Assembly: GCF_029626225.1 (NCBI RefSeq)
Contig: NZ_JARUBP010000001.1
Coordinates: forward strand, 6,758,001 to 6,822,000
Length of the DNA: 64,000 nt
Source: Asanoa sp. WMMD1127
Lineage (GTDB): Bacteria; Actinomycetota; Actinomycetes; Mycobacteriales; Micromonosporaceae
Direction: 5' to 3'
The notes beneath the pieces are model-generated. The model searched no databases. It was not told where the DNA came from and saw only the letters and a program-made list of their open reading frames with translations. Made by a program: the position numbers and the translations under genes. Below, piece by piece: positions 1 through 64,000 of this stretch. Position 1 is the stretch's first letter. Each line of letters begins with the position of its first letter.

Positions 1-1247
1 AACTCGTTGGAGCCGCGGGTGTCGCAGTGGTAGACGGCCAGCCCGCTCGACGGCAGGTGCTGGTCGAACCCGGCGCGGGACCGGTTCTCCACCAGGAAGT
101 ACTCGTTGTCGAGCCCCGTCGACCACTTCAGCACGGTGTCGTAGTCGCCCTGCTTCGCCTCGAACCGGCCTCCGACGTTGAGGTCGACCTCGGTGCCGGC
201 CCAACCCACGAGCTGCCGCAGGTACGCGCTGACGGGCGCGGGCGTCTTGCCCCGGTCGAGGTGGTTGCCGGCGCCCATCACGCAGTACATGCCGACCCCG
301 GCGCTCTTGAAGTCGTCGCCCTCCCGCTCCGCCAGCCCGTAGTCGTAGAGGTCCGGGAAGCGGCAGAGCATGTGGCCGGCCTCGTGGCAGAACGTGCCGA
401 TGCTGAGGTCCTCGGCCCGCCGGCCCGCGCTGGTGACGATGTAGAGCTCGGTGCGGACACCGTTGTATTCCTTGCGGTGCACGAAGTTGTGCGGCCAGAG
501 GTCGCCTTTGTATTCGGTCTGGCCCGCGTACATGATGCACAGCGAGTCGACGATGCCCTCGTCACACGAGTCGAAGCGGGACAGGTCGACGCCGGCGTCG
601 AGGGCGAGCTGGATCGCCTCGGGCACCAGCAGCCCGTCGGTGTTGGCGTAGGCCAGCCGGGGCCGGCTCATCCGGAACGGCCCGACGACGACGTTGCTGA
701 AGTCGAGGCGCCCGGTCGACATGGTGCGGAAGTAGCCACGGACCGAACCGGCATTGCCCCCACCGGCGTACGCGTCGGCGTTGAGCAGCCCGTCGACCTC
801 GGCGGCGCCCACCGCGGCCGGGGTGTCCGGGAAGTCGACGAGGATGGTCAGCCCGGTGACGGCGCCCGAGCTGAGCCGCCGCCCGGGCAGCAGGCCGCCG
901 CTCGGGCCGAAGGTCAGGAACTTCTCGCGCCCGCCGGCCGCCTCGCCCGGCGGCACCATCGCCTCGTGCCGGGCCTTGACCCGGTTGTTGCGGACCTCCG
1001 TGGCCTCGTGCAGGTGCCGCTGGACCCCGGCGGGCGGCGGGCCGGCGTCGATCCGCCGCCCGGTCGAGGCGAACGAGCCCCCGTCGACGTCGGCGTAGCA
1101 GTAGGCCCCGGCCTCGTGGTCGTAGACGGCGGTGTAGCCGTCCGGCGTCTCGTACCGCGCGTACATCTCGTCGCCGAGCACCACCAGGGCGACGTCGTCG
1201 CCGTCCCGCTGCTGGAACCGTAGGGTCTCGCCGAAGATCGCGCTCAC
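1..1247 (-). CDS. M6-family (immune inhibitor A-like) zinc metalloprotease, C-terminus cut off by window edge
   Basis: The reading frame starts at a GTG at 1247 and runs off the left edge, so about 415 residues are visible. The zinc-binding helix is clear: HEAGHMLCRFPDLYDYG with the first His at residue 288, the HExxH-x8-D pattern of M6 peptidases. A Cys two residues before HExxH and a following VMGAGNH stretch also suit the family. The protein begins MSAIFGETLRFQQRDGDD and shows no signal peptide, unusual because most M6 proteases are secreted. A weak AAGG lies 10-13 bases before the start. It diverges from the Ser/Thr kinase gene across 226 bp in which I see no clear operator. Family assignment is firm; substrate and location are unknown. 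Confidence 0.85.
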   Translation of the reverse strand, partial: MSAIFGETLRFQQRDGDDVALVVLGDEMYARYETPDGYTAVYDHEAGAYCYADVDGGSFASTGRRIDAGPPPAGVQRHLHEATEVRNNRVKARHEAMVPPGEAAGGREKFLTFGPSGGLLPGRRLSSGAVTGLTILVDFPDTPAAVGAAEVDGLLNADAYAGGGNAGSVRGYFRTMSTGRLDFSNVVVGPFRMSRPRLAYANTDGLLVPEAIQLALDAGVDLSRFDSCDEGIVDSLCIMYAGQTEYKGDLWPHNFVHRKEYNGVRTELYIVTSAGRRAEDLSIGTFCHEAGHMLCRFPDLYDYGLAEREGDDFKSAGVGMYCVMGAGNHLDRGKTPAPVSAYLRQLVGWAGTEVDLNVGGRFEAKQGDYDTVLKWSTGLDNEYFLVENRSRAGFDQHLPSSGLAVYHCDTRGSNE

Positions 1248-1473
1248 CGGACACCGCCTTCACCTGTGGACGGCCCGACGCTAGACCGGCGGGAGCGTGA
1301 CGGCAGTCACGGATCGGACATCGACGGTGACACCACCCCGGCGGACGGCGCTGACCGTTTCGAGCGACCCCGCGCCACAGTGCGGTTCGGACCGGGCCGC
1401 TAAGGTTGCCCGGGGGGAGGGCACGGTCTTGCCCTGGCGGGGCGTACCACCTCGCAACACGGGGTACGGAGGC

Positions 1474-2934
1474 ATGATGCTCAATCCGGGCGACGCGCTT
1501 GGCGGGCGCTACCGGCTCGAGGAGCCCATCGCCAGCGGCGGCATGGGCGAGGTCTGGCGCGCCATCGACGAGATCCTCGGTCGGACCGTCGCCGCCAAGG
1601 TGCTCCACCCCCGAGCGGTCGGCGACCCGGGCTTCAGCGCGCGCTTCCGCGGCGAGGCCCGCACCATGGCGACCCTGCGCCACCCCGGCGTGGTCGACGT
1701 CTACGACTTCGGCGAGGACACCGACGGCGACGGCAAGCCCGTCGTCTACCTGGTCATGGCGTTCGTCGACGGCGAGCCCCTGTCGCAGCGGATCAAGACG
1801 GCCGAGCGGCTCAGCGCGGGCGAGACGATGGCGATCGTGGCCCAGACCGCCCACGCGCTGCAGGCCGCCCACGAGGCCGGCGTGGTGCACCGCGACGTCA
1901 AGCCCGGCAACCTGATCGTCCGCCCCGACGGCCAGGTCGTCCTGGTCGACTTCGGCGTCGCCCGCTCCGCCGAGGCGGCCAGCCTGACCGGCGTCAACGA
2001 GCTCGTCGGCACGGCGCTCTACATGGCGCCCGAGCAGGTGGCCAAGCGGCAGATCACGCCGGCCACCGACATCTACGCGCTCGGCGCGGTCGCGTACCAC
2101 TGCCTGGCCGGTCATCCGCCTTTCATGGGCGACAACGCGCTGACCATCGCGCTCTCGCACCTCGACGAGGAGCCGCCTCCGCTGCCGGAGGAGGTGCCGC
2201 CGGCGGTCCGCACGGTGGTCGCGACCGCGATGGCCAAGGAGCCCGCCGATCGCTTCAAGAACGCCGCGGCCATGGCGCAGATCGCCGAGGCCGCGATCGG
2301 GCCGCGGAACTCCGACACCGCGACGGCGCTGACCCGCGCGGGCACGACGGCGCTGCTCGCCGGCGGGCCCGTGGCGACCCGACCGCGACCGGGGTACGCG
2401 CCCGGCGCGGCCGCCGTCGGCCGGGGCCCCGGTGACACCTTCGCCGGCAGCGACCCCCGGTTGACCGGCACGGGCACGGTTCCGGTCGGCGCGCCCGGGC
2501 GGGTCGGCCCGCCCACTCCCCCGCCGCCCGGGCGGCGCAAGGGGCTCAACCCGACCAAGAAGGCGGGCATCATCGCGGCGGCCCTGATCGGCGTCGCGGC
2601 GGTGGTGATGGCGATCGCGCTGAACACCCTCGGCGGCAACAACTCGAACGGCGACACCCCCGTGCCGTCGCAGCCGGCCGAGGCGAGCGTCGAGTCGGCC
2701 GACACGGCGCCCACCGCGTCCACCGGGCCGACGCCGAACTCGCCCACGCCGCGCCGCAACACCAACTCGCCGCGCAACAACCCGCCGCCGCCGACGCGCG
2801 GACCGACCGGGCAGCCGACGCCGACGAAGAACAACGAGCCGACGCAGAACCCGACGCAGGCGCCGACGACGCCCCCGGCCACGCAGGAGCCGACGGTCGA
2901 TCCGACGGACCCGCCCGCGGGCGGGCAGAACTAG
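1474..2934 (+). CDS. membrane-anchored Ser/Thr protein kinase (PknB-like, no PASTA)
   Basis: A 486-residue Hanks-type kinase. The Gly loop is ASGGMGEVW, the ATP lysine is K42, the catalytic loop HRDVKPGN carries D141, the metal-binding DFG carries D159, and MAPEQ closes the activation segment. After a Gly/Pro-rich juxtamembrane linker comes one hydrophobic helix (about residues 365-385). The tail beyond it is roughly 90 residues of Pro/Thr/Asn repeats, presumably outside the cell; there are no PASTA domains. The start follows GGAGG at 1468-1472. Two adjacent ATGs exist (1474 and 1477), and the second has the more normal spacing. A longer in-frame start at 1297 is rejected because the kinase fold begins just after 1474. 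Likely role: signal-dependent phosphorylation at the membrane; the ligand is unknown. Confidence 0.93.
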   Translation: MMLNPGDALGGRYRLEEPIASGGMGEVWRAIDEILGRTVAAKVLHPRAVGDPGFSARFRGEARTMATLRHPGVVDVYDFGEDTDGDGKPVVYLVMAFVDGEPLSQRIKTAERLSAGETMAIVAQTAHALQAAHEAGVVHRDVKPGNLIVRPDGQVVLVDFGVARSAEAASLTGVNELVGTALYMAPEQVAKRQITPATDIYALGAVAYHCLAGHPPFMGDNALTIALSHLDEEPPPLPEEVPPAVRTVVATAMAKEPADRFKNAAAMAQIAEAAIGPRNSDTATALTRAGTTALLAGGPVATRPRPGYAPGAAAVGRGPGDTFAGSDPRLTGTGTVPVGAPGRVGPPTPPPPGRRKGLNPTKKAGIIAAALIGVAAVVMAIALNTLGGNNSNGDTPVPSQPAEASVESADTAPTASTGPTPNSPTPRRNTNSPRNNPPPPTRGPTGQPTPTKNNEPTQNPTQAPTTPPATQEPTVDPTDPPAGGQN

Positions 2935-3090
2935 CGGCAATCCCAATCTGCAAGTTGCCTGGTCAGCACCCGTTCGGGATCGTTTGATCGGCGTTTTCGG
3001 CCGGCCGTGCGTACGCGATGGGACGACGGACTGGCATCCGTGCGGTGACCTACTGTGATGGTGAACGCCGGATGAATAGCCTGGTGTCCG

Positions 3091-3405
3091 ATGGGAACCG
3101 AATCAGCGCAGGAGCCCGCGGTCGCCCGCGGGCTCCTGAATGGCCTTGTCCATTGCGGCACCTGCGGCGCCGACATGACCGTCGAGACGATCCGGGGGAT
3201 CCGGCGGTACATCTGCCGGTGCAGCCGGGTCGTGCCCGCCGACGAGTTGGACGTGCTGGTGCTGGGCCGGCTCTACGACCGGAGACGGTCGACGGGCCGG
3301 GCCGATCCGGTGCGCCTCTGCGACGAGGCGCACCTGGTCGACACCTACCTGGCCGGCGTCACGATCGGCGCGGACTGGACGCGCCCCTCGATCCGCTGGG
3401 CCTGA
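3091..3405 (+). CDS. small protein with recombinase-type zinc beta-ribbon
   Basis: 104 residues. Residues 15-60 read LLNGLVHCGTCGADM, then YICRCS, then VPADELDVLVLGRL. This is the arrangement of the zinc beta-ribbon domain of large serine recombinases (LLxGLxxCGxCGxxM ... YxC ... followed by a helix with a VL/AV pattern). No resolvase catalytic domain or recombinase domain is present upstream, and the protein ends with a short Arg/Asp-rich tail. There is no Shine-Dalgarno sequence; TAGCCT sits 8 bases before the ATG, so the transcript may be leaderless. It could be a remnant of an integrase or a domesticated DNA-binding module. The family link is by motif only. Confidence 0.6.
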   Translation: MGTESAQEPAVARGLLNGLVHCGTCGADMTVETIRGIRRYICRCSRVVPADELDVLVLGRLYDRRRSTGRADPVRLCDEAHLVDTYLAGVTIGADWTRPSIRWA

Positions 3406-3406
3406 C

Positions 3407-3616
3407 TCAGCTCGACGGCTGCGGAACCTCGGGGCAGTCGACCTTCGGGTTGACGCCGAAGTAGTTGAGCGGGCCCGCGATGATCGTGACGATGGTGCTG
3501 CTGGCCTCGGCGCAGTTCGTGTCGTCGTTGCTGAAGTAGCCGCGCTGTCCCGCCGCGATCGCGCCGATGATCAGCCAGATCACGACTATCAAGCCACCGA
3601 TCCCTGTGGTGCGCAC
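3407..3616 (-). CDS. small single-pass membrane protein, unknown function
   Basis: 69 residues from a GTG at 3616, preceded by GGAGG with a 4-base spacer (3621-3625), which decides this start over a longer one. The N-terminus VRTTGIGGLIVVIWLIIGAI is a membrane helix or uncleaved signal anchor. The rest is a short exported domain with two cysteines (NCAEASS, VDCPEV) that could form a disulphide. A hydrophobic stretch IVTIIAGPL in the middle is too short to be a certain second helix. The stop codon is two bases from the convergent zinc-ribbon gene. No family recognised. Confidence 0.6.
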   Translation of the reverse strand: MRTTGIGGLIVVIWLIIGAIAAGQRGYFSNDDTNCAEASSTIVTIIAGPLNYFGVNPKVDCPEVPQPSS

Positions 3617-3674
3617 AGTTCCTCCCAGGTCCACTGTTCCCGCGTTGCGCGGGTGTGGCCTGATACCCGATCTA

Positions 3675-3698
3675 TGCCCCTCGGCAAACCCGAAGGGG
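3675..3698 (-). terminator. hairpin downstream of aceB
   Basis: On the minus strand, past the aceB stop, the + strand sequence CCCCTCGG, CAAA, then CCCGAAGGGG folds into a stem with one bulge. It has no T-run, as is common for actinobacterial terminators. A second perfect CCCGCG-TTG-CGCGGG hairpin lies at 3639-3653, between this site and the small membrane protein gene. Confidence 0.4.
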
Positions 3699-3734
3699 TG
3701 TCGCACGGGTCAGGGTGGTGCGCGGGCGACTCCC

Positions 3735-5305
<1,571 letters not shown>

Positions 5306-5309
<4 letters not shown>

Positions 5310-6583
5310 GGCGCGACTCCTCGTATCGAAGCGTCCAGCAGGGTCATCGGATGGTAGATCGGGACGGCCCGGTCGGGGCCGAGGTGGGCGGTGATCTGCA
5401 GCGCGCAGCCGGGGTTGGCGGCGGCGATCGCGTCGGCGCCGGTGGCGGCGAGGTTGTCGGCCTTGCGCTGCCCGAGCTTGGTCGCCGCCTCCGGCTGGAG
5501 CAGGTTGTAGATGCCGGCCGAGCCGCAGCACAGCTCCCACTCCCGCGGCTCGACCAGCGTGACGCCGGGAATGCCGCGCAGCAGCGCCCGCGGCGGGATC
5601 CGGACGCCCTGGGCGTGGGCGAGGTGGCAGGCGTCGTGGTAGGCCAGCTTCAGCTCCAGCGGGTGCCGGGTGGCCTGCGCCGGATGCGCGTCGAGCAGCT
5701 CGTGCACGTCGCGCACCTTGGCCGAGAACGCGGCCGCGCGGTCGGCCCAGTCGGCGTCGTCGGCCAGCAGATGCCCGTAGTCCTTCATCGCCGAGCCGCA
5801 GCCGGCCACGTTGACGGCGATCGCGTCGAAGCCCTCGTAGGCGGCGATGGTCTTCCGCGCCAGTCGCAGCGCCTCGGGCTCGAGCCCGGAGTGCAGCTGG
5901 AGCGCGCCACAGCAGCGGGGCTGACGGGGGGCGTGCACCTCCCAGCCCTCGGCAGCGAGCACCCGGACGGTCGCCGCGTTGACGTCGCCGTAGAAGACCC
6001 GCTGCACGCAGCCCTGCATGAACGCGACCCGGCCGCGCGGCTCGACGCCCTCGGCCGCCGGCGTTCTAATCGGGAGCTGGCGGGTGGCCGCGGCCAGCGG
6101 CACCTCGGGGGCGAGGGAGAGCATGGCCCCGATCCGGGTACGCAGGGCGCGGTCCCCGAACAGCCTCGACAGCCGCAGCCGGCCCTGGGCCGCGATCGCC
6201 GGCACCATCGCCCGCAGCCGGGCCGGGTGGGTGAACAGGGCGAAGATGGCGGCCCGCTGGAGCCGCTCGCGTCGCGTGCGCAAAGGGCTGCGTTCGAGCT
6301 GCGGCCGCACCTGTTCGATCAGCTTGTCATATTGGACGCCGGACGGGCACGCGGTGACGCAGGCCATGCAGCCCAGGCAGCGGTCGAAGTGCTCCACCAT
6401 GGACGATGACAGCGGGTCCTCGTGGCCCACCCGCATGAGCAGGATCCGGCCGCGCGGCGAGTCCATCTCGTTCTCGAACACCGCGTAGCTCGGGCAGGTG
6501 GGCAGGCAGAACCCACAGTGGACACAGTCCTTGATGAGTTCCGGGTCCGGTGGCCGGCGGGCGTCCCAGGCCGTGTCGGTCAT
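5306..6583 (-). CDS. glcF: glycolate oxidase iron-sulfur subunit
   Basis: 425 residues. Two ferredoxin-type 4Fe-4S motifs (CVHCGFCLPTCPSY and CLGCMACVTACPSG) lie in the first 90 residues. Two CCG domains follow, with RCCGALQLHSG and LCCGSAGIYNL, as in E. coli GlcF. It passes electrons from the flavin subunits GlcD/GlcE to the respiratory chain at the membrane. The ATG at 6583 shares its A with the glcE stop (TGATG), and the stop overlaps the aceB start, so translation is probably coupled along the whole operon. Confidence 0.95.
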
Positions 6584-7740
6584 CAGAGGCCTCCCACGTA
6601 GGTGCCGGGGCGGAACGTGCCGGTCGGGTCGAAGCGGGCCTTGACCCGGCCCATCAGCGCGCGCAGGCCCGGGTCGGGCGCCGGCCAGGGCGCGACGACG
6701 AGGCGGGCGCCATCGAGGACGGTGGCCGGACGGGGGCGCAGGGCGGTGCGGGCCGCCTCGACGCGGGTGGCCAGGTCGTCGCCGTCGGGGAAGGAGAGCC
6801 AGGAGACGCCGAGGGCAGCCCGGGTGGTCACCGTGGCGCCGCCGGCCGCGGCGAGCACCGCGGGCAGGTCGGTCGGCAGGTGGGAGACCTTGACCACCGC
6901 GGGGCCGCGCTGGGCGGCCCGTTGCGCCGCCCAGATCGACTCGTCGTCGAGGACCACGTCGACGTCGACGGCGGGCAGCAGCTTCGCGGTGGCGTCGGCG
7001 CGTTCGGGGGCGGTGACACCGCCGAAGCGGATCAGGAGGCGGCCGCTGCCGTCGCGCCAGGCGGTGTCGAGGGCCATCGCCTCCAGGGGGCGGCGGGACA
7101 TGGCGAGCACGGCGGCGGTGAGCGCGGCCGGGTCGTCGGTGGCGGCCACGACCGTGGCGGTGCGGGCCGGGAGCGGGTGGAGCCGGACGGCGACCTGGGT
7201 GACGAGGCCCAGCGTGCCGTAGGAGCCGGCGAACAGCTTGCCGAGGTCGTACCCGGCGACGTTCTTGATGACCGTGCCGCCGGAGCGGGCGACCGAGCCG
7301 TCGGCCAGCACGACGGTGATGCCGATGACGAGGTCGCGGACCCCGCCGTAGCGGTGCCGGGCCGGGCCCGAGTCGGCGGTCGCGACCAGGCCGCCGACGG
7401 TGCCGCCGCGGTCGGGCGGGTCGAGGGCCAGCCACTGTCCTTCGCGGGCCAGGTGCCGTTGCAGCTCGGCCAGCGGGACGCCCGCCTCGACGATCGCGGT
7501 GAAGTCGCCGGCGTTGTGGGCGACGATCCGGTCCAACCCTCCGGTGTGGACGGTCACGGTGTCGGCCCCGTCGCCGCCACCCCACTCGGCGCGACTGCCG
7601 GCGCCGACCGGTCGTACCGCTGCGCCCTGGTGTGACAGCTCGGCGAGCGCGGCCGCCGCCTCGTCGCTCGAGGTCGGCCGCACCGCGGACGCCGTCGTCG
7701 TTGCCTGCTCCGCAGGCGTCGGAACGCGAGGCTGCGTCAT
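6583..7740 (-). CDS. glcE: glycolate oxidase FAD-binding subunit
   Basis: 385 residues with a PCMH-type FAD-binding fold. Visible elements include VGAGSRAEWGG near residue 50, a PPDRGGTVGGLVA loop, and GGTVIKNVAGYDLGKLFAGS, which is highly typical of GlcE. The protein is shorter than GlcD because the C-terminal oxidase cap is reduced. The first 25 residues are a Thr/Ala/Ser-rich leader absent from many homologues. The ATG lies one base after the glcD stop, so the two flavin subunits are co-expressed. Confidence 0.93.
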   Translation of the reverse strand: MTQPRVPTPAEQATTTASAVRPTSSDEAAAALAELSHQGAAVRPVGAGSRAEWGGGDGADTVTVHTGGLDRIVAHNAGDFTAIVEAGVPLAELQRHLAREGQWLALDPPDRGGTVGGLVATADSGPARHRYGGVRDLVIGITVVLADGSVARSGGTVIKNVAGYDLGKLFAGSYGTLGLVTQVAVRLHPLPARTATVVAATDDPAALTAAVLAMSRRPLEAMALDTAWRDGSGRLLIRFGGVTAPERADATAKLLPAVDVDVVLDDESIWAAQRAAQRGPAVVKVSHLPTDLPAVLAAAGGATVTTRAALGVSWLSFPDGDDLATRVEAARTALRPRPATVLDGARLVVAPWPAPDPGLRALMGRVKARFDPTGTFRPGTYVGGL

Positions 7741-7741
7741 C

Positions 7742-9193
7742 TCAGAATCGCTCCGCGATTCCAGCGGCTTCCAGCGGGTGCTGCCGGTAGACCCCAGGGA
7801 CCTCGCCGCAGAGTCGGGGCGTCGGCATCACCTTGCCCGGGTTGGCCCGCCCGTCGGGGTCGAACGCGCAGCGCAGGCGCTGGAACGCCGCGAGGTCGTC
7901 CTCGGCGAACATCTTGGCCATGTGCTTGCGCTTGTCGACGCCGACGCCGTGCTCGCCGGTGATCGAGCCGCCCGCTTCGAGGCAGACGTCGAGGATTCGG
8001 CCGGCCAGCTCCTCGGCCCGGGCGGCCTGGCCCTCGACGGCGGCGTCGAAGCAGACCAGCGGGTGCAGGTTGCCGTCGCCGGCGTGGAAGACGTTGGCCA
8101 CGACCAGCCCGTATTCCGCGGCGAGCTCGTCGATGCGGACCAGCACGTCGGGCAGCGTGGTGCGGGGCACGACGCCGTCCTGCACGAAGTAGTTGGGCGA
8201 GATCCGGCCCATCGCCGGGAACGCCGCCTTGCGGGTCTTCCAGAACAGCGCGCGCTCCGCCTCGTCGCGGCTGACCCGCACGTCGTCCGAACCCTGCTCG
8301 GCGCAGATCGCGGTCACCTGGGCGAACTGGGCCTCGCACTCGGCCTCGGCCCCGTCGAGCTCGACGAGCAGGGCGGCGCCGCGACCGACCGGGTAGCCGG
8401 CGTGCGCCATCTCCTCGGTCGCCCGGATCGTGGTCGCGTCCATCATCTCGATCGCGCCGGGCACGATGCCCGCCTGCACGATCTCCGAGACCGCCTCGCC
8501 GGCCTGTCGGGTGGAGTCGAAGAACGCGACGAGGGTACGGGTGGCCTCCGGCACGGGCACCACGCGCAGCCAGATCTTCGTGGCGACCCCGAGCGTGCCC
8601 TCGGAGCCGACGAACGCGCCGAGCAGGTCGTACCCCGGGGTGTCCAGCTCCTTGCCCCCGATCGTCACCAGCTCGCCGTCGGGCAGCACCACCTCGAGCC
8701 CGGTCACGTAGTTGGTGGTGAAGCCGTATTTGAAGCAGTGCGCGCCGCCCGAGTTCTCCGCGACGTTGCCGCCGATCGTGCAGACGATCTGGCTGGACGG
8801 GTCGGGCGGGTAGAAGAAGTCCGGCGCGACGGCGGCGGAGACGGCCGCGTTGGTGACGCCCGGCTCGACGCAGACCCGGCCGTTGTCGAGGTCGATCTCG
8901 AGGATGCGGTTGAGCCGGGACAGCACGATCAGCACGCCGTCCTTGATCGGCAGGGCGCCACCGGAGAGGCCGGAGCCGGCGCCGCGGGCGACCCAGGGAA
9001 CGCCGGCCCCGGCGCAGGCGGCGACGCACTCGCGGACCTCGTCGCCGGTGCCGGGCAGCACGGCCAGGCGCGGCACCTGGCGGTACTGGAGGAGCCCGTC
9101 GGACTCGTAGGTCCGCAGATCGTGCTCGTCGCGCAGCAGCCAACGCTCGCCGACCACCCGGCGGAGCCGCTCGACCAACTCGTGCCCGTCCAT
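7742..9193 (-). CDS. glcD: glycolate oxidase catalytic flavoprotein subunit
   Basis: 483 residues. An FAD-binding type 4 domain (VARGAGSGLSGGALP; CTIGGNVAENSGGAHC) is followed by the FAD-linked oxidase C-terminal domain ending in the conserved GEHGVGVDKRKHM. It oxidises glycolate (or D-lactate) to the 2-oxo acid. ATG 9193 is chosen over an upstream ATG at 9253 because AAGG sits 9 bases before it and the upstream extension is Arg/Gly-rich without family match. It is the first gene of glcDEF-aceB. The 109-bp gap to the divergent permease should hold both promoters, but I see no convincing operator. Confidence 0.95.
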   Translation of the reverse strand: MDGHELVERLRRVVGERWLLRDEHDLRTYESDGLLQYRQVPRLAVLPGTGDEVRECVAACAGAGVPWVARGAGSGLSGGALPIKDGVLIVLSRLNRILEIDLDNGRVCVEPGVTNAAVSAAVAPDFFYPPDPSSQIVCTIGGNVAENSGGAHCFKYGFTTNYVTGLEVVLPDGELVTIGGKELDTPGYDLLGAFVGSEGTLGVATKIWLRVVPVPEATRTLVAFFDSTRQAGEAVSEIVQAGIVPGAIEMMDATTIRATEEMAHAGYPVGRGAALLVELDGAEAECEAQFAQVTAICAEQGSDDVRVSRDEAERALFWKTRKAAFPAMGRISPNYFVQDGVVPRTTLPDVLVRIDELAAEYGLVVANVFHAGDGNLHPLVCFDAAVEGQAARAEELAGRILDVCLEAGGSITGEHGVGVDKRKHMAKMFAEDDLAAFQRLRCAFDPDGRANPGKVMPTPRLCGEVPGVYRQHPLEAAGIAERF

Positions 9194-9302
9194 CCCCACT
9201 GACCTTACGCCCGCACGCCGGTGATCGCGCCTGTTGCCATGACCACCTTCCATGCACGACTATGGATCTCTGCCCGGGGGCTCTTCCACGCGAGGAGGCG
9301 CC

Positions 9303-10817
9303 ATGGATCAAACGTTCGACGTCCGTTCCGATTCACCCGGATCCACCCAGCTCGGCGTCAGCCGGCCACCGCTCGCCGTCGCCGACCTGCCCGAGCCCGA
9401 GGAGGTGTTCGGGGTCCGCAAGATCGGGCCCAAGGAGCTGTTCCAGTACGCGGTAGGGCCCAGCCTGATCGCGCTCGGCATCTCGATCGGCAGCGGCGAG
9501 TGGCTGCTCGGGCCGCAGGCGGTCGGCCAGTTCGGCTTCGTCGGTGTCGGCTGGGTCATCCTCGTCTCGGCCGTGCTGCAGACCTTCTACAACGTCGAGT
9601 GCTCGCGCTACGTGCTGGCGACCGGCGAGGCGCCGGTGGTCGGCTGGGGCCGCGTACCGCCCGGGTTCAAGCTCTGGGTGCCGCTGTCCGTGTTCGTCGT
9701 CATCTTCGCGTTCATCGCCGGCGGTTGGGCGGCCTCGGCCGGCCAGGGCGTCTACGCGCTGGTGCACGGCGCCGTGCCGCCCGCGGGGGCCGAGGAGCCA
9801 CGGATCTGGGCCATCGCCCTGCTGCTGCTCGTCTTCCTCATCACGGTGGCGGCCAAGCGGATCAGCCGCGCGCTGGAGCTGGCCAACTGGGTCATGGTCA
9901 GCTCGATCCTCCTCGGTCTGCTGCTGATCGACCTGTTCGTCGTGCCGTTCGACCTCTGGTGGGAGGGCATCCGCGGCTTCTTCACGCCGGCCGCCCCGCC
10001 CGAGGGCATCACCGCGACGCAACTCGGCGGCCTGGCCGGCTTCACGGCGCTGGCCTCCGGCCTCAACTGGTACGTGATGGGACACTACCGCGACAAGGGC
10101 TACGGAATGGGTTTCCGCACGGGCTACATCTCCGGCCTGCGCGGTGACCGCAAGGAGATGCTGGCCAGCGGCGTCACGTTCCCTGACGACGCGGCCAACA
10201 CTGCCCGCTGGAAGCGCTGGTACCGGCTGCTGCTCACGGACATGTGGGGCGTCTTCTTCATCGGCGCGATGCTCGGCATGCTGCTGCCGACCATCCTGAT
10301 GGCGCACGCGGTGAACATCTCCGGCGAGAGGCCCACGGCGTCGACCGTCCCGACGTTCGTGGCGTCGGCCCTGGACGCCGAGTACGGCCGGTGGATGTTC
10401 TATCTCGCGCTGGTCCTCGGCGTGCTGGTGCTGTTCAGCACGCAGCTCGGCATCTTCGAGGGCATGGTCCGGGTGACGACCGACGCGGCGCACGCGACGA
10501 GCCCGCGCCTGCGCCGCCTGCTGGAGGGCGACCCGCGCCGGTTCTACTACCCGTTCATGCTGCTGCTCCTGGTCATCATCGGGGTGGTCCTGCACCTGGC
10601 GGTGCCGGTCAACCTGGTGCAGTGGTCGGCCAACATGTCGAACCTGGGCGCGCTCATCTACCCGTTCATGCTCATGTACCTCAACGCCCGGCTACCCAGG
10701 GCCGCCCGACCCCGGCCCTGGCACTACGTGCTGCTGGGCATCAACGTCCTCTTCTTCGGCTTCTTCTTCATCAACTTCATCGCCGACTTCTTCGGCGATC
10801 CGCTCGTGGTCTTCTGA
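9303..10817 (+). CDS. Nramp-like multi-pass permease lacking the metal motif, divergent from the glycolate operon
   Basis: 504 residues with about eleven hydrophobic helices. The first helix reads GPSLIALGISIGSGEWLLGP, which aligns with TM1 of the Nramp/LeuT-fold family, but GSGE stands where true metal transporters have DPGN. The TM6 region shows ASGLNWYVMGHY rather than MPH. The start is fixed by GAGGAGG seven bases before ATG 9303. It faces glcD across 109 bp. The missing metal ligands plus this context suggest an organic substrate, perhaps glycolate, lactate or another small acid; that is inference. Databases would probably label it an Nramp family divalent metal transporter. Confidence 0.75.
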   Translation: MDQTFDVRSDSPGSTQLGVSRPPLAVADLPEPEEVFGVRKIGPKELFQYAVGPSLIALGISIGSGEWLLGPQAVGQFGFVGVGWVILVSAVLQTFYNVECSRYVLATGEAPVVGWGRVPPGFKLWVPLSVFVVIFAFIAGGWAASAGQGVYALVHGAVPPAGAEEPRIWAIALLLLVFLITVAAKRISRALELANWVMVSSILLGLLLIDLFVVPFDLWWEGIRGFFTPAAPPEGITATQLGGLAGFTALASGLNWYVMGHYRDKGYGMGFRTGYISGLRGDRKEMLASGVTFPDDAANTARWKRWYRLLLTDMWGVFFIGAMLGMLLPTILMAHAVNISGERPTASTVPTFVASALDAEYGRWMFYLALVLGVLVLFSTQLGIFEGMVRVTTDAAHATSPRLRRLLEGDPRRFYYPFMLLLLVIIGVVLHLAVPVNLVQWSANMSNLGALIYPFMLMYLNARLPRAARPRPWHYVLLGINVLFFGFFFINFIADFFGDPLVVF

Positions 10818-10864
10818 CCCGTCTCCACCCCCGGCAGAGTCCGCCGGCCACCCGGCCGGCGGAC

Positions 10865-11039
10865 GGCCGGAAGGCGGCCGGCCCGGAACGCGGGCGCCCC
10901 AGAAGGCACGCGGCCCGGAAGGCAGGCGGCCCGCAAGGCAGGCGGCCCGCAAGGCAGGCGGCCCGGAAGGCGGCTGGCCCGGAAGGCGGCTGGCCGGGAG
11001 GCGGACGGGCCCGGAAGGCGGCTGGCCGGGAGGCGGAGG
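10865..11039. repeat. tandem array of eleven 16-bp units
   Basis: One 15-bp unit followed by ten exact-length 16-bp units, consensus GGCCCGGAAGGCRGGC, with units 4-5 identical and units 6, 7 and 9 identical. The period is not a multiple of three, so the array is unlikely to code. It fills most of the 339-bp gap between the Nramp-like gene (stop at 10817) and the esterase (start 11157). On the RNA the units are G-rich on one strand and could pair weakly with each other through GGCC. No gene was found in this gap. Confidence 0.9.
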
Positions 11040-11156
11040 TTGCGGGTTCGGCACACGAGGCCGCGTTGACCCGTCGGCTTCGGAGGCAGACGGCCGCGGA
11101 GACCGGCGTTGCCGGTTCGGCTGCGAGCGGCGCGTCGGCCGACCGACGATGGGACC

Positions 11157-12017
11157 GTGCCGGTATCCCCGCAGGCCCTCGCCTTCTGGGCGGCGATGCG
11201 CGCCGCTGATCGTCAGGTCGACCTGCCGGTCGCCGCCCGCCGGGCGGCCGGCGAGCATGCTGAGGACGCCACGTCGGTCGCCGCCGGGGTGCGGGAGACG
11301 CCCTGGCCCGCGGGCGACGGCCTGCGCGTGACGGCGGCCTCACCCCGATCACGGGTCCTGTACTTGTTCGGCGGCGGCTATGTCCTCGGGTCGCCCGCCT
11401 CCCGGCGCCGCACCGCCGGGCATCTCGCGGTCGCCGCGGACGCGGAGGTGTTCCTATCGGGCTACCGGCTGGCGCCGGAACATCCCCATCCGGCCGCTTT
11501 GGAGGACGTGCTGACCGCCTATGCCCGGCTCGATCCGCCGGCGTTCGTGGCCGGCGACTCCTCGGGCGGCGGCCTCGCGCTCGCGCTGGCCCTCGCGGCG
11601 CCGTCCGCCGGTCTCCCACCGCCCACCGGAGTGGTGTGCCTCTCGCCCTGGGCGGACCTGACCTGCTCGGGAAGCACCATGGACAGTCACGTGGACCGCG
11701 ACATCGAGTGCACGCGGGCGAGCCTGCTGGAGATGGCCGGCTGGTACGGCGGCGACCACGACCCCCGCGACCCCCTCGTCTCCCCTGCCTTCGCCGACTT
11801 CGCGGGCTTCCCGCCCGTGCTGGTGCTTGTCGGCAGCGAGGAGGTCCTGCTGTCCGACGCCCTGGCCGTGGCGGGTGGCGTCGGCGCGGCCGGCGGCGAC
11901 GCGACGCTGCGGATCGCGGCGGGAATGCAACACACCTACCCGATCTGGTGCGGCGCCTTCCCGGAGGCCGACGCCGCGATGCGCGAGGCGGGCGACTGGA
12001 TCAGGGCGCGGTCCTGA
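11157..12017 (+). CDS. alpha/beta hydrolase of the hormone-sensitive-lipase type
   Basis: 286 residues. The nucleophile elbow GDSSGGG, the acid in VGSEEVLLSDALA, and the His in GMQHTYPIW form the catalytic triad of HSL-type (family IV) esterases. The oxyanion motif, normally HGGG, reads FGGG here (YLFGGGYVLGS). GTG 11157 is preferred over an in-frame ATG at 11109: it begins right at the conserved domain, and there is no better Shine-Dalgarno sequence upstream. A short-chain ester is the likely substrate; which one is unknown. It stands alone between two repeat regions. Confidence 0.8.
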   Translation: MPVSPQALAFWAAMRAADRQVDLPVAARRAAGEHAEDATSVAAGVRETPWPAGDGLRVTAASPRSRVLYLFGGGYVLGSPASRRRTAGHLAVAADAEVFLSGYRLAPEHPHPAALEDVLTAYARLDPPAFVAGDSSGGGLALALALAAPSAGLPPPTGVVCLSPWADLTCSGSTMDSHVDRDIECTRASLLEMAGWYGGDHDPRDPLVSPAFADFAGFPPVLVLVGSEEVLLSDALAVAGGVGAAGGDATLRIAAGMQHTYPIWCGAFPEADAAMREAGDWIRARS

Positions 12018-12021
12018 TCAA

Positions 12022-12147
12022 CCCGCCGGTCCGGCGGGCAGATGAACGCGAACCGCACGAGACGAAGGCTTGATGCCTGCCGGTCCGGCGGGCTGAGGAA
12101 CGCGAACCGCACTGGAGCGAGTGTGATGAGCCTGCCGGTCCGGCGGG
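12022..12147. repeat. 54-55-bp direct repeats, each headed by a 17-bp palindrome
   Basis: CCCGCCGGTCCGGCGGG at 12022-12038 is a perfect hairpin (8-bp arms). Near-identical copies with CCT at the left end lie at 12076-12092 and 12131-12147. The first two copies continue with nearly the same sequence (a GA-rich junction, then GAACGCGAACCGCAC). The region is between the convergent stops of the esterase (12017) and selB (12180), so the hairpins may also act as a bidirectional terminator. Confidence 0.8.
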
Positions 12148-12179
12148 CCGCGCTCCTGATTGGCGAGGGGTGCGGGCCC

Positions 12180-14102
12180 TCAACCGACTCGGCGGCGATC
12201 GTCGGGTTCGCGGGTCGTCGCGCCGCGGCGGTCTAGTAGTTCCAGCAGCGGTACGGCCACCCGCCGCGTGGTGTCGAGGGCCTGCCGGGCCTGGCTGAGG
12301 GTGAACGGCTGCGGGATCTGCCGCAGCACCTCGACCGCTCGATCGACCGAAGCGGGCGGCAGCACGATGCCGTCGGCGATCTTGACCAGGGCGCCGGCCC
12401 GGACGGCGGCGGCCAGCTCGCGGGGGCCGAGACCGAGCGTGCGCAGCCGGTCGGCGTCAGGTGCGTGGAACGGCCGCTCGCGTAGGTCCCCGTCGAGGTG
12501 ATCCAGCGCCTGCTGGATGGCCGCCGGCACCTGCGGGCCCCCGGGCCGGCTCACCCGGCCGTCGCGAGCGATCAACGGCGGGGTGACTAGCGCCTCGACC
12601 AGCGCGCGATCGGGCAACCCCAGCGCGCGGCGCAGCGCTTCGACCGGCATGCCCGGCTCGAGCGGATGGGCCGCCGCGTGGCGGTCGACCGCTTCCACGA
12701 GCCCTTCGCGGAGCCGAGCCCAGAGGGCCGGGTCCGCGAACCAGTCACCAGCAACCGGCTGCGCACCGGCGGAGGCGGCACCCGGCATGCCCGGATCGCC
12801 ACCCGTGCCACCGCGAGAGGTAGCAGCACCCCGCTCGCCCGTCGTGCCGCCGCCGGAAGGCGCCGCACCAGCCATACCCCGCTCGCCGACCGCACGGCCC
12901 GCGGATGGCGCCGCACCGCCCACGCCTCGCTCGCCGCCCGCGGGAGGTGCCGCGCCCAGCATGCGCAGTTGGGCGCCGGTCATCAGGCCGCGGCGGCGTA
13001 GTTCGTCGGCGGCGTCCGGGTGGCCGTCCATGGTGGTCAGTTCGGTCGCCCGGGCCGCCGCGGCGCCGCGGCGGCGGAGTGGCGGTGGTAGCGGGTCCAG
13101 CACGGTGACGCCGCCCGCTACGTGGTGGCGGCCCGGGTCGCGGAGCAGTGCGCGGTCGCCGATGCGCAGCGGCAGCGGCGTCCGCAGGCGTAGCCGCGCT
13201 GTGTCCTTGCCGAGCGGGCGCACACCCACCGCGACCGCGGCCGACCCCACGTGGAGCACCAGCGTCGCCGGCAGGTCGCTCGTGGGGTCGCCGTGGACCC
13301 GCACGTCGACCAGCTCCGTCAGGCGGAACGCGCCCGGTGTCAGCAGCGCGTCGCCGCGGCCCACCGCGTCTTTGGGCACGTGGCGCAGGTTGACCGCGAC
13401 CCGGGCCACCGCCTCGACGGAGGCGGCCGGGCGGCCGAGTGACTGCAACCCCTTGACCCGCACGCGGCGGTCGCCGAGCGCGAGCTCGTCACCCGCCCGC
13501 AGCGTGCCCGCGCCGAGCGTGCCGGTGACCACCGTGCCGCTGCCCTGGATCGTGAACGCCCGGTCGACCCACAGCCGGACCGGTGCGGCCGGGTCGGCCG
13601 GCGGCAGGCCGGCGACCAGCCGGTCGAGCGCCGACCGCAGGTCGGCGAGGCCCGCGCCGGTCGCGCCGCTGACGGCGACCGCCTCGACGGCGCCCAGGGA
13701 GGTCGCCGCGATCTCGTCGAGCGCCCGCCGGGTGGCCGGGCCCGGGTCGGCGAGGTCGGCGCGGGTGACCACCAGCAGGCCGTGGGTGACGCCGAGCGCG
13801 TCGAGGGCCGCCAGGTGTTCGGCGGACTGGGGCATCCAGCCCTCGTCGGCGCCCACGACCAGCATGGCGGCCGGGACCGGGCCGACGCCGGCCAGCATGT
13901 TGGGCACGAAGCGCTCGTGGCCGGGCACGTCGACGAACGCGAGCGTGGCGCCCGACGGCAGGTCGGTCCACGCGTAGCCGAGGTCGATGGTCATGCCGCG
14001 GCGCCGCTCCTCGGCCCAACGGTCGGGCTCCATGCCGGTGAGCGCGCGGACCAGCGTCGACTTGCCGTGGTCGACGTGACCCGCCGTGGCGACGACGTGC
14101 AC
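12180..14102 (-). CDS. selB: selenocysteine-specific elongation factor SelB
   Basis: 640 residues. The GTPase opens at once with GHVDHGKS (P-loop), followed by DVPGHE and TRAD; beta-barrel domains follow, then winged-helix repeats that bind the SECIS hairpin. SelB delivers Sec-tRNA to in-frame UGA codons. Its evident client is fdnG in this window. Residues near 420-485 are a Gly/Ala/Pro-rich insertion with repeated GERG and GAAPS elements, between the barrel domains and the winged helices. The GTG start at 14102 is only 36 bp from the divergent selD start; no Shine-Dalgarno is seen, but CAGAGT lies 6 bases upstream. selA is not adjacent. Confidence 0.95.
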   Translation of the reverse strand: MHVVATAGHVDHGKSTLVRALTGMEPDRWAEERRRGMTIDLGYAWTDLPSGATLAFVDVPGHERFVPNMLAGVGPVPAAMLVVGADEGWMPQSAEHLAALDALGVTHGLLVVTRADLADPGPATRRALDEIAATSLGAVEAVAVSGATGAGLADLRSALDRLVAGLPPADPAAPVRLWVDRAFTIQGSGTVVTGTLGAGTLRAGDELALGDRRVRVKGLQSLGRPAASVEAVARVAVNLRHVPKDAVGRGDALLTPGAFRLTELVDVRVHGDPTSDLPATLVLHVGSAAVAVGVRPLGKDTARLRLRTPLPLRIGDRALLRDPGRHHVAGGVTVLDPLPPPLRRRGAAAARATELTTMDGHPDAADELRRRGLMTGAQLRMLGAAPPAGGERGVGGAAPSAGRAVGERGMAGAAPSGGGTTGERGAATSRGGTGGDPGMPGAASAGAQPVAGDWFADPALWARLREGLVEAVDRHAAAHPLEPGMPVEALRRALGLPDRALVEALVTPPLIARDGRVSRPGGPQVPAAIQQALDHLDGDLRERPFHAPDADRLRTLGLGPRELAAAVRAGALVKIADGIVLPPASVDRAVEVLRQIPQPFTLSQARQALDTTRRVAVPLLELLDRRGATTREPDDRRRVG

Positions 14103-14138
14103 CCCGCAACTCTGCCACCGCGAGGCAGGATTGTCGGC

Positions 14139-15137
14139 ATGACCTACCGGCTGACCCAGTACGCGCACGGCGGTGGCTGTGCCTGCAAGATCCCGCCCGG
14201 TGAGCTCGAGAGCGTCGTCGCGGGCCTGGTCGGTGCCACTCCCCCGGTCGGGCCGGGCGAGCTGCTGGTCGGGCTCGACGACGGTGACGACGCGGCGGTG
14301 GTGCGGATCGCCGGTGAGACCGCGGTGGTCGCCACGGCCGACTTCTTCACGCCCGTGCTCGACGACCCCTATGACTGGGGTCGGGTCGCGGCCGCCAACG
14401 CCCTCTCCGACGTCTATGCGATGGGCGGCACGCCGGTGGTCGCGGTCAACCTGCTCGGCTGGCCGCGGGACGTGCTGCCGATGGAGCTGGCCGCGCGGGC
14501 GCTGGCCGGCGGTCTGGACGTGGCCCGCGAGGCCGGCTGCCACGTCGCCGGTGGGCACAGCGTCGACGACCCGGAGCCGAAATATGGCATGGCGGTGACC
14601 GGCATCGCCGACCCGGCCAAGCTTCTGCGCAACGACGCCGGCAGCGAAGGTGTGCCGCTGACGCTGACCAAGCCGCTCGGCATCGGGGTGCTCAACAGCC
14701 GGCACAAGCAGACCGGGGAAGTCTTTCCGGAAGCGGTGGCGGCGATGACCACGCTCAACCGGGCCGCCTCGGAGGCGGCGCTCAAGGCCGGCGCCGTCTG
14801 CGCGACCGACGTGACCGGCTTCGGCCTGCTAGGCCACCTGCACAAGCTGGCCCGCGCCAGCGGCGTCACCGCCCGCCTGTCGGCGGCGGCCGTGCCCTAT
14901 CTGGACGGCGCCCGGGACGCGCTGGCCGCCGGCTATGTCAGCGGCGGCAGCAAGCGCAACCTCGACTGGGTCCGCCCGCACCTCGACCCCGGCGCCGCCG
15001 CCGAGGACGAGCTCCTCCTGCTCGCCGACGCCCAGACCTCGGGCGGCCTGCTGGTGGCCGGCGAGCTGCCGGGCTATCCGGTGGTCGGCGAGCTGGTCCC
15101 GGCCAGAACGGACGGCGTGACGCTGGAGGTCCGCTGA
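14139..15137 (+). CDS. selD: selenide, water dikinase (selenophosphate synthetase)
   Basis: 332 residues. It makes selenophosphate from selenide and ATP, the selenium donor for Sec-tRNA synthesis. The N-terminus LTQYAHGGGCACKIPP matches the E. coli active site, with Cys14, Cys16 and Lys17 in place of the catalytic Cys17/Cys19/Lys20; it is therefore the Cys form, with no Sec codon. The AIR-synthase-like fold follows (DDAAVV, TADFFTP, VAGGHSV, DVTGFGLLGH). It diverges from selB across 36 bp, an economical arrangement that should co-express both. AGG lies about 12 bases before ATG 14139; a leaderless start is also possible. Confidence 0.96.
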   Translation: MTYRLTQYAHGGGCACKIPPGELESVVAGLVGATPPVGPGELLVGLDDGDDAAVVRIAGETAVVATADFFTPVLDDPYDWGRVAAANALSDVYAMGGTPVVAVNLLGWPRDVLPMELAARALAGGLDVAREAGCHVAGGHSVDDPEPKYGMAVTGIADPAKLLRNDAGSEGVPLTLTKPLGIGVLNSRHKQTGEVFPEAVAAMTTLNRAASEAALKAGAVCATDVTGFGLLGHLHKLARASGVTARLSAAAVPYLDGARDALAAGYVSGGSKRNLDWVRPHLDPGAAAEDELLLLADAQTSGGLLVAGELPGYPVVGELVPARTDGVTLEVR

Positions 15138-15192
15138 ACCGGATGTCGGTTGGCTGCTCACGACGATGAGTACCGCGCGGGCGGCCGAAGGT

Positions 15193-16146
15193 TCACGGCG
15201 AAGAGCTGAAATCGACCGCCGTGGTGTTGGCGCCGCTCAGCACGAACACCGGGACCTCGTCCGGCGCCGGCGCGTAACGGCCGCTGAGCAGCGAGGCGAA
15301 CGCCGTCGCGCCGCCGGGCTCGACCACCACCCGCAGCGTCTCCCACAGCGCCCGCTGGGCCGCGCGGATCTCGTCGTCCGAGACCAGCAGCACGTCGTGC
15401 ACACCCGCGGCGATCACCGGGTACGTGTTGACGCCCACCCGCAACGGCGCCAGCGAGTCGATCGCCACGCTGCCGACGGCGGCGTCCACGGGCGAGCCGG
15501 CGTCCAGCGCCCGCCGCACCGTCGGCGCCCCCGTCGGCTCGACGCCGATCACCGGACCGGGGTGCCCGGCCACCAGGCCGCCCAGCAGCCCACCGCCACC
15601 GACCGCCGCCAGCAGGGTCGTCGGCCCGGGAACCTGGCGGGCCACCTCGACCGCGATCGACCCCGTGCCCAGCATCGTCTCGATCTCGTCGAACGCGTGC
15701 AGGCGCAGCGCGCCCGACGTCGCCCGGAACGCCTCGCTGGCCGCCAGCGCGTCGTTGTAGCTGTCCCCGACGACGACGAGCGAGGCCCCGTACCCCCGGA
15801 TCCGTTGGATCTTGGCCGGTGACGACACGGTCGGCACGAACACGTGCGCCGGCACGCCCATGGCCCGCGCCGCGTAGGCCGCCGCCGCGCCGTGGTTGCC
15901 GCCCGACGCCGCCACGACCCCGGCCGCCGGCACCGGGCGCAACAGCAGGTTGGCGAACGCCCCGCGGGCCTTGAACGACCCCGAATGCTGCAGGAACTCG
16001 AGCTTGAAGGCGAGCGGCCCGGGCGCCAGACCGAAGTCGGCCCGGTCGGCAAGAAGCACCGGGGTCGCGCGGACGTACGGCTTGATCAGGTCGGCGACCC
16101 GGGCGATCTCCGCACCGGTCACCAACTCAGGGGCTGTGCTGGTCAC
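15193..16146 (-). CDS. PLP-dependent serine/threonine dehydratase-like enzyme
   Basis: 317 residues of fold type II. The PLP lysine lies in GSFKARGA, the substrate/phosphate loop is SGGNHG, and the glycine-rich PLP phosphate cradle is GGGGLLGG. It probably deaminates L-Ser or L-Thr, or is a related racemase. There is no C-terminal ACT domain, so allosteric control by isoleucine is unlikely; the length fits the short catabolic type. GTG 16146 has TAGGGT 7 bases upstream (16154-16159), suggesting a leaderless mRNA. It is divergent from the ankyrin gene by 32 bp and convergent with selD. Confidence 0.85.
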   Translation of the reverse strand: MTSTAPELVTGAEIARVADLIKPYVRATPVLLADRADFGLAPGPLAFKLEFLQHSGSFKARGAFANLLLRPVPAAGVVAASGGNHGAAAAYAARAMGVPAHVFVPTVSSPAKIQRIRGYGASLVVVGDSYNDALAASEAFRATSGALRLHAFDEIETMLGTGSIAVEVARQVPGPTTLLAAVGGGGLLGGLVAGHPGPVIGVEPTGAPTVRRALDAGSPVDAAVGSVAIDSLAPLRVGVNTYPVIAAGVHDVLLVSDDEIRAAQRALWETLRVVVEPGGATAFASLLSGRYAPAPDEVPVFVLSGANTTAVDFSSSP

Positions 16147-16178
16147 GCTGCCGACCCTAGACCGACTACGGTGGTGGT
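16147..16178. promoter_or_regulatory. 32-bp bidirectional leaderless promoter pair
   Basis: TAGGGT on the minus strand (16159-16154) lies 7 bases before the dehydratase GTG, and TACGGT on the plus strand (16167-16172) lies 6 bases before the ankyrin GTG. Neither gene has a Shine-Dalgarno sequence. The -35 region of each lies inside the other gene's start. Confidence 0.5.
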
Positions 16179-17351
16179 GTGCGGGCGCCCGTGGTTGCCT
16201 ATCTCGAACTGGCCTGCCTCTCGTACGCCGAGGACGACGACGAGGCACCCAGGCGAGCCGCGGCGGCCGCCCAGCTGCTGGCGGAACATCCGGTCATCGC
16301 CCGCACCGACCCACACGTCGCGGCGGCGGCGTCCGATGTGGACTCATTGGCCCGGCAGCTGGCCGACGATCCCGAGGCGGTCAACCGCGCGGGCGGCCCC
16401 CACGACTGGCCGCCGCTGCTCTACCTCTGCTATGCCCGCCACGACCGGTCCCTCGACGAGGCCGCCGTGCTCGCGACGGCGCGCCTGCTGCTGGAGTCCG
16501 GCGCCGACCCCGACGCCCGGTTCCACTGGCAGGGCCTCGACCCGCCGTTCACGGCCCTGACCGGCGCGTTCGGCGGTGGCGAGCGCGGTCAGCCGCCACA
16601 CCCGCACGCGATCGCGCTGGCCCGGGTGCTGCTCGACGCGGGCGCCGACCCCAACGACGGCCAGACGCTCTACAACCGCCAGTTCACGCCGGACGACAGC
16701 CATCTCGAGCTGCTCTTCGCCTACGGACTGGGCCGCGGCGAGGCCGGCGCCGCGCTGCTCCGCGACCAGCTGCGCTGGGCGATCACGCACGGCATGACCG
16801 ATCGCGCGCGCCTGCTCGCCGCCCACGGGGTCGACGTCGAGACGCCGTTCCCGTCGGGGCCGACCCCGGCGGCGCTGGCCCTCACCTCCGGCTATCCGGA
16901 AATGGTGGCCGCCCTCGGCGTCCCGGCGCCGACCCTGACCCCGCCGGACGCGTTGACAGCGGCCGCGCTGACCGCCGACCGGGCGACCTGGGACGCGCTC
17001 CGCGCCGAGCATCCCGACGAGATCGAGTCGCTCCGGGCGCAGCGGCCCGGCCTGACGGTGTGGGCCGCTTCCCACGGCCGCCCCGGCGCGGTCGGGATCC
17101 TGCTCGACGCCGGCTGGCCGGTCGACGCGATGGGCCGCACCGACGTCCCGCGCGACGACCCGTGGCAGACCGCGCTGCACGCGGCCGCGCAGGCCGGCGA
17201 CGTCGCGCTGGCCCGCGACCTGCTCGCCCGCGGGGCCGACCCGACGATCCGCGACGCCCAGTTCGGCGGTACGCCCGGCGACTGGGCGCGCTTCTTCCAG
17301 CACCCCGAGGTGGCCGCCCTGCTGACCCCGACCGACCCGGACGGGCCTTGA
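16179..17351 (+). CDS. ankyrin-repeat protein
   Basis: 390 residues with several ankyrin-type units: ATARLLLESGADPDAR near residue 95, ALARVLLDAGADPNDG near 145, ARLLAAHGVDVETP near 210, and TALHAAAQAGDVALARDLLARGADPTIR near 335. No signal peptide or membrane helix was seen, so it is probably a cytoplasmic protein-binding scaffold. The GTG start has TACGGT 6 bases upstream and no ribosome site. Its stop codon overlaps the -35 box of the next gene's promoter. Partner unknown. Confidence 0.85.
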   Translation: MRAPVVAYLELACLSYAEDDDEAPRRAAAAAQLLAEHPVIARTDPHVAAAASDVDSLARQLADDPEAVNRAGGPHDWPPLLYLCYARHDRSLDEAAVLATARLLLESGADPDARFHWQGLDPPFTALTGAFGGGERGQPPHPHAIALARVLLDAGADPNDGQTLYNRQFTPDDSHLELLFAYGLGRGEAGAALLRDQLRWAITHGMTDRARLLAAHGVDVETPFPSGPTPAALALTSGYPEMVAALGVPAPTLTPPDALTAAALTADRATWDALRAEHPDEIESLRAQRPGLTVWAASHGRPGAVGILLDAGWPVDAMGRTDVPRDDPWQTALHAAAQAGDVALARDLLARGADPTIRDAQFGGTPGDWARFFQHPEVAALLTPTDPDGP

Positions 17352-17376
17352 AATAGATTCCGTTTTATGCTATGAT
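17348..17376 (+). promoter_or_regulatory. sigma70-type promoter TTGAAA-N17-TATGAT
   Basis: TTGAAA at 17348-17353 and TATGAT at 17371-17376 are separated by exactly 17 bases in a conspicuously AT-rich stretch. The -35 box contains the ankyrin gene's TGA stop. The predicted start of transcription is near 17383, about 20 bases before the methyltransferase GTG at 17404. Confidence 0.7.
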
Positions 17377-17403
17377 GTCCGGGTTGGTGGTTAGCCTCGG
17401 AGC

Positions 17404-18249
17404 GTGCAGACCTCCGTTCCCAGCCAGACCGCCTTCCTCGCCGCCGCCGCCCGGGCCGCCCACCGGCTCGTCGACGGCCAGCCGCGCATCCTCGACGACC
17501 ACCTGGCCGAGCCCCTGCTCGGCGACCGGGCCGACGAGCTGCTCGCCTATCACCGCCAGCACGGGGACCACCCGATCCTGGCCGGCGCCCGGGCGCAGAC
17601 CGTGCTCCGCAGCGCCTACACCGAGCGCGCCCTGCGTACGTTCGTCCACCGTGGACCGAGCCAGTACGTCCTCCTCGGCGCCGGCCTGGACACCTCCCCG
17701 TACCGGCTGGACCTGGCCGGCACGCCGGTCTTCGAGCTCGACCACCCGACGACGTCGGCGGCCAAGCGGGCTGCGCTGACCGCGGCGCAGGTGCCCACCG
17801 ACGGTGTCACCTTCGTCCCGGTCGACCTGGCCGGCGCCTCCCTGACCGAGGCGCTCGAAACCCTCGACCCGACGAGGCCGACCTTCGTCGCCTGGCTCGG
17901 CGTGGTGATGTACCTGTCCCCCGACGAGGTGGCCCGCACGACCGCCGCCCTGGCGGCGGCCCTCGCCCCCGGGTCGGAGCTGATCTTCGACCACCTGCTC
18001 CCGCCGGAGCTGCGCGACGCGGCCGGCGACGACTACGCGCGACAGGTCAGCGCGGTCGCGGCAGCGGACGGCGAACCCTGGCGTTCCAGCTTCGTCCCGG
18101 CTGCCGTCGCCGGCCTCCTGACGACGACCGGCTGGACGACGCTGGCCCAACCCGAGGCCCGCGCCGCCGTGCCACCATCCACATGGGACCGACACGACGC
18201 CCTGCGCCCGATGGGCATCTCCGCCCTGGCCCACGCGCACCTCAGCTGA
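17404..18249 (+). CDS. SAM-dependent methyltransferase of the leucine carboxyl methyltransferase (LCM) family
   Basis: 281 residues. YVLLGAGLDTSPYRL is the SAM-binding motif, FELDHP holds the acidic ribose-binding residue, and WLGVVMYLSPDEV is the conserved post-motif typical of the LCM/TIGR00027 group of actinobacterial O-methyltransferases. The N-terminal TAFLAAAARAAHRL helix fits that family too. Substrate unknown; relatives occur in secondary metabolism. A strong promoter lies directly upstream. The end overlaps the convergent HxlR gene by 8 bases. Confidence 0.85.
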   Translation: MQTSVPSQTAFLAAAARAAHRLVDGQPRILDDHLAEPLLGDRADELLAYHRQHGDHPILAGARAQTVLRSAYTERALRTFVHRGPSQYVLLGAGLDTSPYRLDLAGTPVFELDHPTTSAAKRAALTAAQVPTDGVTFVPVDLAGASLTEALETLDPTRPTFVAWLGVVMYLSPDEVARTTAALAAALAPGSELIFDHLLPPELRDAAGDDYARQVSAVAAADGEPWRSSFVPAAVAGLLTTTGWTTLAQPEARAAVPPSTWDRHDALRPMGISALAHAHLS

Positions 18250-18598
18250 CCGCGGCGCGGGCCTCGTTCAGCGCCGGCTGGTGGGCCGCGCTCCAGGCGC
18301 AGATGGCGGCGAGCGGCTCGAGGAGGGTGCGGCCGAGCGGCGTCAGCGCGTATTCGACCCGGGGCGGATTCTCCGCGTACGCCGTGCGGGTGATCAACCC
18401 GTCGCGTTCCATCGCCCGCAGCGACTCGGTCAGGACCTTGGGGGTGATGCCGCGCAGCGGCCGCAGCAGCTCGCCGAACCGGCGCGGACCGTCGCGGAGG
18501 CAGACGACCAGCTTCGTCGTCCACTTGTCGCCGATGCGGATGAGCGGCCGGGTGTCGGCGCAGGCGGCGAACAGGTCCGGGTCGAGTGGTCGCGTCAC
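18242..18598 (-). CDS. HxlR-family winged-helix regulator
   Basis: 118 residues. IGDKWTTKLVVCLRDGPRRFGEL, split here as the recognition segment, and ITPKVLTESLRAMERDGLI followed by RTAYAENPPRVEYALTPLG are the classic HxlR core (effector helix, recognition helix, wing). The protein has one early cysteine (FAACADTRPL), the position used for electrophile sensing in some HxlR proteins. TACGGT lies 7 bases before the GTG (leaderless). It is divergent from a NAD(P)-binding protein gene across 61 bp, so it most likely controls that gene and itself. Confidence 0.85.
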   Translation of the reverse strand: MTRPLDPDLFAACADTRPLIRIGDKWTTKLVVCLRDGPRRFGELLRPLRGITPKVLTESLRAMERDGLITRTAYAENPPRVEYALTPLGRTLLEPLAAICAWSAAHQPALNEARAAVS

Positions 18599-18659
18599 GC
18601 CACCCACCGTAGCCAGTTTCGTTGCGGTAACCGGCCCACCGGGGGCTACCGTCCGCCGC
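18599..18659. promoter_or_regulatory. divergent HxlR / NAD(P)-binding protein promoter region
   Basis: TACGGT (minus, 18611-18606) precedes the HxlR GTG by 7 bases, and TACCGT (plus, 18647-18652) precedes the NAD(P)-binding protein ATG by 7 bases. Between them lies a relatively AT-rich stretch (AGTTTCGTTGCGGTAAC) that is the best place for an operator, though I see no clean palindrome. Confidence 0.45.
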
Positions 18660-19265
18660 ATGCCGCACATCATCGTCTTCGGCGCCGGCGGCCGGGCCGG
18701 TCGGCGCATCGTCGCCGAGGCCCGCCGCCGGCGCCACGCCGTCACCGCCGTGGTCCGCGACCCGGCCCGCCACCCCGACCTCGACGCGACCGCCGGCGAC
18801 GTCACCGACCCCGCCCGCGTCGCCACCCTCGCCAAGGGGCACGACGCGGCGGTCAACGCGGCCGCCGGTTTCGACGCCGGCTTCTTCCCCGCCGCCGCCC
18901 ACGCCCTGATCGCCGCCGACGTGCCACGCCTGGTCGCGATCGGCATCGGGACCACGCTGGAGGTGGCGCCCGGCGTGCCGATCCACGACACGCCCGACTT
19001 CCCGGCCGAGCACCGCGCCTTCTCGCTCGGCCACGCGGCGCAGATCGACGTGCTGCGCGGGGCCGACCTCGACTGGGTGCTGCTCGTGCCACCGCCGACC
19101 CTGCTGGACGACACGACGGACGGCACGGGCCACTACACCACGGGCGCCACGACGGTGCTGCCGACGCGGCAGACCCTCTTCCCGTACGCCGACCTCGCCC
19201 GCGCCGTCGTCGACGAGATCGACCACCCGCGCCACCACCGGGCGGTGGTCGCCGTCGGCCCGTGA
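18660..19265 (+). CDS. NAD(P)H-binding atypical SDR / epimerase-like protein
   Basis: 201 residues. The N-terminal Rossmann motif is IIVFGAGGRAGRRIV. The rest resembles YwnB/NmrA-type NAD(P)-binding proteins: an aspartate-led second strand (GDVTDP), then AAGF and PRLVAIGIGT. No YxxxK catalytic pair is apparent. Such proteins act as redox-linked reductases or sensors. Divergence from a HxlR regulator is a frequent arrangement for stress-inducible quinone or NAD(P)-dependent proteins. ATG 18660 lacks a ribosome site, with TACCGT 7 bases upstream. Confidence 0.8.
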   Translation: MPHIIVFGAGGRAGRRIVAEARRRRHAVTAVVRDPARHPDLDATAGDVTDPARVATLAKGHDAAVNAAAGFDAGFFPAAAHALIAADVPRLVAIGIGTTLEVAPGVPIHDTPDFPAEHRAFSLGHAAQIDVLRGADLDWVLLVPPPTLLDDTTDGTGHYTTGATTVLPTRQTLFPYADLARAVVDEIDHPRHHRAVVAVGP

Positions 19266-19269
19266 CCTC

Positions 19270-20079
19270 TCAGAAGTCCTCGGGGAGGCGGAACATCTCG
19301 GTGGTGACCGGATGGTCGGGGGCGGTCACCACGACGGCCCAGATGGTGGTCTCGCGGCGGAGCTTGCGGCCCGCCTCGTCGTTCCAACCGGTCGAGTGCA
19401 GGCAGCCCGCGACATCGAAGCTCTCGTCGCTCCACGACTCGGGCTGGCAGAGCATCGAACTGTCCACAGTGGCGCAGTCGATCGGGCCGGTGCTCAGGTT
19501 CCCGAAGGCGATCGAGCGGAACTCGACCGCGGCGCTGCTGACGGCGTCGATCTCCATGTAGGCGGACCGACGCGCGCCGCAGAAACCGATCAGACCCGAC
19601 ACCGAGGCGTCCGTCTCCGCCTCGAACTCGGCGATCGTCTTCCCGATCGCGGCGGGCCAGCGAGCTAGCGGCCCCGGCCGGAACCGCGCGTCGCGCGCGA
19701 TGACCGCGATCGCGTCGGTGTCGCCGCGGCGGTCGACGAACACGTGCAACTATTCCCACTCGCGGGCGAACTGCGCGACGAACCCCGCCCTGGTCTCGAC
19801 CGTCCGGTCGGGCTCGGCGCCGCCCAGCTGCTGCCTGATCCGGTCGTAGCGCGTCCCGGGATCCAGGCTTCCGACGAGTCGCTCCTCCGCTTCCCGGCGC
19901 GCGTTGGGGTCGGAGGTCGTCTGGGTGACCGCGACAACGGCCGCGACGGCCGTCACGGCCCCGATGGCCACCACCGCCCGCCGCGTGGTCAGCCATCTCG
20001 GGTGGCGCAACGCGTTGACCATCCAGCTCACGACGGCCGCGCAGGCGCCGGCCACGAGGGCGAGCACCAGGGCCGTCAC
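19270..20079 (-). pseudogene. membrane-anchored protein split by an in-frame amber codon
   Basis: From GTG 20079 the frame encodes 109 residues: a helix (LVLALVAGACAAVVSW), a second helix (RRAVVAIGAVTAVAAVVAV), then a charged domain ending FAREWE and TAG at 19752-19750. Directly after the TAG the same frame stays open for 159 more codons (LHVFVDRRGDTDAIAVIARD ...) to a TGA at 19270. A single-base change TAG to TAC would restore EWEYLHVFVDRRGDT, a natural beta-strand pattern, so one 269-residue protein was probably interrupted. Alternatively the downstream half starts at TTG 19749 or GTG 19743. The domain loosely resembles ETEC_3214-type proteins (uncertain). The start overlaps the STAND ATPase stop by 4 bases, implying one operon. 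Confidence 0.6.
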
Positions 20080-22286
20080 GTGGCGCGCAGGTCGTCGCGC
20101 AGGGACGCTTCGAGCACAGCGTCGCCGAGACCGTCCACCACCGCCGCCGCGCGGGTCAGCCGGTCGACCGCCGCCGCCCGGTCGCCGCGGGCCAGCGCGC
20201 AGCGGGCCAGACCCTGCAGCGCGCGGGCCTGGCCGCGGCGGTCGCCGATCCGCTCGGTCAGCGCCAGACTGCGGCCGTACGCGTCGGCGGCCGCGGCCAG
20301 ATCGCCGCTCCCGCGGTGCACGTCGCCGAGGTTGCGCCAGGTGTAGGCCTCGGCGCGCAGGTCGCCCAGCTCGCGGAAGGCGTCGCCGGCGTGGGCCAGC
20401 CGGTCCAGTGCCTCCGCCACCCGGCCCTGCTCGCACAGCACGATGCCGAGCGAGCGGGCCGCCTGCGCGGCCAGGCGGCGGTCGCCCGCCGCGGTCAGCA
20501 GGTCGGCGGCCCGGACCAGTCGGCGCTCGGCCTGGTGCCAGCGCGCCTCGTTGCGATAGACCATGCCGAGGCCGAGCAGCGCGCTGCCCTCGCCGTGCCG
20601 GGACCGCGCCGCGCGGTAGAGGTCCAGCGACCGCCGGTAGTGCCGCAGCGCGCCGGCCGCGTCGCCGCGGTCGCGGTGCAGGGCGGCCAGGTCGAAGAGG
20701 ATCGCCGCCTCGCCGAGCGTGGAGCGGGCCGCCCGGGCGGCGACCAGGGCCCGGTCGTCGACGGCCCGCCAGTCGTCCCAGTGGGCCCGCAGCTCCAGGA
20801 AGCCCTGCAGCGTGTGCGCGAGCTCCCAGGTCGACGACCACAGGCTCTCCGCGTACGCCGCTTCGACCATCGCGACCAGTGACGGCTGCTCGGCGGCGTA
20901 CCAGGCGACGGGGTCGGTCACCTCTGCCGCCGCGAAGTCGGCGCCGCCCCAGCGCGGCGCCTCGCCGCGGATCTGCACCTCGCCGTGCTCGAACCGGCCC
21001 TTCGCCGCGACGGCCAGCTCGAGGTGGGCGCCGGCCAGCCGGGCGACCGCCGCGGCGCGCTCCTCGGCGGGCAGCTCAGCGGCCAGGTTGACGGCGAACG
21101 CGTGCACCAGGTCGTGCAGCCGATAGCGCGGGCGCCCCAGCGCGTCGCGCCCGCGCGCGTCGACCAGCTGCGCGTCGACCATCCGCTCGACCAGGTCGGC
21201 CGACGTGCCGGCGGCGTCGTCGCGCAGCGCCGCGACGTGCCAGACGCCGAACTCGCGCGCCGGCAGCAGTCCGAGCAGCCGGAACGCGGCCTGGTCGGTC
21301 GGGGCGAGCCCGGCGTACGAGAGCCGCAGCGTCGCGTCGACGTCGAGGTCGCCGAGGCGCAGCTCGACCAGCAGGTGCCGCTCGTCGCGCATCCGGTCGA
21401 CCACCTCGGCCAGCGTCCAGTGCGGCTTGGCGACCAACCGGCCGGCGACGATCCGCACCGCCAGCGGCAGCCGGCCGCACAGGTCGACCAGCTCGATCGC
21501 GGCGGCCCGCTCGGCGTCGACCCGGCGCTGGCCGACGACCTGGGCGAGCAGGGACAGCGCCTGCGCCCGGTCCAGCTCCGGGAGGGCGACGTGCTGCGCC
21601 CCGCTCAGCGCGCTCAACGGCTTGCGGCTCGTGATGATCACCCCACACGTCTCGGCGCCCGGCAGCAGCGGGCGCACCTGCGTCTCGTCGGCCGCGTTGT
21701 CGAGGAACACCAGCAGCCGGCGACCCTGCACCTGTGAGCGTAGAAGGGCCGCGCGATCCGCCAGGCTGTCCGGCACCACGCTGCCCTCGACGCCGAGCGC
21801 GCGCAGGAACTCGGCGAGCACCAGCCGGGGGTGGCGCGGCTCGGCCTCGGCGCCGCGCAGGTCGACGTAGAGCTGGCCGTCGGGGTAGCGGGCGACCAGG
21901 CGGTGGGCGACCCGCACCGCGGCCGTGGTCTTGCCGACGCCGCCCTTGCCCCACAGCGCCCAGACCGGGGTGGCCGGGCCGGTCGCGGCGAAGAACTCCG
22001 CGGCGCCGGCCAGCACCTCGTCGCGACCGGTGAAGTCGGCGATGTCGGCGGGCAGCTGCGCGACCGGCGGCCGCCGCGGCGAGGGGGCGGGCTCGACCAG
22101 TCGATGGTTGCGGTACTCCATCACCCCGTTGGCGGTCGCCAGCACCGCGACGGTGATCCACAGGGTCACGGTCAACGGGTGCGGCTGCTCGTTGCCGGAC
22201 AGCTCGGCCGCCGCGGCCGCCACACCGGCGGCACCGACCACGATGGACGCGCCGACCCCCGCCCGGCTCCGCGGCGCGCTCCCCAT
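20076..22286 (-). CDS. membrane-anchored STAND (NB-ARC-like) ATPase with TPR repeats
   Basis: 736 residues. Two N-terminal hydrophobic helices (about 10-28 and 38-55) are followed by the P-loop ALWGKGGVGKTTAAVR near residue 112, Walker B LLVFLDNAADE near 200, a sensor TSRKPLSAL and GLPLA-like LCGRLPLAVRI. Helical linker and tetratricopeptide repeats fill the C-terminus (AILFDLAALHRDRGD, RSLGIVLCEQGR, TWRNLGDVHRGSGD). Many actinobacterial relatives have an N-terminal SARP or HTH DNA-binding domain; here membrane helices take its place, so the effector is not transcriptional in an obvious way. TACGCT lies 8 bases before ATG 22286. It is coupled to the downstream membrane protein. Confidence 0.85.
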   Translation of the reverse strand: MGSAPRSRAGVGASIVVGAAGVAAAAAELSGNEQPHPLTVTLWITVAVLATANGVMEYRNHRLVEPAPSPRRPPVAQLPADIADFTGRDEVLAGAAEFFAATGPATPVWALWGKGGVGKTTAAVRVAHRLVARYPDGQLYVDLRGAEAEPRHPRLVLAEFLRALGVEGSVVPDSLADRAALLRSQVQGRRLLVFLDNAADETQVRPLLPGAETCGVIITSRKPLSALSGAQHVALPELDRAQALSLLAQVVGQRRVDAERAAAIELVDLCGRLPLAVRIVAGRLVAKPHWTLAEVVDRMRDERHLLVELRLGDLDVDATLRLSYAGLAPTDQAAFRLLGLLPAREFGVWHVAALRDDAAGTSADLVERMVDAQLVDARGRDALGRPRYRLHDLVHAFAVNLAAELPAEERAAAVARLAGAHLELAVAAKGRFEHGEVQIRGEAPRWGGADFAAAEVTDPVAWYAAEQPSLVAMVEAAYAESLWSSTWELAHTLQGFLELRAHWDDWRAVDDRALVAARAARSTLGEAAILFDLAALHRDRGDAAGALRHYRRSLDLYRAARSRHGEGSALLGLGMVYRNEARWHQAERRLVRAADLLTAAGDRRLAAQAARSLGIVLCEQGRVAEALDRLAHAGDAFRELGDLRAEAYTWRNLGDVHRGSGDLAAAADAYGRSLALTERIGDRRGQARALQGLARCALARGDRAAAVDRLTRAAAVVDGLGDAVLEASLRDDLRAT

Positions 22287-22304
22287 GGCGCGGAAGCGTA
22301 CCGG

Positions 22305-23555
22305 TCAGGCGTCCTTGTCGTCGGCCGCCAATGCGGCGAGCACCTCGGAGCGGTCGGTGCGCGGCTTGGGCGCACGCGGGGCGCGGGCCGGCCGGTGGGC
22401 CGCGGTCGCCACGAACGCGGCCAGGGCCGTGGTGATCGGCACGGCGGCGATCAGGCCGAGCGTGCCGACGACGCTGCGGACGATCTCCTGGGCGATGAAC
22501 TCGGCGGTCAGCACCTCGCCGACCCCGCGCCCGCCGGCCACCACGAGCAGGAGGACAGGCAGGGACGCGCCGGCGTACGCCAGGACGATGGTGTTGACCG
22601 TCGAGGCGATGTGGGCCCGGCCCACCCGGGTCCCGCCCCGGTAGAGCTCGCGCCGGCTGAGCGACGGGTTGGCCCGGGCCAGCTCGCCGACCGTGGCCGC
22701 CTGGGTGACCGTGACGTCGTCGAGCACGCCGAGGGAACCGATGATGATGCCGGCCAGCAGCAGGCCGTGCAGGTCCACGTCGCCGTGCAGCAGGGAGAGG
22801 GTGATCGCGTTCTCGTCGCCGTACCCCGTCAGGTGGGTCAGCGCGATCGCCAGCGTGCCGATGCCACCGGCGAGCACGAGGCTGGCCAGGGTGCCGAGCA
22901 CCGCGACGGAGGTCTGCGCGCTGATGCCGTGGGTCAGGTAGAGGACGACGAACATGATCAACGCGGCGCCGGTGACCGCGATCAGCAGCGGCGGGCCGCC
23001 GCCGAGGATGGCGGGCAGCACGAAGCCGAGCAGCACGGCGAAGCTGACCGCGAGCCCGGCGAGAGCAGCCAGCCCGCGCCAGCGGCCGAACGCGACGATC
23101 GCGGCGGCGAACGCGACCACCAGCCAGAGCAGCGGCGATCCGCGCTGGTGGTCGGCGATCGTGTAGACGGTCGCGGTCGGGTCCTCGGCGTCGGTGAGCG
23201 GGGTGACGATCACCGCGTCGCCGGGCTCGATCCGCGGCGAACCGGGGCCGGACGGCAGGTCGGTCTCCCGCGTCTGGCCCTGGTCGGCGCCGGAGTCGAG
23301 CCGCACCGTCGCGACGCCGCAGGGTCCCGGGTCGGTCGTCCCCTCGGGCGTCGGCGGGCAGGCCTCGCTGACGACCTTGGTGACGGTGGCGTGGAAGCGC
23401 GGGACGGGATCGGCCTCGTCGGCCTTGGGCACGTCGCCCGGCCAGAGCAGGGCGGTGGCGATCCCGGTGACCAGGAACGCGGGCACGAGGATCGCGGCGA
23501 GGATGATCCGCAGACGGCGGGGCGCCCGCGGCGCGGGCTGGTGGTCGTGACCCAT
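22305..23555 (-). CDS. YibE/F-family membrane protein
   Basis: 416 residues. After an N-terminal helix and an external domain (about 45-135, with three Cys), seven or more hydrophobic helices follow; the conserved YibE/F block GSLGVLDDVTVTQAATV near residue 285 is clear. The function of this family is not established; it is thought to be a transporter-like membrane protein. ATG 23555 overlaps the stop of the NrfD-like gene (TGATG), so it is transcribed as the last gene of the formate dehydrogenase operon, though a functional tie is not shown. Confidence 0.85.
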   Translation of the reverse strand: MGHDHQPAPRAPRRLRIILAAILVPAFLVTGIATALLWPGDVPKADEADPVPRFHATVTKVVSEACPPTPEGTTDPGPCGVATVRLDSGADQGQTRETDLPSGPGSPRIEPGDAVIVTPLTDAEDPTATVYTIADHQRGSPLLWLVVAFAAAIVAFGRWRGLAALAGLAVSFAVLLGFVLPAILGGGPPLLIAVTGAALIMFVVLYLTHGISAQTSVAVLGTLASLVLAGGIGTLAIALTHLTGYGDENAITLSLLHGDVDLHGLLLAGIIIGSLGVLDDVTVTQAATVGELARANPSLSRRELYRGGTRVGRAHIASTVNTIVLAYAGASLPVLLLVVAGGRGVGEVLTAEFIAQEIVRSVVGTLGLIAAVPITTALAAFVATAAHRPARAPRAPKPRTDRSEVLAALAADDKDA

Positions 23556-24556
23556 CAGGCTGGCGCGTCTCCGCGGGCCGCGAGGCGTTCGCGCTGGGGC
23601 ACCACCGTGTATTTCGGGTCGACCGCCGACGCCTTGCCGGCCTCGAAAACGCCGAACCGGGTGGCCGCCGAGCCGGCCAGCAGCGCCACGCCGGCCAGGG
23701 CCGAGGCGACCCGGCTGCGCGCGCCGAGCAAGGCCCCGACGGCGCCGGTCGCGGTCAGCAGCCGGGCCGCGCGCAGGTAACGGCCGGCCTTGCCGGTGCG
23801 GTAGGGCTCGCTGAGCAGACCCATCCGGTGCTCGACGCCGTGCGTGGCGGTCAGCTCGAGGGCGGCGCCGGCGACCGCGAGGGTCCGGGCCGGGCCGGCC
23901 TCGTGGACCGGCGCGCCGATCAGCCCGGCGGCGCCGCCGCTGGCCAGCGCGCTGCCGGCGAAGACGAAGGGCAGCCGCGGGTACGCCTCGTGCCAGGACG
24001 GTGTCGCGGTGTCGGCGAGCAGCACGGCGGTGTAGGTGGCCAGGGCGGGCGCGGTGGCCGCGGCGGCCAGCCCGCCGACCCGGCCCGCGGCCGGCAGGGC
24101 GCGGGCGGCCAGCCCGACCACGCCGTCGCGGGGCATCCAGGGCGCGGCCTCGGCGACCGCCGCCACCCCCGCGGCCGCGCCGAACGCGCTGAGGATCCAG
24201 GTGCCCATCGACATCGGCGAGGTCGGCTTGGCGACGCGGAGCATGTTGAGGAAGCGCGCCGGCCGCCCGAGGTCCTTCACGAGGAGGTAGCCGCTGGCCC
24301 CCACGGCGGCCAGGGCGGTGACCCGGCCGGTGGCGCGCAGCGCGGGCCGCCCGGTGAGGTCGGCGCCGGCGGCGACCAGGGCAGCGCCGGCGGCCAGGCC
24401 GCCGGTGAAGAGGTAGGCGGAAATGTCGTGGGTCCAGACGGGCGGCTTGACCACGGGCCGGCCGTAGTAGGACTGGAAGTCGGCGGGCGGCACCATGACC
24501 CGCTCGCCGCGGACCTTCTTGCCGCTGGTGTGCGCGGCGTGGTCGGCCCTGGTCAC
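23555..24556 (-). CDS. NrfD/PsrC-like membrane anchor of formate dehydrogenase
   Basis: 333 residues with about eight helices. The early segment WTHDISAYLFTGGLAAGAAL and the loop KDLGRPARFLNMLRVAKPTSPMS, read in pieces, are typical of NrfD/PsrC quinone-interacting subunits. It would take electrons from the iron-sulfur subunit to the quinone pool, replacing the cytochrome b FdnI. The GTG at 24556 overlaps the fdnH stop by four bases. There is a ten-residue polar leader before FQSYYGRPVVKPPVW; an internal ATG at VMVPPADF is an alternative start. Confidence 0.88.
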   Translation of the reverse strand: MTRADHAAHTSGKKVRGERVMVPPADFQSYYGRPVVKPPVWTHDISAYLFTGGLAAGAALVAAGADLTGRPALRATGRVTALAAVGASGYLLVKDLGRPARFLNMLRVAKPTSPMSMGTWILSAFGAAAGVAAVAEAAPWMPRDGVVGLAARALPAAGRVGGLAAAATAPALATYTAVLLADTATPSWHEAYPRLPFVFAGSALASGGAAGLIGAPVHEAGPARTLAVAGAALELTATHGVEHRMGLLSEPYRTGKAGRYLRAARLLTATGAVGALLGARSRVASALAGVALLAGSAATRFGVFEAGKASAVDPKYTVVPQRERLAARGDAPA

Positions 24557-25482
24557 GGTCGGCGACCCAGGAACGCGACGACGGCCGCGGCCGCCATGCT
24601 CAACGCTGCCACGCCCGCATGCTTCCACATGCTCGGCAGGTCGCGCGTGGTGACCACCGGATCGGGCGGCAGGCCGTAGACCTCGGGCTCGTCGAGGAGC
24701 AGGAAGAAGGCGCCGTCGCCGCCGACGCCGTCGGCCGGGTCGTGGCCGTAGAGGCGGGCCTCGCCGACGCCCCGCTGGTGCAGCACCTCGACCCGCTTGG
24801 CGGCCCGGTCGCGCAGCTCGTCCAGCTCGCCGTACTGGATCGACTCGGTCGGGCAGGCCTGGGCGCAGGCCGGGGTCATGCCCTCGCCGATGCGGTCGTA
24901 GCAGAGCGTGCACTTCCAGGCCCGGCCGTCGCCCTCGCGCCGGTCGATCACGCCGTAGGGGCACGCCGAGACGCAGTAGCCACAGCCGTTGCAGATGTCC
25001 TCCTGCACCACAACGGTCCCGAACTCGGTGCGGAACAACGAACCGGTCGGGCACACGTCGAGGCAGGCGGCGTGCGTGCAGTGCTTGCAGACGTTCGACA
25101 TCATCAGCCAGCGCAGGTCGCGGTCCTCCCGGCCGTCGGCGCCCGGCAGCGTGGTCGACGGCATGCCGAGGAACTGTGTCGACGCCGTCCGCTCCGCCTC
25201 GCGCAGCACGTCCATCGACGCTTCGCTCTTCGGAGCCTGCTCGACGAACGCCACGTGCCGCCAGGTGTTGGCCGACAGCTGGCCCGTGTTGTCGTAGGAC
25301 ATGCCGAGCAGGTCGAAGCCGTCGTCGGGTACGGCGTTCCACTCCTTGCAGGCCACCTCGCAGGCCTTGCAGCCGATGCAGACGCTGGTGTCGGTGAAGA
25401 AGCCCATCCGCGGCGGCGCGTCGACGTAGCCCGCGTCGGGCGCCGGGTCGATCGGGCCGTAGAAGCTGTTGGGTCCGGCCAT
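24553..25482 (-). CDS. fdnH: formate dehydrogenase iron-sulfur (beta) subunit
   Basis: 309 residues. Four Cys clusters are present in order: CIGCKACEVACKEWN, CKHCTHAACLDVCPTG, CNGCGYCVSACPYG, and CTLCYDR with CAQACP. These would bind four 4Fe-4S centres as in E. coli FdnH/FdoH. A C-terminal hydrophobic helix (about 285-305) anchors it in the membrane. It relays electrons from the selenoprotein FdnG to the NrfD-like subunit. ATG 25482 overlaps the fdnG stop (TGATG); a GTG one codon earlier (25485) is also possible. GGGGGA lies just upstream. Confidence 0.94.
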   Translation of the reverse strand: MAGPNSFYGPIDPAPDAGYVDAPPRMGFFTDTSVCIGCKACEVACKEWNAVPDDGFDLLGMSYDNTGQLSANTWRHVAFVEQAPKSEASMDVLREAERTASTQFLGMPSTTLPGADGREDRDLRWLMMSNVCKHCTHAACLDVCPTGSLFRTEFGTVVVQEDICNGCGYCVSACPYGVIDRREGDGRAWKCTLCYDRIGEGMTPACAQACPTESIQYGELDELRDRAAKRVEVLHQRGVGEARLYGHDPADGVGGDGAFFLLLDEPEVYGLPPDPVVTTRDLPSMWKHAGVAALSMAAAAVVAFLGRRP

Positions 25483-28400
25483 CACTCCCCCGCTCCGGGC
25501 GTTTCCAGTGGCGCGTAGTGCGAGGCGTCCAGCCCCGCCCGACGCAGGTAGTCGGCGACGTAGTCGAGCAGCGCCGGCCCGGTCGGGCGCCGGCCGGGGC
25601 GGATGTCGCAGGTGCCGACCTTGCTCTCCTGGATCAGCACGTTGGGGTCGAGGGTGATGCCGAACAGGTCGTTGGCCGAGTCACCGGTGACCAGACCCGA
25701 ACCGCCCCAGTGGTACGGCAGCCAGATCTGGTGGATGACGCGCCCGTCGAGCCGCAGCGGGCGCAGCCGGGCGGTCACCATGACCCGCGCCTCGACGGCG
25801 GCCCGGCCGGTGACGACGTGGGCCCAGCCCAGGTGCTCGAGCCCACGCTCCTCGGCCAGGTCCGGCGAGACCTCGACGAACATCGCCGGCTGGAGCTCGG
25901 AGAGATAGGCCAGCTGCCGGCTCATCCCGCCGGCGGTGTGGTGCTCGGTGAGCCGGCTGGTGGTGAAGACGTAGGGGAAGACCTCGCTGTGCGGCTCCGG
26001 CGGGGCGGGGTTGAGCTGGTTGTCGGGGCGGTCGTAGACCTTGCGGGTCGGGTTGGCCTGCTGCGCGTAGAGCGGGTTGCGCAGCGGCGACTCGGCGGGC
26101 TCGTAATGGGTCGGCAGCGGACCGTCGATGAGGCCGCTCGGCGCGTAGAGCCAACCCTTGCCGTCGCCCTGCATGATGAACGCGTCGTCGCCCGCGATCG
26201 CGGCCACGCCGGATGCGTCGTGGGGCGGCCGGTAGGACGGGTCCTTGGTCTTCTCGAAGTCGGGCACGTCGTGACCCGTCCACTCGCCCTTGTCGGCGTC
26301 CCACCAGACGTAGGCCTTCTTGTCGCTCCACGGGCGGCCCTGTGGGTCGGCGGAGGCGCGGTTGTAGAGGATGCGGCGGTTCGATGGCCAGGCCCAGCCC
26401 CACTCGGGCGCGACCCAGCTCTGCTCGCTGCCGGGCTTGCGGCGGGCGGCCTGGTTGACGCCGTCGGCGAACACTCCACTGTAGATCCAGCAGCCACAGG
26501 CGGTGGAGCCGTCGTCCTTGAGGGCGGTGAAGTTGTTCACCGGCGTGCCGGTGGCGGTCTCGTAGCCGTTGATCTCCTTGAGGACCGCCTCCGCGCTGGG
26601 CTCGTCGTGCGCGCCCGCGGTCGGGTAATGCCAGGCGAGGTGTTGGACCGCCCGGTCACGCTCCAGTGTGGACGTGGCGAGGCGTTCGCGGACCAGGCGG
26701 CCCAGGTGGTAGAAGAACCAGAGTTCCGAGCGGCAGTCCTGCGGCGGGTCGAGGGCCTTCTCGCGCCACTGCAGCATGCGCTGGGTCTGGGTGAACGTGC
26801 CCTCCTTCTCCACATGGGACGCCGCCGGGAGGAAGAAGACCTCGGTGCGGCACTCCTCCGGCACGATCTCGCCGGTCGCGATCTCGGGCGAGTCCTTCCA
26901 GAACGTCGCGCTCTCGATCATGTAGAGGTCGCGGACGACGAGCCAGTCGAGGTTGGCCATGCCGAGCCGCTGCGCCCGCCCGTGGGCCGAGCCGACCGCC
27001 GGGTTCTGGCCGAGCAGGAAGTAGCCCTTCACCTTCCCGTCGATCATGTTGAGCACCTGCTGGTAGGTGCCGTGGTCGCCGGTCAGGCGGGGCAGGTAGC
27101 CGTAGCCCCAGTCGTTGTCGGCCGTCGCGTGCGCGCCGTAGTAGGCCTTGAGCATGCTGACCGCGTACGACCTGGCGTTGGCCCAGAAGCCCTTCTGTCC
27201 TGGATGCCTTATCGCGTCGACCCACTGGTCGAAGGTCTGGTGCTGCTGGAAGTGCGGCATCGGCAGGTAGCCGGGGAGCAGGTTGAACAGCGTCGGGATG
27301 TCGGTGGAGCCCTGGATGCTGGCGTGGCCGCGCAGGGCCATGATGCCGCCGCCGGGGCGGCCCATGTTGCCCAGCAGGAGCTGGATGATGGCGCCGGTGC
27401 GGATGTATTGGACGCCGACGCTGTGCTGGGTCCAGCCGACGGAGTAGACCAGCGCGGTGGTGCGCTCGCGGCCGGAGTTGCGGGTCCACGCCTCGCAGAC
27501 CTTGGCGAACTGGTCCTGGCTCACGCCGCAGACCTGCTCGACCAGCTCCGGGGTGTAACGGGCGTAGTGGCGCTTGAGGATCTGGTAGACACAGCGCGGG
27601 TGCTGGAGGGTCTCGTCGCGCTGGGTCTCGCTCGGGATGGGCGGGCCGTGCGACTCCTGCTCGAGGCCGGCGCCGGTCTCCCGGGCGGCGTGCGTGTCAC
27701 CCTCGTCGGGCGACTGCTCCTCGTGGCCCTGGTATTGCCAGCTGACCGGGTCGTAGGTGCCCGTCTCCTCGTTGTAGCCGGAGAACAGGCCGCCCAGGTC
27801 CTCGGTGTCCTGGAAGTCCTCGCTGACGATGGTGGCCGCGTTGGTGTAGGCGAGCACGTAGTCCCGGAAGTCCAGGTCGTTGCGCAGGATGTAGTTGATC
27901 ACCCCGCCCAGGAACGCGATGTCGGAGCCGACCCGCAGCGCGACGTACTCGTCGGCGACCGCGCTGGTCCGGGTGAACCGGGGGTCGACGTGGATGACCG
28001 TCGCGCCGCGCTTCTTCGCCTCCATCACCCACTGGAACCCGACCGGGTGCGCCTCGGCCATGTTGGACCCTTGGATGACGATGCAGTCAGCGTTGGCCAG
28101 GTCCTGCTGGAACCCGGTGGCCCCGCCACGGCCGAAGCTGGTCCCCAGACCGGGGACGGTGGAGGAGTGTCAAATACGGGCCTGGTTCTCGATCTGGATC
28201 GCGCCCATCGCCGTGAAGAGCTTCTTGATCAGGTAGTTCTCTTCGTTGTCGAGCGTGGCGCCGCCCAGGCTCGAGATGCCCAGGGTGCGGTTGAGCGGCC
28301 GGCCCTCGTCGTCCTTGTCCTCCCAGGTCTCCTCGCGGACCTTGACCACCCGGTCGGCGATCATCTCCATCGCGGTGGGAAGGTCGAGCTCTTCCCAGTC

Positions 28401-28739
28401 GGTGCCGTAGGGCCTGCGGTAGAGCACCGTCCTGATCCGGCGGTCGCTGGTGACCAGGCTCTTGGAGGCGGAGCCCTTGGGGCAGAGGCGGCCGCGCGAG
28501 ACGGGGCTGTCCGGGTCGCCCTCGATCTGGGTGACCTTGCCGTCCTCGACGAAGACGCGCTGGCCGCAGCCGACGGCACAATAGGGACAGACGGACCGCG
28601 CCATCGAGTCGGCGCTCTTGGTGCGCGGCTCGAGCGCGTCGGTGCGCGCGGAACGGGCGGCGTGCCCGCGTCCCAGCGGGTCAGTGCCGGTGAGCTGCCG
28701 GTAAACCGGCCACCCCTCGATCCACGTCCGGACCCCCAC
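25482..28739 (-). CDS. fdnG: selenocysteine-containing formate dehydrogenase alpha subunit (in-frame TGA = Sec190)
   Basis: The gene reads through an in-frame TGA at 28172-28170, giving 1085 residues. Before it, the N-terminal 4Fe-4S motif CPYCAVGC and GRLCPKG bind the proximal cluster; residues NQARI precede the TGA, and HSSTVPGLGTSFGRGG follows. This is the conserved NQARI-U-HS active site of FdnG/FdoG, in which Sec ligates molybdenum or tungsten. The C-terminal molybdopterin-dinucleotide domain is intact. A 17-base hairpin with a GGUCU loop begins 12 bases after the TGA. The start is GTG 28739 with TAGGGT 6 bases upstream. No TTG/Cys alternative exists, so the enzyme depends on SelB and SelD in this window. 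If TGA were a stop, only 189 residues would be made. Confidence 0.96.
28141..28157 (-). promoter_or_regulatory. bSECIS hairpin in fdnG mRNA
   Basis: The RNA GUCCCC-GGUCU-GGGGAC forms a perfect 6-bp stem and pentaloop, starting 12 bases after the UGA at 28172-28170. E. coli fdhF has its apical SECIS stem 11 bases after the UGA with the same GGUCU loop core, which SelB recognises. Base pairing and loop are seen directly; SelB binding is inferred. Confidence 0.88.
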
Positions 28740-29053
28740 GGACCCACCCTAGATCAGCGCTGCTGGCGCCGCACCCGCTCTACCCCTCCCACCCACCCAC
28801 CCCTCTGCAGATCTTGGTAAGTCACTGTCGCCATAGCTGTGCCATAGCTGCATTTTTACCTAGATCTGTCGGTGGAGGCCGCGGGAGCGGAGCGCGCGGA
28901 GGAGTTGGGTCGCGGCGGGCATCGCCATCGCACCATGAGAGGGCACGGCGTGTCCGGTCGCTGCCCCGGTGCCGAAAGGGCGGTCCTCGGGGACAGCATC
29001 CGGCCGTGCGGTGGCCCTACGCCGTCGCCGGTGCGGTTCACCTCGGCGCGTCG
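28740..29053. promoter_or_regulatory. fdnG upstream region with long inverted repeat and tandem 11-mer
   Basis: This 314-bp gap has no credible gene. TAGGGT (28751-28746) is a -10 candidate 6 bases before the fdnG GTG. CAGATCTTGGTAA at 28808-28820 and TTACCTAGATCTG at 28856-28868 form an inverted repeat matching at 12 of 13 positions, with a 35-base spacer. Inside the spacer, GCCATAGCTGT (28830-28840) is followed directly by GCCATAGCTGC (28841-28851). The block is AT-rich against its surroundings and looks like an operator or regulatory hairpin. Positions 28870-29053 show nothing recognisable. Confidence 0.6.
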
Positions 29054-29893
29054 TCAATTCGCATACGCGACGGACTCGCTGACCGTCCGCCACTTGGCGT
29101 CGGAGGCGGCGAGGGTTTCGGCGGCCGTCAGGGCGGCGGCGACGGCGTCGGAGCCGAGCAACAGCCGCACGGGCGGGTCGGCTGCTTCGGTGACGTCGAT
29201 GATGACATCGGCGATGCGGGCCGGGTCACCGGGCTGGTTGCCGTTGGCCGCACGCCGCACGCTGGCGGGTCACGGTCGCTCCGATAACGGCCTGATAGGG
29301 CTCGGTGATGGGCAGCGTTCGCATCGACGATCCGGCCCAGTCGGTGCGCATGCCGCCGGGTTCGGCGACGGTGACTCTGATGCCCAGCGGAGCGACCTCT
29401 TTGGCGAGGACCTCGGAGAAGCCGGTGACGGCCCACTTCGCCGCCTGGTAGGCACCCAGGCCCGGGCCGCCGACACGTCCGCCCACCGACGAGATCTGCA
29501 CGATGTGTCCGCCGCCGTGCGCGCGGAGCACGGGCAGGGCGGCGCGGGTGACGTTGACGGTTCCGAAGAAGTTCGCGTCGATCTGGGCACGGAAGTCGTC
29601 GTCGGGCATGTCCTCGATCGAGGCGACGTCGGCGTATCCGGCGTTGTTGACCACGACGTCCAGGCCGCCGAAGGCGTCGACCGCGGCCTGGACCGCGGCC
29701 CGGGCCGCGTCCGGGTCGGTCACGTCCAAGGCGACGGCCCGGACGCGCCCGCCGTGCGCGGTCACGAGATCGTCAAGCTGTTCCGGGGGTAGCGGGCGGT
29801 GGCGACCAGGTTGTCGCCCCGGGCCAGCACGGCCTCGGCCAAGCTGCGGCCGAGACCGCGGGAGCATCCGGTGACCAGCCAGGTCCTACTCAT
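29054..29893 (-). pseudogene. short-chain dehydrogenase pseudogene with two frameshifts
   Basis: The start ATG 29893 has AGGAGG 8 bases upstream and opens with MSRTWLVTGCSRGLGR, a normal SDR cofactor motif. After TARY the frame breaks at a run of five C (29785-29789) and continues in another frame as EQLDDLVTAHGGRV, with NNAG, a serine (QISSVGG) and YQAAK catalytic motifs all intact. A second break is a tandem duplication of the 7-mer GTGCGGC at 29247-29260; beyond it the sequence resumes as ANGNQPGDPARIADVI and ends at TGA 29054. Undoing both events gives a full-length SDR of about 280 residues. It lies last behind the TetR and aldo-keto reductase genes. Confidence 0.85.
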
Positions 29894-29929
29894 ATCTGTC
29901 GCCTCCTATGTGCACAGTTGGTGGTGCGG

Positions 29930-30964
29930 TTACCCGGTCAGATCCGGGCGTTGGTGGCGGGGCCCGTAGCGGCCGCCTTTGACCGCCTCGCGGTCGAAGA
30001 CACGGGCGAGGCAGGCGACGTCGGCGGCGCAAAGCGACGTGTCGGCGGCCGCGACGTTCTCCCTGACGTGCGTCGTGCGTTTGGCCCCAGGGATGGGTAC
30101 GACGGGATACGGCTGCGCCAGCAACCAGGCCAGCGCGGCCTGTCCCGGCGTGAGCCCGCGGGCAGCGCTGAAGGCCCGCAGCTGGTCGACCAGCCGCAGG
30201 TTGGTGGCGAAGTCCTGGCCTTGAAAGCGGGGCAGGGTCGAGCGGAAGTCGTCCTGGTCGAACGTCGACCCGCGGCCGAATCGGCCGGTCAGCATTCCGC
30301 GACCGAGCGGGCTGTAGGGCACCAGCGTGATACCAAGCCGACGGCAGTGCGGCAACACGGCCTCCTCCACGCCGCGCTCCCACAGCGAATACTCGCTCTG
30401 CAGGGCGGCGATCGGATGCACCGCGTGCGCCCGCCCCAGGATCTCCGGGTCGACCTCGCTCAGACCCAGGGCCCCGACCTTGCCCGCCGCGACGAGTTCG
30501 CCCATGGCCCCGACGGTGTCCTCGATCGGCACAGCGGGGTCCAACCGGTGGTAGTAGTAGAGGTCGATGCGGTCCGTGCCGAGGCGGCGGAGGCTCGCGT
30601 CGCAGGCCGCCTTGACGTACTCCGGACGCCCGTCGAAGACGCTGCCGCCCTGCGGCGTCGGCCGCGCCGAGAACTTCGTCGCGATCACCACCCGGTCGCG
30701 CCGCCCGGCCAGTGCTCGGCCGAGCAGGCGCTCGTTGTGTCCGAACCCGGCGACTGGCGCGCCCAGGGTCGCGCTGCTCGCGCCGTAGAAATCCGACGTG
30801 TCGAAAAGCTCCACCCCGAGGTCGATCGCGGCCCGGATGGTGGCGACAGACGAGTCGTCGTCCGCGGGTCCGTAGAACTGCGACATGCCCATCAGGCCCA
30901 GCCCGATCGGCGTCACCGACAACCCGGACCGGCCCAGGGCCACCCGTGCGCTCTCACGTTCCAT
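29930..30964 (-). CDS. aldo/keto reductase
   Basis: 344 residues. The catalytic tetrad of the AKR superfamily is visible: Asp and Tyr in LFDTSDFYG, Lys in IATKF, His in YYYHRLD. The C-terminal PIPGAKRTTHVRENV is the NADPH-binding loop. It most resembles the AKR13-like/YakC group. ATG 30964 overlaps the TetR stop by 11 bases. It is the middle gene of the minus-strand TetR-AKR-SDR set and is probably controlled by that TetR protein. The substrate is unknown; carbonyl detoxification is a reasonable guess. Confidence 0.92.
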   Translation of the reverse strand: MERESARVALGRSGLSVTPIGLGLMGMSQFYGPADDDSSVATIRAAIDLGVELFDTSDFYGASSATLGAPVAGFGHNERLLGRALAGRRDRVVIATKFSARPTPQGGSVFDGRPEYVKAACDASLRRLGTDRIDLYYYHRLDPAVPIEDTVGAMGELVAAGKVGALGLSEVDPEILGRAHAVHPIAALQSEYSLWERGVEEAVLPHCRRLGITLVPYSPLGRGMLTGRFGRGSTFDQDDFRSTLPRFQGQDFATNLRLVDQLRAFSAARGLTPGQAALAWLLAQPYPVVPIPGAKRTTHVRENVAAADTSLCAADVACLARVFDREAVKGGRYGPRHQRPDLTG

Positions 30965-31553
30965 TCGATCGGTCCTCCTCCTCGACGATGGCGGCGAGCA
31001 CGCGCGCGAGCCGGTCCGTCAACACGTCGGGGTCGGCGTCCCGCAGGGCCGGTGTACCGATGACGGTGCGCATCAGCCACGTCCCCGCCAGCAGCGCCAG
31101 GCCGAGATCCGCCCGCTGCGACGCGTCCGGACCGGCGAGCGCGGCGGTGAGACGGGCACCCACGTGCTTCGCGATGCCCGCGCGGATGATCTCGGCGGCT
31201 CTGGGGTTGGCGGCGGACTTGAGCATCAGCTCGAACGGACTCAGATGATCGGCCGCCGGATCCGTCCTCGCGACCAGCGACCGCGCCGTCTCGAGCGCCA
31301 GGTCGCCGGGAGCGGCGGGGTCGGCCGGGACCATCGTCGGCGGGGTGAACGACACGTCGACAACCTCGACGAAGAGCCCTTCCTTCGAGCCGAAATAGCG
31401 ATTGACCAGCATCGCCGTCACCCCGGCCGCCGCCGCGATGTCGCGCACGCCGACACCGTCGTACCCGTGCCGGGTGAACGCCGTCACCGCCGCGTCGAGG
31501 ATCGCCTGACGCGTGGAGGCAGCGTTTCGAGCTCGGGAAGTGGGCTGCGTCAT
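30954..31553 (-). CDS. TetR-family repressor
   Basis: 199 residues. The HTH is IRDIAAAAGVTAMLVNRYF-like: VGVRDIAAAAGVTAMLV followed by NRYFGSKEGLF, preceded by TRQAILDAAVTAFTRHGYD. The C-terminal ligand domain resembles the TetR_C_7/16-like groups without further resolution. An upstream in-frame ATG (31607) is rejected because it would translate both operators. From ATG 31553, TAGACT lies 7 bases upstream, inside operator 1, so the mRNA is probably leaderless and autorepressed. It sits between its own operon and the divergent SDR gene. Confidence 0.92.
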   Translation of the reverse strand: MTQPTSRARNAASTRQAILDAAVTAFTRHGYDGVGVRDIAAAAGVTAMLVNRYFGSKEGLFVEVVDVSFTPPTMVPADPAAPGDLALETARSLVARTDPAADHLSPFELMLKSAANPRAAEIIRAGIAKHVGARLTAALAGPDASQRADLGLALLAGTWLMRTVIGTPALRDADPDVLTDRLARVLAAIVEEEDRSNGT

Positions 31554-31560
31554 GCCAACA

Positions 31561-31606
31561 AGTCTACACACGTAGACTGACCGTATGTAGTCTACGTGTG
31601 TAGACA
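31561..31606. promoter_or_regulatory. twin palindromic TetR operators overlapping divergent promoters
   Basis: AGTCTACACACGTAGACT (31561-31578) and AGTCTACGTGTGTAGACA (31589-31606) each have 6-7-bp arms around a 4-base core, and are near mirror images of each other, 28 bp centre to centre. The first contains the TetR -10 (TAGACT, minus). The second contains a plus-strand TAGACA with CTGACC 18 bases upstream, serving the SDR gene. Repression of both directions by one dimer per site is the likely scheme. Confidence 0.85.
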
Positions 31607-31630
31607 TCCGCAGATCGAAAGGAGTTCGTC

Positions 31631-32431
31631 ATGGATCTGCAGGTCAAGGGGCGCCGCGCGCTCGTCACCGGGTCGACGTCAGGCCTCGGCGAGGCGACGG
31701 CGCGCCTGCTGGCCAAGGAGGGCGCCGAGGTCGTCATCCACGGCCGCGACCCAGGACGGGCACGCAAGATCGCCGACTCGATCATCAAGGACGGCGGATC
31801 GGCGTCGATCGCCGTCGGCGACCTGGCCACCGACGCCGGCGCCGACCGTGTCGCGCAGGAGGCGTTGGCCGGCGGCCTCGTCGACATCCTGGTCAACAAC
31901 GCCGGCGCGTACGAACACCTCAACTGGGCCGACGCGACGCCCGAGATCTGGGTCCAGACCTACGAGGTCAACGTCATCTCGGGTGTACGAATGATCCAAC
32001 GCCTCGTGCCGGCGATGCGGGAGCGGGGCTGGGGCCGCGTCGTCACCATCGGTGGCGGACTTGCCTCGCAACCGTTCGGCAGTCACCCGCATTACAACGC
32101 TTCGCTCGCCGCCCGGCACAACCTGGCGGTCTCACTGGCCCGCGACCTCGCCGGCACCGGCGTCACGTCCAACGTGGTCTCGCCCGGCGCGATCCTGGTC
32201 CCCGCGGTCCAGGACTTCCTGGTCAAGCTCTCACCCGGACGCGGCTGGGGCGACACGTGGGAAGAGATCGAGCTCAACTCGGTCCGCGAGATCGTGCCCA
32301 ACGACCGCGACCGGTATGGCCGGGCCGAAGAGATCGCCGGAGCGGTCGCCTACCTGTGCGGCCACCACGCGGACTACATCAGCGGCGCCACGGTCCGCGT
32401 CGACGGCGGCTCGGTCAAGAGCGCGTTCTGA
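31631..32431 (+). CDS. SDR-family protein lacking the usual catalytic Ser and Lys
   Basis: 266 residues. The cofactor motif TGSTSGLG, NNAG and a C-terminal YISGATVRVDGGS are standard for classical SDRs. However, the catalytic Ser position reads IGGG, and the YxxxK motif reads YNASLAA, with Leu for Lys. It therefore may not be an ordinary alcohol dehydrogenase; it may bind NAD(P) or use another proton relay. GAAAGGAG lies 6 bases before ATG 31631. The promoter overlaps TetR operator 2, so it is probably induced together with the TetR/AKR operon. Confidence 0.88.
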   Translation: MDLQVKGRRALVTGSTSGLGEATARLLAKEGAEVVIHGRDPGRARKIADSIIKDGGSASIAVGDLATDAGADRVAQEALAGGLVDILVNNAGAYEHLNWADATPEIWVQTYEVNVISGVRMIQRLVPAMRERGWGRVVTIGGGLASQPFGSHPHYNASLAARHNLAVSLARDLAGTGVTSNVVSPGAILVPAVQDFLVKLSPGRGWGDTWEEIELNSVREIVPNDRDRYGRAEEIAGAVAYLCGHHADYISGATVRVDGGSVKSAF

Positions 32432-32561
32432 CACCTGACGCGCCGGCGGGTCGCGGCGACGCCCTCGCCGCGACCCCGCCGACCGACCCGCGGACAGGTT
32501 GTGACAGAACCAAGACATGTTCCGGACGAGTTGCGGATGCCGGGACGCCAGGATCGTCCAC

Positions 32562-33461
32562 GTGAACCCGCGACTGTCCAACGCCAGCCGGCCGCTCGCC
32601 CTCGCCGTCGCCGCCGCGGTCGCCTTCGGGCTGGCCTGGTTGCTGTTCGTGCGCACCGCTCCGGGGCAATGGCTCGACGGGGAGCTGTTGCCGCCGATGC
32701 GCTGGGGCGGGCGCTACATGCAGGGCACGACCCTGCTCGGCCCGGCCGAACTGGTGCTCAAGCGGTTCGGCAACCCGCTGCTCCTCGGCCTGGTCGTCGT
32801 GGCGACGGCGGTGGTCGGCCTGCTGCGTCGGCGCGCCTGGTCCGCCGTCGCCGCGGCCGCGGTGTTCGTCTGCTCCGTCGGCGCCGCCGGCTTGATCAAG
32901 GAGATGCTGGAGCGACCGGAGCTGGGCGTCGAGACGTCCACCACGCACAACAGCTTCCCCAGCGGTCACGTCGCCGGTGCGGCGGCGCTGCTGATGGGCT
33001 TCCTGCTGGTCGCCCCGCCGCGGTTGCGCTGGTGGATCGCGGTGCCCGGCACCACGGGGGTGTCGGTCATCGGGGCCGCGACGATGATCCTGGGTTGGCA
33101 CCGCTTCAGCGACGTGGTCGGCAGCCTGCTCCTGGTCGCCACGGTCTTCTGCCTGGCGGCGGCCGCGCTGACCCGGGCACCGGACCGCACGCCGGCCGCG
33201 CACGACGAGGAGAACGACGCGGTCACCGGCACCCTCCTCCAGGCGATCGCCCTGACCTTGCTGATCATGCTGGTCCTCGCCTTGGCCCCGGACGCCGGGA
33301 TCCGTCTCATGCTGGCGACAGCGGCCGTGGGCGTCCTGACCCTGCTGGTCGTCACCGGCAGCGTCTGGCTGCTCAACCCCCCGTCCCCACCGGACGACGA
33401 AGTGGCCACCACTCGGTCAGCCGCCGCCTCGGCCGGAAGCCCTACGGGCGGACGACCGTGA
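32562..33461 (+). CDS. PAP2-family membrane phosphatase
   Basis: 299 residues with several hydrophobic helices. The acid phosphatase motifs are visible: KEMLERPE for the first (KxxxxxxRP type), SFPSGH for the second and GWHRFSDVVG for the third. Such enzymes remove phosphate from lipid phosphates such as phosphatidate or undecaprenyl pyrophosphate on the outer face of the membrane. An extra pair of helices follows the PAP2 core, then a Pro/Ser tail. GTG 32562 has AGGA 8 bases upstream and begins just before the first helix. It overlaps the convergent AraC gene by 20 bases. Confidence 0.9.
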   Translation: MNPRLSNASRPLALAVAAAVAFGLAWLLFVRTAPGQWLDGELLPPMRWGGRYMQGTTLLGPAELVLKRFGNPLLLGLVVVATAVVGLLRRRAWSAVAAAAVFVCSVGAAGLIKEMLERPELGVETSTTHNSFPSGHVAGAAALLMGFLLVAPPRLRWWIAVPGTTGVSVIGAATMILGWHRFSDVVGSLLLVATVFCLAAAALTRAPDRTPAAHDEENDAVTGTLLQAIALTLLIMLVLALAPDAGIRLMLATAAVGVLTLLVVTGSVWLLNPPSPPDDEVATTRSAAASAGSPTGGRP

Positions 33462-34278
33462 CCGCTGGCCAGGCGACGTCGTCGATGGCCAGCCAGGGAG
33501 CGCTTGCCACGGCTGTCGGGGTGAGACCGCAGATGGATCTGGCCTCTCGGTTCAGGTGTGGCTGGTCGACGTATCCGGCCGCCGCCGCGACCGTGGCCGG
33601 GCTGTGGCTCCCGGCCAGCAGATGCGCCGCGTGGTCGAAGCGCACCAACTGGGCCGCCCGCTTCGGGCTGATGCCGACCTGCGACCGAAACCTGGCCCAC
33701 AGCCGCTTGCGGCTCCAGCCCACCTCGTCCGCCAGGCCCTCCACCCGCCGGCGGCCGCGGCTCGCGAGTGTCAGCCGCCAGGCGTGCGCCACTTCCGGGT
33801 CCACGACGGCACGATCGGCCATGCGACGGCCAACGACCTCGGTCACGATCGCGAAGCGGGCCTCCCACGACGGCGCCGCCCGGAGCCGGTGCTCGAACAG
33901 CTCGGCGCCACGCCCGAAGACATCGCCGAAGTCCACCAGCTGACCGCTGAGCGCGGCCGCCCCGCCGAGCACCGCGGCCGCGGCGGCAGGCGCCAACCGG
34001 ATCTGCAGGCAGGCGCCGGCGCCCTGGCCGCCGACGCGGAGGTCCGGCGTCAGGAGCCCGGCCACGACGCTGCCGTGTGACCGACGCCCATGCGACTCGC
34101 AGACCAACCCGGCCGAGAGGTCGACGAGCACCGTGACCGACGGATGCGCGACCATTCCGATGTGGACGGCAGCGGGCACGCGCTGGCGGAAGCCGGCCAT
34201 GCTGACGCCGGGCAACCGCGCGGTCGGGATCGCGACCTCGACGGAGGCCCAGTCAGGTGGCGTCCCGCTGGACAGCAC
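33442..34278 (-). CDS. AraC-family transcription regulator
   Basis: 278 residues. The C-terminal 100 residues carry the double HTH: VEGLADEVGWSRKRLWARF and then VGISPKRAAQLVRFDHA with ATVAAAAGYVDQPHLNREA. The N-terminal 160 residues are a sensing domain of unknown ligand. GTG 34278 lies inside the end of the upstream hydrolase gene (26-base overlap) but has TAGAAT exactly 6 bases upstream, a good leaderless promoter within that gene. It could regulate the hydrolase, PAP2 or distant genes. Confidence 0.9.
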   Translation of the reverse strand: MLSSGTPPDWASVEVAIPTARLPGVSMAGFRQRVPAAVHIGMVAHPSVTVLVDLSAGLVCESHGRRSHGSVVAGLLTPDLRVGGQGAGACLQIRLAPAAAAAVLGGAAALSGQLVDFGDVFGRGAELFEHRLRAAPSWEARFAIVTEVVGRRMADRAVVDPEVAHAWRLTLASRGRRRVEGLADEVGWSRKRLWARFRSQVGISPKRAAQLVRFDHAAHLLAGSHSPATVAAAAGYVDQPHLNREARSICGLTPTAVASAPWLAIDDVAWPAVTVVRP

Positions 34279-35029
34279 CCGACCATTCTAGGAGCAGCGC
34301 CGCGGTCGCCTCGGGCGCTTCGAGCATCGGGATGTGACCCACACCCGGCAGCCGCTCGACGCGGGCGGTCGGGACCGACTCGTAGCGGGCGGCGGAAACG
34401 GCGGGATCCCACCGCGGATCCGCGGCGCCGAAGACCACGAGCACCGGGGCGGACAGGGCACGCAGGCGGTCGGGCACGCTCCGCGCGGTGATGTAGTCGC
34501 CGTTGCGGCGCAGCACCGTCCGCATCGCCCGGTACGGCACCCCACGCACGGTGCTCACCAGCGAGGACGGTATCGACACCGGGCGGGCGCACGTCACGCT
34601 GATCCCTCTGCGGATCATCGCGTCCGACCGCAGCGGCCAGAGGATCGGGCCGATCGGCGGGGCCAACAGCGCCCGCAACAGCCAGGGTTGCGGCAGCAGG
34701 GTGTCGAGGCTCGGCCCCGTGCTGACCAACGCCAGCGAACGCACCAGCTCCGGCCGTTGCTCGGCCAGCGCGGTCGCGACGTACCCGCCGCTGGAGTGGC
34801 CGGCCACCGGCACCCCGCGCAGGCCCAGACCGTCGAGCACGGCGGCGGCCTCGGCCGCGGCGGTGGGCACGTCGCCACCCACCCGGTCGACCCGGATGAC
34901 GTGGTGGTGGGCGGCCAGCTCCGGCACCACCGCATCGAAGGAGGCCCCGGAGAAACCGGATCCATGGAGCAACAGCAGCGGCGGCGCGTCGCGCGGACCG
35001 TCGTGAACCACAAGCGGCATACCGACCAT
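34253..35029 (-). CDS. alpha/beta hydrolase
   Basis: 258 residues. LLLLHGSGFSG is the oxyanion loop, GHSSGGYVA the nucleophile elbow, FGAADPRWD holds the acid, and LPGVGHIPMLEAPE the catalytic His: a complete triad of the alpha/beta-hydrolase fold. Reaction unknown. ATG 35029 is chosen; a more distal start would run through the lon terminator hairpin. A second ATG at 35020 is possible; neither has a good ribosome site. It ends 26 bases inside the AraC gene. Confidence 0.85.
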   Translation of the reverse strand: MVGMPLVVHDGPRDAPPLLLLHGSGFSGASFDAVVPELAAHHHVIRVDRVGGDVPTAAAEAAAVLDGLGLRGVPVAGHSSGGYVATALAEQRPELVRSLALVSTGPSLDTLLPQPWLLRALLAPPIGPILWPLRSDAMIRRGISVTCARPVSIPSSLVSTVRGVPYRAMRTVLRRNGDYITARSVPDRLRALSAPVLVVFGAADPRWDPAVSAARYESVPTARVERLPGVGHIPMLEAPEATAALLLEWSGAVQRDAT

Positions 35030-35076
35030 GCTGGCCGGAAGCCACAAAGCTGTCTTGGACGAATGTCCGCGCGCGC

Positions 35077-35112
35077 AGAAGCCGCCCAGGGCGTACACCC
35101 TGGGCGGCTTCT
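35077..35112 (-). terminator. lon transcription terminator
   Basis: AGAAGCCGCCCAGGG (35077-35091), a 6-base loop CGTACA, and the exact complement (35098-35112) make a perfect 15-bp stem immediately after the lon stop at 35124. There is no T-run. It would terminate in either direction. Confidence 0.85.
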
Positions 35113-35123
35113 CGGTGGTGAAC

Positions 35124-37442
35124 TTATGCCGCGGCGAGGAGCTCGCGCTCGTCGGCCGGGCGCAGGGCCAGGGCCAGCACGTCGCTGACGTCACCCAGCA
35201 CGTGGATGGTCAGGGCGTCCCGCACCTCCTGCGGCAGGTCGTCCAGGTCCGGCTCGTTGCGGGCCGGGATGATGACCTCCGTCAGGCCGGCCCGGTGGGC
35301 GGCCAGCAGCTTCTGCTTGACACCACCGATCGGGAGTACGCGGCCGGAGAGGGTGACCTCGCCGGTCATGCCGAACTCCGGGCGGACGGGGCGACCGGTC
35401 GCCAGCGACGCCAGAGCGGTGACCATCGTGATGCCCGCGGACGGGCCGTCCTTCGGCACCGCGCCGGCCGGCACGTGCAGGTGGATCCGCTTGGCCGCCA
35501 GGGCGTTGGGGTCGATGCCCAGCCGCTTGCCGTTGGACCGCAGGTAGGAGAGCGCGATGTGCGCCGACTCCTTCATGACGTCACCCAGCTGGCCGGTCAG
35601 GGTCAGGCCGGGCTCGCCCTCCATCGAGGTGGCCTCGATGAACAGCACGTCACCACCCGCGCCCGTGACCGCCAGGCCGGTGGCCACACCGGGCGTCGCC
35701 GTGCGCTCCGCCGACTCCGGCGTGAACCGGGGGCGGCCGAGGTAGCGGACGAGGTCCGTCTCGTCGACCCGGATCGGGGCCGACTCGGACGCCAGCGCCA
35801 CCGCGACCTTGCGGAGCACCTTGGCCAGCGCGCGCTCGAGCTGCCGTACGCCCGCCTCACGGGTGTACTCACCGGCGATCGCGCCGAGCGCCGCATCGGT
35901 GATCGACACCTCGTCGGCGGCGAGACCGGCCCGCTCGACCTGCCGCGGCCACAGGTGGTCGCGGCCGATGGCCACCTTCTCCTCCTCGGTGTAGCCGTCG
36001 AGCGTCACGAGCTCCATCCGGTCCAGCAGCGGGCCCGGGATGTTCTCGACGACGTTGGCGGTCGCGAGGAACAGCACGTCCGAGAGGTCGAGGTCGACCT
36101 CCAGGTAGTGGTCGCGGAAGGTGTGGTTCTGGGCCGGGTCGAGCACCTCGAGCAGGGCCGCGGCCGGGTCGCCGGAGTAGCCGACGGCCAGCTTGTCGAC
36201 CTCGTCGAGCAGCACGACCGGGTTCATGGAGCCCGCCTCGCGCAGCGCCCGGACGATCCGACCCGGTGCCGAGCCGACATAGGTGCGGCGGTGGCCACGG
36301 ATCTCGGCCTCGTCACGCACGCCGCCGAGGCTGACCCGGACGAACTTCCGCCCGAGGGCCCGGGCGACGGACTCGCCGAGGCTGGTCTTGCCGACACCGG
36401 GCGGCCCACCGAGGGCCAGCACCGCGCCGGAGCCACGGCCGCCGACGACCTGCAGGTTGCGCTCGGCACGCCGGTTGCGGACCGCGAGGTATTCGAGGAT
36501 GCGGTCCTTCACGTCGGCCAGGCCGGCGTGGTCGGCGTCGAGCACCTCGCGCGCCGCCTTGAGGTCGGTGTTGTCGTCGGTGCGGGTCGACCACGGCATC
36601 TCGAGCACGGTGTCGAGCCAGGTCCGGATCCACGAGGTCTCGGGCGACTGGTCGCTCGCGCGCTCCAGCTTGCCGACCTCGCGCATCGCCGCCTCGCGCA
36701 CCTTCTCGGGCAGGTCGGCGGCCTCCACGCGGGAGCGGTAGTCGGCCGAGCCGTCGGGCTCGTCCTCGCCCAGCTCCTTGCGGATGGCGGCGAGCTGCTG
36801 CCGCAGCAGGAACTCGCGCTGCGACTTCTCGAGGCCCTCGCGGACGTCGTTGGTGATCCGCTCGGTGACCTCCTGCTCGGCCAGGTAGTCGCGCACCCAG
36901 CCGACCAGCAGCTCGAGCCGGGCCGTCACGTCGGGCGCGCCGAGCAGCTCGATCTTCTGCTCGAGGGTGAGCCACGGCGCGTAGCCGGCCGAGTCGGCCA
37001 GCTCCGACAGGTCGGTCATCCGCTCGACGGCGTCGATGACCTGCCAGGCGCCGCGCTGCTGGAGCACGGACTTGACCAGGGCCTTGTATTCGCTCGCCAG
37101 CTCACGGGCCTTGCCCGCGGGCGGGGTCTCGGTCAGTTCGGTGGCCTCGACCCAGAGGGCGGCGCCGGGGCCGGGCACGCCGGACCCGATCCGCGCCCGG
37201 GACAGGCCACGGATGACGGCGGCGGGCTCGCCACTGGGCAGGCGGCCCACCTTCTCGATCAGCGCCTCGACGCCGATCGACCCGTACTCGCCGTCAACAC
37301 GAGGCACGGCGAGCACGCGGTTGTCGCCGGCGGCGCGCGCGGCGTCGACGGCGGCCTGGGTGTTGTTGTCGAGAGTGACCGGGATGGTCATGCCAGGCAG
37401 CAGGACGGCATCGGTCAACGGCAGGACGGGAAGAGTTGCCAT
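35124..37442 (-). CDS. lon: ATP-dependent protease Lon
   Basis: 772 residues. The N-terminal LON substrate domain is followed by an AAA+ module (Walker A GGPPGVGKT, Walker B VVLLDEVDKL) and the proteolytic domain with the Ser-Lys dyad: Ser in PKDGPSAGITM and Lys in GGVKQKLLAA. It degrades misfolded and regulatory proteins in the cytoplasm. ATG 37442 begins MATLPVLPLTD, the family N-terminus; an earlier ATG at 37466 adds eight unrelated residues. A single CTTGAGT, half of the HAIR element bound by HspR, lies about 7 bases before the start on the coding strand, without a matching second half. Confidence 0.96.
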   Translation of the reverse strand: MATLPVLPLTDAVLLPGMTIPVTLDNNTQAAVDAARAAGDNRVLAVPRVDGEYGSIGVEALIEKVGRLPSGEPAAVIRGLSRARIGSGVPGPGAALWVEATELTETPPAGKARELASEYKALVKSVLQQRGAWQVIDAVERMTDLSELADSAGYAPWLTLEQKIELLGAPDVTARLELLVGWVRDYLAEQEVTERITNDVREGLEKSQREFLLRQQLAAIRKELGEDEPDGSADYRSRVEAADLPEKVREAAMREVGKLERASDQSPETSWIRTWLDTVLEMPWSTRTDDNTDLKAAREVLDADHAGLADVKDRILEYLAVRNRRAERNLQVVGGRGSGAVLALGGPPGVGKTSLGESVARALGRKFVRVSLGGVRDEAEIRGHRRTYVGSAPGRIVRALREAGSMNPVVLLDEVDKLAVGYSGDPAAALLEVLDPAQNHTFRDHYLEVDLDLSDVLFLATANVVENIPGPLLDRMELVTLDGYTEEEKVAIGRDHLWPRQVERAGLAADEVSITDAALGAIAGEYTREAGVRQLERALAKVLRKVAVALASESAPIRVDETDLVRYLGRPRFTPESAERTATPGVATGLAVTGAGGDVLFIEATSMEGEPGLTLTGQLGDVMKESAHIALSYLRSNGKRLGIDPNALAAKRIHLHVPAGAVPKDGPSAGITMVTALASLATGRPVRPEFGMTGEVTLSGRVLPIGGVKQKLLAAHRAGLTEVIIPARNEPDLDDLPQEVRDALTIHVLGDVSDVLALALRPADERELLAAA

Positions 37443-37531
37443 GTACGTACTCAAGTTACAAAGCATCTACTCTGTTCCCGCGCTGCGGAGTGACCCAGGC
37501 CACAGGAGAACCGTCCATTTACGTCCCGTTT

Positions 37532-37936
37532 TCAGGCGGCCGACCAGCCCGACCAACGCGCCACGTCGACCGCCAGCACCGGACCCCGCGCCACGAAAGC
37601 CGGATAGCGCTCCCCCAGTAACACGGCCGCCCGCGCGGCCTCCGGGTCCGCGAGCGGCAGGACCCGGGCGGTCCCGTCCGCCCGGGCCCACCACAGCCGC
37701 GACCAGTCCTCGTCGTACTCGTCGACCAGCAGCGACACCCGCGGCTCGGCCGCGATGTTGGCCAGCCGCTTCAGCGCCGTCGTGCGCTTCGGCTTCGCGT
37801 CGACGGCGCTGTAGACCGTGTCGCCGGCGACCGCGAACGTGACCGGCACGAGGTGCGGCTGGCCGGTCCCCGACACGGTCGCCAGGCGGGCGACCCGGGC
37901 CGCGGCGAACCGGGCCCGGGCCTGGGCCGGGGTCAC
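37532..37936 (-). CDS. PPOX-class F420-dependent oxidoreductase (TIGR03668-like)
   Basis: 134 residues with the split-barrel fold of pyridoxamine-phosphate oxidase relatives: ARLATVSGTGQPHLVPVTF is the first strand pair, and DAKPKRTTALKRLANI is the segment typical of actinobacterial F420-binding members. The GTG overlaps the stop of the LLM oxidoreductase by four bases (GTGA). The pair therefore forms a two-gene F420 redox operon. Substrates are unknown. Confidence 0.88.
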   Translation of the reverse strand: MTPAQARARFAAARVARLATVSGTGQPHLVPVTFAVAGDTVYSAVDAKPKRTTALKRLANIAAEPRVSLLVDEYDEDWSRLWWARADGTARVLPLADPEAARAAVLLGERYPAFVARGPVLAVDVARWSGWSAA

Positions 37937-38757
37937 TCCGGGTTGTACTCCGTGATGGCCGCCTCCCACTCGTCGAACGCCCGCTCAACCCGCGACCGGG
38001 AGCCCGACGGCAGCCAGCGCGCCACCCGGCGTACGCCCGCGTCGTGCAGTTGCTCGAAGATCTTGGGGTCGGCGGGGACGCTCATCACCTGCACCTCGAC
38101 GTCGCGCCCGGCCCGCGAGCGCAGCTCGGCGATCCGCTCGACCAGCCCGTCGTGGTAGTTGGGGAACCAGGCGTCGCCGAAGGCCAGCACCCGGTCGAGC
38201 ACGGTTGGGCCGGCCCCGCCGACCAGGACCGGCGGGTGCGGCTTCTGGGCCGGCTTCGGGTAGGACCGGACGCCCTCGAACGAGACGTAGCGGCCGGAAT
38301 AGCTCGCCTCGTGCTGGGTCCAGATGGCCTTCATCGCCTCGACGCGCTCCTGGAGCACGCGCATGCGTACGCGCGGATCCGTGCCGTGATGGCGCATCTC
38401 GGTGCGGTTCCACCCGGCGCCGACCCCGAACTCGAGGCGGCCGCCGGAGAGATGGTCGACGCTGGCGACGGCCTTGGCGGTGTGGATGGGGTCGCGCTCG
38501 ATGACCAGGCAGATGCCACTGGCCACGCGCAGCCGGCTGGTCGCCGCGGCGGCCGCGGTCAGGGCGACGAACAGGTCGTACGTCTTCCAGTACTTGCTGG
38601 GCACCGGCTGGCCCGGGAAGCGGTCCGTCTCGGCCGCGGGGATGTGCGAGTGCTCGGCGAAGTAGATCGCGTCCGCGCCCCGCTCCTCGGCGAGACGCGC
38701 GACCTCACCGGGCTTCATGCCGTCGTACGTGGGGAAGTAACCGACTCCGAACTCCAT
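37933..38757 (-). CDS. LLM-class F420-dependent oxidoreductase
   Basis: 274 residues, a luciferase-like TIM barrel. It begins MEFGVGYFPTYDGMKPGE and has SGGRLEFGVGAGWN near residue 110, the F420-phosphate binding region of this class, and GGAGPTVLDRVLAFGDAWFP near 180. Other residues align with TIGR03619-like actinobacterial proteins. TAGACC lies 6 bases before ATG 38757, so the transcript may be leaderless, and a palindrome sits just upstream. Substrate unknown. Confidence 0.9.
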   Translation of the reverse strand: MEFGVGYFPTYDGMKPGEVARLAEERGADAIYFAEHSHIPAAETDRFPGQPVPSKYWKTYDLFVALTAAAAATSRLRVASGICLVIERDPIHTAKAVASVDHLSGGRLEFGVGAGWNRTEMRHHGTDPRVRMRVLQERVEAMKAIWTQHEASYSGRYVSFEGVRSYPKPAQKPHPPVLVGGAGPTVLDRVLAFGDAWFPNYHDGLVERIAELRSRAGRDVEVQVMSVPADPKIFEQLHDAGVRRVARWLPSGSRSRVERAFDEWEAAITEYNPE

Positions 38758-38781
38758 CTGAATGGTCTACCACGACCACCG

Positions 38782-38796
38782 TGAAAGTAACTTTCA
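38782..38796. promoter_or_regulatory. palindromic operator TGAAAGT-A-ACTTTCA
   Basis: Perfect 7-bp arms around a single A, 25 bp upstream of the LLM oxidoreductase start and overlapping the expected -35 region. It could also affect the divergent amidase locus. The cognate regulator is not identifiable in the window. Confidence 0.6.
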
Positions 38797-38892
38797 GGTT
38801 TGATCGATGAATCGGCAACTATCGACATAGACGGGCTTCACGGTATAGCGTGCGCCTCACCTGCCACACCCAGCGTCCTCCGAAGGAGTGCC

Positions 38893-39087
38893 GTGACCGT
38901 CTTCCCACCGCGCCGGCTCGGCCGGCGGGCTGTGCTCGGCCTGCCCGCCCTGGCCGCCGCAGCCGTGACCGTCGCCGCCAAGCCGTCCGCCGCCGCGGCG
39001 GCGCCCACCGCGGCCCCCAGGGCCGCCAAGGTCGAGTGCGTCGCCGACCTGATCACCGCCGAACCCAGCCTGGCGCGAGGTGCCTGA
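38893..39087 (+). CDS. signal-peptide ORF in front of the amidase
   Basis: 64 residues from GTG 38893, with AAGGAG 4 bases upstream. RRLGRRAVLGLPALAAAAV is a Tat-like signal (twin arginines, hydrophobic core, then Ala-rich cleavage region). About 30 residues follow (VECVADLITAEPSLARGA) before a TGA whose A starts the amidase ATG. It may be a small exported peptide translationally coupled to the amidase, or the 5-prime half of a frameshifted secreted amidase. Removing two bases from GCCTGATG would fuse the frames. Confidence 0.6.
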   Translation: MTVFPPRRLGRRAVLGLPALAAAAVTVAAKPSAAAAAPTAAPRAAKVECVADLITAEPSLARGA

Positions 39088-40052
39088 TGCCCAACGTGCC
39101 CTGGTTGCTCGACGTCCTGCGCGGCGCCGGCGTGTCGGTGGTCGTCGAAGGTGACTGGCTCAACCGCTACCGGCCCGGCTCGTTCGACCCGATCGGCGTG
39201 CTCTGGCACCACACCGCCGCCACCTCCAGCGCCAGCAACCCCCACCCGGCGCTGAACGTCTGCATCAACGGCCGGCCCGACCTGGCGGGGCCGCTGTGCC
39301 AGGCGCTGGTCGACTACCACGGCGTGTTCCACCTGATCTCCGCCGGCCGCTGCAACCACGCGGGCGCCAGCCGCGGCAGCGGGCCCATCCCGGCCGGCGA
39401 CGGCAACACGCTCATGATCGGCTGGGAGATCGACTACAACGGCGTCAACCAGCAGATGACCACCGCGCAGTACAACGCGTCGATCGCCGCCACCGCCGCC
39501 GTGCTGACCCGGCTCGGCAAGGACTCCTCGTACGCCCGCGGGCACCGGGAGACCAGCACCACCGGCAAGATCGACCCGTCGTTCATCGACCTCAACGTGA
39601 TGCGGGCCGACGTGGCCGCCCGGATGAGCGGTGGCGGCGGCACCTGGTCGCAGATCGTCGACAACACCACCGCCGGCCGGTTCACCGCCAGCGCCAACTG
39701 GGGCACGTCGTCCTACTCGGCGCAGCGCTACGGCACCGACTACCGGTTCGCCGACCCGGTCGCGGCCAGCGACCCCGCCTGGTACAAGTTCGCCGTGCCG
39801 ACGGCGGGCACCTACCGGGTCGACGTCTGGTACGCGGCCAACGCCGGCTACAACACGGCGGCGCCCTACATCGTCGCCACCTCGGCGGGCAACCAGACCG
39901 TCAACGTCGACCAGCGCTCGGGCGGCGGCGGCTGGCGTTCGATCGGCACGTTCAACCTGCCGGCCGGCGACGCCAACCGGGTCGCGGTCAGCCGCTGGAC
40001 GTCCGGCACCGGCCTGGTGATCGCCGACGCGATCCGGCTCACCCGCCTCTGA
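39087..40052 (+). CDS. N-acetylmuramoyl-L-alanine amidase-like enzyme with golvesin/xanthan-lyase-type C-terminal domain
   Basis: 321 residues. The first 180 form an Amidase_2/PGRP-type domain with zinc ligands apparent in GVLWHHTAA, ANHAG-like RCNHAGAS, and the late SYARGHRETSTTGKIDPSF. The C-terminal 130 residues (WSQIVDNTTAGRFTAS, then WYKFAVPTAGTYRVDVWY) resemble the golvesin C-terminal-like beta-sandwich, likely carbohydrate-binding. It should cut the stem peptide from peptidoglycan. It has no signal peptide of its own; the preceding ORF, overlapping TGATG, does. Start MPNVPWLLDVLRGAG matches known relatives' domain start. Confidence 0.83.
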   Translation: MPNVPWLLDVLRGAGVSVVVEGDWLNRYRPGSFDPIGVLWHHTAATSSASNPHPALNVCINGRPDLAGPLCQALVDYHGVFHLISAGRCNHAGASRGSGPIPAGDGNTLMIGWEIDYNGVNQQMTTAQYNASIAATAAVLTRLGKDSSYARGHRETSTTGKIDPSFIDLNVMRADVAARMSGGGGTWSQIVDNTTAGRFTASANWGTSSYSAQRYGTDYRFADPVAASDPAWYKFAVPTAGTYRVDVWYAANAGYNTAAPYIVATSAGNQTVNVDQRSGGGGWRSIGTFNLPAGDANRVAVSRWTSGTGLVIADAIRLTRL

Positions 40053-40069
40053 CCCGTTACATTTGGCCG

Positions 40070-40552
40070 ATGAGCGACCGGATCGAGTCCCTCATCGAAG
40101 CGCGGATCCGTGCCGCCCGGGAGAACGGCGAGTTCGACGATCTCCCGGGCGCCGGCAAGCCGCTGCCCGGCCACTCCGAGCCCTACGACGAGCAGTGGTG
40201 GCTCAAGGAGTTCGCCCGCCGCGAGGGCATCTCCGGCGGGGCCATGCTGCCACCGTCGATCCAGCTGGCCCGCCAGGTCGAACGGCTGCCCGACGAGGTG
40301 CGGCGGCTGCCCTCGGAGCAGCGGGTCCGCGAGACGGTCGCCGCGCTCAACCGCGAGATCCTCGACTACCAGCTCCGCCCGTCGCAGCCGTTCGTCCCGG
40401 TCCGCCGGGTCGACGCCGACGCGATGGTGGCGCTGTGGCGCGAGGCGCTGGAGGCCCGGTTCGCGGCGGCCCGCCGGCCGGCGCCGGAACAACCGCGGCC
40501 GCGACCCCGGCGGCGCTGGTTCCGGCGCTCAGAACCCCCAGACGACGCGTAG
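40070..40552 (+). CDS. DUF1992 (DnaJC28-type domain) protein
   Basis: 160 residues. The motif LIEARIRAARENGEFDDLPGAGKPLP starts at residue 6 (read as a DUF1992 hallmark; the conserved part is GEFDDLPGAGKPL), followed by DEQWWLKEFARREG. The function of this family is unknown in bacteria; eukaryotic members join DnaJ proteins. The tail is Arg/Pro-rich. The start ATG 40070 is 17 bases after the amidase stop. Its end overlaps the convergent membrane gene by 24 bases. Confidence 0.88.
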   Translation: MSDRIESLIEARIRAARENGEFDDLPGAGKPLPGHSEPYDEQWWLKEFARREGISGGAMLPPSIQLARQVERLPDEVRRLPSEQRVRETVAALNREILDYQLRPSQPFVPVRRVDADAMVALWREALEARFAAARRPAPEQPRPRPRRRWFRRSEPPDDA

Positions 40553-41545
40553 CCACTCCTGGAACGCCGGGCTGGTCGGCGGCCAGGTGACCACCTGCGC
40601 CCACTGGATCAGCGCCACGGTGGCCAGGAACGTGCTGAGCCGGCGGCTCGGCGCGCGTGGCACGGCGATCAGCGCGACCGCGGTCAGGAGCAGATAACCC
40701 GTGACCGGCGAGTACGCGAGCCCGGCGAGCAGTGCGACGAACACGGCGGCGACCGGGGTCAGGTAGCCGATCAGCGCCCGCGGCCGGCGCACCGCGTAGA
40801 CCACCGCGACCGCGGCGTAGAGCGGGGTGTGCACGACCGCCAGCAGCGCCTCGCCGGCGGCCCGCACCGGCCCGGCCGGGTCCAGGCCGACCCAGACCTG
40901 GCCGGTCAGCCGCCAGTCGAGCAGCAACGCGATCGTGAACGCGGTCAGCGCCGGGCAGAGCAGCACGGCCCAGGTGGCGGGCGGGGTGGGTTCGGCCCGG
41001 CGGCGGGCGGCGGCGACGAACGGCGCGGCACCGGCGAACGCGGCCGCGTAGAGGATGGCGACCGGGTCGCAGAGGGCGGCGCCGGCCAGCGCCAGCCCGG
41101 CCCGGACCGCGCCGTCGGGGCGCCCCGCGACCGCGAAGTGGACGAAACCCTCGACCGCCAGCGCGAGGAGGACCAGCGTGAGCACGGCGGCCAGATCCTG
41201 CGATCCGGCGTACGCCAGGGCGGGCACCAGGGCCAGCGGCACGGTGACCCGCAGCGGCACCTCCCAGCGGACGAGCCGCTCCCCCAACGCCGCGAGCGCC
41301 ACGCCGGTCAGCAGGGCGGTGGCCAGGCCGGCGATCATCGGACCGCCGGGGACGAGGGCGACCACCGGCGGGACCGCGGGCGGCGTGAAGCCCCGGCCGG
41401 TGGAGTAGAGCGCGAGGGCCGCGAACGGCAGCGCCAGCAGGAGGCGCAGCGACCACCGGGTGACCGCGCCGCGGGGCCGCCGCTCGTCAGCCGGGCTCCA
41501 CCGTTGCCACCGCGGGATCACCACGTCGTTCGGCGCGATTGCCAT
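40529..41545 (-). CDS. multi-pass membrane protein, unknown function
   Basis: 338 residues, with about nine or ten hydrophobic helices alternating with Arg-rich loops and almost no polar domains. ATG 41545 has AGGGAGA 3 bases upstream. No family recognised from motifs; the pattern resembles polyprenyl-linked glycosyltransferase-like or O-antigen-polymerase-like membrane proteins but nothing specific is visible. It overlaps the upstream MshEN-like gene by 59 bases, so the two are likely co-transcribed. Confidence 0.7.
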   Translation of the reverse strand: MAIAPNDVVIPRWQRWSPADERRPRGAVTRWSLRLLLALPFAALALYSTGRGFTPPAVPPVVALVPGGPMIAGLATALLTGVALAALGERLVRWEVPLRVTVPLALVPALAYAGSQDLAAVLTLVLLALAVEGFVHFAVAGRPDGAVRAGLALAGAALCDPVAILYAAAFAGAAPFVAAARRRAEPTPPATWAVLLCPALTAFTIALLLDWRLTGQVWVGLDPAGPVRAAGEALLAVVHTPLYAAVAVVYAVRRPRALIGYLTPVAAVFVALLAGLAYSPVTGYLLLTAVALIAVPRAPSRRLSTFLATVALIQWAQVVTWPPTSPAFQEWLRVVWGF

Positions 41546-42347
41546 GCTTCTCCCTCGTGAGCAGGTTCCGGTAGGCGGCCACGCAGTCCTGCAGCCAACG
41601 GATGGGGCTGCGCAGGGCCGGACCGGCGGGCTCGCCACGGCGGAAGGCGTCGAGCAGTTCGGCATGGACCAGGGCGGCCTGACCGACCAGGGGGCTGGCC
41701 AGCACGACGCCGAGCGCCCACGCCGGCACCACCCGCTGCGCCGGCAGGACCAGGGCGGCGACGAACAGGGCGTACGCCGGTGGGGTGAGCAGCAGGGCGA
41801 CCGACGGCCCGACAGCCGCCCGCCCCCGCGCCGACGCCAGGCCGAAGTGGATCGCGAGCGTGGCGGCCACACCGGCCAGGTGCCCGCCGGAGACGAGCAG
41901 GGCGACCGTCACCACGGTCGGGCCGGTCGCGAACGTCAGCGCCAGCACCAGCCCGGCGAGCGCCGCGCCGACGCCGAGCCACCGGCCCGCGGCGGGCCGG
42001 CGGCGAGCCGCGGGCGGCCGCGCGAAGGCGCGGCGGATGGCCTCCTCGACGTCCCAGTCGCTGCCGACCGCCACGCAGACCGGCCCACCGACCGCCTGCT
42101 CCATCATGGCCACCCGCTCCGGCGTGGGCTCGACGGCGGTGACGACCAGCACGTAGCCCTCGTCGTCGTGGTGCAGCGGCAGCCAGCCGTCGCGGGCGAG
42201 GACCTCCGGGTCACGGCCGGCCAGCAGGTCGCTGTCGATCCACTCGCTCTCGACGTCGAGGTAGCCGCAGTTCCACTCGGCCGCGAGAACCTGGTAGCGC
42301 TCGCGCCGGTCCAGGATCTCGTCGACAAGCGATTCCGGATGCGCCAT
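41487..42347 (-). CDS. MshEN/GspE-N-like domain fused to membrane helices
   Basis: 286 residues. The first 110 resemble the N-terminal domain of type II secretion ATPases: LVDEILDRRERYQVLAAEWN, then LLAGRDPEVLARDGWLPLHHDDEG and VLVVTAVEPTPE. After an Arg-rich joint come about five hydrophobic helices. No ATPase part is present. Such domains can bind cyclic di-GMP (MshEN) and also occur in N4-adsorption-type glycosyltransferases. ATG 42347 was taken because the DNA before it is relatively AT-rich; ATG 42422 is possible. Function unknown, perhaps signal-dependent polysaccharide or envelope work with the downstream membrane protein. Confidence 0.55.
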   Translation of the reverse strand: MAHPESLVDEILDRRERYQVLAAEWNCGYLDVESEWIDSDLLAGRDPEVLARDGWLPLHHDDEGYVLVVTAVEPTPERVAMMEQAVGGPVCVAVGSDWDVEEAIRRAFARPPAARRRPAAGRWLGVGAALAGLVLALTFATGPTVVTVALLVSGGHLAGVAATLAIHFGLASARGRAAVGPSVALLLTPPAYALFVAALVLPAQRVVPAWALGVVLASPLVGQAALVHAELLDAFRRGEPAGPALRSPIRWLQDCVAAYRNLLTREKHGNRAERRGDPAVATVEPG

Positions 42348-42441
42348 GCTGTCGATGCTGCCGTTATCAGACCGATTTGTCCGGTTACCCGGATCCGGCG
42401 TGTCTGGATCAACGCGCCGCATCCCTGCCAGACTCTCCTAT

Positions 42442-43131
42442 GTGTCCACCACGCCCTCGCCCCCGCGGACACAGCGCATCCTGGGCTGGCACGGCCCGGC
42501 GATCCGCCGGGCCTGGGTGGTGGTCGTGCTGTGGGCGGTCGTCGCGACGGGGCTCGCCGTGAGCCCGGTCGGCTGGGAGCTCGCGGTGATCGCGGGCTGG
42601 GACGCCGCCTCCCTGGCGTTCCTCGGTTCGGTCTGGCCGATCTTCATGACCGCCAACGGGGCCAAGACGGAGAAGCTGGCCAGCCGCGAGGACCAGACGC
42701 ACGGCTCGGCGACCGCCCTGCTGGCGGCGGCGAGCGTCGTCAGCCTGCTGGGCGTCGGGTTCGCGCTCGGCGAGGCCGCCAACGAGCACGGCACCTACCG
42801 CGGCGTGCTGATCGGCATCGCGGTGCTGACGGTGGCCTCGGCCTGGGTAACCATGAACACGGTCTACACGCTGCGGTACGCGAAGCTCGACTACCAGAGC
42901 CACGGTGTCCGCATCGACTTCGGCCAGCCGGTCTCGGAGCACAAGCCGACCTACCGCGACTTCGCCTACCTGGCGTTCACGATCGGCATGACCTACCAGG
43001 TCTCCGACACGACACTGCGCAGCTCACCGGTCCGCCGGACGGCCCTGGGCCACGCGCTGCTCTCGTACGTCTTCGGCGTCGCGATCGTCGCCGGGGCGAT
43101 CAACCTGCTGGCCGGGCTGGTCAACAACTAA
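42442..43131 (+). CDS. DUF1345-family membrane protein
   Basis: 229 residues with about five helices. Conserved features of DUF1345 are AGWDAASLAFLG near residue 50 and YRDFAYLAFTIGMTYQVSDT near 170. Function is not known. GTG 42442 has CAGACT 7 bases upstream and no ribosome site. Its 3-prime end overlaps the convergent oxidoreductase frame by 108 bases. Confidence 0.85.
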   Translation: MSTTPSPPRTQRILGWHGPAIRRAWVVVVLWAVVATGLAVSPVGWELAVIAGWDAASLAFLGSVWPIFMTANGAKTEKLASREDQTHGSATALLAAASVVSLLGVGFALGEAANEHGTYRGVLIGIAVLTVASAWVTMNTVYTLRYAKLDYQSHGVRIDFGQPVSEHKPTYRDFAYLAFTIGMTYQVSDTTLRSSPVRRTALGHALLSYVFGVAIVAGAINLLAGLVNN

Positions 43132-43986
43132 CAGGTGTTGCAGGCGGAGTCCGTGGTCGGCGTCCAGGGGGTGCGGTGTGCCGGTGCGCACGGCGTGGGC
43201 GAACTCGGACCGCAGCACCGGCCAGCACTCGGCGTGGTCGATGGTCGCGAAATCGATCTCGAGTACGCCGGACCGCCCGTACAGCTCGACCCCCGCGCGC
43301 GACCGCGGCAGCCGCACCGAGCCCGACAGCGAGAGCTGGCTGACCGCCCCGCCGCGGTGGGCGCAGGTCAACTCCAGCCAGCCCGTCGACGCGCCGTGCC
43401 CGGTGACCGTCTCGATCCGGCCGACCGCGGCCTCGACGAGGTCGAGCAGGTGCGGGCCGAGGTCGACCAGGGCGCCGTGGTCGAGCCGCCAGCCCGTGGC
43501 GAACGGGCCGTCGAGGAAACCGCCGTGCAGGTAGCGAGCCCGGGCCCCGATGGTCTCGAACTCCGCCGCGGCGGCCAGGAACGCCCGGGTGGCGGGGTGG
43601 TAGCGCTTGGTGAGCACGAGCTGGCTCACCACGCCGTTGTCGCGGACGGCCTTGGCGACCCGTTCGGCGTCGGCGACGGTGAGGGCGACGGGCTTCTCCA
43701 GCAGCACGTGGCGGCCGGCCTCGGCGGCGCGGACGGCCAGGTCGGCCTGGACGTCCGGCGGCACCGCGAAGGCGACCGCCGCACACCGGTCGAGCAGGGC
43801 GTCGAAGTCGTCGGCCGCCGTGGTGCCGAGCTGGGCGGCGAGGCGGCGGGCGGCGTCGGGACGGCGGGCCCACACCCCGGTCAGCGTGGTCTCCGGCCCG
43901 GCGGCCAGGGTCGGGCCGTGCATCACCTCGGCCCAGTGGCCGGCGCCGACGAGCCCGACCCGGATCGGTGTGTCCACGGTCCACAT
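43024..43986 (-). CDS. Gfo/Idh/MocA-family oxidoreductase
   Basis: 320 residues. The Rossmann motif RVGLVGAGHWAEVMHG leads, EKPVALTVADAE is the canonical catalytic-lysine segment, and GALVDLGPHLLDLVEAAVG carries the His/Asp region. It would oxidise or reduce a sugar or inositol derivative with NAD(P). The last 35 residues (after LRLQHLL) are antisense to the end of the DUF1345 gene and look unlike the family, suggesting the original stop was lost. ATG 43986 has no clear ribosome site. Confidence 0.85.
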   Translation of the reverse strand: MWTVDTPIRVGLVGAGHWAEVMHGPTLAAGPETTLTGVWARRPDAARRLAAQLGTTAADDFDALLDRCAAVAFAVPPDVQADLAVRAAEAGRHVLLEKPVALTVADAERVAKAVRDNGVVSQLVLTKRYHPATRAFLAAAAEFETIGARARYLHGGFLDGPFATGWRLDHGALVDLGPHLLDLVEAAVGRIETVTGHGASTGWLELTCAHRGGAVSQLSLSGSVRLPRSRAGVELYGRSGVLEIDFATIDHAECWPVLRSEFAHAVRTGTPHPLDADHGLRLQHLLVVDQPGQQVDRPGDDRDAEDVREQRVAQGRPADR

Positions 43987-44027
43987 TGAATCGCCGCCCG
44001 GCCGGCGGCGGCGGACACCACGCCGGT

Positions 44028-44726
44028 TCAGGCGCGCTCGCCGTGGGCCCGCAGGATCGGGTCGTCGTCGATCGGCAGGGTCGGCGTACGCCCGGCGACC
44101 ACGGCCTCGGCCATCCAGCAGTACCAGGCGGCGGTGCTGCGGTAGGGGCGGAACGGCTCGCCGAGCGGCTCGAGCTCCTTCTCGGTGGGGGTCGGCACGC
44201 CGTAGGCCACGCCGTACCCCCGGCGGATGCCGAGGTCGCCAACCGGCCAGACGTCGGGGCGGCGGAGCTGGAAGACCATGAAGAGCTGCGCCGACCAGGG
44301 CCCGATGCCCTTGACCGTCGACAGCCGGCGGATGATCTCGTCGTCGTCGAGGTGGCCGAGCCGGCGGTTGTCGAGCACGACCGTGCCGTCGCGGACCTTC
44401 GTGGCCAGGTCGCGCAGTGAGATCACCTTGCGGGCCGAGAGCCCGACCTTGCGCAGCACGGCGTCCGAGAGCGGCAGCACGGTGTCGGGCGTCAGCTCGC
44501 CGTCGACGGCGTCGACCAGCCGGCCCAGGATGGCGACGGCGGCCGGCCGGGCGAGCTGCTGGAAGACGATCCCGCGTACGAGCGACTCGAAGTTGGTCTC
44601 CTTCCACAGCGGGATCCGCGGCGCCGGCGCGTTCGCGACCAGCCGTGCCATCACCGGGTCACGCCCGGCCAGCAGGTGTGCGGCCTGGCGGAACGTGACC
44701 CGGCTTCCCCAGGTGGGCGTCTCCAC
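44028..44726 (-). CDS. alkA: DNA-3-methyladenine glycosylase II (AlkA-like)
   Basis: 232 residues, the HhH-GPD fold. The helix-hairpin-helix is VKGIGPWSAQLFMVFQL, followed by the catalytic Asp in PVGDLGIRRG. It excises alkylated purines from DNA. The N-terminal AlkA beta domain is missing, as in short actinobacterial and archaeal versions. GTG 44726; an internal GTG at VTFRQAAHLL is also possible. It ends a minus-strand pair; the membrane protein gene downstream in coordinates begins 4 bases away. Confidence 0.88.
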   Translation of the reverse strand: METPTWGSRVTFRQAAHLLAGRDPVMARLVANAPAPRIPLWKETNFESLVRGIVFQQLARPAAVAILGRLVDAVDGELTPDTVLPLSDAVLRKVGLSARKVISLRDLATKVRDGTVVLDNRRLGHLDDDEIIRRLSTVKGIGPWSAQLFMVFQLRRPDVWPVGDLGIRRGYGVAYGVPTPTEKELEPLGEPFRPYRSTAAWYCWMAEAVVAGRTPTLPIDDDPILRAHGERA

Positions 44727-44730
44727 GCAC

Positions 44731-45408
44731 CTAGCCTGCCGCTGCCGGGGCTTTCCGCGCGGCGAAACGGGGGACGTGGGCGGCGGCGAGGAAGATCCCG
44801 AAGACGGCCAGGTTGAGCACCCAGCGGGGGTCGTTCAAATGGAGCTGGTCGACGTAGTCCGCGCGTTCGGCCGCCGTCAGCGGTGTGGTGGACCGCTCCG
44901 CCGCGGCGAAGTCCAGGCGGCCGGAGACGAACACCAGGTAGCTCCACACGCGGATCACCAGATAGAGGCCGGCGGCGGCGAGGATCAGGATCCGGCGTAC
45001 GCCCGGGCGCCAGCCCAGGATCAGCAGCCCGGGCACGACCAGGAGCTCGGTCGGGACGTTGCCGGCGATGGCGACCGGGATGCTCGGGAGGAACATCGCC
45101 ACGAGGGTCTCGCCGGTCAGCGAGTCGCTGTCCATCGCCCCGTTGAGGAGCAGGAGCCCGGCGAAGCCGCCGAAGGCGAACAGGCCCATCGCGACCGTGC
45201 CGAGCACGACCAGGCCGTTCTCGGTCCGGGCGGCGGCGGTGGGACGCCGGGCGATCCAACGGGCGGCCGCGACGACGGCGACACCCCAGGCGGCGCCGGC
45301 GAGGTAGGCGAGGGGCGCGGGCATGAACTCCGCCAGCGACAGCCCTTCGACGACGGTGGTGAAGGCGACCGCCAGGGCGGCCGGCACGAGGTGGTTGGGT
45401 GTGGTCAC
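44731..45408 (-). CDS. multi-pass membrane protein, unknown function
   Basis: 225 residues with about six hydrophobic helices and a polar segment near residue 180 (RLDFAAAERSTTPLTAAERADYV). GTG 45408 is preceded by TAGCGT 8 bases upstream, which decides the start and suggests a leaderless transcript. It lies 4 bases before the alkA start, so both may be expressed together, but no functional link is apparent. No family recognised. Confidence 0.65.
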   Translation of the reverse strand: MTTPNHLVPAALAVAFTTVVEGLSLAEFMPAPLAYLAGAAWGVAVVAAARWIARRPTAAARTENGLVVLGTVAMGLFAFGGFAGLLLLNGAMDSDSLTGETLVAMFLPSIPVAIAGNVPTELLVVPGLLILGWRPGVRRILILAAAGLYLVIRVWSYLVFVSGRLDFAAAERSTTPLTAAERADYVDQLHLNDPRWVLNLAVFGIFLAAAHVPRFAARKAPAAAG

Positions 45409-45470
45409 GCCGCGGGACGCTAGGGAGCGCAGGGGCCGGCCGGCGTCTGCCGAACGGCCACCAACCCGGT

Positions 45471-46106
45471 TTATTTGTCGAGCAGCCCGGCATCCCGCGC
45501 CCGGGCGACGGCCTGCAGCCGGGTCGTGGCGCCGAGTTTGCGGAAGATGTGGTTGAGGTGGGCCTTGACGGTCCCCTGCGCCAGGTGCAGGGCGGCGGCG
45601 ATCTCCCGGTTGGACCGGCCGGCCGCCAGGTGCCCGAGCACCTCGTGCTCGCGCGGGCTCAACTGCTCGACCGGCACGGCCGACGAAGCAGCACCACCCG
45701 CACCGGGCGACACCGTCATCTCGGCACCGCCTGCCACGGGCGGCGACACCGTCATCGTGGCGCCGCTCGCAACGGGCGCTGACGCAGCGATGGCGCTGAC
45801 GTACGCAGGCGGCTCCGACGCCGGGATCGCGGTCCCAACCGGCGGTGCGGTCGCCGCCGCGTCGGCGGTGGCCTCGGTCGGTCGCGCCGCCGGGGATCCG
45901 CGGCGGAACGCGCCGGTGACGGCGACCGCGACGACCAGCACGACGGCGCCGAACACGAACACCAGCCACCACTGCTCGGCGCCCCGCTCGACGAACGCGA
46001 ACGCCAGCCCCATGATGATCATCGCCCACAGGAAGCAGCCCACCAGCGCCGCCGTGAGGGCAAGGCGCCGACGCACGGCGGGCATTCGCAAAAGATGCGC
46101 GATCAC
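45471..46106 (-). CDS. membrane-tethered LuxR-type regulator
   Basis: 211 residues. Two hydrophobic helices (about 14-36 and 44-64) are followed by a linker of about 80 Ala/Pro/Val residues with repeated VASGATMTVSPPVAGG-like units. The C-terminal 62 residues are a LuxR HTH: LSPREHEVLGHLAAGRSNREIA and GTVKAHLNHIFRKLGATTR, in two pieces. There is no receiver or sensor domain, so activity may be set by the membrane segment or by proteolysis. GTG 46106 has TAGGCT 8 bases upstream; a TTG at 46112 is the alternative. Confidence 0.8.
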   Translation of the reverse strand: MIAHLLRMPAVRRRLALTAALVGCFLWAMIIMGLAFAFVERGAEQWWLVFVFGAVVLVVAVAVTGAFRRGSPAARPTEATADAAATAPPVGTAIPASEPPAYVSAIAASAPVASGATMTVSPPVAGGAEMTVSPGAGGAASSAVPVEQLSPREHEVLGHLAAGRSNREIAAALHLAQGTVKAHLNHIFRKLGATTRLQAVARARDAGLLDK

Positions 46107-46117
46107 AGCCAAGCAGC

Positions 46118-46291
46118 CTAGGCGGTGCCGACCGCGAGCAGGTGGGCGCTGGCGGCGACCAGGCCGGCCTCAGTGCCATAGAGGCGGGCCAGCTCGAGGG
46201 CGCCGGCGAACACGGTGTCGGCCAGCGGGCCGTAGGCGTGCGTGTAGTGCGCGACGATGTCCCTCGAGTGCTGGTCCACCCGCGAGATCAT
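46118..46291 (-). CDS. possible 57-residue protein
   Basis: A short open frame from ATG 46291 to TAG 46118, upstream of the LuxR gene by 11 bases. It encodes HYTHAYGPLADTVFAGALEL and similar amphipathic helix-forming sequence with normal actinobacterial codon use. No ribosome site is clear (GATCGGG touches the ATG) and no family is recognised. It may be a real small protein or a chance frame. Confidence 0.3.
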   Translation of the reverse strand: MISRVDQHSRDIVAHYTHAYGPLADTVFAGALELARLYGTEAGLVAASAHLLAVGTA

Positions 46292-46340
46292 CCCGATCGG
46301 CGTGGCGGGCCGGCAACGCGGTCCACGAGAAGGGTCAGGG

Positions 46341-47204
46341 ATGCCGGACGACGCCGCCGAGTGGGCCGCCGCTCAGGTCGACGCGGTCCGGGACGACCCG
46401 CGGCAGCGGATCGCGCTCCTCGCCCGCACCTACCGCGGCCCGTTCGGCGAGGCGCCCCGGCACCTGCCGTTCCGCCGGGCGGCGCTGTCGTTCATGCGCT
46501 GGCAGGCCACCCGCGGCGTGCTCAACCCGTTGACCGCGGACCCGCCCGGCAGCCGCTGGTGGCGGGCCGTCAACGAGGGGCTGCTGCGCGACGGCTGCGA
46601 GGCCATGGCCCGCTCGGGTGGGATGGGCGGCGCGGTCTCGTCGCCGGCGGTCGCGCTGTGGGACGCCTTCATCGCCGATCCGACGGCCCGCACCTGGTAC
46701 CGGGCGCACAACGCCAGCATCGTCGCCGGCTACCTGGAGCACCGGGACCTCGCCGAACCCGAGACGGGACCCGAGCGCTTCTTCCTCAACGTCGTGCTGC
46801 TCCGCGTGCTCTACACGCACGCGCTGGTGGCCGCGCCGCGGCTGGCGTTAGGCCCGCTGTCGGTGCTCGGCGCCGTCCTGGGCGATCCCCGCCTCGGCGC
46901 GGCCGGTGTGTTCCTCTCGCTCCGGCGGGTCCTCCCGGACCGCTATCCGCCGCCGGGCGAGCTGCGCGGCTACCTCGACCGGGAGAACCGGCTGAGCCGC
47001 CTGGTCGACTACGGCGTGATCCAGCCCCGTCTCCAGCGGCTCTACGACTGGTCGGCCCGCGAGCTCGACCAGCCCGGCCTGTGCGACCTGGTGCGCGACG
47101 GCAACCCGACCTACGCGTGGTCCTACACCGACCGCCACGTCTGGTCGCCGCCGGCCGGCCCGCTGCCCCGGCTGCTGACGAGGCTCACCGCGCCACGGGG
47201 CTAG
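46341..47204 (+). CDS. conserved-looking hypothetical protein
   Basis: 287 residues, no membrane helices or signal peptide. Acid and aromatic residues are regularly spaced (YRGPFGEAPRHLPFRRA, TWYRAHNASIVAGYLEH, RFFLNVVLLRVLYTHAL), giving the look of a helical cytoplasmic protein. The codon bias is typical of the window, so it is expressed. AGGG lies before ATG 46341. Function unknown. It overlaps the convergent ROK gene by 20 bases. Confidence 0.7.
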   Translation: MPDDAAEWAAAQVDAVRDDPRQRIALLARTYRGPFGEAPRHLPFRRAALSFMRWQATRGVLNPLTADPPGSRWWRAVNEGLLRDGCEAMARSGGMGGAVSSPAVALWDAFIADPTARTWYRAHNASIVAGYLEHRDLAEPETGPERFFLNVVLLRVLYTHALVAAPRLALGPLSVLGAVLGDPRLGAAGVFLSLRRVLPDRYPPPGELRGYLDRENRLSRLVDYGVIQPRLQRLYDWSARELDQPGLCDLVRDGNPTYAWSYTDRHVWSPPAGPLPRLLTRLTAPRG

Positions 47205-48438
47205 CCGTCGGGGTGGCGGCGAGCTCGGCGTCGACCGCGCTCGGGGAGTAGATCTCGTCGACCACCATCGCGTGGGCGCCGGTCACCGCCGACTGCGGCC
47301 CGAGCCGGCTGGTGGTGACCTCGAGGTGCCGGGTCGCGCGGGGCAGGGCGTACGTGTAGAGCATCTCGCGTACCCCGGTCACGAAATGGGTCTCGGCCAG
47401 GTCGCCGGCGATCACCAGCACGCCGGGGTTGATGACGCAGACGACCGTGGCCAGGACCTCGCCGACCAGGCGGCCGGCCTCGCGGGCCAGGTGGACCGCC
47501 TCGCCGTGGCCGTCCCTGATGCGCTCGATCAGTTCCGGGCCTGACTGCGTCGGCGTGCCGCCGCTGGTCAGCCGCTGCGCCAGGGCCAGGCCGCTGGCCA
47601 CCGCCGACAGGCACCCGTAAAGGCCGCACTCGCAGCGCGCGTCGGGGAAGGACGACAGCCGGACGTGGCCGATGTCGCCGGCGCCGCCGTCGATCCCCCG
47701 GTAGACCCGGCCGTCGACGACGATCCCCGCGCCGATCCCGGTCGCCACCTTGACCAGGAGCAGGGCCGGGGTGTCCGGGAAGTACGCGACCTGCTCGCCG
47801 AGCGCCATCAGGTTGGCGTCGTTGTCGACGAAGACCGGGCAGCCCCAGGTCGCCCGGAGGCGGTCGGCGATCGGGATCCCGTCCCAGCCGGGCATGATCG
47901 GCGGCTCGGTGACCACGCCGGCGTCGTATTCGACCGGGCCGGGCACCCCGACGCCGATCCCCCGGACCCGGTCGCGCGACTGCCCCGCGGCGCCCAGGAG
48001 CCGGCCGAACGCCGCGTCGACCCAGTCCAGCACGAACGCCGGACCCTCGCCGATCTTGATGTGTTCGTGTTCCTCGCGGAGCAGCGTGCCGCCCGCGTCG
48101 AGCACCGCCGCCCGGGCGTGGTTGGCGCCCAGGTCGGCGACCAGCACCACGCCGTGGTCGGTGTCGAACTCGAGCAGCTCGGCCGGCCGGCCCCCGGTCG
48201 ACTCCTCCACACCGGAGCGGCGCAGGAAGCCCGCCGCCCGGAGCGCGTCGATCCGGGCCACCAGCGTCGACCGGGACAGCCCGGTATAGGCCTGGAGCTC
48301 CGACCGGGTGCGGGCCCGGCCGGTGCGGACCAGCCAGAGCAGGTGCCCGGCCGAGTTCTGGTTGCCGGCCGCACCGCGGACGACGACCGGCGAACCTGGC
48401 GGACCGCCCTGGGCCGGCGGCCTATCCCTTGTCGGCAC
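47185..48438 (-). CDS. ROK-family sugar-responsive transcription repressor
   Basis: 417 residues. A winged HTH lies at 35-90 (TRSELQAYTGLSRSTLVARI). The ROK domain follows, with LVADLGANHARAAVLD, the glycine-rich GVGVPGPVEY, and CECGLYGCLSA, the zinc site needed for sugar binding. It is coupled to the permease gene (17-base overlap) and is the last gene of the ABC operon. It is therefore the probable repressor of both the importer and the divergent catabolic genes, with the 36-bp duplicated block as a candidate operator. Confidence 0.9.
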   Translation of the reverse strand: MPTRDRPPAQGGPPGSPVVVRGAAGNQNSAGHLLWLVRTGRARTRSELQAYTGLSRSTLVARIDALRAAGFLRRSGVEESTGGRPAELLEFDTDHGVVLVADLGANHARAAVLDAGGTLLREEHEHIKIGEGPAFVLDWVDAAFGRLLGAAGQSRDRVRGIGVGVPGPVEYDAGVVTEPPIMPGWDGIPIADRLRATWGCPVFVDNDANLMALGEQVAYFPDTPALLLVKVATGIGAGIVVDGRVYRGIDGGAGDIGHVRLSSFPDARCECGLYGCLSAVASGLALAQRLTSGGTPTQSGPELIERIRDGHGEAVHLAREAGRLVGEVLATVVCVINPGVLVIAGDLAETHFVTGVREMLYTYALPRATRHLEVTTSRLGPQSAVTGAHAMVVDEIYSPSAVDAELAATPTASPVAR

Positions 48439-49288
48439 CGGCGGTCAGCCCCTCCGTCAGCAGCCGCTCGGTGGCAAAGAAGATGATCACGATGGGCAGG
48501 GTAAGCACCACCGAGCCGGCCATCAAAACCGTCTTGCTCACTTCGATGCCTCCGGACAGCTGGGCCAGTCCGAGCGAGACCGTCCAGTTGTCACGGTTCT
48601 CGACCAGGAACAACAAGGCGAACAGGTACTCGTTCCACGCGATCATGAAAACGTAGAGTGCGTTCGCCATCACGGCCGGTGCCGCGAGCGGCAAGATTAC
48701 CTTACGCAGGGTTTGTAACCGTGTGTAACCGTCGACCGCGGCGGCCTCTTCGAGACTTTCCGGGATCGTGGTCAGGTAGTTGCGCAGCATGTAGACCGAG
48801 ACCGGGATCGTCTGCGCGATGTAGACGAAGATCAGACCGGCCAGCGAGCCGCGCAGCCCGAGCCGGGTGAACACCGTGAACAGCGGGATGGCCAGCAGGA
48901 TCGCCGGGAAGAGATAGACCGCCAGGAACAGGAAGTGCACCTGCCGGCGACCGACGAACTGCAGACGGCTCACGGCGTACGAGCCGGGCAGCGAGATGAG
49001 CAGCGTCAGCACCGTGGCGGCGGTGGCCACCAGCAGCGTGTTGCCGATCAGCCGCAGGAACCCCTGGCCGCCGGACCCGGTCGAGCCGAGCACCTCCCGG
49101 TAGGTCGACAGCGTCCACTCCGCCGGCCCCGCCCACAGGCCGCCCGGATCGCCCAGCACCGCCTCGATCGGCCGGATCGACAGCAGCACCATGTAGTAGA
49201 AGGGGAACAGCGTGACCACGATCAGGATCGCGATCACCACCCAGCGCAGCACGCCGAACAGCCGGGTCTCGAAGGTCGCGCGGTCCAT
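48422..49288 (-). CDS. sugar ABC transporter permease, MalG type
   Basis: 288 residues with six helices. The EAA loop reads EEAAAVDGYTRLQTLRKVILPL, the ATPase-docking motif of binding-protein-dependent permeases. It pairs with the MalF-type permease directly upstream (TGATG overlap). The operon has no ATPase gene; a shared MsiK-type ATPase elsewhere is usual in actinomycetes. Confidence 0.94.
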   Translation of the reverse strand: MDRATFETRLFGVLRWVVIAILIVVTLFPFYYMVLLSIRPIEAVLGDPGGLWAGPAEWTLSTYREVLGSTGSGGQGFLRLIGNTLLVATAATVLTLLISLPGSYAVSRLQFVGRRQVHFLFLAVYLFPAILLAIPLFTVFTRLGLRGSLAGLIFVYIAQTIPVSVYMLRNYLTTIPESLEEAAAVDGYTRLQTLRKVILPLAAPAVMANALYVFMIAWNEYLFALLFLVENRDNWTVSLGLAQLSGGIEVSKTVLMAGSVVLTLPIVIIFFATERLLTEGLTAGADKG

Positions 49289-50274
49289 CAGGACTCCCCC
49301 TCCACCCGCGGCGCGAAGAACTTGAGATAGAGCACCAGCAGGAGCACCAGGGCGGCGGCGAGCACGAGGCCTTGCGCGGCGGCCGCGCCGACGTCGAGCC
49401 GGGCGGTGAGGAACTCGTAGACCCGGACGCTGGTCACCTGGGTGCCCGCCCCACCGCCGGTGAGCAGCCAGACGTCGTCGAACTTGTTGAACGTCATGAT
49501 GAACCGCAGCACCGACAGCAACGCGATCACGGCGCCGAGCTGCGGCAGCAGGATGTGCCGGAAGAGCTGGGTCGGCGCGGCGCCGTCGACGACGGCCGCC
49601 TCCTCCAGGTCCTTGGGCACCGCCTGGAGCCGGGCCAGGATGAACAGGAACGCGAACGGGAAGTAGCGCCAGGCCTCGAACACGATCACCGTGATCAGCG
49701 CGAGCGGGATGTCGACGCCCCAGAGGCTGTATTCGCGCTGGCTGAGGAACGCGATCGGCCGGTCCCAGCCGAGGAACCGGGTGCCCCAGTTGTTGGCGAC
49801 GCCGAACTGCGGGCTGAGCATGATCTCCCAGACGAACGTCACCGCGACCACGGGCGCCACGTAGGGCAGCAGCACGCTGGCCCGCACGAAGGTGCGCCCC
49901 GGGAACCGCTTGCGCAGCGCCAGCGCGGCGATCAGCCCGAAGATGATCGAGAACGCGGTGCCGCCGATCGTGTAGACCAGCGTCGTCCAGAGCGAGCTCC
50001 AGAAGCCGGGCGAGGTGAACACGTACTCGAAGTTGCGGAGCGTGAACTCGCCGAACAGGCCGGTGCGCCGGATGTTGATCAGCCGGAGCCGCTGGAAGGC
50101 CAGCAGGATCGTCCAGAGGATCGGCACGACGACCACGACCAGCACGACCAGGAACGTCGGCGACAGGTAGACCAGGCCGGCCCGGTTCTCCCGCTGCGCG
50201 CGGGTCAGTGGCCGGCGCGCCGGCCGGCGGCGCTGCTCGGGCGCCGCCGGCCGGTCCTCGCGGGTCGCGACCAT
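49288..50274 (-). CDS. sugar ABC transporter permease, MalF type
   Basis: 328 residues with an Arg-rich cytoplasmic N-terminus, then six helices. EEAAVVDGAAPTQLFRHILLPQLG is the EAA motif (the core is EEAAVVDGA). It overlaps the binding-protein gene stop by one base (TGATG) and the MalG-type gene likewise. It forms the heterodimeric channel for the same sugar or glycoside. Confidence 0.94.
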   Translation of the reverse strand: MVATREDRPAAPEQRRRPARRPLTRAQRENRAGLVYLSPTFLVVLVVVVVPILWTILLAFQRLRLINIRRTGLFGEFTLRNFEYVFTSPGFWSSLWTTLVYTIGGTAFSIIFGLIAALALRKRFPGRTFVRASVLLPYVAPVVAVTFVWEIMLSPQFGVANNWGTRFLGWDRPIAFLSQREYSLWGVDIPLALITVIVFEAWRYFPFAFLFILARLQAVPKDLEEAAVVDGAAPTQLFRHILLPQLGAVIALLSVLRFIMTFNKFDDVWLLTGGGAGTQVTSVRVYEFLTARLDVGAAAAQGLVLAAALVLLLVLYLKFFAPRVEGES

Positions 50275-51665
50275 CAGTCGAGCGACTTCTGGATCGCCCG
50301 CACCTCGTCCGCCGCGCGTTTGGCCGCGCCGGCGGCATCGACCTCGCCGCCGGTCAGGGCGTTGACGGCCTTGGGCACCGGAAGCTCGCCGAGCGTGGCG
50401 CCGAGGAGCGCGCCCTGCTTCTGCGGCAGGCCCCAGCGCTTGAACGTGTCGGGGCTGGCCCGCAGCGCCTCCAGCACGTCGGCCGGATAGCTGTCGGACA
50501 GCGGCTTGCGGGTGTCGACGCCGGCCGGCAGCGTGTTCCAGGCGTTGGCGAACTTGGCGGGGTCGGACGAGTCGCCCTTGCGCACCGGGAACTTGCCCTC
50601 GGGCGCGATGCCGAGCCACTTGGTGTAGCCCTCGTTCATCATGTACGCCACGAACTTGCGGGCCTGCTCGGTGTTGGGCCCTTCCTTGGTGATCGCCCAG
50701 CTGGTGATCTCGCCGAACTGGGCGGGCTGCCCGTTGGGCCCGGCCACCGCGGTCACGATGCCGCTGTTCTTGGCCAGGAACGCCGGGTCGGACCTGCACT
50801 CGGGGCAGGTCGGCAGGGCGTCGTTGCGCAGCCCGGCCATCTCGTCCAGCAGGAACGACGACCAGACCACCATGGCGGCCTTGCCGGCGAAATATGTCGC
50901 CCGGGTCGTGTCGACGTCCTGGGCGCCCGGCACCGAGTAGTTCTTGAACAGGTCCTCGTAGAGCTGGAACGTCGCCACGCACTGCGGGGTGTCGAGCTGC
51001 ACGTTCTTCTGGTCGTCGACCAGCTCGCAGCCGTTGCCGAGGGCGAAGTTCTCGAACGTCTGTTCCGTGAAGGCGTCGTTGGGGACGTTGGCCATCGTGA
51101 TGCCGGCGACCCCGCCGGTGTTCAGCTTCTGCGCCGCCGAGCGGATCTTGTCAAAGGTGTCCGGCGCCTCCAGGCCGGCCTTCTCGAACAGGTCCTTGCG
51201 GTAGAAGAGGAGCTGGGCCCAGCCGTCGCTGGGCACGGCGAGCTGGTTGCCGTCCTGGCCGGTGAGCTCAAGGGCCCGCGGCGAGAACGTGTCGCGGCCG
51301 AGCTCGTCGACGACGGCCTTGGCGGCGTCGGTGTCGACCAGGTCGTTGGTGGCCATCTGGGCCACCGCCGCCAGCGGCAGGGCGCCGATCACGTCGGGCA
51401 GCTGGCCGGCCGCCGCGGCCGAGGTGATCAGGCTGGTGAACTGGTTCTCGTCGGTCGCCACGATCTTGACCTGGATGCCGGTCTGGGCGGTGAACTCGTC
51501 GGCGATCTTCTGGGTGGCCTGGACCCGGTCGGTCTGGTTCTCCAGGCTCCACACGGTGATCGACCCGGTGGCGTCGTCCGCCGGGTCGTCGCCTCCGCAG
51601 GCGCTCAGTGTGGCGGCCGCCAGGACCGCCGCGGTAGCGGCGGTGAGCAGGCTTCTCGCGTTCAC
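50274..51665 (-). CDS. sugar ABC transporter substrate-binding lipoprotein
   Basis: 463 residues. The lipobox LSAC lies at residues 20-23 after a hydrophobic signal, so the protein is lipid-anchored outside. The rest is a family-1 solute-binding fold (ITVWSLENQTDRVQ; EGKFPVRKGD; ANAWNTLPAGVD). GTG 51665 has AAGGAG 9 bases upstream. It is the first gene of SBP-permease-permease-ROK. The ligand is not predictable from sequence alone, but the divergent genes point to a glycoside or glycosylated compatible solute. Confidence 0.93.
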   Translation of the reverse strand: MNARSLLTAATAAVLAAATLSACGGDDPADDATGSITVWSLENQTDRVQATQKIADEFTAQTGIQVKIVATDENQFTSLITSAAAAGQLPDVIGALPLAAVAQMATNDLVDTDAAKAVVDELGRDTFSPRALELTGQDGNQLAVPSDGWAQLLFYRKDLFEKAGLEAPDTFDKIRSAAQKLNTGGVAGITMANVPNDAFTEQTFENFALGNGCELVDDQKNVQLDTPQCVATFQLYEDLFKNYSVPGAQDVDTTRATYFAGKAAMVVWSSFLLDEMAGLRNDALPTCPECRSDPAFLAKNSGIVTAVAGPNGQPAQFGEITSWAITKEGPNTEQARKFVAYMMNEGYTKWLGIAPEGKFPVRKGDSSDPAKFANAWNTLPAGVDTRKPLSDSYPADVLEALRASPDTFKRWGLPQKQGALLGATLGELPVPKAVNALTGGEVDAAGAAKRAADEVRAIQKSLD

Positions 51666-51967
51666 GCGGGTCGCTCCTTCGTCCGGTGTATCGATCTCTC
51701 CCTTTGTCCACGATCTACGGACGAATCACACCAAGGTCTTATACGCGAAGGCAAGACATATGTACGTAACGTTCGGCCACTCGGTCGGGTAACGGACGAT
51801 CTTGCCCGCGACGCCATCCCGGCCTGCCAGGCTTTGTCCACATTTGACACGAGAGATGGCGATGCGGACTTATACTTGATTGCCAGACATAAGTGCGTAA
51901 CATCTCGGCGGAACATGCCGTCGTTATGTCGCGCGCTTCTCTCTTCGATCATGGGCGGAAGGCCGTC
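51666..51967. promoter_or_regulatory. divergent promoter region with a duplicated 36-bp operator-like block
   Basis: The block GGWCTTATAC, nine bases, then AGACATAWGTRCGTAAC occurs at 51735-51770 and again at 51866-51901 in the same orientation, with identical internal spacing and few differences, 131 bp apart. Each contains a TTATAC -10-like hexamer on the plus strand and GTATAAG on the minus strand. TTGACA at 51844-51849 lies 21 bases before the second TATACT, a long spacer. The repeats are likely regulator sites flanking both promoters. Confidence 0.8.
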
Positions 51968-53014
51968 GTGCCGCAGATAGTCCAGTTCACCTCTCCGCGC
52001 CACGTGGAGGTCGTCGACCAACCCCACGTGGACCTGCGACCGGGCCAGGTGCGCGTCCGCACCAGCTACTCCGGGATCTCGGCGGGCACCGAGCTGACCG
52101 CCTACCGGGGCACGAACCCCTACCTCAACCGCGACTGGGACCCGGAGCTGCGGCTGTTCGTCGCCGGCACGAGCGGGCTGCGCTATCCCGTGGCCGGGCT
52201 CGGCTACAGCGAGGTCGGCGAGGTGGTCGAGGTGCTGGCCGAGGAGCCGCACCCCGACGACCCGCGCCCCGGCCAGCAGGTGTGGGGCATCTGGGGGCAC
52301 CGCGGCGAGGCCGTACTCCCGATCGAGAAGGTCCGCGGCTGTGTCGTGCCGGCCGGCCTCGACCCCGTCGCGGCCACCTTCGCCCGGGTCGGCGCCGTCG
52401 CGCTCAACGGGGTGCTGGCCGCCGACATCCACCTCTCCGAAGTGGTCGCCGTCTTCGGGCAGGGCGTGCTCGGCCTGCTCGCCACCCGGCTGGCCCAGCT
52501 CTCCGGCGCGACCGTGGTCGGCGTCGACGCGCTGCCGGCCCGGCTCGACAAGGCCAAGGAGTACGGCGCGGCCCACACCGTCGACGCCACCACCACCGAC
52601 GTCGCGCTCGCCCTGCGGGAGCTGACCGACGGCCGGGGCGCGGACGTGGCGATCGAGATCAGCGGCCAGTACGCGGCCCTGCACGACGCGATCCGCGCGG
52701 TCGCGGTCGACGGGCGGGTCGTGGCCTCAGGGTTCTACCAGGGCGACGGCGTCGGGCTGCGGCTCGGCGACGAGTTCCACCACAACCGGGTCCGGATCGT
52801 CTCCTCCCAGATCGGGGGCGTGCCGCCGGAGCTCGCCGGGCGCTGGAACCAGGCCCGCCTCAACCAGGCGTTCCTGGCTCTCGCCCAGCAGGGCGCGGTC
52901 GACCCCGTCGGCCTCGTCTCGCACGTCATCGCGGTGGAAGAGGCGGCGGAGGCGTTCGCCATGCTCGACCACCGTCCGCAGGAAGCACTCCAGGTGGTGT
53001 TGAAGTTCTCATGA
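51968..53014 (+). CDS. MDR-family dehydrogenase without the usual zinc Cys
   Basis: 348 residues. An MDR catalytic domain (YSGISAGTELTAYRG) is followed by a Rossmann fold (VVAVFGQGVLGLLATRLAQ). The usual GxCGTD zinc Cys is replaced by GISAGTE, as in BchC-like and related bi-domain members. GGAAGG lies 5 bases before GTG 51968. First gene of a four-gene set with four-base overlaps, it probably oxidises a sugar or polyol from the imported substrate, acting with the isomerase that follows. Confidence 0.85.
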   Translation: MPQIVQFTSPRHVEVVDQPHVDLRPGQVRVRTSYSGISAGTELTAYRGTNPYLNRDWDPELRLFVAGTSGLRYPVAGLGYSEVGEVVEVLAEEPHPDDPRPGQQVWGIWGHRGEAVLPIEKVRGCVVPAGLDPVAATFARVGAVALNGVLAADIHLSEVVAVFGQGVLGLLATRLAQLSGATVVGVDALPARLDKAKEYGAAHTVDATTTDVALALRELTDGRGADVAIEISGQYAALHDAIRAVAVDGRVVASGFYQGDGVGLRLGDEFHHNRVRIVSSQIGGVPPELAGRWNQARLNQAFLALAQQGAVDPVGLVSHVIAVEEAAEAFAMLDHRPQEALQVVLKFS

Positions 53015-53808
53015 TCAAGATCTCCTGCCAGGAGCAGCTGCTCCCCGGCGAGAGCCTCCAGGCGAAGTGGGACTTCGCCGCCCGCGCCGGCTACGACGGG
53101 ATCGAGCTGCGGGCCAAGGGCGACTTCGCGTTCCGCGACCGGCTGCCCGAGCTGCGCCAAGCCGTCCGCGACGGGGTTCCGATGCCGTCGGTCTGCGTCG
53201 ACATGCTGCACTTCATCGGCGCGTTCGACGCCGACCTGCGCCGCGACGCGATCGCCCAGCTCCGCTCGCAGCTCTCGGTGCTCGCCGAGATCGGCGGGGC
53301 GGTGGCCTGCACGCCGGCGTCCTACGGCATGTTCTCCCGACGGCTCCCACCGTTCGAGCCGCCGCGCTCCCCCGACGCGGACCGCGCCGTGCTGCTGGCC
53401 GCGCTGAGCGAGCTCGGCGAGCACGCCGCCGCCGAGGGCGTCGCCCTCGTGCTGGAGCCGCTGAACCGCTACGAGGACCACATGGTCAACCGGCTCGACG
53501 AGGCGGTCTCGCTGGTCGACGAGGTCGGGCTGCGGTCGGTGCGCGTGCTGGCCGACACGTACCACATGAACATCGAGGAGGACGAGCCGACGAGCGCGCT
53601 GGTGAAGGCGGCCGAGCACGTCGGGCACGTGCAGGTCAGCGACTCCAACCGGTTCCAGCCCGGCGCCGGGCACATCGACTGGGGCGCGCTGCTCGGCACG
53701 CTCGACGCGATCGGCTACGACGGGCACCTGGCCGTCGAATGCCGGCTGCGCGGCGAGCCCACGGCCGCGGTCGCCGCCATACCGGGGTTCCTGCGGCGGT
53801 GGTCATGA
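53011..53808 (+). CDS. sugar isomerase/epimerase, AP-endonuclease-2-type TIM barrel
   Basis: 265 residues. Metal-site motifs are LEPLNRYEDHMVN, VLADTYHMNIEED and HVQVSDSNRFQPGAGHIDW, the typical Glu-Asp-His-Glu set of the xylose-isomerase-like barrel (hydroxypyruvate isomerase, tagatose epimerase). The ATG overlaps the dehydrogenase stop by four bases. It would interconvert ketoses or isomerise the oxidised sugar. Exact substrate unknown. Confidence 0.9.
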   Translation: MIKISCQEQLLPGESLQAKWDFAARAGYDGIELRAKGDFAFRDRLPELRQAVRDGVPMPSVCVDMLHFIGAFDADLRRDAIAQLRSQLSVLAEIGGAVACTPASYGMFSRRLPPFEPPRSPDADRAVLLAALSELGEHAAAEGVALVLEPLNRYEDHMVNRLDEAVSLVDEVGLRSVRVLADTYHMNIEEDEPTSALVKAAEHVGHVQVSDSNRFQPGAGHIDWGALLGTLDAIGYDGHLAVECRLRGEPTAAVAAIPGFLRRWS

Positions 53809-55130
53809 CCCTCACCGCCGCGCCGCCCGTCCGCACCGCCGTCATCTCGCCGTCCGCGTCGCTCGACCGGGCGGCGCGCCGGGTCCTGGCCGCCAACTGG
53901 CGCCGCGGGGCCACCGTGCCCGCCGGCGGCCTCTACCCGCACCAGTGGAGCTGGGACTCCGCGTTCATCGCGCTCGGCCTGCGGCACTTCTCGCCGGTGC
54001 GGGCCCAGCGGGAGCTCGAGTCGCTGTTCGGCGCGCAGTGGGCCGACGGGCGCGTGCCGCACATCGTGTTCGACCCGCTCGTGCCGGCCGACGCGTACTT
54101 CCCCGGTCCCGCGTTCTGGCGGTCCGGCGAGTGCGCGGGCGCGCCGAGCGTGCCGACGTCGGGCATCGTGCAGCCGCCGGCGCACGCGCTGGCCGCCTGG
54201 GAGACGTTCCGGGCGGCGCCGCGGGTGGCCCGCTCGCGCCGCTTCCTCGAACGCCTCTACCCGCGCCTGGTCGCCTGGCACGACTGGCTGCTCTCCGCAC
54301 GCGACCTGCGCGGGCGCGGGCTGGTCTCCGTGGTGCACCCGTGGGAGTCCGGGATGGACAACAGCCCCGCCTGGGACACGCCGCTGTCCCGGGTGGTGCC
54401 GCTGCCGCCGACCGAGCTCGCCCGGCGGGACCTGGCCCACGCGGCCGCGTCCGAGCGGCCCACGGACACCGACTACGGCCGCTACATCCGGCTGGCCCGC
54501 GACTACCGCGACTCCGGTTACCGCGAGACGCCCGGGTTCGCGGTCGAGGACCCGCTCTGCAACGGGCTGCTGGCCGCCGGCGAGCACGCGCTGGCCGCGA
54601 TCGCCGCCGAGATCGGCCTCGACCCGGCCCGGCACCTGGCACGGGCGCAGCAGGTCACCGACGCCATGGTGGCCGAGTTGTGGGACCAGGCGGCGGGCAC
54701 CTTCTTCGCCTACGACGTGCGCGGCGGCGCGGTGCTCCGGTCGTACTCGATCGCGGGCCTGCTGCCCCTGGTCGTGCCGGACCTGCCGGTCGCGACGGAC
54801 CTGGTGAAGACCGCGCTCGGCGACCGGTTCCGGCTGGCCGACGCCTGCCCGCTGCCGAGCTACGACCTGACCGCGGCCGACCACGAGCCCGGCCGGTACT
54901 GGCGCGGCCCCGGTTGGATCAACACCAGCTGGCTGTTCTGGTACGGGCTGCGCCTGCACGGCGAGACCGCGCTCGCGGACGACCTGCGCGACCGGTTGCT
55001 GGCCCGGGTGCGGACGTGCGGTTTCCGGGAGTACGTGGACCCGCTGACCGGGGCCGGCTACGGCACCGACGACTTCAGCTGGACCGCGGCGCTGACGCTC
55101 GACCTGCTTCGCACCGCCCCGCGCCGGTGA
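53805..55130 (+). CDS. GH63-type glycoside hydrolase, MGH1-like (glucosylglycerate/mannosylglycerate hydrolase family)
   Basis: 441 residues, an (alpha/alpha)6 barrel. YPHQWSWDSAFIALGL, HPWESGMDNSPAWD and WRGPGWINTSWLFWYGL are the conserved blocks; the Asp in GMDNSP and the Glu in FREYVDP are plausible acid and base. The length equals that of mycobacterial glucosylglycerate hydrolase and Thermus mannosylglycerate hydrolase, both in this family. No signal peptide: it works on imported substrate. The ATG overlaps the isomerase stop by four bases. A glucosylglycerate-like substrate is inference. Confidence 0.8.
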   Translation: MTLTAAPPVRTAVISPSASLDRAARRVLAANWRRGATVPAGGLYPHQWSWDSAFIALGLRHFSPVRAQRELESLFGAQWADGRVPHIVFDPLVPADAYFPGPAFWRSGECAGAPSVPTSGIVQPPAHALAAWETFRAAPRVARSRRFLERLYPRLVAWHDWLLSARDLRGRGLVSVVHPWESGMDNSPAWDTPLSRVVPLPPTELARRDLAHAAASERPTDTDYGRYIRLARDYRDSGYRETPGFAVEDPLCNGLLAAGEHALAAIAAEIGLDPARHLARAQQVTDAMVAELWDQAAGTFFAYDVRGGAVLRSYSIAGLLPLVVPDLPVATDLVKTALGDRFRLADACPLPSYDLTAADHEPGRYWRGPGWINTSWLFWYGLRLHGETALADDLRDRLLARVRTCGFREYVDPLTGAGYGTDDFSWTAALTLDLLRTAPRR

Positions 55131-55144
55131 GTCGTTAGGCGGAT

Positions 55145-56965
55145 ATGCGCACTCTCGTGTCCGGCGTGACCTGCCTGCTGACCGACGCCGGCGGCAACGT
55201 CACCGACGCCGGTGGCTTCTTCGTCGCGGACACCCGGCACCTGTCGCGCTGGGTGCTGACCGTGCACGGTCGCGCCCTGCGCGCGCTGGCGTCGTCGGCG
55301 GCCGAGGTGGTGCTGGCCCCGCCGACGGTCCGCAACGAGAACCCGCCGTTCGTGCTGCGGCGCATACAGCGCCTCGGCTCCGGGCTGCTGGTCGAGGAGC
55401 TGACGCTGACCAGCTTCGTGTCGTCGCCGCAGACGGTGCGGGTCGCGCTGTCGGCCGAGGCCGACTTCACCGACCAGTTCGAGCTGCGGTCCAGCCGCGT
55501 GTTCGACAAGTCCGACGCGACCCGCGAGGTCTCGGCCACGGACGGCGAGGTGGTCTTCGGGTACGCGCGGCGCGGCTTCCGCCGGCAGACCCGGATCACC
55601 GCGTCGCCGCCCGCCCGCCTGTCCGGCGACGGCGCACAGTGGACGGTGACGCTGCCGCCCGGCGGCACGGTCACGCTCCAGGCCAGGATCAGCGCCGGCG
55701 ACGCCGCCGACGAGGTGCCGGCCCTCGTGGCGGCCGTGTCGAACCGCGGCGACGACCTCGACCGCTGTGTGGCGCGCGGGCTCGCCGACCTCGACAGCCT
55801 GCGGGTGCCGGCCGCCGACCTCCCGCCCATGGCCGACGTCGACCTCCCGCCCGGCGCGGTGGTGCCGGCCGCGGGCGCACCCTGGTTCCTCACCCTGTTC
55901 GGCCGCGACAGCCTGCTGACGTCGCTGTTCGCGCTGCCGTACCGCCCGGAGCTGGCCGAGGGCACGCTGCGCCTGCTCGCCGCGACCCAGGGCCGCGAGC
56001 ACGACGTCTCCCGCGTCGAGGAACCGGGCAAGATCCTGCACGAGCTGCGCCAGGGTGAGCTCGCCACGCTCGGCGAGGTCCCGTACGCCCGCTACTACGG
56101 CACGATCGACGCCACGCCGCTGTTCCTCGTGCTGCTCGCCGAGCACCACGCGCTGACCGGCGACGACATCCTGGCCAAGGACCTGGAGCCGGCCGCCCGG
56201 GCCGCGGTCGGCTGGATGCTCGACGACGGCGGCATGCAGGCGACCGGATACCTGCGCTACCGCACCGACGGGGCGGGCCTCGTGCACCACTGCTGGAAGG
56301 ACTCGGCCGACTCGATGGTGTTCGCCGACGGCACGGTCGCGGCGGGACCGATCGCGGTCAGCGAGGCGCAGGCGTACGCGTACCGGGCCCTGCGCGGCAC
56401 GGCGGAGCTGGCCCGGTCGGCCTGGGGCGACCCGAGCTGGGCCGCCGACCTCGACCGCCGCGCCGACCGGCTGCGCGCGATGTTCTCCGCCGACTTCCGC
56501 CTGCCGAACGCGTTCGTGGCGCTGGCCCTGGACGGCGCCGACCGCCAGGTCGACGCGCTGGCCTCCAACGCGGGCCACGTGCTGTGGTCCGGCATCCTCG
56601 ACGACTCGTGGGCGGCCCTGGTCGCCGACCGGCTGGCGGCCGACGACTTCTTCTCCGGCTGGGGCATCCGCACCCTCGCCGAGGGCCAGCCGCCCTACCA
56701 CCCGCTCTCCTACCACCGCGGCGGCGTGTGGCCGCACGACACGGCGCTGGCGGTGGCCGGGCTGGCCATGACGGGACGCGCCGACGCGGCCGCCCGGATC
56801 GCGGAGGGCCTGGTCGCGGCCGCGTCGTCGGCGGACGGCCGGCTGCCCGAGGTGCTCACCGGCCTGCCCCGCCGCCCCGGCCAGCCACCGGTCCCCTACC
56901 CGCACTCCTGCTCACCCCAGGCCTGGGCGGCGGCGGCCCCACTGCTCCTGCGCTCGGTGCTCTAG
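55145..56965 (+). CDS. amylo-alpha-1,6-glucosidase / glycogen debranching-like protein
   Basis: 606 residues. The N-terminal 190 residues match the glycogen debranching enzyme N-terminal domain ([17 protein letters not shown]). The C-terminal part is an (alpha/alpha)6 barrel with [35 protein letters not shown] and [13 protein letters not shown], the GDE/GH15-like active-site segments. Many actinobacteria carry such a protein of unknown specificity. It is 14 bases behind the GH63 gene and is the last gene of the set. It overlaps the convergent methyltransferase stop by four bases. Confidence 0.88.
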
Positions 56966-57774
56966 CGTTTCGTGCCGGCGGCGACCCAGATGGTGAGCGC
57001 GGCCAGGAACTCGTCGCGGGCGCCGGCGGCGGCGACCGCGGCGAACCACGTCTCGCGCAGGTCCTCCGGGATCATGCCGGCCTCGGGCGGCACGGTCGGG
57101 TCGAAAAACGGGACCACGACGGCCGCCGAGGCGGGAGTCGGGAAGACGCAGGTCACCGCCGTCGCGGTCACGTCGGCCAGGCCGGCCCGGACGAGGCGGC
57201 GGCGCAGCGTGCGGCCCATGTCGTTGTGGTGGTCGGCCGCCAGGTTGAGCAGGTGGTCGCGCATGGTGGTGGCCAGGTCGGCCGGGACGCCGTCGACCGT
57301 GGCGGACTCCCAGTCGGTGTCGACCAGGACGACCCGCCCGCCGGGCCGGGTGACCCGTGCCAGCTCCCGGACGGCCCGGTCGGGGTCGGCCACGTGCTGG
57401 AGGACCCGCTCGGAGCGCACGCCGTCGAAGGTGCCGTCCGGGAAGTCGAGGGCCGTGATGTCGCCCTGGACGAAGCGGACCGGCAGGTCGGCCGGCGTGA
57501 GCTCCTGGGCGGCGCGCAGGGTGCGGGCGGACGCGTCCATCGCGACCACCTCGGCGGCGGTGGCGGCCAGGTCGCGGGCCACCTCGCCGGCCCCGGCGCC
57601 CGCGTCGAGCAGCCGCTGACCCGGCGCCGGGCGGAGGGCCTCGCGCGCGGTCGCGCGTACCCGCTGGATCTCGGGGTGGTCGGCCATCCGCCGCAGCACG
57701 CCGATCAGGATGTCGAAGATGGGCTCCGGCAGGGCGTCCACGTCGCTGAACGCCCCCGCGTCGTCGCGCTGCAT
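56962..57774 (-). CDS. class I SAM-dependent methyltransferase
   Basis: 270 residues. [16 protein letters not shown] is motif I, VVAMDAS motif [18 protein letters not shown] motif III/post-I, as in UbiE/Coq5-like enzymes. A C-terminal cap ends [12 protein letters not shown]. It probably methylates a small molecule. TAGGCT lies 7 bases before ATG 57774, so a leaderless mRNA is likely. No operon partner; it diverges from the popR-like gene. Confidence 0.88.
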
Positions 57775-57849
57775 GCCGGCCAGCCTAGTGCGCTACGCCC
57801 TCCGCGAACGACGGCCCGCGGGCGCGTCGGCTCGCCTAGAGTCGGCGGC

Positions 57850-58182
57850 GTGACGCGACCGCTGCTGCGCGAGGTGTACGGCCGGCTGCTGCGCCGGCGC
57901 CGGCTGCGGCAGGGCCGCACGATCGCCGACGTGGCCGAGGCGGCCCGGGTGTCCGCGCAGTACCTGTCCGAAGTGGAGCGCGGGCGCAAGGAACCCTCCT
58001 CCGAGGTGCTGGCCGCGGTCTGCGGGGCGCTCGGCGTCGAGCTGCCCGACCTGCTGACCGCCGCCGGCCGCGAGCTGGCCGCCGCCGACCAGCCCGCGGT
58101 CGCCCCCGTGCTGCGACTGGACGCCGCCCGCGCGGCGCGCGCACCCCGGTGGGGCGACGCCCAGCTCCGCGTCGCCGCCTAA
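57850..58182 (+). CDS. popR: XRE-type activator of clp genes (PopR/ClgR-like)
   Basis: 110 residues. The HTH is [20 protein letters not shown] followed by [16 protein letters not shown], very close to ClgR and PopR of actinobacteria. The protein ends in VAA; C-terminal Ala-Ala is the ClpP degron shown for PopR in Streptomyces lividans, so the regulator is probably destroyed by ClpP and stabilises under stress. GTG 57850 has TAGAGT 7 bases upstream (leaderless). It is convergent and overlapping by 4 bases with the clpP pair, its probable target. Confidence 0.83.
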
Positions 58183-58793
58183 CCGACCCGGGCGAGCGGC
58201 GCCCGCTTGCGGTTCTGGACCACGTGGTCGGCGAGCCCGTACGCCACCGCCTCGGCGGCCGAGAACGTCAGGTTCCGGTCGATGTCGGCGCGGATCTTCG
58301 TGGTCGGGTGGCCGCTCACCTCGGCCAGGATCTCCTCCATCTCGGCGCGCACCTTGCTGACCTCCTTGGCCTGCACCGCCAGGTCCGGCAGCGTGCCGCG
58401 GGCCTGGCTCGACGGCTGGTGCAGGGCCACCTTGGCGTGCCGCAGCACCGCCCGCTTGCCCTGGGTGCCGGCGGCCAGCAGCACGGCCGCGGCCGACGAC
58501 GCCTGGCCGAGGCAGAACGTGGCGATGTCCGGCCGGACGAACCGCATCGTGTCGTAAATCGCCGTCAGCGCGCTGAACGAGCCGCCCGGCGAGTTGATGT
58601 AGAGCCCGATCTCGAGGTCCGGGCTCGCCGACTCGAGGTGCAGCAGCTGCGCCATCACGACGTTGGCGACGCCGTCGTCGATCTCGGTGCCGAGGAAGAT
58701 GATCCGCTCGGCCAGCAGCCGCGAGTAGATGTCGTAGGCGCGTTCCCCGGACGAGGTCCGCTCGATCACGGTCGGGATCGTGTACTGGCTCAT
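58179..58793 (-). CDS. clpP: ATP-dependent Clp protease proteolytic subunit (second of a pair)
   Basis: 204 residues. The catalytic Ser is in [10 protein letters not shown], His in [11 protein letters not shown], Asp in [16 protein letters not shown]. It forms a peptidase ring with a Clp/Hsp100 unfoldase. ATG 58793 lies 2 bases after the stop of the partner clpP, so both are one operon. Context with a PopR-like gene suggests this is the clpP3/clpP4-type pair rather than housekeeping clpP1/clpP2, which normally precede clpX. No clpX is present. Confidence 0.94.
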
Positions 58794-58795
58794 CG

Positions 58796-59398
58796 TCACA
58801 GCCCCACCGGCTGGCGCGTGACCGACGGGCGCACGTCGTCGACCCGGCTCACCACGTGGTCGACCATCCCGTAGGCCAGGGCCTCCTCGGCGCTGAACCA
58901 CCGGTCCCGCTTGCTGTCGTGGTCGACGGACTCGATCGGCTGGCCGGTGTGCCGGGCGATGAGCTCGACGAGGGTACGCCCGACCCGGTCGAGCTGGGTC
59001 GCGTAGATCTCGATGTCGGCCGCGGTGCCGCCGAACCCGGCGGAGCCCTGGTGCATCAGCACCTGGGCGTGCGGCAGGCTGTAGCGCTTGCCGGCGGTGC
59101 CCGCGCAGAGCAGGAACTGGGCCATGCTCCCGGCCAGCCCCATGGCGACCGTACGCACGTCGTTGGGGATCAACCGCATCGTGTCGTAGATCGCCAGGCC
59201 GGCGCTGACCGACCCACCGGGCGAGTTGATGTAGAGGCTGATGTCCGCGGCGGGGTCCTCGGCCGACAGCAGGAGCAGCTGGGCGCAGAGCCGGTTGGCG
59301 ATCGGGTCGTCCACCTCCGCGCCGAGCACGATGATCCGTTGATGCAGCAGGCGCGTCGCCAACTGGTCGTCGAGCGAGGCGAAGCTCGTGTTCTGCAT
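58796..59398 (-). CDS. clpP: ATP-dependent Clp protease proteolytic subunit (first of a pair)
   Basis: 200 residues from ATG 59398, with GAGGGAGA upstream (an in-frame upstream ATG at 59431 is rejected). The active site has Ser in [12 protein letters not shown], His in [11 protein letters not shown], and Asp in [16 protein letters not shown]. Where most ClpP have AASMG, GSMAQ stands here. It pairs with the next clpP to make a mixed ring. The upstream region holds two palindromic sites. Confidence 0.94.
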
Positions 59399-59463
59399 GG
59401 TCTCTCCCTCGTGGGTTCTGGCTGACCCCACGATGCGGAGACGGGTCGGTCGCGGGCCAGGCC

Positions 59464-59501
59464 GCGCTGCTGGCAGCAGCGCCGTTCAGCGCTCCGCGAA
59501 C
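59464..59501. promoter_or_regulatory. two palindromes upstream of clpP (candidate PopR/ClgR sites)
   Basis: GCGCTGCTGGCAGCAGCGC at 59464-59482 is a perfect 19-bp palindrome. GTTCAGCGCTCCGCGAAC at 59484-59501 has GTTC/GAAC ends and inner GC/GC arms, similar to the GTTCGC-N5-GCGAAC type of ClgR box. Both lie 65-105 bp before the clpP start. Confidence 0.55.
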
Positions 59502-59503
59502 CC

Positions 59504-59573
59504 TTGACACCGCGGACCCACGCGATGTGCAATATATCGCGCGCCGGTGGCCGAGTCGCGAAGGAGACTGACC
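59504..59573 (+). promoter_or_regulatory. acdS promoter region with inverted repeat
   Basis: TTGACA at 59504-59509 is a good -35 box. GCGAT at 59522-59526 and ATCGC at 59536-59540 frame the AT-rich core GTGCAATAT, a probable operator (GntR- or Lrp-like) at the -10 region. AAGGAG lies 7 bases before the start codon. Confidence 0.5.
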
Positions 59574-60584
59574 ATGCCCCTCGCCGACTTCGACCGCTAT
59601 CCGCTGCTGTTCGGACCGAGCCCCGTGCACCCCCTCGACCGGCTGAGCGACCACCTCGGCGGCGCCCGCGTCTGGGCCAAGCGCGAGGACTGCAACAGCG
59701 GGCTCGCGTTCGGCGGCAACAAGACCCGCAAGCTCGAATACCTCCTCGCCGACGCGCTGGCCACCGGGGCCGACACGCTGGTCAGCATCGGCGGCGTGCA
59801 GTCCAACCACACCCGCCAGGTGGCGGCGGCCGCGGCCCGGGCCGGGCTCAAGGCCGTGCTCGTGCAGGAGAGCTGGGTCGACTGGCCGGACCCGGTCAAC
59901 GACAAGGTCGGCAACATCCTGCTGTCCCGCATCCTCGGCGCCGACGTGCGGCTCGTGCAGGAGGGGTTCGGGATCGGCTTCAAGGAGAGCTGGCGGCAGG
60001 CGCTCGACGACGTGCGGTCCGCCGGCGGGGTGCCCTACGCGATCCCGGCCGGCGGGTCCGACCACCGGCTCGGCGGGCTCGGCTTCGCCGGCTGGGCCGC
60101 CGAGGTGGAGCGGCAGGAGCGGGAGCTGGGCGTCTTCTTCGACACCATCGTCGTCTGCAGCGTCACCGGCAGCACCCAGGCGGGCATGATCGCCGGGTTC
60201 GCTGCGCAGGGCGGCCGGCCGCGGCGGGTGCTGGGCATCGACGCGTCGGCGAAGATCGACGAGACCCGGGCGCAGGTCGAGAAGATCGCCCGCAACACCG
60301 CGGCGCTGATCGGTCTCGACCGCGAGCTGGCGTCCGACGAGATCACCGTGCTCGCGGGCTGGGCCGGCGACTTCTACGGCATCCCGGTGGAGTCCACACT
60401 GGACGCGATCCGGCTGACGGCCCGGCTGGAGGGCATGATCATCGACCCGGTGTACGAGGGAAAGTCCATGGCCGCCCTCATCGACCTCGTCCGCGACGGC
60501 ACGATCGCCCCTGATTCGCACGTCCTCTACGCGCATCTGGGCGGCCAGCCGGCGATCAACGCGTACAGCTCGGTCCTGTCGTGA
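59574..60584 (+). CDS. acdS: 1-aminocyclopropane-1-carboxylate (ACC) deaminase
   Basis: 336 residues, the usual size. It splits the ethylene precursor ACC into 2-oxobutyrate and ammonia with [15 protein letters not shown] carries the PLP lysine and [13 protein letters not shown] the carboxylate loop. The residues that tell ACC deaminase from D-cysteine desulfhydrase are present: Glu after Tyr in DPVYEGKSM and Leu in YAHLGG. ATG 59574 has GAAGGAG upstream and is preferred over ATG 59547. It is alone on the plus strand. The gene suggests life with plants, where lowering ethylene promotes root growth. Confidence 0.93.
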
Positions 60585-60607
60585 TCGTCGGATTGCCGAA
60601 CGAAGGG

Positions 60608-60643
60608 TTGACCTGCCCAAACCGGCGCGCGTAGCAAGACCCT
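60608..60643 (+). promoter_or_regulatory. leaderless promoter of the SARP-like gene
   Basis: TTGACC (60608-60613), 18 bases, TAGCAA (60632-60637), six bases, then the GTG at 60644. The predicted transcript would begin at or next to the start codon. Confidence 0.6.
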
Positions 60644-63600
60644 GTGTCCAGGACCGGGATCCAGCTCGTCGGACCGTTCGCGGTGGTGCGCGACGGCCGC
60701 GTGCTCCCTGACGCCCGGGTCGGCAGCCGCAAGGCCCGCACGCTGCTGGCCCTGCTGGCCGCGGAGCGCCGCGTGGTCCCCGTCGACCGCATCGTCGCGG
60801 CGCTCTGGCCGGGCCGGCCGCCGCAGCGCCCCGCCGACAACGTCGCGACCCTGGTCAGCCGGGTCCGCGCGGAGTTCGGGGCCGCCCTGGTCGAGGGCGG
60901 CCGCGGCGGCTACCGCCTGTCGGCCGAGATCCCGGTCGACCTCCACGAGGCGACCGAGGCGGCAGCCTCGGCCGAGCGGCTGCTCCCGACCGACCCGGCC
61001 GCCGCACTCGACGCGGGCCGCTGGGCCGAGGGCGTGCTCGCGGCCGCGCCGGCGCTCACCGACGAGCCGGTCTCCGACTGGGCCGCGGCGGTCCGCGCCG
61101 ACCAGGCCGGCGCCCTGCGCCGGGCGCGGCAGGTGATCGCGGCGGCGGCGCTGGCCACCGGGCAACCCGCCCTGGCCCGCGATGCTTCCGCCGCCGCGCT
61201 CCGCGCGGACCCGTTCGACGAGGACGCGGCTCGCACGCTGATGCGCGCCCACGCCGCCCTGGCCGAGCCGGCCCGAGCGCTGGCGGTCTACGAACAACTA
61301 CGCACGCTGCTCGCCGACGAGCTCGGCGTCGACCCCTCCACCGCCACCCGTACCCTCCACGTCACCATCCTCCGCGGCGACGCCGCACCGCCGCCCGGCC
61401 CGGCCGCCGACGCATCCCGCCGCACCGGGTCGGCCGCGTCGCCGCCTGGCGCGGCCCCGGCCGGCGGCACTGCGGCTGTCGATGTCGGTCCGTCATCCGG
61501 TGAGAGCGGCCTGGTCGGGCGGGCCGCGGAGGTCGACGTGCTGGCGCGGGCCTGGCGTGACGCGGTCGCCGGGCGGTCGCGGCTGGTGTTGGTCACCGGT
61601 GAGCCGGGGATCGGCAAGACCCGTCTCGCCGAAGAGGCGGCCCGCCTCGCCTCCGCCACCCCCGGCACCGTCGTCACCGTCCGCTGCTACGCGGCCGAGC
61701 GGTCGCTCTTCCTCCAGCCCGCCGTCGAGGCGATCGCCGACCTCGTCGCCTCGACCGACCCCGAACGGGTCCGGACCGCGGCCGCCGCCGGGGCCGGTGC
61801 CCTCGCCGCCCTCGTGCCGGCCGCCGCCGCCGTGCTCGGCGCCCCGCCCGCCGGCCACGGCAGCCCCGAGGCCGAGCGCCGCGCCGCCTACGAGGCGGTG
61901 ACCGGCTTCCTGCGCGGCATCGCCGAGCCGCGCCCGCTGCTGCTCGTCGTCGACGACCTCCAGCACGCCGGCACCGCGACCGTCGAGCTGCTGCACTACC
62001 TGGCCCGGCACGCGGGCCACGCCCGCCTGCTCGTGGTCGCCACCGTGCGGGCCGCCGAGGGCCGCCCGGCCCTGGCCACCCTCGACGGCGTCGCCACGAC
62101 CGTGCCGCTCGGTCCCCTCGACGAGCCGGCCATCGCCCACCTGGCGCGGGCCAACGGCCAGGACGCGCACGCCGCCGAGATCGCCCGCCGCACCCGCGGG
62201 CACACGCTGTTCGTGGTGGAGACCCTGCGGGCGCTCGCGGCCGGCGACACCGGCGTGCCGGAGTCGCTGCGGGCGGGCGTGCTCGCCCGGGTCCGCGCCG
62301 CCGACGCGGAGGAGCTCCTGCGGGCGGCCGCGGTGCTCGGCCCGTCGTTCGCCCCGGCCGCGCTCGCGGGCCTGCTCGGCATCGGCGTCGCCGACGCGAC
62401 GCTGCGCTGCGACCGGCTCCTGGAGACCGGGCTGACCGTCGTGGCCGGCCGGGCCTACGAGTTCGCCAACGACCTCGTCCAGGAGGTCCTCTACGACGCG
62501 ACGCCGGCGCCGACCCGGCTCGCCCATCACCTGCGCGCCGCCGACGTGCTCGCCGACAACCCGGAGGCGGTGGCCCGGCACGCGCAGGCCGCCGGTGACG
62601 ACCGCCGGGCCGGGCGCGCGTGGCTGGCGGCAGGGCGGCGGGCGGCCCGGCGCTACGCCGCCCCCGACGCGGAGGCCCTGCTGGACAACGCGATCGACGC
62701 CGCCGACCGGTGCGCCGACCCCGAGCTGCGGACCAGCGCGCTGCTGCTGCGGGCCCGGGTCCGGGAGACGATGTTCCGGTTCGACGACGCCCTCGCGGAC
62801 GCCGGCGTCGCCCTGTCGCTCAGCCGTGAGACCGGCGACCGGCGCGCGGAGATGGCGGCCCTGCGCGAGCTCGGCGGCCCGGCCTGGGCGGGCAGCGGGC
62901 GGCCGGTCGACACCGGGGTCGGGCACATGCGGGCGGCGCTGCGGCTGGCCGAGCAGCTGGGCGACCGGGGCGCCGAGGCGGAGCTGCTCGGCTGGCTGGC
63001 CGTCCTCAGCAGCAACCAGCTCCGGTTCGTCGAGGCCCTGGCGTACGGGCGACGGGCCCGCGACGCCGCCCGGGGCGCCGGTGGGGCCGGGCTGGCCGCG
63101 GCGTTCGACGGGCTGAAGACGGCGTACGCCTACCTCGGCGAAGTGGCCGAGCTGTCCGCGCTGCTCGAAGAGCTGGAGCCCCTGGTGCGCCAGGCCGGCG
63201 ACCTCTGGTTCCTGCAGTGGTGCCGCTTCGAGTCGGCCTTCCCGCACCTCGCCGCCGGCCGCTGGGCGGAGGCGGCGGCCCGCGTCCACGAGGCGATGGC
63301 GATCAACGCGCGCAGCGGCTACCAGAGCTACGCCTCCTGGTACCTGGCCCACCTCGCCTGGATCGCCCGCCTCGACGGCCGCCGGGCCGACGCGCTGGAG
63401 CTGGGCCACCGGGCGTCCACCTTGGACTCCCACGCCTGGTTCGCCGGAGCGGTGGCCGCGCTGCACGGCACGGCCCTCGTCGAGTACGGCGACCCGGCCG
63501 CCGCCGTCCCGGTCCTGGAGGCCGGCCTCGCGGTCAGCGAATCCCACCGCACCGCTGCCTGGCGGCTGCGCTGCCTCGCCCCGCTGGCCGAGGCGACCGG

Positions 63601-63892
63601 CGACCCGGCCCTGCTCGACGAGGCCGACGCGATGCTCCGCGCCGTCGTCGCCCCGCCGGACGCGGCCTGGCTCTACGGCGCCGACGCCTACACCTCGGTC
63701 GCCCGGGCGTGGCTGGCGCGCGGCGAGCCGGAGCGCGCGGCCGCCCTGCTCGACCCCCTGCTGGCAGCCGGTGACCGCACCGGCTGGCGCGCGCCGCTGG
63801 CCGCCGCCCGCGCGGTGGCGGCGCGGCTTCAGAACAGCTCCGCCAGCAGCGCGGCGGCCCGGTCGGCGCCGTCGGTCTCCACGGGGCGGTAG
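60644..63892 (+). CDS. SARP-like regulator: OmpR-type HTH, BTAD, STAND ATPase and TPR
   Basis: 1082 residues. An OmpR-type winged helix (about 1-95; [31 protein letters not shown]) is followed by a bacterial transcriptional activation domain (95-245, ending [17 protein letters not shown]). Then come an Ala/Pro linker, an AAA/STAND ATPase with [14 protein letters not shown] (Walker A) and [22 protein letters not shown]-like Walker B, and helical TPR-like repeats to the end. No C-terminal LuxR HTH. It should activate a specific gene set on binding a ligand or ATP. Targets are not evident; no biosynthetic cluster is visible in the window. Confidence 0.9.
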
Positions 63893-64000
63893 TCGACCGG
63901 TCGGCCCAGCTCCTCCGCGATCAACGCGGCCAGGTCGTCCGTCTGTCCATAGTCGACGTAGCGGCCGGCGCGGTAGGCCGCGAGCCGGTGCCGGACGTGC
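63829..64000 (-). CDS. C-terminal fragment of an unidentified protein
   Basis: Only the last 57 codons lie in the window, ending at TGA 63829: RHRLAAYRAGRYVDYG, then LAALIAEELG and [13 protein letters not shown]. The ending resembles the C-termini of glycosyltransferases of the GT1 or activator-dependent type, but this is too short to be sure. It overlaps the SARP-like gene by 64 bases, convergently. Confidence 0.45.
   Translation of the reverse strand, partial: HVRHRLAAYRAGRYVDYGQTDDLAALIAEELGRPVDYRPVETDGADRAAALLAELF

Follow-up and report, generated by a model that had tools for sequence, protein, structure and literature searches.

The window, meaning the whole 64,000-nucleotide (64-kb) stretch of Asanoa sp. 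WMMD1127 DNA that was analysed, carries a gene for what is almost certainly a selenocysteine (Sec)-containing, FdnG-like respiratory formate dehydrogenase, in which UGA190 would be decoded by SelB-carried Sec-tRNA(Sec) with the aid of a hairpin. Decoding very probably follows the ordinary SelA/B/C/D route, and the genes present point to active Sec use in this organism. The case for Sec decoding rests on three things: homology, a TGA that relatives conserve, and covariation within the hairpin. The gene and its interrupting codon are:

25482–28739, minus strand: fdhA, alpha subunit of an fdnG-like formate dehydrogenase, 1085 aa including the predicted Sec190 (NF041513, PDB 1kqf)
28170–28172, minus strand: in-frame TGA, putative Sec codon, residue 190 (1kqf alignment, relatives)

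The minus-strand frame of fdhA runs from a GTG start at 28739 to a stop at 25484–25482, with the TGA at 28172–28170 as its one interruption, in the residue context NQARI-U-HSSTV (U = 190). Its product matches the NCBIfam model NF041513 (formate_DH_Act) at 1977.5 bits over model positions 2–1066 of 1067, against a curated cut-off of 1400 bits, and scores 962 bits on TIGR01553 (formate dehydrogenase-N alpha). Among solved structures the best match is E. coli FdnG (PDB 1kqf, E 1.1e-206), whose X (Sec) column aligns with residue 190, so that the placement of the TGA at the FdnG Sec position in an earlier, sequence-only reading is exact to the base. Both features by which a Sec formate dehydrogenase alpha subunit was recognised, a score above the NF041513 cut-off and a UGA at the metal-ligand column, are present. 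Among the matches listed, the closest relative is fdhA of Asanoa ishikariensis, at 88% identity.

The sequence-only reading had also described a frame open for 190 codons before the TGA and almost 900 after it; the latter figure stands, at 895, and the former becomes 189 when counted from the GTG at 28739. From base composition, the chance of 895 stop-free codons is ~1e-6. Long open frames are nevertheless weak evidence at this GC content, because an antisense open frame of 1100 codons (25518–28820, plus strand) spans all of fdhA, most likely as a by-product of high-GC codon usage.

Conservation of the interruption is complete in the closest loci: the TGA stands at the homologous site in 80/80 relative loci, these being the best 80 of 588 confirmed from one search, with a few organisms contributing two. 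In a phylum sample of 246 genomes, 44 exceed the NF041513 cut-off, of which 43 have the TGA and one (G038) does not. A SelA match was found in 42 of these 43 (partial in G170, missing in G036), and none was found in G038. A genus of the same order, g3, to which G038 belongs, shows a similar association, with 62 of 118 genomes over the family cut-off, 59 with the TGA and three without; SelA exceeds its cut-off in 55/59 TGA genomes versus 0/59 of the others. The TGA was read in sequence in 42/43 phylum-sample genomes (not G032) and 28/59 of g3, the rest being taken from listed in-match stops; some matches list a second stop, the TGA of G350 lies on a separate contig piece, and the locus sets may count the same species twice.

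The three g3 copies without the TGA (L102, L132 and L133) have TGC at the site, pass the NF041513 cut-off and possess no such hairpin, and their genomes yielded no match to SelA, nor did selC or selD exceed the cut-off in them. These Cys copies form a deep, separate branch, the nearest other copy being 0.77 substitutions per site away, which rejects recent Sec-to-Cys conversion; they consequently show association, not loss of the hairpin. Five TGA genomes gave no full SelA match (G338, G359, G341 and G327 of g3, and G036 of the phylum sample), which counts against the Sec reading; all are drafts, and four of the five retain selC and selD, with G327 having none of selA, selC and selD. In G341, a SelA fragment covers positions 2–105 at 58 bits.

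The genes for Sec synthesis and insertion are divided between the window and a distant part of the same contig. Those in the window, which are divergently oriented and lie ~10 kb downstream of fdhA, are:

12180–14102, minus strand: selB, Sec-specific elongation factor, 640 aa (TIGR00475; SelB winged helix PF09107)
14148–15137, plus strand: selD, selenophosphate synthetase, Cys form (TIGR00476; start uncertain)

Both had been recognised from the letters, and the model scores agree (selB 275.9 bits, cut-off 242; selD 382 bits, cut-off 125). Absence of selA or tRNA-Sec from the genome had been named beforehand as grounds for giving up the Sec reading, and both are present: selA is matched at C1:1798114-1799373 (440 bits against a cut-off of 268), and tRNA-Sec (selC; 75.1 bits, gathering 47, anticodon TCA) lies at C1:1799413-1799504, separated by 39 bases from the 5′ end of that match. 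The Sec-decoding trait, tested as the presence of selA, selB, selC and selD, is complete in this genome. A second match to the tRNA-Sec model occurs at G000:C1:6404716-6404802 on the minus strand (locus L002; 49.5 bits against a gathering value of 47), and ARAGORN called no tRNA in that locus.

The element expected to direct insertion lies shortly after the TGA:

28141–28157, minus strand: candidate SECIS hairpin GTCCCC-GGTCT-GGGGAC (stem 28157–28152 / 28146–28141, loop GGTCT 28151–28147)

It starts 12 bases 3′ of the TGA, with 18 bases from TGA to loop, and is the sole 6-bp Watson–Crick hairpin with an RGTYT loop on either strand of the window; after mononucleotide shuffling of the window (100 runs), such hairpins numbered 0.17 on average and two at most. 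The published bacterial SECIS model, as set out in the accessible part of PMC13188914, specifies an apical loop of 3–9 nt, an upper stem of 4–16 bp, G in loop position 1 or 2, 16–37 nt from UGA to apical loop and a minimum free energy of ≤ -7.5 kcal/mol; the window hairpin has a 5-nt loop with G first, 6 bp, a distance of 18 nt and -14.7 kcal/mol. Folding energy was rejected as evidence for a SECIS, since 128 of 200 shuffles fold equally well or better and the shuffle mean of -16.0 leaves it without discriminating power here.

Covariation is more informative. Across 148 copies the loop reads GGTCT in 138, AGTCT in seven and AGTTT in three, and, out of six stem positions, one shows a single mispair. 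Between codons +5 and +9 the wobble bases are paired in 148/148 (C-G 78, T-A 41, G-C 15, T-G 11, G-T 3), and pairing between codons +6 and +8 is equally complete (C-G 139, G-C 8, T-G 1). Among 68 distinct 30-mers, +5/+9 form Watson–Crick pairs in 58, whereas 10,000 shuffles averaged 24 and never exceeded 39; no covariation signal came from the outermost stem pair in the same set (53 observed, 53 expected). Mapped by parsimony onto a 132-copy tree, two-sided changes number eight at the first pair (+5/+9) and three, from C-G to G-C, at the second (+6/+8). Since most copies differ at codons +5 and +9 by silent changes alone, it is the RNA that is selected. A longer lower stem of the E. coli kind was rejected, the consensus fold of 117 distinct sequences retaining the 6-bp hairpin only, and neither this consensus nor the window fold has a bulge in the 6-bp stem, such as the bulged U of the fdhF type. 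In more distant FdnG-type TGA copies, seven of 24 (L173–L175, L180–L182 and L192) carry GCTTT, GCGTT or GCTCT at +19 to +23, where the others carry RGTYT letters; the SECIS of these seven may be shifted or of another form.

The strongest synonymous constraint in the gene lies outside the hairpin:

28173–28175, minus strand: ATT codon for Ile189, immediately before the UGA; its synonymous choice is strongly constrained in relatives

When codon choice was compared across 1002 columns in 133 copies (two of 135, shorter than 950 aa, being left out), this was the most biased column, with ATT in 107, ATA in 23, ATC in two and ATG in one. At 15 other conserved isoleucine columns of the same genes ATC makes up 83–99%, and it accounts for ~95% of other isoleucines. 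The next most biased columns, +7 (the loop), +9, +5 and +6, are those of the hairpin, with codon -2 seventh. In 148 copies the counts are ATT 108, ATA 36, ATC 3 and ATG 1, whereas the codon usage of these genes would give 133.7 ATC. The tree shows seven exchanges between ATT and ATA and two origins of ATC; even allowing for the relatedness of the copies, this repetition argues against a single accident of inheritance. Among 26 more distant FdnG-type copies (ATA 17, GTT 7, GTC 1, TTG 1) one C-ending codon was observed versus 14.1 expected, and among 16 cytoplasmic-type FdhA copies (TTA 5, TTG 6, CTT 3, GTT 2) none versus 4.4. Thermomicrobium roseum, in one record, has ATA.

The constraint has clear boundaries. 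It was not seen in Cys copies, where a codon ending in C occurs in 7/17 of those that lie outside the first group (3.2 expected) and the three of the first group have GTG. GTC precedes the UGA in E. coli fdhF, fdnG and fdoG, and in the TGA-bearing alphaproteobacterium Indioceanicola, which rejects a universal formate dehydrogenase rule. Avoidance of C before Sec UGA codons in general was likewise rejected, as a hand count of the listing of 22 Sec-SelD sites gave GGC at 11, GGT at six and GGG at five; six of the 28 TGA-bearing SelD loci yielded no site in the motif scan. Scans of further 40-locus sets found no site in L196 (1/40) or in L207, L209 and L232 (3/40), and L237–L240, with a spurious motif match only, were excluded from the counts. 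Taken together, these exceptions place the constraint in Actinomycetota formate dehydrogenase genes, with one Thermomicrobium, and not in Sec insertion generally, and its absence at SelD counts against a simple ribosome rule for C before UGA. Nor is it supported that C in this position spoils the hairpin, computed stem pairing being 0.84 as found and 0.87 with C; with C at the last base of the preceding codon, mean computed pairing from -6 to the UGA rises modestly, from 0.37 to 0.49 (131 copies).

It is a real possibility, put forward tentatively, that the Actinomycetota formate dehydrogenase recoding signal reaches 5′ of the UGA, with the codon that occupies the ribosomal P site as the UGA reaches the A site restricted to mostly rare, A/U-rich synonyms (AUU, AUA, GUU, UUA, UUG, CUU) and AUC, GUC, GUG, CUC and CUG shunned. 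Such a codon could reduce release-factor action at the UGA, stall the ribosome long enough for SelB to load, or prevent base-pairing around the UGA; as the shunned codons are the common ones, pausing or an influence of the P site on termination would likewise agree with the pattern. The influence of 5′ codon context on termination is the subject of existing papers. In the accessible literature (PMC4513850, PMC3834832, PMC12013277, PMC13188914, PMC8659212 and PMC8704476, with subscription journals mostly outside it), no mention was found of a constraint on the codon before a bacterial Sec UGA, which is weak evidence of novelty. The upstream codon is not part of the bacterial SECIS model as given in the accessible part of PMC13188914; if functional, it would sharpen the prediction of selenoproteins and be relevant to how Sec insertion outcompetes termination.

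Three other accounts of the in-frame UGA can be weighed against this body of evidence. In the one that survives best, the Sec enzyme would be made only when selenium is plentiful, with termination at the UGA otherwise, and truncation or a polar effect on fdhB would be regulatory. Selenium-dependent removal of formate in Actinomycetospora, described in the accessible part of PMC7176365, lends this some support, as does the constraint on the preceding codon, which the hairpin does not explain; it is nonetheless improbable, no sequence feature having been found that favours regulation over plain recoding. Read-through of the UGA by a near-cognate tRNA (e.g. Trp), with no SECIS-directed Sec insertion, is much less probable still, given the covarying hairpin at the SECIS position, the tRNA-Sec with its TCA anticodon, and the near one-to-one occurrence of SelA and the TGA enzyme in g3; the metal-ligand position of known enzymes, moreover, holds Sec or Cys. 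That the TGA is an ordinary nonsense mutation, in a dead gene or one with a truncated product, agrees with a plain six-frame reading, which breaks fdhA into separate frames of 189 and 859 aa, but this least credible account is ruled out, together with chance, by the covariation and by the conservation of the TGA in the best 80 of 588 loci, with protein similarity on both sides, and is opposed also by its position on the FdnG Sec column and by the four sel genes. The expectation that automated annotation would split such a gene did not hold: NF041513 models this protein, and among 148 plasmid records with a relative, six were opened, four of which have the TGA and three of these are annotated, each with one uninterrupted CDS across it (RefSeq records of Arthrobacter, Tsukamurella and Thermomicrobium), in a small sample and a gene table that does not mark pseudogenes.

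Under Sec insertion, the preferred reading, SelD would make selenophosphate and SelA would convert the charged tRNA, while SelB with Sec-tRNA(Sec) would bind, and be recruited by, the hairpin starting 12 nt downstream of UGA190 as the mRNA is translated. The inserted Sec190 would be a ligand of the Mo/W-pterin, and formate oxidation would pass electrons to quinone via the beta and NrfD-type subunits, encoded next to fdhA:

24553–25485, minus strand: fdhB, 4Fe-4S beta subunit (TIGR01582, homologues in relative loci)
23555–24499, minus strand: fdhC, NrfD-type membrane anchor (Pfam PF03916, 61.8 bits; start estimated by eye)
22305–23555, minus strand: YibE/F-family membrane protein, after fdhC (PF07907, 249 bits)

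FdhB has a hydrophobic C-terminal segment (by eye) and scores 179 bits on TIGR01582, under the cut-off of 334.7, which is a further point against the assignment as a whole. In the best 80 of 588 loci, homologues of fdhB occur in 79 and of fdhC in 71, several of the latter shortened. The YibE/F gene was rejected as a conserved neighbour of Sec formate dehydrogenases, being present in 1/80 loci, that of Asanoa ishikariensis only; the Actinomycetospora FDH1 cluster also lists an unspecified permease, in the accessible part of PMC7176365.

E. coli FdnG is periplasmic and Tat-exported. By eye, the 50 residues that precede CPYC in the fdhA product (28590–28739, minus strand) contain no RR; a loose RR pattern occurs in 6/118 relatives, and in the five viewed it was not followed by a clearly hydrophobic stretch (by eye). 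As no Tat signal was seen, the active site of the Asanoa enzyme may, unlike that of FdnG, face the cytoplasm; an FdnG-like enzyme with an NrfD-type anchor in this orientation is a guess.

Set beside known systems, the Asanoa locus is an ordinary, well-supported further case of a known kind of Sec formate dehydrogenase, and the gene itself adds another example of a widespread selenoenzyme. No difference from NF041513 was detected in the protein, a model that the Cys copies L102, L132 and L133 also pass, without the hairpin. FDH1 of Actinomycetospora chiangmaiensis, in the accessible part of PMC7176365, has a Sec-containing FdhA1 of 1078 aa, with SelA and SelB listed alongside; the two enzymes are alike in size, Sec and three subunits, and in Asanoa selA and selC are separated from fdhA by ~5 Mb along the contig coordinates, or ~3 Mb should the contig be circular, with only selB and selD nearby. 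Corynebacterium aurimucosum likewise combines an actinobacterial UGA-containing fdnG with a full sel set, there described as clustered (fdnG with selABD and selC; accessible part of PMC2830990), and Actinobacteria were reported as rich in selenoprotein families in 2006 (PMC1794560, in its accessible part).

The comparison with E. coli concerns the RNA. The fdhF SECIS has the same GGUCU loop at the same 18 nt from the UGA, so the likeness in placement claimed by the sequence-only reading is borne out, and fdnG and fdoG have the loop letters AGUCU, also 18 nt after the UGA. An fdhF-type SECIS has a bulged U in its upper stem; the actinobacterial copies differ in their uninterrupted 6-bp stem and in having no conserved longer stem. 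The Asanoa hairpin probably works like the fdhF element and is not identical to it, and the codon before the UGA is ATT in Asanoa where the three E. coli genes have GTC. The value of these genes lies in their use as a comparative system, in which silent sites in many GC-rich genomes report the mRNA bases needed for recoding; this comparison confirms the short hairpin and points to the upstream codon.
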